The notes under the pieces were generated by a model. That model ran no database searches and had not been told where the DNA came from. It was given only the letters and a program-made list of their open reading frames with translations. From an uncultured SAR86 cluster bacterium (GTDB taxonomy: Bacteria > Pseudomonadota > Gammaproteobacteria > Magnimaribacterales > D2472), in contig CALSQM010000009.1 in NCBI GenBank assembly GCA_943788515.1, positions 1 to 36,013 of the forward strand: a DNA stretch of 36,013 nucleotides. The letters run 5' to 3'. Each line of letters opens with the position of its first letter. Position 1 is the first letter of the stretch. Of this stretch, positions 1-36,013 are shown in pieces. A program made the translations under genes and the position numbers.

Positions 1-5
1 TCTTT

Positions 6-38
6 AAGGCTTCCAGTTTACTGGAAGCCTTTTTTTTT
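6..38 (+). terminator. Rho-independent terminator of an upstream gene
   Basis: An 11-bp perfect inverted repeat (AAGGCTTCCAG at 6-16, CTGGAAGCCTT at 21-31) with a TTTA loop runs straight into a run of nine T. This is a textbook intrinsic terminator for transcription entering from the left. It ends about 20 bases before coaE, so coaE needs its own promoter. Confidence 0.93.
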
Positions 39-46
39 ATCTCAAG

Positions 47-58
47 TATAATATCAAG
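47..58 (+). promoter_or_regulatory. -10 box of coaE, probably giving a leaderless mRNA
   Basis: A perfect TATAAT lies at 47-52, exactly six bases before the coaE ATG at 59. The expected transcription start therefore falls on the start codon. The -35 region overlaps the terminator hairpin and has no good TTGACA match. There is no Shine-Dalgarno sequence between the terminator and the ATG, which fits a leaderless transcript. Inferred from sequence only. Confidence 0.5.
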
Positions 59-652
59 ATGATTGTTGGTTTAACAGGTGGTATTGGTTCAGGTAAGTCT
101 GCTGCAGCTGAGTTTTTTATTGATTTAGGTATATCAGTTTTAGATGCAGATCAGGTAGCCAAAGAAGCTTTAAATATAAATTCACCAGGATATATTGAAT
201 TTGTTTCTAAATTTGGAAATGGCTATTTAAAAAAAAATAGTGAGGTTGATAGGTTGAAATTACGAGAACTTATTTTTTCAAATCCCTCTAAAAAAAAGGA
301 TCTAGAAAATATTATCCACCCCATAGTAAGGGAATCTATTGGTAATTTTATTACTACCTCTTCATCATCCTATTCTATTATTATGGTTCCTCTAATCTTT
401 GAAACCAAATCACAAAAAAATTATGACAGAATTATTACTGTTGATTGTAAAATACCACTTCAAGTTTTAAGGGCATCAAATAGGGATGATCAAAATGAAA
501 TTCAGATTGAGAGCATTATTGATAAGCAAGCATCTAGAGAAGAACGACTCAGCATCTCTGATGATGTACTTTTAAATAACAGCTCATTATCTGACCTTAA
601 AAAACAAGTTTTAGTTTTGCATAATAAATATATGGAGTTATTGAATGAGTAG
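59..652 (+). CDS. coaE: Dephospho-CoA kinase
   Basis: This 197-residue protein is dephospho-CoA kinase, which phosphorylates the 3'-hydroxyl of the ribose of dephospho-CoA with ATP, the last step of coenzyme A synthesis in the cytoplasm. The P-loop is clear at the N-terminus (GLTGGIGSGKS, residues 4-14), followed by the family's DAD motif in LDADQVAKEAL and the IIHPIVRE segment near residue 88. Length is normal for the family (about 200). The ATG at 59 is chosen because the P-loop follows immediately and the upstream sequence is a terminator. It overlaps yacG by eight bases, a common pairing in gammaproteobacteria, so the two are very likely co-transcribed. Confidence 0.96.
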   Translation: MIVGLTGGIGSGKSAAAEFFIDLGISVLDADQVAKEALNINSPGYIEFVSKFGNGYLKKNSEVDRLKLRELIFSNPSKKKDLENIIHPIVRESIGNFITTSSSSYSIIMVPLIFETKSQKNYDRIITVDCKIPLQVLRASNRDDQNEIQIESIIDKQASREERLSISDDVLLNNSSLSDLKKQVLVLHNKYMELLNE

Positions 653-809
653 TTGCCCTAGATGCGAAAAGCCTGCCAAACTTTCTGCTGATAATAGTTA
701 TAGACCTTTCTGTTCAGAGAAATGCAAACTTATAGATTTTGGTGATTGGGCTAATGAGGATAATAGAATTTCAAGACCAATTAAATCTGAAGATTTTTAC
801 GAAGATTGA
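645..809 (+). CDS. yacG: DNA gyrase inhibitor / zinc-binding protein YacG
   Basis: This 54-residue protein matches the YacG family, small zinc proteins that in E. coli bind the GyrB C-terminal region and inhibit gyrase. The four zinc ligands are visible as CPRC (Cys4, Cys7) and CSEKC (Cys23, Cys27), followed by the typical KLIDFGDWANE stretch. The ATG at 645 lies inside the last codons of coaE (eight-base overlap), implying translational coupling. The stop at 807-809 is three bases from the 3' end of secA on the other strand, so the two transcription units converge with no room for a dedicated terminator. Confidence 0.93.
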   Translation: MSSCPRCEKPAKLSADNSYRPFCSEKCKLIDFGDWANEDNRISRPIKSEDFYED

Positions 810-811
810 GT

Positions 812-3523
812 TTAAATCAATCTCCACTTACCACTTTCAATCATGGGCTTGGCTTTTTTATACTTCATTTCTTGCGTTTCTTGACCATTAGTGATTTTTA
901 CAAGATCATTCCTTCCTAATTTAGGTTCACTTCTTGTAACTGTGTTAGTTTTTAATTCAGGAGTAGGTTGCTTTTCATTTTGAAAGATATCAGAATTAAT
1001 TTCTTCCTTTTCCATTTTTATTTCTTGATAGCTATTTTGCTTGTTTAATCTTTCTAATTCTGACTCTGTTGAGATTTGTAATGAGAAAAGTATTCTTATT
1101 GTTTCAGCATCTATTTCTGAAAGCATTGTTTCAAACATTGAATATGCCTCTCTTTTAAATTCATTTTTAGGATTTTTTTGCGCATAAGCCCTAAGCCCTA
1201 CACTATTTCTTAAATGATCAATTTCTGATAAATGCTCCTTCCAATGGACATCAAGTACTTGAAGCATTACTTGTTTTTCAAGAAGTAATCTATTTTCAGC
1301 AAGCTCAGTATATTTTGTTATATATTTATTTTTTGCCTGATTAACAATTTCTGTGGCAATCGAATTTGGCACAAGTGTTTTATCATCATTTATCTTAATA
1401 GAAATATTTGTTTCTAGTGCATAACTTTCTTTTAGATAGTCATCCAATTGCTTACTCTTCCATTGAGCCTCTATCGAATCCTCAGGTATATATAAATTAG
1501 ATATTCCTTTAAACTGTTGTTCGATAAGTAATTCGATAGTTCTACTTATCTCTTCTTCTTCTAGTAATTGATTTCTTAGCGAATATATAGCTTGTCTTTG
1601 GTCATTAGACACATCGTCATATTCTAAAAGGTTTTTTCTTGCATCAAAATTTCTACCTTCAATTCTTTTCTGTGCATTTTCTATTCCTCTTGAAAGCATT
1701 TTAGCTTCAATGTGATCATCTCCCATTCCAAGTTTTTTAAAGGTTGCCCTTCTCCCATCAGAAATAAAGAGTCTTAAGAGATCATCTTCTAAAGATAAGA
1801 AGAATTTTGAATAACCTGGGTCTCCCTGTCTACCAGATCTACCTCTTAACTGGTTGTCTATTCTTCTTGATTCATGTCTCTCAGTTCCAAGTATATGAAG
1901 TCCTCCAGACTCTATTACTACCTTATTATTTTCTTTCCACTCAATATCACTTTGATCTTCTTTTTTTCCGCCAAGAACTATATCTGTTCCTCTCCCTGCC
2001 ATATTTGTAGCAATAGTGACCATTCCTGGCTTACCTGCATTAGCAATTACTTCAGCTTCTTTTTCATGATGCTTAGCATTTAAAATCTGATGAGGTATTT
2101 TTTTACTATTTAGATATACTGACACCTCTTCAGAAGATTCAACCGAAACTGTTCCAACAAGAATAGGGGATGACTTTTTTCTTAATTGTTCTATTTCTTT
2201 GATTAGAGCTTTATATTTTGAATCTGTTGTTAGAAAGACTAGATCATTTAGATCCTTTCTAGCCATAGGCACATTTGTAGGAATGATTATTACATTTAGG
2301 CCATAAATTTGACTAAACTCTGTTGCTTCAGTGTCTGCAGTTCCCGTCATTCCCGAGAGTTTTTTAAATAACCTAAAAAAGTTTTGGAATGTAGTAGAAG
2401 CTAAAGTTTGTGATTCTCTTTGAATAGTAACATTCTCTTTGCATTCTAATGCCTGATGAACGCCTTCACTCATTCGTCTTCCTGACATTGTTCTGCCTGT
2501 GTGTTCATCAATTAGAAGAACCTCACCCCCCCTAACCAAATAATCAATATTCTTTTTAAATAAGAAGTTTGCTCTAAGCGTTGCTTGAACAAATTTCATA
2601 ATTTTTAAATTAGAAACAGAATAAAGCCCATCTGAAGACCCAAGAATACCAGCTTGTTCAAGGAATTCTTCGACAAGAACATACCCATCATCTGTTAACT
2701 CGACACTTCTGTTTTTCTCATCTATTAAGTAATGGCCTCTTTCTTCATCAAGTAGAGGTTCTTCGTCTGTTTCTTCTTTTTCTTGTCTATCAAGCTTGGG
2801 TATAAATTTTTTAATTAGCTTATACATCTCTGAATTTTCTGAGGAGGGGCCTGATATTATTAGTGGAGTTCTCGCTTCATCGATAAGTATTGAGTCCACC
2901 TCATCAACAATCGCATAATCAAGCGAGCACTGAACTCTTTGTTCTATTGAGTGTGCCATATTATCTCTAAGATAATCAAATCCTAGTTCGTTATTTGTTG
3001 CGTATATGACGTCACATTTATATGCAGCAATCTTTTCTTCGATTTCCTGATTTGATGTAACTATTCCAACACTTAACCCAAGAAATTCATAGATAGGCCT
3101 CATCCATTCAGCATCTCTTCTAGCAAGATAGTCATTAACGGTAACTAATATAGTCTTGTTGCCTATGGCTGAATTTAAAAAAGCTGGGAGGGTGGCAACA
3201 AGAGTTTTACCTTCCCCTGTTTTCATTTCTGCTATATTACCTTCCGCTAAAGAAATCCCACCAAGCATTTGCGAATCAAAATGCCTTAATCCTAAAGTTC
3301 TTTTACTGGCCTCTCTTACAGCAGCAAATGCAAGTGGCAGAATGACATTAGGGTTTTTGTCTTCGTAGGATTCTTTTAATTCATGTCTAAGGTCCTTAAA
3401 ATATGAATCAGATTTTTTTGATAATTCTTCTTCAAGGCTGTTAGCAGTTTTAACATGACGCATCATATCTTTAATTGCTCTGTCATTGCTCGAGCTAAAT
3501 ATTTTTGAAAAAATGTTTAACAT
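812..3523 (-). CDS. secA: Preprotein translocase ATPase SecA, with a non-canonical C-terminal tail
   Basis: This 903-residue protein is SecA, the ATPase that drives unfolded preproteins through SecYEG at the inner membrane. Walker A is at residues 100-108 (MKTGEGKTL), the DEVD box of Walker B at 207-210, and motif VI appears as QLRGRSGRQGDPG. Length matches E. coli (901). The oddity is the end: after the usual GRND, the CxCxSG-x8-CH zinc/SecB-binding motif is absent and the protein finishes with EMKYKKAKPMIESGKWRLI. No other frame restores the cysteines, so this does not look like a frameshift. It is last in the rnr-rlmB-lpxC-secA series, 40 bases after lpxC, with no secM between. No clear Shine-Dalgarno precedes the ATG. 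Confidence 0.97.
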   Translation of the reverse strand: MLNIFSKIFSSSNDRAIKDMMRHVKTANSLEEELSKKSDSYFKDLRHELKESYEDKNPNVILPLAFAAVREASKRTLGLRHFDSQMLGGISLAEGNIAEMKTGEGKTLVATLPAFLNSAIGNKTILVTVNDYLARRDAEWMRPIYEFLGLSVGIVTSNQEIEEKIAAYKCDVIYATNNELGFDYLRDNMAHSIEQRVQCSLDYAIVDEVDSILIDEARTPLIISGPSSENSEMYKLIKKFIPKLDRQEKEETDEEPLLDEERGHYLIDEKNRSVELTDDGYVLVEEFLEQAGILGSSDGLYSVSNLKIMKFVQATLRANFLFKKNIDYLVRGGEVLLIDEHTGRTMSGRRMSEGVHQALECKENVTIQRESQTLASTTFQNFFRLFKKLSGMTGTADTEATEFSQIYGLNVIIIPTNVPMARKDLNDLVFLTTDSKYKALIKEIEQLRKKSSPILVGTVSVESSEEVSVYLNSKKIPHQILNAKHHEKEAEVIANAGKPGMVTIATNMAGRGTDIVLGGKKEDQSDIEWKENNKVVIESGGLHILGTERHESRRIDNQLRGRSGRQGDPGYSKFFLSLEDDLLRLFISDGRRATFKKLGMGDDHIEAKMLSRGIENAQKRIEGRNFDARKNLLEYDDVSNDQRQAIYSLRNQLLEEEEISRTIELLIEQQFKGISNLYIPEDSIEAQWKSKQLDDYLKESYALETNISIKINDDKTLVPNSIATEIVNQAKNKYITKYTELAENRLLLEKQVMLQVLDVHWKEHLSEIDHLRNSVGLRAYAQKNPKNEFKREAYSMFETMLSEIDAETIRILFSLQISTESELERLNKQNSYQEIKMEKEEINSDIFQNEKQPTPELKTNTVTRSEPKLGRNDLVKITNGQETQEMKYKKAKPMIESGKWRLI

Positions 3524-3563
3524 AAGATTTTAATTGCTAAAAAAGTGCCCATCTTTAATTTAA

Positions 3564-4481
3564 TTATTCAATATCCCCAAAAGGTGGTTTTACATATGAG
3601 ATTGGAGCATTTTCTGAATTTTCAAACTCAACAACATCATAAGCATCAGGATCTTCAATGATTTTTCTTAGTAATTGATTGTTTAATGCATGCCCAGATT
3701 TATACCCCGAGAATTGACCAATTAGATTCCCACCTAAAAGATATAAATCTCCAATAGCATCAAGCATTTTATGTTTAACAGTTTCGTCATTAAATCTAAG
3801 GCCTTCTTTATTTATAATTCCGTCATCACCAAATACAATTGCATTTGAAACACTTGCGCCTAGAGCAAGGTTTTTTGATTGAAGAAGCTCTTTTTCACTC
3901 ATTGAACCAAAAGTCCTAGCTCTACAAACCTCTTTAACAAAGGATGTTGAAGAAAAGTCAATAATAGATTCTGTAGGCAATGTTTTATGAACAGGGTGAT
4001 CAAAATCAACTCTAAAGGAAACCTTAAAGCCATCGTAGGGTTTTATGGAAGCAAAAGCATCATCTCTTGTAACAGTTATTTCTTTTTTAACTTTAATAAA
4101 TTTTTTAAGTGCATCTTGATCCTTCAATCCAGCTGACTGAATTAGAAAAACGAAAGGACTGGAGCTACCATCCATAATTGGAACTTCTGGACCATTAACT
4201 TTAACAAGGCAATTATCCACACCGAGTCCTGCTATAGCAGATAAAAGGTGCTCAATTGTAGATATTTTAGTTCCATCTTTTATCAAGGCGGTTGATAAAC
4301 TTGTATCTCCAACATTTTCAGCAATTGCTGGTATTAACAGATTATCATCAACATCTGTTCTTATAAAACTAATGCCTGAATTAATTTCAGCAGGAAGGAG
4401 TTCCATGGTAATATTTTTTCCAGTGTGAAGGCCAATGCCTTCTGCCTTAATTCGATTTCTTAATGTTCTTTGTTTTAGCAT
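3564..4481 (-). CDS. lpxC: UDP-3-O-acyl-N-acetylglucosamine deacetylase
   Basis: LpxC is the zinc deacetylase that commits UDP-3-O-acyl-GlcNAc to lipid A synthesis in the cytoplasm, so this is a Gram-negative cell with lipopolysaccharide. At 305 residues it equals the E. coli length. The N-terminal LKQRTL and GIGLHTGK, the STIEHLLSA block with zinc ligand His78, and the second zinc block [10 protein letters not shown] (His and Asp ligands) followed by the family's SGHALNN are all present. It starts 14 bases after rlmB stops and is followed by secA. The lpxC-secA neighbourhood is conserved in gammaproteobacteria, but here it lies outside any visible ftsZ/dcw cluster and lacks secM. Confidence 0.97.
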
Positions 4482-4495
4482 GTAGATCTATAAAA

Positions 4496-5218
4496 TTATA
4501 TTTGACGCTGTCTGCTCGCCTCTGAAAGTATTATCCCAGTTGCAACAGAAACATTAAAGCTTTTAAATAATTTATTGTTACTTAGGTTAATCTTGTGATC
4601 ACATTTTTCTAAGGTTTTTTCACGGACGCCAGACTCTTCTGCACCCATAATTATTGCAGAGGCTTCAGTAAAATTATAGTTAGTATGACTTTTTGAAGCA
4701 TGTTCACTAAGGCCATAAATATTTATATTGATACCTTGAAGATATTTAAGGCAATTTACTAAGTTAGTGACATGAAAAATTTTAATTACTTCAGCTCCGC
4801 CAACTGAAACTTTATGAGCTACTGAATTAATTGGAGCACAATGATGTTTATTAATTATCATTGCATCAACACCAATAACAGCTGCTGACCTTATGCAGGC
4901 GCCTAGATTTCTTGGGTCTATAATATTATCAAGTATTAAAATTAATGGATTTCGTGTTTGATCTAAATCTAAGAATAATTTTAGATCTTTAAAGCCCAAC
5001 TCAAGTTCGCTTGAGATGTATGCTTCAGGTTCTTGCTTTACCTTATTTGAGAATTCAAATGGAATTTTATTTTCTTCTATTTTCTGTATGAGTTTAGTTA
5101 TCCTGCCATCTTCTCTTTTTGCAGGAAGAGTAATTTTTTTTATTTTATGAGGATTATGTTCAAGTATGCTTTCAATGCTATGGAATCCAACCCTTAGATC
5201 ATTTTCTTTTTTATTCAT
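4496..5218 (-). CDS. rlmB: 23S rRNA (guanosine-2'-O-)-methyltransferase RlmB
   Basis: This 240-residue protein is a SpoU-family (SPOUT/TrmH) methyltransferase. RlmB in E. coli methylates the ribose of G2251 in the 23S P-loop. The substrate-binding N-terminal domain (GFHSIESILEHNP) is followed by the catalytic domain, with motif 1 in LDNIIDPRNLGACIRSA, motif 2 around IIMGAEESGV, and motif 3 in SFNVSVATGI. The start overlaps the rnr stop as ATGA, so the pair is translationally coupled, the same rnr-rlmB order as in E. coli. A different SpoU methyltransferase is possible, but the neighbour supports RlmB. Confidence 0.92.
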   Translation of the reverse strand: MNKKENDLRVGFHSIESILEHNPHKIKKITLPAKREDGRITKLIQKIEENKIPFEFSNKVKQEPEAYISSELELGFKDLKLFLDLDQTRNPLILILDNIIDPRNLGACIRSAAVIGVDAMIINKHHCAPINSVAHKVSVGGAEVIKIFHVTNLVNCLKYLQGININIYGLSEHASKSHTNYNFTEASAIIMGAEESGVREKTLEKCDHKINLSNNKLFKSFNVSVATGIILSEASRQRQI

Positions 5219-6702
5219 TTATTCTTTTTCTTTTCTTTAGGAACAAGGGTTATTTTACGTTCTTCTGGAGAGATGTTAGCTATTGTAACTAATATATTTT
5301 GACCCAATCTAAAAGACCTACCTGTTTTCTTTCCCTTTAATATATTGGCTTCTTTATCATAGAAATATCTGTCACTAGGAAGGTCTGTAACATGAATTAA
5401 TCCCGATACATAAAAATTATCTATTTCAGCAAAAAGACCAAATTCTGCAATACCAGTAACCACCGCATTAAAATCACTGCCCACATACTGCTTTAGATAG
5501 TAACAAATCATCTGTTGAGTAACCTGTCTAGATGCACGCTCTGCCATCCTTTCTAAATCTGACATCTCAACGCATTCTTCTTCTATCTCCTCTTTATTGA
5601 TTGCCAAGTCACCTTTATTTAATATATTTTTTATTAGCCTATGTGTCATAAGATCAGGATAACGCCTAATAGGAGAGGTAAAATGAGAGTATCTTTCTAG
5701 CTGAAGGCCAAAATGCCCAACTTCTTTTGTGGAATACTCTGCTCTTTTTAGACTTTGAAGAACTACAGTTTGAAGAACTTTATTTAGCTTCTTTTCTTTC
5801 GCATAAGATAGGCATTGATTTATTAGATCAAGTGGAATTTTTTTATAAGAGTCAGAAAATCCTTTGATTGAAAAGAAATTCTTCAAGCTCTCTAATTTAA
5901 GCTCTTCTGGCTCTTCGTGAATTCTATACACCCCAAACTTATAATGTTTATTCATAAAGTTTGCTGCACAAACATTTGCAGCCAACATGGCCTCCTCAAT
6001 CATCTGATGAGAAAATAACCTCTTGGGTAGTGTTATTTCATCAACCTTGCCTTCATTATTTATCCTCAAAAGTGGTTCTTGTCCCTCAATCTCAAGAGCC
6101 TGTCGTTGACTTCTCTTCTTTAAAAGAATATGGGTAAGTTCGCTAAGAGAGCGAATTGAATCTTCCACAGACTTTGACAGGGTAGAGTTATTTTTAAGAT
6201 ATTTATCTACTTCAATGTATGTCATTCTTTTATGAGATTTTATTCTTGCTTCTAGAAAATTATAAGATTGAAGATCACCAGAATTAGAAAAAACTATTTC
6301 ACAAATCAAGACATTTCTTATTTCATCTGGGACTAGTGAACAAAGATTGTTTGAAATTTTTTCAGGAAGCATTGGAATAACTTTTGATGGAAAGTATATG
6401 GATGTTCCTCTTTCAATTGCTTCATTATCCAATGCAGTTCCAGGTTTAACCAATTCGGCAACATCAGCTATTGCAACACTTAACGTAAAAGATGATTTAT
6501 TTTTAACACAGTGAACAGCATCATCAAAATCTTTTGCATCAGCACCATCTATTGTTATAAAAGGGACTTTAGTTAGGTCCTTTCTTGGTAAATTTTTATT
6601 TAACTTAATGTCAGCTAACTCGTTATCAATTTTTTCATTCCATTCAAAAGGAATATAGTTTTCTTCAATTACTTGAGATATTGTATTTTCTAGTTCATTC
6701 AT
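5215..6702 (-). CDS. rnr: RNase R-type 3'-5' exoribonuclease lacking the N-terminal cold-shock domains
   Basis: This 495-residue protein carries the RNB catalytic domain and C-terminal S1 domain of RNase II/RNase R. The active-site block TIDGADAKDFDDAV holds the four acidic residues (Asp52, 58, 60, 61), corresponding to Asp272, 278, 280 and 281 of E. coli RNase R. HFTSPIRRYPDL is also intact, and the S1 domain covers roughly residues 405-485 before a Lys-rich end. E. coli RNase R has about 813 residues: the N-terminal helix-turn-helix and both cold-shock domains are missing here. An in-frame stop lies just upstream of the ATG, and only about 70 bases separate it from the previous gene, so the missing part is not hidden. 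The rlmB neighbour favours RNase R over RNase II. Confidence 0.88.
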   Translation of the reverse strand: MNELENTISQVIEENYIPFEWNEKIDNELADIKLNKNLPRKDLTKVPFITIDGADAKDFDDAVHCVKNKSSFTLSVAIADVAELVKPGTALDNEAIERGTSIYFPSKVIPMLPEKISNNLCSLVPDEIRNVLICEIVFSNSGDLQSYNFLEARIKSHKRMTYIEVDKYLKNNSTLSKSVEDSIRSLSELTHILLKKRSQRQALEIEGQEPLLRINNEGKVDEITLPKRLFSHQMIEEAMLAANVCAANFMNKHYKFGVYRIHEEPEELKLESLKNFFSIKGFSDSYKKIPLDLINQCLSYAKEKKLNKVLQTVVLQSLKRAEYSTKEVGHFGLQLERYSHFTSPIRRYPDLMTHRLIKNILNKGDLAINKEEIEEECVEMSDLERMAERASRQVTQQMICYYLKQYVGSDFNAVVTGIAEFGLFAEIDNFYVSGLIHVTDLPSDRYFYDKEANILKGKKTGRSFRLGQNILVTIANISPEERKITLVPKEKKKNK

Positions 6703-6729
6703 TATGTGAGTTTAGTTTAAATTCCATGT

Positions 6730-6751
6730 AAAAGGTTTCTAAGAGCCTTTT
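6730..6751 (-). terminator. Weak hairpin between the receptor gene and rnr
   Basis: AAAAGG at 6730-6735 pairs with CCTTTT at 6746-6751 around a 10-base loop, giving a short A/T-flanked hairpin in the 71-base gap between the receptor stop and the rnr start. It could partly end transcription in either direction. The stem is only six pairs and there is no extra T-run, so the call is tentative. Confidence 0.3.
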
Positions 6752-6773
6752 ATGTTTGATATTTTTATTAATG

Positions 6774-9365
6774 TTAATTTTTGTATTCAAGGCTTATGCC
6801 TATGATTCTTCCTCTAGGATCATGAACTCTAGTATCAAAACTAAAATCAGGAGCATCATAAAGTCTTGGCGCTGCTTCATCAAAAACATTAATGATTGAT
6901 AGCTTGATATCAATTTCACCACTACTTGTTATTAACAATTTTTTTAATGAAAGGTCGTGAACAAAAAAAGAATCTACAGAATTATTATATCCATATGACG
7001 TTCCGAGACTGTTAATCGGTCGCTCATTACTATATCCATCAATATATCGAGAATTAAAGTTAATACTGTAATCTTGATATTTCCAATTTAAAAAAGCATT
7101 GATTCTATTTTTAGGAAGAGAGTGGGTGTTAGTATCGTAATTAAATTTACTAACTCTATCTATCATAATTTCACTACCCTCATTTACAAGGGCTGGTGTA
7201 AGAAATTCTATTAAAGTTGTTGAGTTTATTGATATTGATAAATTCCCAAGCCTATCTGAGTTTGCTAAAAGTCTATTAAAACTTAAATCAATTCCTGAAA
7301 CTTCAGTTGACTCTTCATTAAAATAAGTTGTGCTAACTCCAATCAAATCCCCAGCAGAATTTCTTGTAATACTTGGGCCATATGGGTTTGTGTTAAGTAT
7401 TACTTGTGCACTTTGAGCTTCAATTCTATTTTTGTAATCTATATTCCAATAATCAATACTTAGTCTTTGTTTTTGATTTTCAAAAATAAGCCCAATATTT
7501 ATATTTTTTGAGGTTGCGGGTTTAAGGTTCGGGTTGCCGATTTGTGCTTGCCTTACAAAAGGCGAATTACCATTAAAGTCCCTTACACTTCCTAAATTAA
7601 TATCACTTGAAAACATTTGTGCCATGGAGGGCATAGAAAAAGATGAACTTCTAGAAGCTCTTAAAGTTATATTTTCAGATGCGATATATTTAAAAGAAAT
7701 TTTAGGATCAAATGATGAGTCATTTTCAAGCTCTTCAAATCTACTGGCAATTTTGATATCAATATTTTCTATAGGTTTAGCCTGAATTTCAAAAAAACCA
7801 GCATATTTGTTTCTATTTTTTGAAACATTTGTACCTCCACCCAAAAAGAATAAGTCAGCTGATTTAATAATTTTGCCATCTAAATCAAACTGAGCTCTGC
7901 TAATGTCATCATATGAAATTTTAAGTTCTTCATCATTTAATTGAAGACCATATGCTATTTCATAGTTATCTATGTTAGTTCTAAATATAAAATCAAGAGT
8001 TTTTAAAGATGCTTCTTTAGAAGAAACTTCAGCACCCCTTACGTAGTTAATTAGTTCTTGAGAATTTTGCGATGAATCAAAAATATTCCAATATGCAAGA
8101 TTTCCAATAGATTGACCCATGGTTGTACCACTTAATGCTTCTAAGAATCTTGAATCAATAATATCTGGTCTGTAATGATTATTAGAGTGACTACTAATAG
8201 TTAAAGATGCCTCTAATTGAGTATTTTCATTAACATTAGTATTAATTGTCTGACTAAGATTATATTGTTTTATATCCTTGGGAGAATATGGAGATTCAAA
8301 TTCAGATCCAAGAGGTCGCCCATACCAAGTTACTGGAACATTAAAAGGATTTCCTCCTTGATTGGGTTGAATTTGTCTTGATAGAAAAGGAAGAGCAGGG
8401 TACGAGGGTGATTGAGGATTGTCATTTACTTCAACCTCTGACCCCACAAAGGTAATCTCATAAACATAACCACTTTTTTCAAAAGATAAATTGGCATATG
8501 CTTTTGAGTGATCTTCATCATTCACTATATTAAATCTGGCTCCATACAAGAATCTACAAAAAGATCCATCTAATACACCGCCATTTGTTTCACATTGCGG
8601 ATCAGGAACAAATTGATTTGCATTATAATTTCCTGAATATAAACCACTACTAACTGTATCATCGGTAGAAATTTTGAATGTTTTACCTAAGCCGCTAAGA
8701 CCAAGTTCTGCTATTCTGGGAATCTTGGAAGCAGAAAGAGCAGATCTTTCTAGAATATTAAGACCAAATACATAATTGCCATTTTTATAATTCGACCCTA
8801 TCAATAAGCCTATAGATTTATCACTCTGACTATAATTTGAAGTTTTAAAGTTATTAATTCTTAATTTAAATCCTTTAAAATCTTTTTGAGTTAAAACATT
8901 TACAACGCCAGCAACAGCATCAGATCCATACAGTGAGGTAGCACCTTCTTTTAAAATTTCAATTTGTTTGATTGCTATTTCAGGAACTATATTTATATCA
9001 ACATATCCCTGACCTTGATTAGATGGTGTTCCAGCAAAAGTATGCCTCTTTGAATTAAGTAAGAGCAGAGTAGAGGAGTGATCCAAGCCTCTTAGTGTTA
9101 TTGAGGCCATTCCTTGATCAACCCCCTCAAGTGCATTTGTTTGGAAATGCGAGCCAGATGATGATGTTAGAAATTTGCTAATTTCTGCAAAATTTGAAAT
9201 ATTAAAATTTTCAAAGTCCTCTCTAGTAACAACATCTACTGGCGATGCGTCTTTTTCTGAATTATTAATTAATGACCCAGTAGTAACTATCTCTTCAACG
9301 TTAGAGTTAGCTATGACAATTGGGCTTAATAATAATAAGTATATTATTTTATTGTGTTTAATCAT
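6774..9365 (-). CDS. TonB-dependent outer-membrane receptor, substrate unknown
   Basis: This is a TonB-dependent receptor of about 863 residues that would import a scarce ligand across the outer membrane using TonB-ExbBD energy. A short hydrophobic signal peptide (KIIYLLLLSPIVIANS) is followed by a TonB-box-like VEEIVTTG, a plug domain with TLRGLDHSSTLLLLNSKR and IEILKEGATSLYGSDAVAGVVN, then a long beta-barrel region. A Cys pair sits in DPQCETNGG...FCRFLYG. The end, GISLEYKN, lacks the usual final aromatic residue. I prefer the ATG at 9365, directly before the signal peptide, over a TTG 12 bases upstream. There is no His-rich loop or recognisable metabolic neighbour, so the ligand cannot be named. 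Confidence 0.9.
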   Translation of the reverse strand: MIKHNKIIYLLLLSPIVIANSNVEEIVTTGSLINNSEKDASPVDVVTREDFENFNISNFAEISKFLTSSSGSHFQTNALEGVDQGMASITLRGLDHSSTLLLLNSKRHTFAGTPSNQGQGYVDINIVPEIAIKQIEILKEGATSLYGSDAVAGVVNVLTQKDFKGFKLRINNFKTSNYSQSDKSIGLLIGSNYKNGNYVFGLNILERSALSASKIPRIAELGLSGLGKTFKISTDDTVSSGLYSGNYNANQFVPDPQCETNGGVLDGSFCRFLYGARFNIVNDEDHSKAYANLSFEKSGYVYEITFVGSEVEVNDNPQSPSYPALPFLSRQIQPNQGGNPFNVPVTWYGRPLGSEFESPYSPKDIKQYNLSQTINTNVNENTQLEASLTISSHSNNHYRPDIIDSRFLEALSGTTMGQSIGNLAYWNIFDSSQNSQELINYVRGAEVSSKEASLKTLDFIFRTNIDNYEIAYGLQLNDEELKISYDDISRAQFDLDGKIIKSADLFFLGGGTNVSKNRNKYAGFFEIQAKPIENIDIKIASRFEELENDSSFDPKISFKYIASENITLRASRSSSFSMPSMAQMFSSDINLGSVRDFNGNSPFVRQAQIGNPNLKPATSKNINIGLIFENQKQRLSIDYWNIDYKNRIEAQSAQVILNTNPYGPSITRNSAGDLIGVSTTYFNEESTEVSGIDLSFNRLLANSDRLGNLSISINSTTLIEFLTPALVNEGSEIMIDRVSKFNYDTNTHSLPKNRINAFLNWKYQDYSINFNSRYIDGYSNERPINSLGTSYGYNNSVDSFFVHDLSLKKLLITSSGEIDIKLSIINVFDEAAPRLYDAPDFSFDTRVHDPRGRIIGISLEYKN

Positions 9366-9442
9366 GTTATGACTCAAAAGAGCACATTCTCCGAAATATT
9401 TGCTATGAAACTAATTAATGGAATTTTACAGAATATAAAATA

Positions 9443-9847
9443 TTAAGTTTCTGAAGTTTCGTGACAATCACAGTTTAATTTTTTACAGACATCATAGTTT
9501 TTATAATGACAAGTAATTACCATGAGCGAGCCCAGGATCGTTAAAATTAGTTCTGCATTTTCACCAATACTTTCTCCAATTAGAAGCGCTGAAATAAGAA
9601 TAGTTAATCCAGCAATGCCAGTATAAATAATAGAGTTGTTTGAATGATTTTTATATCCCAAGCTAATTGCGAAGATGCTAACCGGAATTGTTAGAAGCAA
9701 TATAGCTTTATGAATGATCTCACTTTCCAGAGTTAAGGCCAAAGAGCTATATGACACTACTATTAAGGATGGAGCAAATAAACAATGTATCATGCAAATT
9801 GCTGAAAACGATATTGCAAATTTATCTGATGTAAGTTGTGATTTCAT
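9443..9847 (-). CDS. MerC-type metal-transport membrane protein
   Basis: This 134-residue protein looks like the MerC family of small inner-membrane metal transport proteins: about four hydrophobic segments, and in the first one the CxxHC metal motif (Cys18, His21, Cys22 in CMIHC). The C-terminal tail is a second Cys/His cluster (CHYKNYDVCKKLNCDCHE). MerC proteins were described in mercury resistance, but there is no merR, merA or merP here. The gene follows the His-rich, ZnuD-like receptor on the same strand, so a role in moving zinc or another soft metal is more likely. A terminator hairpin separates it from the receptor, and TATAAT almost abuts its ATG. Function is inferred from motif and context. 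Confidence 0.75.
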   Translation of the reverse strand: MKSQLTSDKFAISFSAICMIHCLFAPSLIVVSYSSLALTLESEIIHKAILLLTIPVSIFAISLGYKNHSNNSIIYTGIAGLTILISALLIGESIGENAELILTILGSLMVITCHYKNYDVCKKLNCDCHETSET

Positions 9848-9852
9848 AATTA

Positions 9853-9892
9853 TAAAAAAAACCCCCCAAACCTTATTTAAAGTCTAGGGGGT
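9853..9892 (-). terminator. Terminator after the His-rich receptor gene
   Basis: On the minus strand ACCCCC (9887-9892) pairs with GGGGGT (9861-9866) around a 20-base AT-rich loop and is followed by a run of T (9853-9860). The C/G runs stand out strongly from the AT-rich surroundings. It lies between the receptor stop (9917) and the merC-like start (9847), so it should end or attenuate the receptor transcript before that gene. Confidence 0.75.
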
Positions 9893-9916
9893 CTATATTA
9901 ATTGAAAAAATTTAAT

Positions 9917-12151
9917 TTAGTAAGTTAAATTAAATTTAATTCCATAATTTCTTCCGGGAAGTGGCACTTCATTTTTAACAAATGATGCATGGTTTCTAGC
10001 TACCTCATTAAGTAAGTTTTTACCAAATAATGTTACTTTAAGGTTGCTGTTGCCTTTTAGATTAAATGTTTTAGTTACCCTTGTATCTAACATTTGATAT
10101 GCATCAGTTGTAGATTCGCCTTCGCCAAAGTCATTTTGTTTAGCTACATCTTTAAGATTAAGTTTATAGACTAAACCTTCTTGCTCGTATGACAATGAAT
10201 ATACATTTCTTGATGGATTTATTCTTGGGACATTATGTCCATCAGCAAACTTAGCATTTACAACATCTCTGCCAAAAGACAACTTGAGTTGCCCTGCACC
10301 AAGATCAATAGTTCTTCCAAATTCTATTTCATATCCATCGAATTCCGCATCTTCTTGAACATAATTCGCATGTATTAAGTTTCCATGACCATGGTCATCT
10401 TCATCTTCATGATGCTCATCTTCGTCTTCATGATGCTCATCTTCATCTTCATGATGTTCATCTCCATGCATTTCATGATCATCATCCTCATCCATTAGAG
10501 TGATGTAGTTATCGACATCATTAATATAAAAATTTGCATAGCCAAAGTAGTCACCATTATCAAAGTTAAATGAAATATCAAAATTATTCGATGTTTCACT
10601 GCTCAATGTTGGGTCACCAACTTCAAATCTGCCTGTGGCCAAATGAGGGCCATTCATAAATAATTCAGTAACTGAAGGCATTCTTTCTACACTAGAAAAA
10701 CCTAAATTTATATCCAAACTATCAGTAAGATCTCTGCCAATACTTACAGCAAAACTATTTGTGTTTTCATCAATATTGTAGCTATCTATATCACCATGAT
10801 CTTCATCTGTAACAGTTCCTGATCTATCCACTTGATCTATCCTAATACCAAAATCAAGATGAAATGGATCAAAATCTTTACCTAAAAAGTAACCAAGCGT
10901 TAGCACTTCATTACTTGCAGGATTCATAAATGATTCTTCTCCAAAAATTGAAGTATTTTCTTCAACAAAATTGAATGATAATTTTTGAGTTAGGCTATCA
11001 TTTGATAAATCAAAGATCGCACCATACTCAGTAGCGCTATTTAAAAAATTTGTTGGAGTATGCTCTTCATGTTCTTCTTCATCCTCATGCTCTTCATGGC
11101 CTTCTTCTTCAGCATGAGCTTCAGTTAAGACATAATCAGTATCCCTATAGGTGTAGTCTACTTTTTTAACTAAATTTCCATTAATATTGTATGACCCTTT
11201 GATTGTAAAGCTTTCGGAATCAGTAGTTGAAAATATTCTTTCCTCTTCGTGCTCTTCCTCGTCACTATGCTCATCACCATGATCATCATCATGATCATCA
11301 CCATGTTCGTCACCATGCTCATCTCCATGCTCATCACCATGAAAAGGAATACCATAAACACTTTTGAGGCTATCTACAGAAAGTCCAACGTAACCCCAGT
11401 CTCCTACCTTTGAAATTCCAAATTTAGCTGCCTCAACTGCAAAATCAGAATTGTTAAGATACCCAAGGTTTTCTTCATGCTCTTCATGCCCCTCTTCATG
11501 ACCCTCTTCATGTTCTTCTTCATGAAGAATAGCTCCATTAGGAATATCATAGTTACCAAATTCAGTATTTTTATATCCAAAATTTACATTAAAACCATTA
11601 ATGTTTCTTTTGAGATTAACAAATTCAGAACTTCCACCATTCACAGATTGAGTCTCATATCCTATTTTTACTTCTGGGATTTCAAAATTCATGGCAGCAA
11701 TACAGTCATCAACTACGTTGATTATTCCTCCAATTGTTCCATTTGCATAAAGTAAAGAGGATGGACCTTTAACTATCTCTATTTGTTGAATGTCATTTAA
11801 ATCAACATCATTTAAGTGATCAGCACCAAGCCCTGATACGTCTCTATTGACCATTCCATTTTTGAGAATCTTTACTTTTGGACCTGACATTCCTCTTATT
11901 ATTGGCTGCCCAACAGCAGATCCATAATCCGCTATGAATATTCCTAGCAATCCATCAATTGCATCACCTAGACTTGTTGTTGCATCATCAACAATCTCAT
12001 CCCCATTAATAACATATAGAGGGTTAGTAATTTGAGTGGTATCTATCAAAGCAGATGTAACCACTATTTCTTCAACATCTTGTGCAATAATTGCAGACGT
12101 AAACATCGATGATGTTGTCATAACAATAAATGCGTTAAAAAATTTGTTCAT
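9917..12151 (-). CDS. ZnuD-like TonB-dependent receptor with His/Asp/Glu-rich segments
   Basis: This 744-residue outer-membrane receptor has a signal peptide ending near Ala23, a TonB box (VEEIVVTSALI), a plug domain (GQPIIRGMSGPKVKILKNG; IEIVKGPSSLLYANGTIGGIINVVD) and a beta-barrel ending in the typical aromatic residue (GIKFNLTY). Four segments are extraordinarily rich in His, Asp and Glu, near residues 208-227, 270-304, 342-364 and 554-587 (for example HGDEHGDEHGDD and HHEDEDEHHEDED). Such loops are known in zinc receptors of the ZnuD type, so zinc is the best guess; nickel, cobalt or copper remain possible. A strong AAGGAG Shine-Dalgarno lies five bases before the ATG, just downstream of a heptanucleotide repeat. 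The gene follows a small secreted His/Cys protein. Confidence 0.9.
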   Translation of the reverse strand: MNKFFNAFIVMTTSSMFTSAIIAQDVEEIVVTSALIDTTQITNPLYVINGDEIVDDATTSLGDAIDGLLGIFIADYGSAVGQPIIRGMSGPKVKILKNGMVNRDVSGLGADHLNDVDLNDIQQIEIVKGPSSLLYANGTIGGIINVVDDCIAAMNFEIPEVKIGYETQSVNGGSSEFVNLKRNINGFNVNFGYKNTEFGNYDIPNGAILHEEEHEEGHEEGHEEHEENLGYLNNSDFAVEAAKFGISKVGDWGYVGLSVDSLKSVYGIPFHGDEHGDEHGDEHGDDHDDDHGDEHSDEEEHEEERIFSTTDSESFTIKGSYNINGNLVKKVDYTYRDTDYVLTEAHAEEEGHEEHEDEEEHEEHTPTNFLNSATEYGAIFDLSNDSLTQKLSFNFVEENTSIFGEESFMNPASNEVLTLGYFLGKDFDPFHLDFGIRIDQVDRSGTVTDEDHGDIDSYNIDENTNSFAVSIGRDLTDSLDINLGFSSVERMPSVTELFMNGPHLATGRFEVGDPTLSSETSNNFDISFNFDNGDYFGYANFYINDVDNYITLMDEDDDHEMHGDEHHEDEDEHHEDEDEHHEDEDDHGHGNLIHANYVQEDAEFDGYEIEFGRTIDLGAGQLKLSFGRDVVNAKFADGHNVPRINPSRNVYSLSYEQEGLVYKLNLKDVAKQNDFGEGESTTDAYQMLDTRVTKTFNLKGNSNLKVTLFGKNLLNEVARNHASFVKNEVPLPGRNYGIKFNLTY
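10396..10458 (-). repeat. Three 21-bp tandem repeats coding His/Glu/Asp segment
   Basis: Three adjacent 21-bp units (10396-10416, 10417-10437, 10438-10458) differ at only two positions and encode repeated HHEDEDE in the receptor. Being a multiple of three, gain or loss of units would change the length of the metal-binding segment without breaking the frame. Confidence 0.88.
11270..11341 (-). repeat. Six 12-bp tandem repeats coding HGDE-like units
   Basis: Six adjacent 12-bp units with consensus CTCATCACCATG on the plus strand encode HGDE/HGDD/HDDD units in the second His-rich segment of the receptor. The units are imperfect. The in-frame period allows length variation in the protein. Confidence 0.85.
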
Positions 12152-12170
12152 ATGAACTCCTTAAAAAAAA

Positions 12171-12212
12171 TTAAAAATTAAAAATTAAAAATTAAAAATT
12201 AAAAATTAAAAA
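12171..12212 (-). repeat. Heptanucleotide tandem repeat (TTAAAAA)6 upstream of the receptor
   Basis: Six perfect copies of TTAAAAA fill most of the 62-base gap between the small His/Cys protein gene and the receptor ATG. The tract begins right after the stop codon of the former and ends about 20 bases before the start of the latter. The Shine-Dalgarno AAGGAG lies between the tract and the ATG. The unit is seven bases long, so copy-number change would alter spacing in any promoter or leader. It is also a run of A-tracts that could bend DNA. Confidence 0.93.
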
Positions 12213-12213
12213 T

Positions 12214-12486
12214 TTAAGTTTTTGGTGGAGCTCTTGATTTGAAATTATAAAAATACGGGGAAAAGAAATTCTCTTCTATTTCATCTGATTTTGTTTCTAA
12301 TAATAATACTTTGGCTACTTTTAGTTGAGTTTCTGCAGTATCTAGAGTTTTATTTTCGCAGAACTCACATTCAACTGATGAATGTACGTCTTCGAAATGG
12401 TCGTGTATAAGAGGCTCAGATGAAATGGCAGCAACAAATAGAAAGCTTGCTGCAAAAGTAATTATATTTTTATTAAGCCTTTTCAT
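12214..12486 (-). CDS. Small secreted His/Cys-rich protein, putative metal binding
   Basis: A 90-residue protein with a signal peptide (NIITFAASFLFVAAISS) and a compact cluster of possible metal ligands just after it: HDH (His28, His30), His35 and CEFC (Cys40, Cys43). It ends in SRAPPKT. The pattern of short exported protein, Cys pair and C-terminal RAPP resembles the poorly characterised DUF2946-type proteins near metal receptors, but I cannot assign it firmly. It starts four bases after the alcohol dehydrogenase stop and is followed by the repeat tract and the His-rich receptor, so it is likely co-transcribed with both. A periplasmic metal-chaperone role is inference from ligands and context. 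Confidence 0.72.
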   Translation of the reverse strand: MKRLNKNIITFAASFLFVAAISSEPLIHDHFEDVHSSVECEFCENKTLDTAETQLKVAKVLLLETKSDEIEENFFSPYFYNFKSRAPPKT

Positions 12487-12489
12487 ATT

Positions 12490-13545
12490 TTAATGCTTTA
12501 AACAAACCAATCCTGGTATCTTACCAGCTTTGAGGTCAGCGATAGTATCATTAGCTGATGATATATGTCTAGCTTCAACTGGAACGGGTTCAATCTTTCC
12601 TGCTCTAACAAGATCCATCAACTCTTTCATCTCTTGAATACTTCCAAGATAAGAGCCTTGCAAAACTCTAGATGTAAAAGTCATTAGCGGAAGCTGAACT
12701 TCAAATTTACCGCCAAGCATTCCTACAAGGATATACAGCCCATTTTTATTAAATCCAAATAAATCATACCCAAATCGAATAGATGCCTCAGCGCCAACAT
12801 AATCAATAACAGTAGTGGCTCCTCCATCAGTTAGATCCATAATTCTTTTTTTTGCATCTTCGTGAGAAGAATTAATAACCTCAGAAGCTCCAGCAGCCTT
12901 TGCAATCTCAAGTTTTGAATCATCAATATCTACTACAATTGGACTAACATTAAATGCAGCCTTTGCAATTTTGAGAGCTAGTAAGCCTAACCCACCCGCA
13001 CTAATAATTACTAATTTTTTGTCGTTAGCCTTAAGGTTTGCTTTTTTTAATGAACTATATGCAGTAAGCCCCCTGCAAGCGTAACTTCCAGCAAGGTCAT
13101 CGGGAGTATCTCCTGCATCAAAAAGGTATCTTGAATGCTTTACAAGAACATATTCACCGTAACCACCATCTATGGAAACGCCTATATTTTGTGCGGTAAA
13201 TGGCCCGCACTCGTGCTCATTATCTTCTTTACAAGCTTCACATTCTCCGCAGCCTATCCATGGGTATACTACAAATTTTTTACCAACCTCAATGTTGCTA
13301 ACATTTTGACCAACAGACACCACCTCACCAAAAACCTCATGACCCATTGCAAGAGGCTGAACAAGCCTAGAGGCCATTTTTTTCCCATTACCAATGTCAA
13401 AAAAACCTTCATGAATATGTATGTCTGTATGGCAGACTCCGCAAGCAATGGTTTTAATAAGAACTTGATCACCTTCAGGAGTAGGAGTGGTTAATTCAAC
13501 TTCCTTGATTGGCTCAGCATTTTCAAAAACTTGATAAGATTTCAT
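12490..13545 (-). CDS. Zinc-dependent alcohol dehydrogenase (MDR superfamily)
   Basis: This 351-residue medium-chain dehydrogenase would oxidise an alcohol or reduce an aldehyde with NAD(P) in the cytoplasm. The catalytic zinc site is seen in CGVCHTD (Cys38) and GHE (His69, Glu70). The structural zinc has all four cysteines (Cys99, 102, 105, 113). The Rossmann fold contains ISAGGLGLLALKIAKA and the acidic VVDID that favours NAD. Length is normal. The ATG at 13545 has an AAGGA Shine-Dalgarno. It is first in a likely unit with the small His/Cys protein and the His-rich receptor. Whether that is functional or simply shared transcription of a zinc enzyme is unclear, and the substrate cannot be told. 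Confidence 0.9.
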   Translation of the reverse strand: MKSYQVFENAEPIKEVELTTPTPEGDQVLIKTIACGVCHTDIHIHEGFFDIGNGKKMASRLVQPLAMGHEVFGEVVSVGQNVSNIEVGKKFVVYPWIGCGECEACKEDNEHECGPFTAQNIGVSIDGGYGEYVLVKHSRYLFDAGDTPDDLAGSYACRGLTAYSSLKKANLKANDKKLVIISAGGLGLLALKIAKAAFNVSPIVVDIDDSKLEIAKAAGASEVINSSHEDAKKRIMDLTDGGATTVIDYVGAEASIRFGYDLFGFNKNGLYILVGMLGGKFEVQLPLMTFTSRVLQGSYLGSIQEMKELMDLVRAGKIEPVPVEARHISSANDTIADLKAGKIPGLVCLKH

Positions 13546-13555
13546 AGTTCCTTAA

Positions 13556-13584
13556 ATTGTATTTAATTATTAGTATAAATGAAA
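13556..13584 (-). promoter_or_regulatory. Putative promoter of the alcohol dehydrogenase unit
   Basis: On the minus strand TTTCAT (13579-13584) and TACAAT (13556-13561) are 17 bases apart, with the expected start a few bases before the AAGGA Shine-Dalgarno and ATG of the dehydrogenase. It shares the 82-base divergent gap with the amidohydrolase promoter. Confidence 0.5.
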
Positions 13585-13592
13585 AATTTCTT

Positions 13593-13621
13593 TTTACAGT
13601 TCAAGGCTATATAGATATACT
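13593..13621 (+). promoter_or_regulatory. Promoter of the amidohydrolase pair, probably leaderless
   Basis: TTTACA (13593-13598) and TATACT (13616-13621) are 17 bases apart, a good sigma70-type pair. The -10 box ends six bases before the ATG at 13628, so transcription should begin at or next to the start codon, and no Shine-Dalgarno is present. The spacing matches that seen at coaE. Confidence 0.62.
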
Positions 13622-13627
13622 TTTGTG

Positions 13628-15019
13628 ATGCACACAACAAATATCAAACTAATTTTATTAATAGCTCTAACCTCGATATCAAATATATCTTATGCTGAAA
13701 AAGCACCTTTTGAATCATCTTATGAGCCATTACCTTACACAAATACAATATTTAGAAACGCCAATATCTATGATGGAGAAGGTAATGAGTTTTCTGAAAC
13801 TGATTTATTAATCAAAGACGGCAAAATTATAGCAATGGGCGCTGACCTGCCAGGCTCATCTGAATTTATAGAGGTGGATGCATCTGGAAAATGGATAACA
13901 CCAGGTATTATTGATATCCATTCTCATATGGGTGTTTATTCAGCCCCAAGTGTATCTTCAAGTTCTGATGGGAATGAGTCTACAAGTCCTGTTACAGCTG
14001 ATGTATGGGCGGAGCATTCAATTTGGACTCAAGATCCACAGTTTGCATTAGCTTTAAAAGGTGGTGTAACCACTTTCCATGTTTTACCTGGCTCAGCAAA
14101 TCTTATTGGAGGAAGGGGTGTTACTGCTAAAAATGTTCAAAGAAACACTATAAATTCAATGAAATTTCCAAACGCACCTCATACATTAAAGATGGCATGT
14201 GGAGAAAACCCGAAGAGAGTTTACGGTAATAGAAAACAGGCACCATCGACTAGAATGGGAAATATTGCAGGATATAGAAAGGCCTGGATAGAGGCTGAAT
14301 CTTATTTAAGCCGTCTTGTTGAATACGATTCAAAGTCTGACGAGGCAAAAGAAATAGGGTATAAGCCTAAAAGAGATTTAGAGCTAGAAACTCTCGCAGG
14401 GGTTTTAAGAGGTGAGATTTTAGTTCATAACCACTGCTATAGAGCAGATGAAATGGCGATGATGATTGATGTTGCAAAAGAGTTTAATTACAAGATTACA
14501 GCATTTCATCATGCGGTAGAAGCATACAAAATTGCTGATTTATTGGCTGAAAATAATATTTGTGCAGCTTTATGGGCAGATTGGTGGGGCTTTAAACATG
14601 AGGCTTATGATATGGTGCAAGCAAATGTGGCTATTGTTGATCAGGCTAAAAATGGGACTGGGTGCGCCATAGTTCACTCAGATAGTGAAATAGGGATCCA
14701 GCATCTTAATCAAGAGGCGTCAAAAGCCCTTTCAGCAGGTATTAAAGCTGGGTATAACATATCTAAAGCAAGAGCAATGAATTGGATTACAAGCAATCCT
14801 GCGAAAGCGGCTGGAATATATAAAGAAACTGGATCACTTAAAGTAGGAAAAAATGCCGATGTTGTTCTTTGGTCTAAAAACCCCTTTAGCGTCTATGCTC
14901 TTGCTGAAAAAGTTTATATAGATGGAGCTATAGCTTTTGATAAAAATAAAGAACTTTTACCACATTCAGATTTTGATATCGGAATACTAAACCCAACAAA
15001 AAATAGGATACAAGAATAA
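13628..15019 (+). CDS. Secreted amidohydrolase (imidazolonepropionase-like family)
   Basis: This protein of about 463 residues has a signal peptide (LILLIALTSISNISYA) and the layout of imidazolonepropionase-like amidohydrolases: an N-terminal small beta domain (FRNANIYDGEGNEF...LLIKDGKIIAMG), then TPGIIDIHSHMG with the HxH metal ligands His98 and His100. Further His-rich strand ends follow (LVHNHCYRADE, TAFHHAVEA), then VHSDSE with the conserved Asp, and the closing GSLKVGKNADVVLWSKNPF. It should be an active periplasmic metal hydrolase, perhaps a peptidase- or lactamase-like enzyme; the substrate is unknown. I use the ATG at 13628 rather than the adjacent GTG at 13625 because of the promoter spacing. 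It overlaps the next gene by one base (TAATG), so the two are coupled. Confidence 0.88.
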   Translation: MHTTNIKLILLIALTSISNISYAEKAPFESSYEPLPYTNTIFRNANIYDGEGNEFSETDLLIKDGKIIAMGADLPGSSEFIEVDASGKWITPGIIDIHSHMGVYSAPSVSSSSDGNESTSPVTADVWAEHSIWTQDPQFALALKGGVTTFHVLPGSANLIGGRGVTAKNVQRNTINSMKFPNAPHTLKMACGENPKRVYGNRKQAPSTRMGNIAGYRKAWIEAESYLSRLVEYDSKSDEAKEIGYKPKRDLELETLAGVLRGEILVHNHCYRADEMAMMIDVAKEFNYKITAFHHAVEAYKIADLLAENNICAALWADWWGFKHEAYDMVQANVAIVDQAKNGTGCAIVHSDSEIGIQHLNQEASKALSAGIKAGYNISKARAMNWITSNPAKAAGIYKETGSLKVGKNADVVLWSKNPFSVYALAEKVYIDGAIAFDKNKELLPHSDFDIGILNPTKNRIQE

Positions 15020-16284
15020 TGATAAATAAAAATATATTCTTTTTAGCACTTCTTATTGTTGGTGCTAATTCAATTATTGCTCAAAGTATCGTTATAAAAA
15101 ATGCGACCATATATAACGGGCTAGATAACAGCCCATTTACAGGAAATATCCTTATAGAAGATGGCTTAATCAAAAAAGTGTCAGAGTCATTGATACAAGG
15201 AGACAAGGTCATAGATGTAAATGGAAAAATTGTTACACCTGGGTTTATAGCCCCTGGGACAGAAATAGGGATCGTAGAAATTGGCTCATTAAGCGTTACT
15301 AGAGATGACGAATCTAATATTTACAATATTGGGTTTAGTATTCACGATGCTTTTAATCCAAATTCAACATTGATACCGTGGAATAGATCAAATGGCATAA
15401 CGTCTGCTATTACTCTTCCAAGAAATACCTCAAGCCCTATTGGTGGCCTTGGGTCTTTCTTTGTTTTAGATAGCAATCTGAATGTTGATAGCAAGCAGGA
15501 TATGGTTATGATTGGAAGAATAGGTGGCAGTGGGTCATCATCAAGATCTGAAATGCTTTCATTAACAGATGATATTTTATCTTTTGCATCATCTATATCT
15601 TCTAAAGATATAAGAACTAACTTAGACATAGATTCGTTAATTGATTCTTCGTCCATTGCAGACTATCTAGAACTTAAACCAAGAGATATCAAAGCTTTAT
15701 ACAAACTAGCTAATGAAAATTTACCTTTAATAATAAAGTCAAACAGGGCATCAGATATTCTCAAGCTTATTGAGCTAAAGAAAAAATATAATCTTAATTT
15801 GATAATAATGGGCGCCCAAGAAGCTACCTTAGTTGCTAATCAAATAGCAGATTCGAAAATACCTTTAATTATTAATCCTATAAATAATATACCTAATTCT
15901 TTTGACGAATTAGCTGCAAACAAAAATTTATCAAGCAGACTTGAAAATGCAGGGGTCTTGATGATGTTTAACTATGGCAGTCATAACTCACACCTTATGA
16001 GGCAAGGAGCTGGTATTGCTGTAGCTAATGGCATGTCATATGGCGGCGCAATAAGAGCTTTAACAAGTAATGTAGCCTCTTCATTTAATTTAGAGAATAG
16101 AGGAAGTATAAGTCCAGGCAAAGCTGCTGATTTAGTCATTTGGGAGGCTGACCCTCTTGAGCCATCAAGCATGCCTGAGAAAGTATTTATTAATGGTATA
16201 GATATGGATCTTACTACAAGGTCAACTAGACTAAGAGATAGGTACACTAGGAATCTTGATAAGCCAAATACCTATAGAGACTAA
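15019..16284 (+). CDS. Secreted amidohydrolase-like protein without the HxH metal motif
   Basis: This 421-residue protein has a signal peptide (FFLALLIVGANSIIAQS) and the same fold markers as its upstream neighbour: IVIKNATIYNG at the start, VNGKIVTPGF, and the closing GSISPGKAADLVIWEADPL. Where active members have HxH after TPGFID, this one reads TPGFIAPGTEIG (from residue 73), so both metal-binding histidines are missing. The usual HSD near the end is replaced by NYGSHNSH. It is therefore probably not a metal hydrolase by itself. Tight coupling to the intact paralogue (one-base overlap) suggests a partner subunit, but that is inference. It ends six bases before a convergent tRNA gene, with no terminator visible. 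Confidence 0.82.
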   Translation: MINKNIFFLALLIVGANSIIAQSIVIKNATIYNGLDNSPFTGNILIEDGLIKKVSESLIQGDKVIDVNGKIVTPGFIAPGTEIGIVEIGSLSVTRDDESNIYNIGFSIHDAFNPNSTLIPWNRSNGITSAITLPRNTSSPIGGLGSFFVLDSNLNVDSKQDMVMIGRIGGSGSSSRSEMLSLTDDILSFASSISSKDIRTNLDIDSLIDSSSIADYLELKPRDIKALYKLANENLPLIIKSNRASDILKLIELKKKYNLNLIIMGAQEATLVANQIADSKIPLIINPINNIPNSFDELAANKNLSSRLENAGVLMMFNYGSHNSHLMRQGAGIAVANGMSYGGAIRALTSNVASSFNLENRGSISPGKAADLVIWEADPLEPSSMPEKVFINGIDMDLTTRSTRLRDRYTRNLDKPNTYRD

Positions 16285-16289
16285 GTAAT

Positions 16290-16365
16290 TGGTGCCGGCA
16301 CCAAGAGTCGAACTCGGGACCTACTGATTACAAATCAGTTGCTCTACCAACTGAGCTATACCGGC
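16290..16365 (-). tRNA. tRNA-Thr (anticodon TGT)
   Basis: On the minus strand a complete cloverleaf is seen: acceptor GCCGGTA/TGCCGGC, D-arm GCTCAGTTGGTAGAGC, anticodon loop TTTGTAA with anticodon TGT, T-arm GAGTTCGACTC, discriminator A and an encoded CCA. TGT reads ACA/ACG threonine codons. It lies 22 bases after msrA on the same strand and is inverted relative to the tRNA-Tyr/tRNA-Thr pair that precedes tuf. Confidence 0.96.
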
Positions 16366-16375
16366 AAAAAAAAAC

Positions 16376-16381
16376 ATTATA
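16376..16381 (-). promoter_or_regulatory. Possible -10 box for tRNA-Thr(TGT)
   Basis: TATAAT on the minus strand lies 10 bases before the tRNA 5' end, in the 22-base gap after msrA. No good -35 hexamer is present at the right distance, so the tRNA may also be cut from the birA-msrA transcript. Confidence 0.35.
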
Positions 16382-16387
16382 TACAAA

Positions 16388-16945
16388 TTAATCGTTTGGG
16401 AAAGAACAATTTGTTCCACCAAGACCACAATAGCCATTTGGATTTTTTGCAAGATACTGTTGATGATATTCTTCAGCAAGAAAATACTCTGGACTTAAAG
16501 CTATTTCTGTAGTTATTTCACCATAACCATTTGTTTTAAGAATTTCTTGATACTGCGTCTTACTTTCTAAGCTAATTTTAAGGTCTTCTTCAGATGAACA
16601 ATATATAACTGACCTATACTGAGTGCCTTTATCATTTCCTTGCCTCATACCTTGAGTTGGGTCATGACATACCCAAAAAACTTTTAATAATTGTTTAAGA
16701 GAAATCTTATTGATGTCATAAACTACCTCAACAACTTCTGCATGATTAGTATTTTTGTAACAAACATCTTCATATGAAGGGTTTTTAGTGTTACCACCTG
16801 CATAACCAACAGTTGTTATATTTACTTCAGGAATCTGCCAAAACTTTCTTTCAACACCCCAAAAGCATCCAGCGCCAAACAAGATTTTGTTATTGTCTTG
16901 AATATAATCTTCTAAAAGATTTAATCCATTAATGTAATGTTTCAT
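16388..16945 (-). CDS. msrA: Peptide-methionine (S)-S-oxide reductase MsrA
   Basis: This 185-residue protein is MsrA, which reduces methionine S-sulfoxide in proteins and repairs oxidative damage, normally recharged by thioredoxin. The active site FGAGCFWG carries the catalytic Cys27. The family blocks VGYAGG, NHAEVVEV, HDPTQGMRQGNDKGTQYRS and the EYHQQYL segment follow. Recycling cysteines appear near the end in GYCGLGGTNCSF. No MsrB domain is fused. It starts four bases after the birA stop, so the two form a unit. Confidence 0.96.
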   Translation of the reverse strand: MKHYINGLNLLEDYIQDNNKILFGAGCFWGVERKFWQIPEVNITTVGYAGGNTKNPSYEDVCYKNTNHAEVVEVVYDINKISLKQLLKVFWVCHDPTQGMRQGNDKGTQYRSVIYCSSEEDLKISLESKTQYQEILKTNGYGEITTEIALSPEYFLAEEYHQQYLAKNPNGYCGLGGTNCSFPND

Positions 16946-16949
16946 TTAA

Positions 16950-17699
16950 CTAATAAACTCCTTTTATTGATATGTCACCATACTCATATTCATAAATTTT
17001 ACCATCCTTGTTTGAATTGATTCTTAAGGCACCTTTATTAGTTATACCAATACAAATTCCTTCATTTAAATTAATGTTATTACTTTGAATTTTAATATTT
17101 GAATCCAGATGTATACATGACTTTTCCCACTTCTCTTTCCATTTATCTATTCCTTGATCGCAGTAGGAGATAAATTTTCTTAAAATAATATTAATAAGCT
17201 CATTTTTATCTATGTGTTGATACTCTGAGAGGTCGCCCCACCATGATTCTTTTTTAACAAGTTTTAGATTTAGTCCTATGCCAACTATACTAGTTACACT
17301 AGAGCCCAAAACTTCTTTTTCTATTAATATTCCCCCAATTTTTTTTTTGTTCAAAATAATATCATTAGGCCACTTAAGGCCAATAGAGACATCACCGATC
17401 ACTTTATTTATTGCTTCCTGGCAAATCAACCCTGAAATTAAACTTAAAGGCTCATTGGACTTTGACTCAGCAAAAGCAATTGACATATAAATATTTCCTA
17501 ACGGACTCAACCATTCTTTACCCATTCTTCCTCTTCCTTTAGTCTGTTCTTCAGCTAAAACAATATTAAATTTATTGGTGTGTTTAAGGGATTTACACTC
17601 ATCGTTTGTTGAACCTATAGTATTGTATATAGCAACATTAACTCTACTTTCATTAATATTTTCAAGAATTTTATTTTTATTAAGTGTATTCAATTTCAT
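16950..17699 (-). CDS. birA: Biotin--[acetyl-CoA-carboxylase] ligase, single-domain
   Basis: This 249-residue enzyme attaches biotin, via biotinyl-AMP, to the biotin carboxyl carrier protein of acetyl-CoA carboxylase. The biotin/ATP-binding loop GRGRMGKEW lies at residues 55-63, with KWPNDIILNKKKIGGILIE and GIGLNL following. E. coli BirA has an extra N-terminal helix-turn-helix that represses biotin genes. Here the protein starts almost directly with the catalytic domain (IYNTIGSTND), so it is a ligase only and should not act as a repressor. birA beside the tRNA-tuf-secE block is also the arrangement in E. coli. Confidence 0.93.
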   Translation of the reverse strand: MKLNTLNKNKILENINESRVNVAIYNTIGSTNDECKSLKHTNKFNIVLAEEQTKGRGRMGKEWLSPLGNIYMSIAFAESKSNEPLSLISGLICQEAINKVIGDVSIGLKWPNDIILNKKKIGGILIEKEVLGSSVTSIVGIGLNLKLVKKESWWGDLSEYQHIDKNELINIILRKFISYCDQGIDKWKEKWEKSCIHLDSNIKIQSNNINLNEGICIGITNKGALRINSNKDGKIYEYEYGDISIKGVY

Positions 17700-17705
17700 A
17701 AACTA

Positions 17706-17735
17706 GTTGACTTAAACTCATTCTAGAACAAAAAT
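17706..17735 (+). promoter_or_regulatory. Putative promoter of tRNA-Tyr
   Basis: TTGACT (17706-17711) is followed after 18 bases by a weak -10, AAAAAT (17730-17735), then ACCTACC before the tRNA 5' end at 17750. The -10 match is poor, but the position and good -35 support a stable-RNA promoter. Confidence 0.42.
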
Positions 17736-17749
17736 ACCTACCTTGAAAT

Positions 17750-17833
17750 GGAGAGGTGGGTGAGTGGTTAATACCAGCAGACTGTAAATCTGCCGCTTCG
17801 GCTACGTAGGTTCGAATCCTACCCTCTCCACCA
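17750..17833 (+). tRNA. tRNA-Tyr (anticodon GTA)
   Basis: An 84-base tRNA with acceptor GGAGAGG/CCTCTCC, anticodon loop CTGTAAA (anticodon GTA, tyrosine), the long variable arm typical of bacterial tRNA-Tyr (around GCCGCTTCGGC), T-arm GGTTCGAATCC, discriminator A and encoded CCA. The tRNA-Tyr position before tuf is shared with the E. coli thrU-tyrU-glyT-thrT-tufB operon. Confidence 0.96.
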
Positions 17834-17891
17834 AGTTCATTTATTGAAAAATAAAACCTTAAAATAATCTAATATTTATCTTGAAAAAAGG

Positions 17892-17920
17892 TTGAGTTTA
17901 ATACTTTTTAGAGGGATAAT
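17892..17920 (+). promoter_or_regulatory. Strong promoter of tRNA-Thr(GGT)-tuf with ACGCCAC discriminator
   Basis: TTGAGT (17892-17897) and GATAAT (17915-17920) are 17 bases apart, followed directly by ACGCCACC. The same ACGCCAC follows the -10 of the S10-operon promoter. It resembles the GC-rich discriminator of stringently controlled stable-RNA promoters. Expected start about 17927, so transcription covers the tRNA and tuf. Confidence 0.82.
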
Positions 17921-17953
17921 ACGCCACCTTAAAATAGGATGCTACATATTCGG

Positions 17954-18028
17954 GCTCATATAGCTCAGTGGTAGAGCACTTGCTTGGTAAGTAAGAGGTC
18001 ACCGGTTCAAGTCCGGTTATGAGCTCCA
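17954..18028 (+). tRNA. tRNA-Thr (anticodon GGT)
   Basis: Acceptor GCTCATA pairs with TATGAGC, the D-arm is GCTCAGTGGTAGAGC, the anticodon stem CTTGC/GTAAG closes the loop TTGGTAA with anticodon GGT (threonine, ACC/ACU), and the T-arm is ACCGGTTCAAGTCCGGT. CCA is encoded. The discriminator base is T rather than the A seen in the other tRNA-Thr here. The tRNA-Gly found between tRNA-Tyr and tRNA-Thr in E. coli is absent. tuf starts 37 bases downstream. Confidence 0.92.
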
Positions 18029-18065
18029 TTTTAATAAAATAATTATTTCAGAGAGGCATATAAAG

Positions 18066-19256
18066 ATGGCAAGAGAAAAATTCGAAAGAACGCTACCCCA
18101 CGTTAATGTTGGGACAGTTGGTCACGTTGATCATGGCAAAACTACACTTACAGCTGCGCTAACTAAAGTAGCTGCTGAGGTTTTCGGTGGAGACGCTGTT
18201 GACTTTGCAAATATTGATAATGCACCAGAAGAAAGAGAAAGAGGAATTACGATTGCTACTTCTCACGTTGAGTATGTTTCAACTGCACGTCATTATGCTC
18301 ACGTAGATTGTCCAGGTCACGCAGACTATGTTAAAAATATGATTACAGGTGCTGCACAAATGGATGGAGCTATATTAGTAGTAAGTGCTGCTGATGGTCC
18401 TATGCCACAAACAAGAGAACACATCCTTTTATGTAGACAGGTTGGAGTTCCTTATATCGTTGTATATATGAATAAAGCAGATCAAAATGACGATCCAGAA
18501 ATGATTGAGCTTGTTGAAATGGAAATAAGAGAATTATTAAATGAATATGATTTCCCAGGTGATGACACTCCAATTATTGTTGGTAGTGCATTAAAAGCGC
18601 TTGAAGGTGACTCTTCTGAAATAGGTGTTCCTTCAGTAACAAAGCTTATTGAAACACTAGATAGCTATGTACCAGAACCAGAAAGACCAGTTGATGGCGC
18701 ATTCTTAATGCCTATTGAAGACGTGTTCACAATTTCAGGTCGAGGAACTGTTGTAACAGGAAGAATCGAGACTGGTATTGTTAATACTGGTGATCCACTT
18801 GAAATTATTGGTATCAAAGATACAACTTCAACTACTTGTACAGGTGTAGAGATGTTCAGAAAATCTCTTGATGAAGGTAGAGCTGGTGAAAACTGCGGAG
18901 TTTTATTAAGAGGTGTTGAGAGAGAAGCTGTAGAAAGAGGCCAGGTTTTATCTAAGCCAGGTGCTATTTCTCCTCACACAAAATTTGAAGCTGAGATCTA
19001 TGTACTAAGCAAAGATGAGGGTGGAAGACATACACCATTCATGAATAACTACAGACCTCAGTTCTACTTTAGAACAACTGATGTCACAGGCGCATGTGAA
19101 CTTCCAAGTGGAGTTGAAATGGTTATGCCAGGCGACAATATTAAAATGAATATTGAGCTTATTGCTCCTATTGCTATGGACGAAGGTCTTAAATTTGCAA
19201 TCAGAGAAGGCGGCAGAACTGTTGGTGCTGGCGTAGTATCAAAAATTATTGAGTAA
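18066..19256 (+). CDS. tuf: Translation elongation factor Tu
   Basis: EF-Tu, the GTPase that brings aminoacyl-tRNA to the ribosomal A site. It has 396 residues; the G1 motif GHVDHGKT lies at residues 19-26, ERGITI marks switch I, DCPGHADY holds G3, and NKAD serves as the G4 motif (most EF-Tu have NKCD). Domains II and III are complete, ending [11 protein letters not shown]. It follows tRNA-Thr(GGT) as in the E. coli tufB operon, with a GAGAGG Shine-Dalgarno upstream. This is the only tuf in the window: fusA is not followed by a second copy. Confidence 0.98.
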
Positions 19257-19269
19257 AAATTGACTTATT

Positions 19270-19293
19270 AGCCGAGGCCTTTGTGTCTCGGCT
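19270..19293 (+). terminator. Hairpin after tuf
   Basis: AGCCGAG (19270-19276) and CTCGGCT (19287-19293) form a seven-pair GC-rich stem with a 10-base loop, right after the tuf stop. The following TTACTTGTCT is only mildly T-rich, so it may be a partial terminator or an RNA-processing hairpin before tRNA-Trp. Confidence 0.62.
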
Positions 19294-19326
19294 TACTTGT
19301 CTCTGAAGAATATGAAAATGTGTTTT

Positions 19327-19402
19327 AGGCCAGTAGCTCAATTGGTAGAGTACCGGTCTCCAAAACCGGGGGTTGTGGGTTCGAGACCCTCCTGGCCTGC
19401 CA
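19327..19402 (+). tRNA. tRNA-Trp (anticodon CCA)
   Basis: A 76-base tRNA with acceptor AGGCCAG/CTGGCCT, D-arm GCTCAATTGGTAGAGT, anticodon loop CTCCAAA (anticodon CCA, tryptophan), T-arm GTGGGTTCGAGACCCTC, discriminator G and encoded CCA. A tRNA-Trp between tuf and secE is the usual order in many gammaproteobacteria such as Pseudomonas. Confidence 0.97.
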
Positions 19403-19432
19403 AATTAATAGGGCAGCCTAAATAGGAAATAT

Positions 19433-19795
19433 ATGACTAAAGTAGTAGTTTCGAAATCAGTAGATAGACTTAAGTGGTTTATTGCTCTTTCCGTTTTTGC
19501 AGCAGCTGTTGTTGGCAACAGCTATTTTGTAGAAGTAGCTTTTCTATATAGAGTTCTAGGCGTCTTATTTTTATTTATTGTTGGTCTTGGGATTCTATCT
19601 ATTACCAGTTTTGGATCTAATGCAATCAAGTTGATGCGAGAGTCAAGAACAGAAATAAGAAAGGTTGTTTGGCCAACTAGGTTAGAAACAACTCAGACAT
19701 TTTTAGTAGTATTCAGTGCAATTGTTGTTCTTTGTCTATTTTTTTGGGGCTTAGAATCATTATTAACGTTTTTAACAAAATTGGTATTAGGTTAA
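19433..19795 (+). CDS. secE: Preprotein translocase subunit SecE
   Basis: SecE clamps the SecY channel in the inner membrane and is essential for Sec export. This 120-residue protein has the three-helix form found in gammaproteobacteria: two hydrophobic segments in the first half, then the conserved amphipathic hinge (ESRTEIRKVVWPTRLETTQTFLV, given here as its core RKVVWPTRLE) and a final membrane helix. A TAGGA Shine-Dalgarno lies six bases before the ATG. nusG starts five bases after its stop, the standard secE-nusG pair. Confidence 0.96.
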   Translation: MTKVVVSKSVDRLKWFIALSVFAAAVVGNSYFVEVAFLYRVLGVLFLFIVGLGILSITSFGSNAIKLMRESRTEIRKVVWPTRLETTQTFLVVFSAIVVLCLFFWGLESLLTFLTKLVLG

Positions 19796-19799
19796 ATAT

Positions 19800-20327
19800 A
19801 TGGACTGGTATGTAATTCAAGCCTATTCAGGGTATGAGCAAAAAGTAAAAATTGCTCTAGAAGAAAAAATTGAGCTTAACGGGTTATCTGAAAAGTTCGG
19901 TGAAATTTTAATACCTACTGAACAAATCGTCGAATTAAAAGGCGGAACAAAGAAAACTACTGAAAGAAAGTTTTTCCCCGGTTATATATTAATTGAGATG
20001 TTACTTGAGGATGATTCATGGCAGTTGGTCCAATCAACTCCTAGAGTTTCAGGTTTTGTTGGCGGTACAAAAGATAGACCATTACCAATTTCAGAAGATG
20101 ATGTTAATAGTATTATTAATAGAATTGAGGTCGGTGAAGATGCACCTGCTCCAAAAACAATCTATGAGCCTGGCGAGGTAGTAAGAGTCTGTGATGGACC
20201 TTTCAATGACTTTAATGGCGTTGTAGAAAATGTAGATTATGAGAGAAATATGGTAAAGGTTGCAGTTCAGATTCTTGGAAGAGCAACACCTGTTGACCTT
20301 GAATTCATTCAAATAGAGAAAACATAA
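19800..20327 (+). CDS. nusG: Transcription termination/antitermination protein NusG
   Basis: NusG binds RNA polymerase, suppresses pausing and links it to Rho or to the leading ribosome through S10. This 175-residue protein has the NGN domain ([41 protein letters not shown]) and the C-terminal KOW domain ([20 protein letters not shown]). Its stop codon overlaps the rplK ATG by one base (TAATG). No Shine-Dalgarno is seen before its ATG, so it probably relies on coupling to secE. Confidence 0.97.
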
Positions 20328-20755
20328 TGGCAAAAAAAGTAGCAAATATTCTAAAATTACAGATTCCTGCTGGTGGTGCTAACCCCAGTCCTCCTGTTGG
20401 ACCAGCTTTAGGTCAAGTTGGAGTAAATATAATGGATTTCTGTAATGCATTTAATGCAGAAACTCAGAGTGCTGAAAAAGGTATGCCTCTTCCAGTTGTA
20501 ATCACTGTCTACGAGGATAAGTCTTTTACATTTGTTGTTAAGACACCTCCTGCTGCAGTTTTAATAAGAAAGATTCTTGGTATTGACAAGGGAAGTGGAG
20601 AGCCTAACAGAGAAAAAGTTGGTAAATTAACAAGAGCACAGTTAGAAGATATAGCTAAACAAAAAGAACCAGACCTCAATTCAAATGATATTGATGCTGC
20701 AGTTTTAATTATTGCTGGTACAGCAAGAAGCATGGGAGTCGAGGTAGATCTATGA
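20327..20755 (+). CDS. rplK: 50S ribosomal protein L11
   Basis: L11 forms part of the GTPase-associated centre with 23S rRNA and is needed for RelA activation. The 142-residue protein has the proline-rich N-terminal signature [20 protein letters not shown], shown here up to its conserved Pro residues, and the RNA-binding C-terminal domain ending [13 protein letters not shown]. Length equals E. coli (142). It is linked by overlaps to nusG (one base) and rplA (ATGA), so no separate rplK promoter can fit in between. Confidence 0.98.
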
Positions 20756-21444
20756 GCAAAGTAACTAACAAACAAAAAATTATTCTTGAAAAAGTTGATC
20801 CTGAAATGACATATTCAATGGCGGATGCTCTTGAAATATTACAATCTGTTAAATCTAAAAAATTTGAAGAATCTGTTGATATAGCTATCAGGCTTGGGGT
20901 AGATCCTAATAAGTCTGACCAGAATGTAAGAGGGGCAGTTACGTTACCTAATAGTCTTGGGAAACAAGTTACTGTTGCTGTTTTTGCAGATGGCGATCAA
21001 GCTGATGCTGCTAAAGCTGCCGGTGCTGAACATATTGGAATGGAAGACCTTGCTGAAAAATTCTCAAAAGAAGAAATCTCAGTTGATGTTGTTATTTCTA
21101 CAAATGCTGCTATGAAAGTTGTTGGAAAACTTGGACAAGTATTAGGACCTAAAGGTTTAATGCCTAATCCTAAAACTGGAACAGTTTCGGATGACGTTGC
21201 TACTGCTATCAATAATGTTAAAGCTGGTCAAGTTAGATTTAGAACAGACAAAAATGGAATTATTCATGGAAGTATTGGTAAGGTTTCTTTTGATTTAGAT
21301 AAGATACAATCCAATGCAGTTGCTTTATTAGAAGAATTAAAAAAATTAAAACCTGCATCTGCAAAGGGTATTTATATAGGTAATATTGCTTTAAGTAGCA
21401 CTATGGGACCTGGTATAAAAATTCACTCATCAGAGCTGGTATAA
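20752..21444 (+). CDS. rplA: 50S ribosomal protein L1
   Basis: L1 is the mobile stalk protein that guides deacylated tRNA out of the E site and in many bacteria represses its own mRNA. The 230-residue protein has the L1 core motifs ([20 protein letters not shown] and [17 protein letters not shown], each within family norms) and the closing [14 protein letters not shown]. Its start overlaps the rplK stop by four bases. A 161-base structured leader separates it from rplJ. Confidence 0.98.
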
Positions 21445-21478
21445 ATTTTAGCTTTATAAGAAATTATATAGCTAGATA

Positions 21479-21605
21479 GTTGCGTTTACGCAGCCGTCAA
21501 AGACCGTAGGTGTCGTAAGACTTAATTTCCTACGTAGGTGGTGTTCAAATTGTAATTTTGCAATTTGTCGCCGAATGGCCGAAAGGCTTAAACAGGAGAA
21601 TTGCT
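21479..21605 (+). promoter_or_regulatory. L10 leader: autoregulatory RNA upstream of rplJ
   Basis: The gap between rplA and rplJ holds several hairpins: TGCG-TTTA-CGCA (21481-21492); a long stem CGTAGG/CCTACG (21505-21510 with 21529-21534) capped by GTC-GTAA-GAC with a GNRA tetraloop; CAAATTG/CAATTTG (21546-21552 with 21561-21567); and GCC-GAAA-GGC (21578-21587), another GNRA loop. CCGTCAAAGACCGTAGG and CCTACGTAGG recall the L10 leader of E. coli, which L10-L7/L12 binds to repress rplJL translation. The last hairpin lies just before the AGGAG of rplJ. Confidence 0.82.
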
Positions 21606-22136
21606 GTGGCGTTATCAAAAAGTGAAAAAGAAAGAATAGTTGGTGAAGTTAAGGAAGTTGCATCTAATGCATCATCTTTAGTTATTTCAGATGCAAGGGG
21701 CTTAAAAGTTACTGAGTTATCTGAGGTGAGACAAAAAGCTACTCAGTCTGGTATACATATTCAAATAATCAAGAACTCGCTTGCTAAATTAGCATTTGAG
21801 GGAACTGACTTTGGTTGTTCAGATGAAGTGCTTGTTGGACCATCTTTATTTGCTTTTTCTTTTGAAGAGCCAGGTGCAGCAGCTAAATTGCTCAAAACAT
21901 ATGCAAAGAACTTTGATAACTTAGAAATCAAAGCTTTGGTGGTTGAAGGGCAGTTACTTGATGGAGGCCAAATAGATATACTTGCTAGCCTTCCATCTAA
22001 AGATGAGGCTTATGGCCTTATAGCAAATGTGTTGCAAGCTCCAGTTAGTAAATTCGCTACTTTATTAAATGAAGTGCCGAGTAAATTAGCTAGAGTTTTA
22101 TCAGCAGTTCAAGACAAAAAACAGGCATCAGCCTAA
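21606..22136 (+). CDS. rplJ: 50S ribosomal protein L10
   Basis: L10 anchors the L7/L12 dimers to the ribosomal stalk. I place the start at GTG 21606, seven bases after AGGAG, because the product then begins MALSKSEKERIVGEVKE as in other L10 proteins; the frame open further upstream runs through the leader RNA. The 176-residue protein has SDARGLKV, RQKATQSGIHIQIIKNSLAK and the C-terminal helix (LLNEVPSKLARVLSAVQD) that binds L7/L12. The leader suggests autoregulation by the L10-L7/L12 complex. Confidence 0.95.
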   Translation: MALSKSEKERIVGEVKEVASNASSLVISDARGLKVTELSEVRQKATQSGIHIQIIKNSLAKLAFEGTDFGCSDEVLVGPSLFAFSFEEPGAAAKLLKTYAKNFDNLEIKALVVEGQLLDGGQIDILASLPSKDEAYGLIANVLQAPVSKFATLLNEVPSKLARVLSAVQDKKQASA

Positions 22137-22154
22137 ATTATAAGGAGAATTAGA

Positions 22155-22535
22155 ATGGCAACTAGTAAAGAGGATATTTTAAAAGCTATAGAAGAAATGT
22201 CAGTAATGGATCTTGTAGATCTTATTTCAGATATCGAAGAAAAATTTGGTGTTACAGCGGCAGCAGCAGTTGCAGCAGCACCAGCAGCAGCAGCAGGCGG
22301 AGACGCTGAAGCAGCTGAAGAGAAAGATGCTTTTGATGTTGTATTAACTGCAGCAGGCGATCAGAAAGTACAAGTTATTAAAGCTGTAAGAGCAATAACA
22401 GGACTAGGATTAAAAGAAGCAAAAGATATGGTAGATGGAGCACCAAGTACAGTTAAAGAAGGTGCTAGTAAAGATGATGCAGAAGCAATGTTAAAACAGC
22501 TAACTGAAGCTGGAGCAACTGCAGAACTTAAATAA
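22155..22535 (+). CDS. rplL: 50S ribosomal protein L7/L12
   Basis: L7/L12 is the multi-copy stalk protein that recruits and stimulates translational GTPases. The 126-residue product shows the N-terminal dimerisation domain ([19 protein letters not shown]), an Ala/Gly-rich hinge at about residues 33-55, and the C-terminal domain with [20 protein letters not shown] and the final [16 protein letters not shown] lies before the ATG. It follows rplJ by 18 bases. No attenuator is visible in the 40 bases between rplL and rpoB. Confidence 0.98.
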
Positions 22536-22575
22536 ACCATTAAACATATTAAAAAATAAATAAAAGGGCGCATTT

Positions 22576-30835
<8,260 letters not shown>

Positions 30836-30837
30836 TG

Positions 30838-30866
30838 TTGACCGCAATTGATCTAATCTATAGAAT
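30838..30866 (+). promoter_or_regulatory. Promoter of the str operon (rpsL-rpsG-fusA)
   Basis: TTGACC (30838-30843) and TAGAAT (30861-30866) are 17 bases apart in the short gap after rpoC, followed by the GC-rich CGCGGCC. Expected start about 30873, some 20 bases before rpsL. The -35 box begins three bases after the rpoC stop codon, so the str genes can be transcribed independently of rpoBC. The GC-rich discriminator suggests stringent control. Confidence 0.8.
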
Positions 30867-30891
30867 CGCGGCCTAACCAATAAAAAATATT

Positions 30892-31263
30892 ATGGCAACA
30901 GTAAATCAGTTATTAAAAAAGTCTAGAAAACCTAAAGTTAGAAAGACAGATGTACCAGCGTTAAATGCATGTCCTCAAAGAAGAGGTGTTTGTACTCGTG
31001 TATATACAACAACTCCTAAAAAACCTAATTCAGCTTTAAGAAAAGTTTGTAGAGTTAGATTAACAAGTGGTTTTGAGGTTACATCTTATATCGGTGGAGA
31101 AGGACACAATCTTCAAGAACATTCATTGGTTCTTATTAGAGGCGGAAGGGTTAAAGATCTTCCTGGTGTTAGATACCATACAGTGAGGGGAACTCTAGAT
31201 ACATCTGGAGTTGCAAATAGAAAACAAAGAAGATCCAAATATGGAGCCAAAAAAGGTAAATAA
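30892..31263 (+). CDS. rpsL: 30S ribosomal protein S12
   Basis: S12 lies at the decoding centre and controls accuracy. The 123-residue product has the core [13 protein letters not shown] and [12 protein letters not shown] and ends KYGAKKGK. The two lysines whose changes give streptomycin resistance (in PKKPN and GGRVKDLPG) are wild type. Length is as in E. coli (124). No Shine-Dalgarno is evident in the AT-rich leader (ACCAATAAAAAATATT). rpsG follows after two bases. Confidence 0.98.
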
Positions 31264-31265
31264 TT

Positions 31266-31736
31266 ATGCCAAGAAGAAGAAGTCCCGAAAAAAGAAAAGT
31301 ATTACCAGATCCTAAGTACAAAGACGTCATACTTGCCAAATTCATGAATAATCTTATGAAAGATGGTAAAAAATCTGTAGCTGAAAAAATTGTATATGGT
31401 GCTTTTGACCAAATAACTAAAACTTCAAAAGAAGACCCGTTAGGTATCTTTATGAAAGCGCTTGAAGAAGTAAGCCCTGTTGTTGAGGTTAAATCTAGAA
31501 GAGTTGGTGGTGCAAACTACCAAGTCCCTATTGAAATTAGACCGTCTAGAAGACAGGCGCTTGCTATGAGATGGATTGTTGATGCTGCAAGAAAAAGAAG
31601 TGAAAAATCAATGAATCTTAGACTTGCTGGTGAACTTATTGATGCATCTCAAAAAAAGGGTTCAGCAGTTAGAAAAAGAGAAGATGTTCACAAAATGGCT
31701 GAAGCTAATAAAGCTTTCTCACATTTCAGATTTTAA
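31266..31736 (+). CDS. rpsG: 30S ribosomal protein S7
   Basis: S7 nucleates assembly of the 30S head and contacts the E-site tRNA; in E. coli it also represses the str mRNA. The 156-residue protein begins [20 protein letters not shown] and holds the family segments [12 protein letters not shown] and [15 protein letters not shown], ending [11 protein letters not shown]. It is two bases after rpsL and 28 bases before fusA, in the usual str operon order. Confidence 0.98.
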
Positions 31737-31764
31737 TAACCAACCAAATATACAAATATAAATT

Positions 31765-33867
31765 ATGGCTAGACAAATAGTATTAAATAAATATCGTAAC
31801 GTTGGTATATGTGCACACGTTGACGCAGGTAAAACAACTACAACTGAAAGAGTTCTTTTTTACACTGGTCTTTCTCATAAAATTGGTGAGGTTCATGATG
31901 GTGCAGCTACTATGGACTGGATGGAGCAAGAACAAGAAAGAGGAATAACAATTACCTCAGCTGCAACTACATGTTTCTGGAGTGGAATGGAGCAACAGTT
32001 TCCTCAGCATAGAATTAATATTATCGATACTCCTGGTCACGTTGATTTCACTATTGAAGTTGAAAGGTCTCTAAGAGTTTTAGATGGAGCTGTTGTAGTA
32101 TTTTGTGCAACCTCAGGTGTTGAGCCTCAATCTGAGACGGTATGGAGACAAGCTAATAGATATGAAGTACCAAGAGTTGTATTTGTAAACAAAATGGACA
32201 GAGCGGGGGCTAACTTTGAGAGAGTAATTGACCAGATTAAAGATAGGCTCCAAGCAAATATAATTCCTATTCAATATAATATTGGCGCTGAAGATGATTT
32301 TAAAGGCGTGGTCGATCTTATTAATATGAGAGCAATATATTGGAATGAGGAAGATCAGGGTCTTACATTCGATTCTCAAGAAATACCAGCTGATTTACTT
32401 GAGAAATGCACACAACTTCGAGAAGAAATGCTTGAGGCCGCGGCTGAGGCTAATGAAGAATTAATGGATGCCTACCTTGAGTCAGGGGATCTATCTGTAG
32501 AACAAATTAAGGAAGGGTTAAGAATTAGATCTTTAGCTAATGAGCTTATTGTTGGGCTTTGTGGTTCTGCTTTTAAAAATAAAGGTGTCCAAGCTATGTT
32601 AGATGCAGTTGTAGAATTTTTACCTGCTCCTGATGAAGTTAAAGCTATTACTGGAGTTATTCCTAACAATTCTCAAGAGGATGAAGAAGAAGATTCAAGA
32701 AAATCATCTGATGAAGAGCCTTTTTCTGCACTTGCTTTTAAAATCGCAACGGATCCATTTGTAGGTACTTTAACTTTTATAAGAGTGTACTCAGGTGTCC
32801 TTAAGGTTGGAGATGCTGTCGTAAACTCTACTAAATCTAAAAAAGAAAGAGTTGGCAGAATGGTCCAGATGCACTCGAATAATAGAGAAGAAATTAAAGA
32901 AGTAAGAGCTGGTGATATAGCAGCCTGTATTGGCTTAAAAGATATCACTACAGGTGATACATTGTCAGATGCTAACAAGCAGATTGTTTTAGAGAGAATG
33001 GATTTCCCTGAACCTGTCATTTCAGTAGCTGTTGAGCCAAAATCGAAGCCAGATCAAGAGAAAATGTCTCTTGCGCTAGGAAAGTTAGCTCAAGAAGACC
33101 CTTCATTCAGAGTTGCTAGTGATGAAGAGTCAGGACAAACAATTATCTCTGGCATGGGCGAGCTTCACTTAGATGTTCTTGTTGATAGGATGAGAAGAGA
33201 ATTCTCAGTTGAAGCAAACATAGGTAAGCCTCAAGTAGCATATAGAGAAACAATTAAAGAAACTGTTGAAGTTGAAGGTAAGTTTGTAAGACAGAGTGGT
33301 GGTAAAGGTCAGTATGGTCATGTCTGGTTGAAACTAGAACCGCTTGGATTAGATGATGAATATGAATTCGTAGATAAAATTGTTGGTGGAGCTATACCAA
33401 AAGAATACATACCAGCAGTAAATAAAGGCATTCAAGAGCAAATGCAAAATGGTGTTATAGCTGGGTATCCTCTACTAGCTCTCAGAGCAACTTTATATGA
33501 TGGTTCATTTCATGATGTAGATTCAAATGAAATGGCGTTCAAAATTGCTGGATCTTATGCGCTGAAAGATGGCGCCAATAAAGCTAAACCTGCATTACTA
33601 GAGCCTGTTATGAAAGTTGTAGTAGTAACCCCTGAAGAACATATGGGAGACGTAGTTGGTGATTTAAATAGACGAAGAGGCATTATCTTAGGTATGGACG
33701 ATATTACATCAGGTAAAGAAGTTTCATCAGAAGTGCCATTAGCAGAAATGTTTGGTTATGCAACAGACCTTAGATCAGCTACCCAAGGTAGAGCTACATT
33801 TACAATGGAATTTACCAAGTATGGTGAGGTTCCAAACAATATAGCCGAGGGGTTGAAAGCTAATTAA
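31765..33867 (+). CDS. fusA: Translation elongation factor G
   Basis: EF-G is the GTPase that drives translocation and, with RRF, ribosome recycling. The 700-residue protein contains G1 AHVDAGKTT, switch [10 protein letters not shown]3 DTPGHVDF and G4 NKMDRAG, then domains II-V with the domain IV loop [15 protein letters not shown] and the typical [15 protein letters not shown]. There is a modest acidic insertion near residue 310 ([16 protein letters not shown]), also seen in some proteobacterial EF-G. The ATG has no clear Shine-Dalgarno. fusA is not followed by tufA, unlike E. coli; the S10 operon begins after a 125-base gap with its own promoter. Confidence 0.98.
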
Positions 33868-33897
33868 TATATAAGCTTATATAACTCACAATTAATG

Positions 33898-33927
33898 TTG
33901 ACAGTTAGGCTCTTAGAAGCTTAAAAT
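33898..33927 (+). promoter_or_regulatory. Promoter of the S10 operon with ACGCCAC discriminator
   Basis: A perfect TTGACA (33898-33903) and TAAAAT (33922-33927) are 18 bases apart, followed by ACGCCAC exactly as at the tRNA-Thr/tuf promoter. The transcript should begin near 33934, about 60 bases before rpsJ. That is much shorter than the E. coli S10 leader used for L4 autoregulation. Confidence 0.85.
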
Positions 33928-33935
33928 ACGCCACT

Positions 33936-33952
33936 TTTTGCGATAAGCAAAA
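33936..33952 (+). other. Small hairpin at the 5' end of the S10 mRNA
   Basis: TTTTGC (33936-33941) pairs with GCAAAA (33947-33952) around GATAA, two or three bases after the predicted transcription start. It may protect the 5' end or act as a short regulatory element; it does not resemble the long E. coli S10 leader. Confidence 0.45.
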
Positions 33953-33992
33953 GTAGTGAAAATAAATAGATAGAGATAATTAAAGGATAAAA

Positions 33993-34304
33993 ATGGAGAA
34001 TCAATCAATCAGAATTAGGCTTAAGGCTTTTGATTACAGACTGATAGATGCTTCAGCAAAATTAATAGTTGAAACAGTTAAAAAAACTGGTGCAATTATT
34101 AATGGTCCAATTCCTCTACCTGTTAAAAAGGAAAGAACAACTATATTAAAGTCTCCTCATAAAGATAAAGATGCAAGAGACCAATATGAAATTGTTACTT
34201 ACAAAAGACTTATGGACATAGTCCAACCAACTGATAAAACAGTTGATGCTTTGATGAAGTTAGATCTATCCTCAGGGGTGGATGTTCAGATAAGTTTAGG
34301 ATAG
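33993..34304 (+). CDS. rpsJ: 30S ribosomal protein S10
   Basis: S10 (NusE) is a 30S head protein that also binds NusB and NusG in transcription. The 103-residue product equals the E. coli length and has [17 protein letters not shown], the family's [19 protein letters not shown] region, and the closing [20 protein letters not shown] lies before the ATG. It is first in the S10 operon. The 60-base gap to rplC is unusually GC-rich (CGCGAACGCGG, GCAGCCCCG) for this genome, suggesting local RNA structure. Confidence 0.98.
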
Positions 34305-34364
34305 TTCATTAATTAACGCGAACGCGGCCATAGAGGGTAGCAGCCCCGTATAAAGGAGAATAAA

Positions 34365-35000
34365 TTGAGCATAGGCTTAATAGGAAAAAAATCTGGTATG
34401 ACTCGTCTTTTCCTAGAAGACGGAGAGTCTATACCTGTTACTGCAGTTTCAGTTTGCGGTAACTTTTTAGCAGACATAAAAACTACTTCTAGAGATGGAT
34501 ACAATGCATTTGTTGTTTCTAAAGTTAACAAGTCAAATAATGTTAATAAATCTAAAAGCGAATTTTATAAAAAAATAAATCTTGAGCCAGGAATTCTTGC
34601 AGAATTTAGATCTGCTGATGAAGTTGCTGACGACATGAAAGTTGGCAAACACTTAACCGCAGATATATTTGAAATCGGTCAATATGTTGATGTTACTGGA
34701 ACCTCAAAAGGTAAAGGTTATGCAGGTGTTATTAAACGTCATAACTTTGCAATGCAAGATGCAACCCACGGTAACTCATTGTCACACAGGGCTCATGGCT
34801 CAATTGGTCAATGTCAAACACCAGGAAGAGTTTGGAAAGGGAAAAAAATGTCAGGCCACATGGGTAATGTTCAAAAGACTGTTCAAAGTTTAAAGATCGT
34901 TGACCTAGACGTAGAAAATAGTGTTCTTTATATAAAAGGTGCTGTTCCAGGCTTTAATGGATCTGAATTGAAAATTAAACCGGCGTTGAAGAAATCATGA
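34365..35000 (+). CDS. rplC: 50S ribosomal protein L3
   Basis: L3 is an early-assembling 50S protein reaching toward the peptidyl transferase centre. The start is TTG at 34365, six bases after AAAGGAG, giving [16 protein letters not shown]. The 211-residue protein carries the signature around [18 protein letters not shown] and [19 protein letters not shown] with the conserved Gln that PrmB methylates in E. coli. Its stop overlaps the rplD start (ATGA). Confidence 0.97.
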
Positions 35001-35611
35001 AAATAGAATTACTATCATCCACAAAAAATCAAGATATTAATATATCTGATAGCGCATTCGGCAAAGACTTTAATGAGTCTTTAGTTCATCAAGCTGTAGT
35101 TAGCTTTATGGCAGGTGCAAGACAAGGAACATCTAAACAAAAAACTAGATCAGAAGTAAGAGGTGGCGGTAAAAAGCCTTTTAGACAAAAAGGAACAGGT
35201 AGAGCGAGAGCTGGAACAATCAGAAGTCCTTTGTGGAGAGGTGGTGGTGTCACTTTTGCTGCAACCCCAAGAGACTACAGCAAAAAGATCAATAAAAAGA
35301 TGTATAGAGCTGCAATCAGGTCTATATTCTCAGAATTACTAAGACAAGGAAGATTGGTTGCTATTGAGAAACCTGTTTTAGATAAACCAAAGACCAAAGA
35401 AGTGGTTTCATTACTTAACGAATTCTCTCTTAGTAAAGTACTAATCATAATTGATGAGCTAGATATGAATTTATATTTATCTACTAGAAACATACCGAAT
35501 GTTGACGTAATAACAGTAAGGGAAATCAACCCAGTTAACTTATTAAAAGCTAATAAAGTTGCAGTTACTGCTGACGCCTTTAAGCAAATTGAGGAGTGGA
35601 TTGATGCATAA
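34997..35611 (+). CDS. rplD: 50S ribosomal protein L4
   Basis: L4 lines the exit tunnel and in E. coli represses the S10 operon. This 204-residue protein has the extended tunnel loop [20 protein letters not shown] and [19 protein letters not shown], with the globular domain on either side. It overlaps rplC by four bases and rplW by eight, so the genes are translationally coupled. Confidence 0.98.
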
Positions 35612-35900
35612 CGAGAAATTATTTACTCTTATTAAATCCCCTATAGTTACTGAAAAGTCAGCCAGAGTTGGCGAGTCTTTGAAGCAAATAGTATTCAAGG
35701 TGGATCTAACTGCAAATAAAAGAGAGATTAAAAAAGCTGTTGAAGAATTATTTAAAGTTGAGGTTACAAAAGTAACAACCTCAATAGTTAAAGGCAAAAG
35801 AAAAAGAAACAGAAATGGCCTTTACAAAAAATCAGATTATAAAAAAGCATTTGTATCTTTAAGTAAAGATTCAGAAATTCAGTTCGAGGGTCTTAATTAA
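35604..35900 (+). CDS. rplW: 50S ribosomal protein L23
   Basis: L23 sits at the tunnel exit and is a docking site for trigger factor and SRP. I place the start at ATG 35604 because the product then begins [20 protein letters not shown], the normal L23 N-terminus. The 98-residue protein has [20 protein letters not shown] and the basic [10 protein letters not shown] loop. It overlaps the end of rplD by eight bases, and rplB starts two bases after its stop. Confidence 0.96.
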
Positions 35901-35902
35901 TC

Positions 35903-36013
35903 ATGGCTATTATTAAAGCAAAACCAACTAGTCCAGGAAGACGTGGCGTAATTGCTATCAAGTCTGATTTATACAAAGGTAAGCCACTAAAGTCCTTAAC
36001 ACAAGCTAAGTCT
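35903..36013 (+). CDS. rplB: 50S ribosomal protein L2, N-terminal part (cut by window end)
   Basis: The first 37 codons read MAIIKAKPTSPGRRGVIAIK and continue into YKGKPLKSLTQAKS, matching the L2 N-terminus. L2 is needed for subunit joining and peptidyl transferase assembly. The reading frame is open to the last base of the window, so the gene is incomplete only because the window ends. It is two bases downstream of rplW in the normal S10 operon order. Confidence 0.95.
   Translation, partial: MAIIKAKPTSPGRRGVIAIKSDLYKGKPLKSLTQAKS

What the first reader, a model, noticed from the sequence alone, without database searches (positions are those of the whole stretch)
5215..6702. RNase R reduced to catalytic plus S1 domains
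The protein has an intact active site and S1 domain but lacks the N-terminal helix-turn-helix and both cold-shock domains (495 against about 813 residues in E. coli). An in-frame stop before the ATG and a neighbouring gene 71 bases away exclude a hidden N-terminus. In E. coli RNase R the cold-shock and helical regions bind and unwind structured RNA, so a minimal form may behave differently with structured rRNA or tRNA.
Basis: partly seen in the sequence, partly recalled or inferred. Interest (0 to 1): 0.5.

Follow-up and report, generated by a model that had tools for sequence, protein, structure and literature searches.

The report
Stripped-down RNase R in SAR86 bacteria
A common ocean bacterium carries a working-looking but stripped-down version of the RNA-degrading enzyme RNase R, without the parts that normally grip and select RNA, and its relatives show this was a real, repeated evolutionary loss and not a sequencing fault.

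Summary
Window 5215-6702(-) encodes a 495-aa RNase R orthologue: RNB plus S1, without HTH, cold-shock domains (CSD1, CSD2) or K/R-rich tail, beside rlmB. It is not a local truncation. In the window's SAR86 family (f1, read as Suzuki/D2472) all 80 copies with a whole RNB domain have open frames of 458-519 aa. Family f4 is equally short; families f2 and f3 mostly keep a diverged CSD region at the same locus. Genus g12 inside f3, and another small-genome gammaproteobacterial family, lost it separately. No stand-alone CSD partner was found in f1. Eight of nine checked active-site residues are invariant in f1, dN/dS is 0.05-0.18, and a confident model (pLDDT 91) overlays E. coli RNase R and keeps the tri-helix wedge. 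Most likely it is still a 3'->5' exonuclease that opens duplexes with the wedge, but lacks the CSD gate, ribosome anchor and SmpB-recruiting tail. Published work (RNB alone suffices for unwinding) argues against simple loss of activity on structured RNA. Minimal RNB enzymes are known in Haloferax and Deinococcus; new here are the graded, recurrent loss and the accompanying shortening of ribosomal protein S1 and loss of Csp proteins.

The parts
5215..6702 (-). minimal RNase R (rnr), 495 aa, RNB + S1 only
5617..6585 (-). RNB catalytic domain (residues 40-362)
   Evidence: Pfam PF00773; fold match to E. coli RNase R 5xgu
6520..6549 (-). catalytic aspartate cluster D52, D58, D60, D61 (E. coli RNase R D272, D278, D280, D281)
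   Evidence: identical in 69 of 69 f1 locus copies
5746..5913 (-). tri-helix wedge (residues about 264-319; model helices 267-279, 290-303, 308-317)
   Evidence: mapped by hand from B. subtilis 477-534 (PMC10901742 passage) through the alignment; model
5245..5484 (-). S1 domain (residues 407-486)
   Evidence: Pfam PF00575
6661..6696 (-). short N-terminal helix (residues 3-14), aligned with the E. coli linker after CSD2
   Evidence: alignments; model
6712..6714 (-). in-frame TAA stop 12 bases before the ATG
6703..6773 (.). 71-base intergenic gap to the TonB receptor gene
4496..5218 (-). rlmB (23S rRNA G2251 2'-O-methyltransferase), overlapping rnr by 4 bases; conserved neighbour
   Evidence: TIGR00186 above cut-off; same order in E. 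coli and in 105 of 109 SAR86 loci

Best explanation
The gene is the ancestral rnr (RNase R) of this lineage, shortened by loss of its N-terminal domains and of the K/R-rich tail, and kept under purifying selection. SHOWN: orthology (rlmB neighbour, closer to RNase R than to RNase II, gene tree), architecture, conserved active site, constraint, and a model with the RNase R fold and three helices where the tri-helix wedge lies. INFERRED: the order of loss (HTH first, then CSD1 and CSD2), and that it works as a hydrolytic, metal-dependent 3'->5' exoribonuclease. A 3' end enters the RNB channel directly, S1 and the exposed wedge hold and split a duplex, and hydrolysis pulls the strand in. Without the CSDs, which move aside in RNase R and Dis3L2 before duplex unwinding, the wedge is permanently exposed. 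Structured RNA should therefore still be digested, but with weaker initial binding, less discrimination by 3' overhang, no HTH anchor on the 30S subunit and no SmpB/tmRNA recruitment through the tail.
For: Orthology: BLAST bits 335 to E. coli RNase R against 186 to RNase II; rlmB on the same strand next door in 105 of 109 SAR86 loci, the other four running off the stretch held; RNase R tree. Architecture: 80 of 80 whole-RNB copies in f1 have frames of 458-519 aa; with HMMs of HTH, CSD1 and CSD2, 0 of 69 f1 locus copies match at E<0.1. Constraint: dN/dS 0.05-0.18 in seven comparisons, four of them with dS near 2, that is saturated. Active site: eight of nine checked positions (four Asp, two Tyr, Glu, Arg) identical in 69 of 69 f1 copies. 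Structure: pLDDT 90.9, pTM 0.89; TM 0.91 to E. coli RNase R 5xgu; Z 42.7 to 5xgu and 41.9 to 7dol, the double-strand complex of M. genitalium RNase R, whose chain holds 565 residues against 644 in the apo form. Mechanism precedent: PMC12320835 sections 4 and 6 and passages of others; [quoted passage not shown]
Against: No activity was measured. NCBIfam's RNase_R equivalog cut-off is not reached (541.8 against 597.85 bits); two CSD-region-bearing SAR86 members also miss it (571.0 and 556.3), so divergence as well as truncation lowers the score. Haloferax RNase R, also minimal, behaves like RNase II at lower temperature (PMC12320835 section 4), so duplex activity at sea temperatures is uncertain. 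The wedge part of the model is its less certain region (pLDDT block means 69-89 around residues 271-320). No compensating substitutions common to the four minimal groups stood out (2 columns; one other split of the groups gave 14 and five gave 2).
Confidence: 0.72

Rival explanations
1. The minimal enzyme has become an RNase II-like single-strand exonuclease; structured RNA is left to PNPase and helicases.
For: Haloferax minimal RNase R is RNase II-like at low temperature (PMC12320835 section 4). PNPase passes its family cut-off in 95 of 101 SAR86 genomes. Dis3L2 without CSDs initiates and unwinds less well.
Against: The tri-helix wedge is retained; [quoted passage not shown] sequence and fold are nearer to RNase R than to RNase II.
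Confidence: 0.2
2. CSD/HTH function is supplied in trans by a separate protein.
For: 50 of 59 f2-f4 genomes carry a CSD-type protein, so such RNA chaperones exist in the order. Helicase and HTH partners were not tested.
Against: In f1, 41 of 42 genomes of about 80% completeness or more have no CSD match (f1 total from the listing). A profile of the f2/f3 RNase R N-terminal region finds 0 of 58 f1 genomes, while it rings in 42 of 101 across the order, including the genomes it was built from. In the window's own genome the only OB_RNB hit lies in Rho.
Confidence: 0.1
3. Assembly fault, wrong start or decaying pseudogene.
For: This assembly does have frameshifts elsewhere: rpoB in the window and rpsA.
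Against: Three named records (L078, L079, L080: a single-cell genome and two MAGs) have the same start and length; 80 of 80 whole-domain f1 copies are short; dN/dS is low; active-site residues are invariant; 84 upstream regions were examined.
Confidence: 0.02

Closest known systems
Canonical RNase R (E. coli, B. subtilis, M. genitalium)
   Same: RNB and S1 fold, active site, tri-helix region, rnr-rlmB order (E. coli)
   Different: No HTH, CSD1, CSD2 or K/R-rich tail
Haloferax volcanii RNase R
   Same: Mostly an RNB domain with rudimentary accessory domains (PMC12320835 section 4)
   Different: Archaeal; recalled as lacking a full S1 domain; the SAR86 form has a clear S1 and belongs to a graded series of losses
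Deinococcus radiodurans RNase II (2r7d)
   Same: Short RNB enzyme with minimal accessory domains; fold match Z 36.5
   Different: Only 19-21% identity; recalled as carrying a winged-helix domain in place of the CSDs; named RNase II
Dis3L2 with CSDs deleted (engineered)
   Same: RNB + S1 without CSDs; poorer initiation and early unwinding (PMC10023572 passages)
   Different: Laboratory mutant of a human enzyme

Membership tests
RNase R (rnr) | RNB domain with the catalytic Asp cluster | tested here: met
RNase R (rnr) | C-terminal S1 domain | tested here: met
RNase R (rnr) | descent from rnr: gene tree, similarity, rlmB neighbour | tested here: met
RNase R (rnr) | two N-terminal cold-shock domains | tested here: not met
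   positive control
RNase R (rnr) | N-terminal HTH/winged-helix domain | tested here: not met
   positive control
RNase R (rnr) | K/R-rich C-terminal extension | tested here: not met
   protein ends nine residues after the S1 match
RNase R (rnr) | NCBIfam TIGR02063 equivalog cut-off | tested here: not met
   541.8 of 597.85 bits; four other SAR86 members tested also below
RNase R (rnr) | degrades structured RNA | not testable with these tools
   needs assay
RNase II/RNB superfamily | TIGR00358 superfamily cut-off and RNB fold | tested here: met
   460.8 against 368.6 bits
RNase II (rnb) | TIGR02062/NF003455 equivalog cut-off | tested here: not met
   249.6 of 641.9 and 287.2 of 542

The most novel reading that the evidence does not exclude
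In the common ancestor of two SAR86 families the RNA-handling machinery shed its OB-fold modules together: RNase R lost CSD1 and CSD2, ribosomal protein S1 lost its C-terminal part, and family f1 then lost nearly every Csp-type protein. RNase R would there be released from CSD gating and from ribosome and tmRNA targeting, and become an overhang-independent general RNA shredder. The same RNase R loss arose separately in genus g12 and in another small-genome gammaproteobacterial family.
Probability: 0.2. Interest if true: 0.65.

Novelty: new variant of a known kind. Interest (0 to 1): 0.45.

Why it matters
Much of what is known of RNase R domain functions comes from engineered deletions. Here evolution has made similar deletions step by step in one order of abundant ocean bacteria: full-length in other gammaproteobacteria, a CSD-region-RNB-S1 form in two SAR86 families, RNB-S1 in two others and, separately, in genus g12 and another small-genome family. 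These are natural test proteins for whether the CSDs are a gate, a grip or a targeting device, and whether an RNB + S1 core can keep structured RNA turning over in a cell that also lacks cold-shock proteins.

Tried and rejected
Hidden N-terminus, frameshift or split gene: rejected. The one positive, G132/L159 in f2, has its CSD part in another frame and is not counted as a loss. Separate CSD partner: OB_RNB, CSD and a profile of f2/f3 RNase R N-terminal regions gave no candidate in f1 beyond Rho and one Csp in G010, on a 7.3-kb contig; I examined only the own genome's OB_RNB hit and found Rho, and take the other OB_RNB hits in f1 frames of 424-461 aa for Rho by length only (the f4 and G010 hits in short frames, 59-107 aa, are taken for Csp). 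Intermediate-length f2/f3 proteins being RNase II: considered, rejected. Compensating substitutions shared by the minimal groups: 2 columns; true split tied second with five others among 35 splits, the best giving 14, so nothing distinctive. Charge compensation in RNB-S1: no consistent trend (means +0.5 to +25.5 in minimal groups). The RpoB tree does not support f1+f4 as sisters: f1 joins f2+f3, and f4, on a long branch, is split off by the outgroup rows. This is against the RNase R tree and the published phylogenomics (PMC11582366 passages), so one or two losses remain possible there. Not tested: DEAD-box helicases, SmpB/tmRNA, RNase E, expression. Paper searches: RNase R with SAR86 gave 0 papers; RNase R with domain loss and RNB 0; ribonuclease R with cold shock protein, genome reduction and marine 0; SAR86, cold shock, ribosomal protein S1, exoribonuclease, any two, gave 633 papers of which I saw 12 in the listing, none holding SAR86. 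The main text of PMC11582366 holds no 'cold shock', 'ribonuclease' or 'RNase'; its supplements were not seen. The library holds open-licence papers only.

Full report
WHAT IS THERE. The ORF at 5215-6702(-) encodes 495 aa. Pfam finds RNB (residues 40-362) and S1 (407-486) and nothing before RNB. The same scan of E. coli RNase R finds HTH_12, OB_RNB, CSD2, RNB and S1. An in-frame TAA lies 12 bases upstream of the ATG and the next gene is 71 bases away. The protein begins at the linker that in E. coli follows CSD2 (alignments). The K/R-rich tail of E. coli is also missing. The own genome (79% complete) holds a single RNB match.

WHOSE IT IS. The closest named records are SAR86 cluster genomes, with protein identity 98% to SCGC AAA076-P13 and HE327_NSB094. 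I read the search tool's families f1-f4 inside the order as the four SAR86 families of PMC11582366 (passages): f1 as Suzuki/D2472 and f3 as RedeBAC7D11 by their 10 and 4 genera, f2 as Magnimaribacteraceae (largest genomes) and f4 as CHAB-I-7 (smallest). The genus numbers of f2 and f4 in my samples (7 and 1) differ from the paper's table (4 each).

IT IS RNASE R. The window protein scores 335 bits against E. coli RNase R and 186 against RNase II. rlmB follows on the same strand, as in E. coli, in 105 of 109 SAR86 loci, the other four running off the stretch held, and in 38 of 49 loci from outside the order. In the RNase R tree, f1 with f4 and f2 with f3 form supported groups. The formal RNase_R equivalog cut-off is missed (541.8 of 597.85 bits), as it also is by the four other SAR86 members tested, two of them with a CSD region (571.0 and 556.3). 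The superfamily cut-off is passed.

IT IS FAMILY-WIDE. In f1, 86 of 99 genomes drawn have an RNB match. 80 copies cover the whole domain, and all 80 lie in open frames of 458-519 aa (458 is cut by a contig end); 8 further rows are fragments. In the order search (rows listed; the table was cut), 13 whole-domain f4 copies have frames of 489-526 aa. 27 of 29 f2 rows have 641-681 aa; of the other two, G132 is frameshifted and G180 starts at a contig end. Genera g15, g16 and g19 of f3 have 594-656 aa (26 rows), and g12 of f3 has 526-548 aa (four rows) plus one that runs off its stretch. Domain HMMs built from 29 class members and E. coli found no HTH, CSD1 or CSD2 at E<0.1 in 69 f1, 11 f4 or 5 g12 locus copies; some f1 loci are the same genome fetched twice. 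No HTH was found in f2 or the other f3 copies. A CSD was found in 13 of 13 other f3 copies but in only 5 of 11 f2 copies at that cut-off; for f2 the CSD region rests also on alignment to RNase R from model position 68 onward (L133) and to the f3 region. A profile of the f2/f3 N-terminal regions (A2) rang in 42 of 101 order genomes, some of which gave its rows, always in the RNase R frame (once, G132, in a separate 129-aa frame); none of the 42 is f1, f4 or g12. It rang in 0 of 58 f1 genomes. A similar profile that also took in the linker gave weak hits in the five g12 copies (E 3e-5 to 1.5e-3), which may lie in the linker.

IT HAPPENED MORE THAN ONCE. g12 sits inside f3, beside g19, in both the RpoB tree and the RNase R tree, so its loss is separate from that of f1/f4. 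A gammaproteobacterial family outside the order (f40, genomes of 0.7-1.1 Mb) has the short form too. All 12 of its genomes drawn have RNB, 10 with frames of 504-525 aa and 2 running off the stretch held, and no N-terminal domain lies in the loci held. In the class-wide sample (216 of 230 genomes matched; table cut) every other listed frame is 690-1082 aa except that of G207 (522), which runs off its contig (L138). Whether f1 and f4 share one loss is open. The RNase R tree and the published phylogenomics make them sisters; the RpoB tree does not.

IT LOOKS FUNCTIONAL. dN/dS against seven relatives is 0.05-0.18, with dS saturated in four of them. Of nine E. coli RNase II active-site positions mapped, eight are identical in 69 of 69 f1 copies; the ninth (E542 of RNase II) is not conserved in E. 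coli RNase R either. The AlphaFold2 model (34 sequences) has pLDDT 90.9 and pTM 0.89. It matches E. coli RNase R 5xgu with TM 0.91 and Z 42.7, and M. genitalium RNase R (7did) with Z 43.5. The tri-helix region (B. subtilis residues 477-534, PMC10901742 passages) maps by hand, through the alignment, to residues 264-319, where the model shows three helices, at somewhat lower confidence than elsewhere.

HOW IT PROBABLY WORKS. According to the review PMC12320835 (sections 4 and 6 read, passages of others; [quoted passage not shown] Removing the CSDs from Dis3L2 hurts initiation and early unwinding, while removing the trihelix impairs dsRNA but not ssRNA degradation (PMC10023572 passages). In B. 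subtilis the HTH and RNB contacts, but not the tested CSD2 contact alone, matter for association with 30S degradation intermediates (PMC10901742 passages). The K/R-rich tail is needed for ribosome association with SmpB in E. coli (PMC12320835 passage). The natural SAR86 protein is therefore expected to remain an exonuclease able to open duplexes, with altered selection and targeting.

WHAT GOES WITH IT. CSD-family matches were found in 1 of 42 f1 genomes but in 50 of 59 f2-f4 genomes (f4 10 of 12). The matches come; the family totals come from the fuller listing, run with the same settings and the same total of 101. Ribosomal protein S1 ends near model position 430 of 516 in f1 (33 whole rows, 435-447 aa) and f4 (6 rows without a stop inside, 437-442 aa; 4 more f4 rows were read through stops). 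It is 558-575 aa in 37 of 39 f2/f3 rows, the other two lying at contig ends (sequences). Pfam counts five S1 stretches in both a short (L209) and a long (L214) form, so that the missing part is the sixth repeat is read from length, model coverage and sequence, not from Pfam. In g12, S1 is full-length in G100 and G160, cut by a contig end in G127 and without a whole row in G171, and a CSD protein is present in 4 of 4, so these losses are not strictly tied to the RNase R loss. PNPase passes its cut-off in 95 of 101 genomes.

NOVELTY. Minimal RNB enzymes are in print for Haloferax and Deinococcus (PMC12320835 section 4). I found no paper on RNase R in SAR86 in the held library. The new parts are the natural, graded and recurrent series and the accompanying losses.

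Noticed in passing
window 23239-26637 (+): rpoB is split over all three frames with at least five frame switches against a relative's RpoB, and the own genome's rpsA is split too; the assembly has indel errors outside the rnr gene.
   Followed up: partly
f1 genomes (42 in the listing): The window's family has no CSD-type cold-shock match except one in G010 (contig C76, 7.3 kb), unlike 50 of 59 genomes in the other SAR86 families.
   Followed up: partly
L209-L218 and rows: Ribosomal protein S1 lacks about 120 C-terminal residues (where the sixth repeat would lie) in f1 and f4 but not in f2/f3, including two g12 genomes.
   Followed up: partly
window 5100-6700 against 6900-9900: Mosaic identity in 300-base bins: rnr is 94-99% identical to L078/L079 with the downstream flank at 76-92%, while the TonB/MerC stretch is 94-97% identical to L080 and only 55-77% to L078/L079; looks like homologous recombination with a break near 6.7 kb.
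   Followed up: partly
L110:4649-8423: Two consecutive RNB-family genes (601 and 602 aa frames) beside rlmB in Gammaproteobacteria bacterium bin55, the second strongly diverged.
   Followed up: no
L159 (G132:C105): CSD part of rnr lies in a separate frame upstream of the RNB frame; frameshift or assembly error, origin not determined.
   Followed up: partly
L206 against L204/L205: One f2 CSD protein frame is about 130 aa with a hydrophobic N-terminal half, whereas two f4 ones are about 70 aa and CspA-like.
   Followed up: no
window 9443-12151 (-): A MerC-like membrane protein lies next to a TonB receptor whose best NCBIfam match is ZnuD (below cut-off), suggesting a metal-uptake pair.
   Followed up: no
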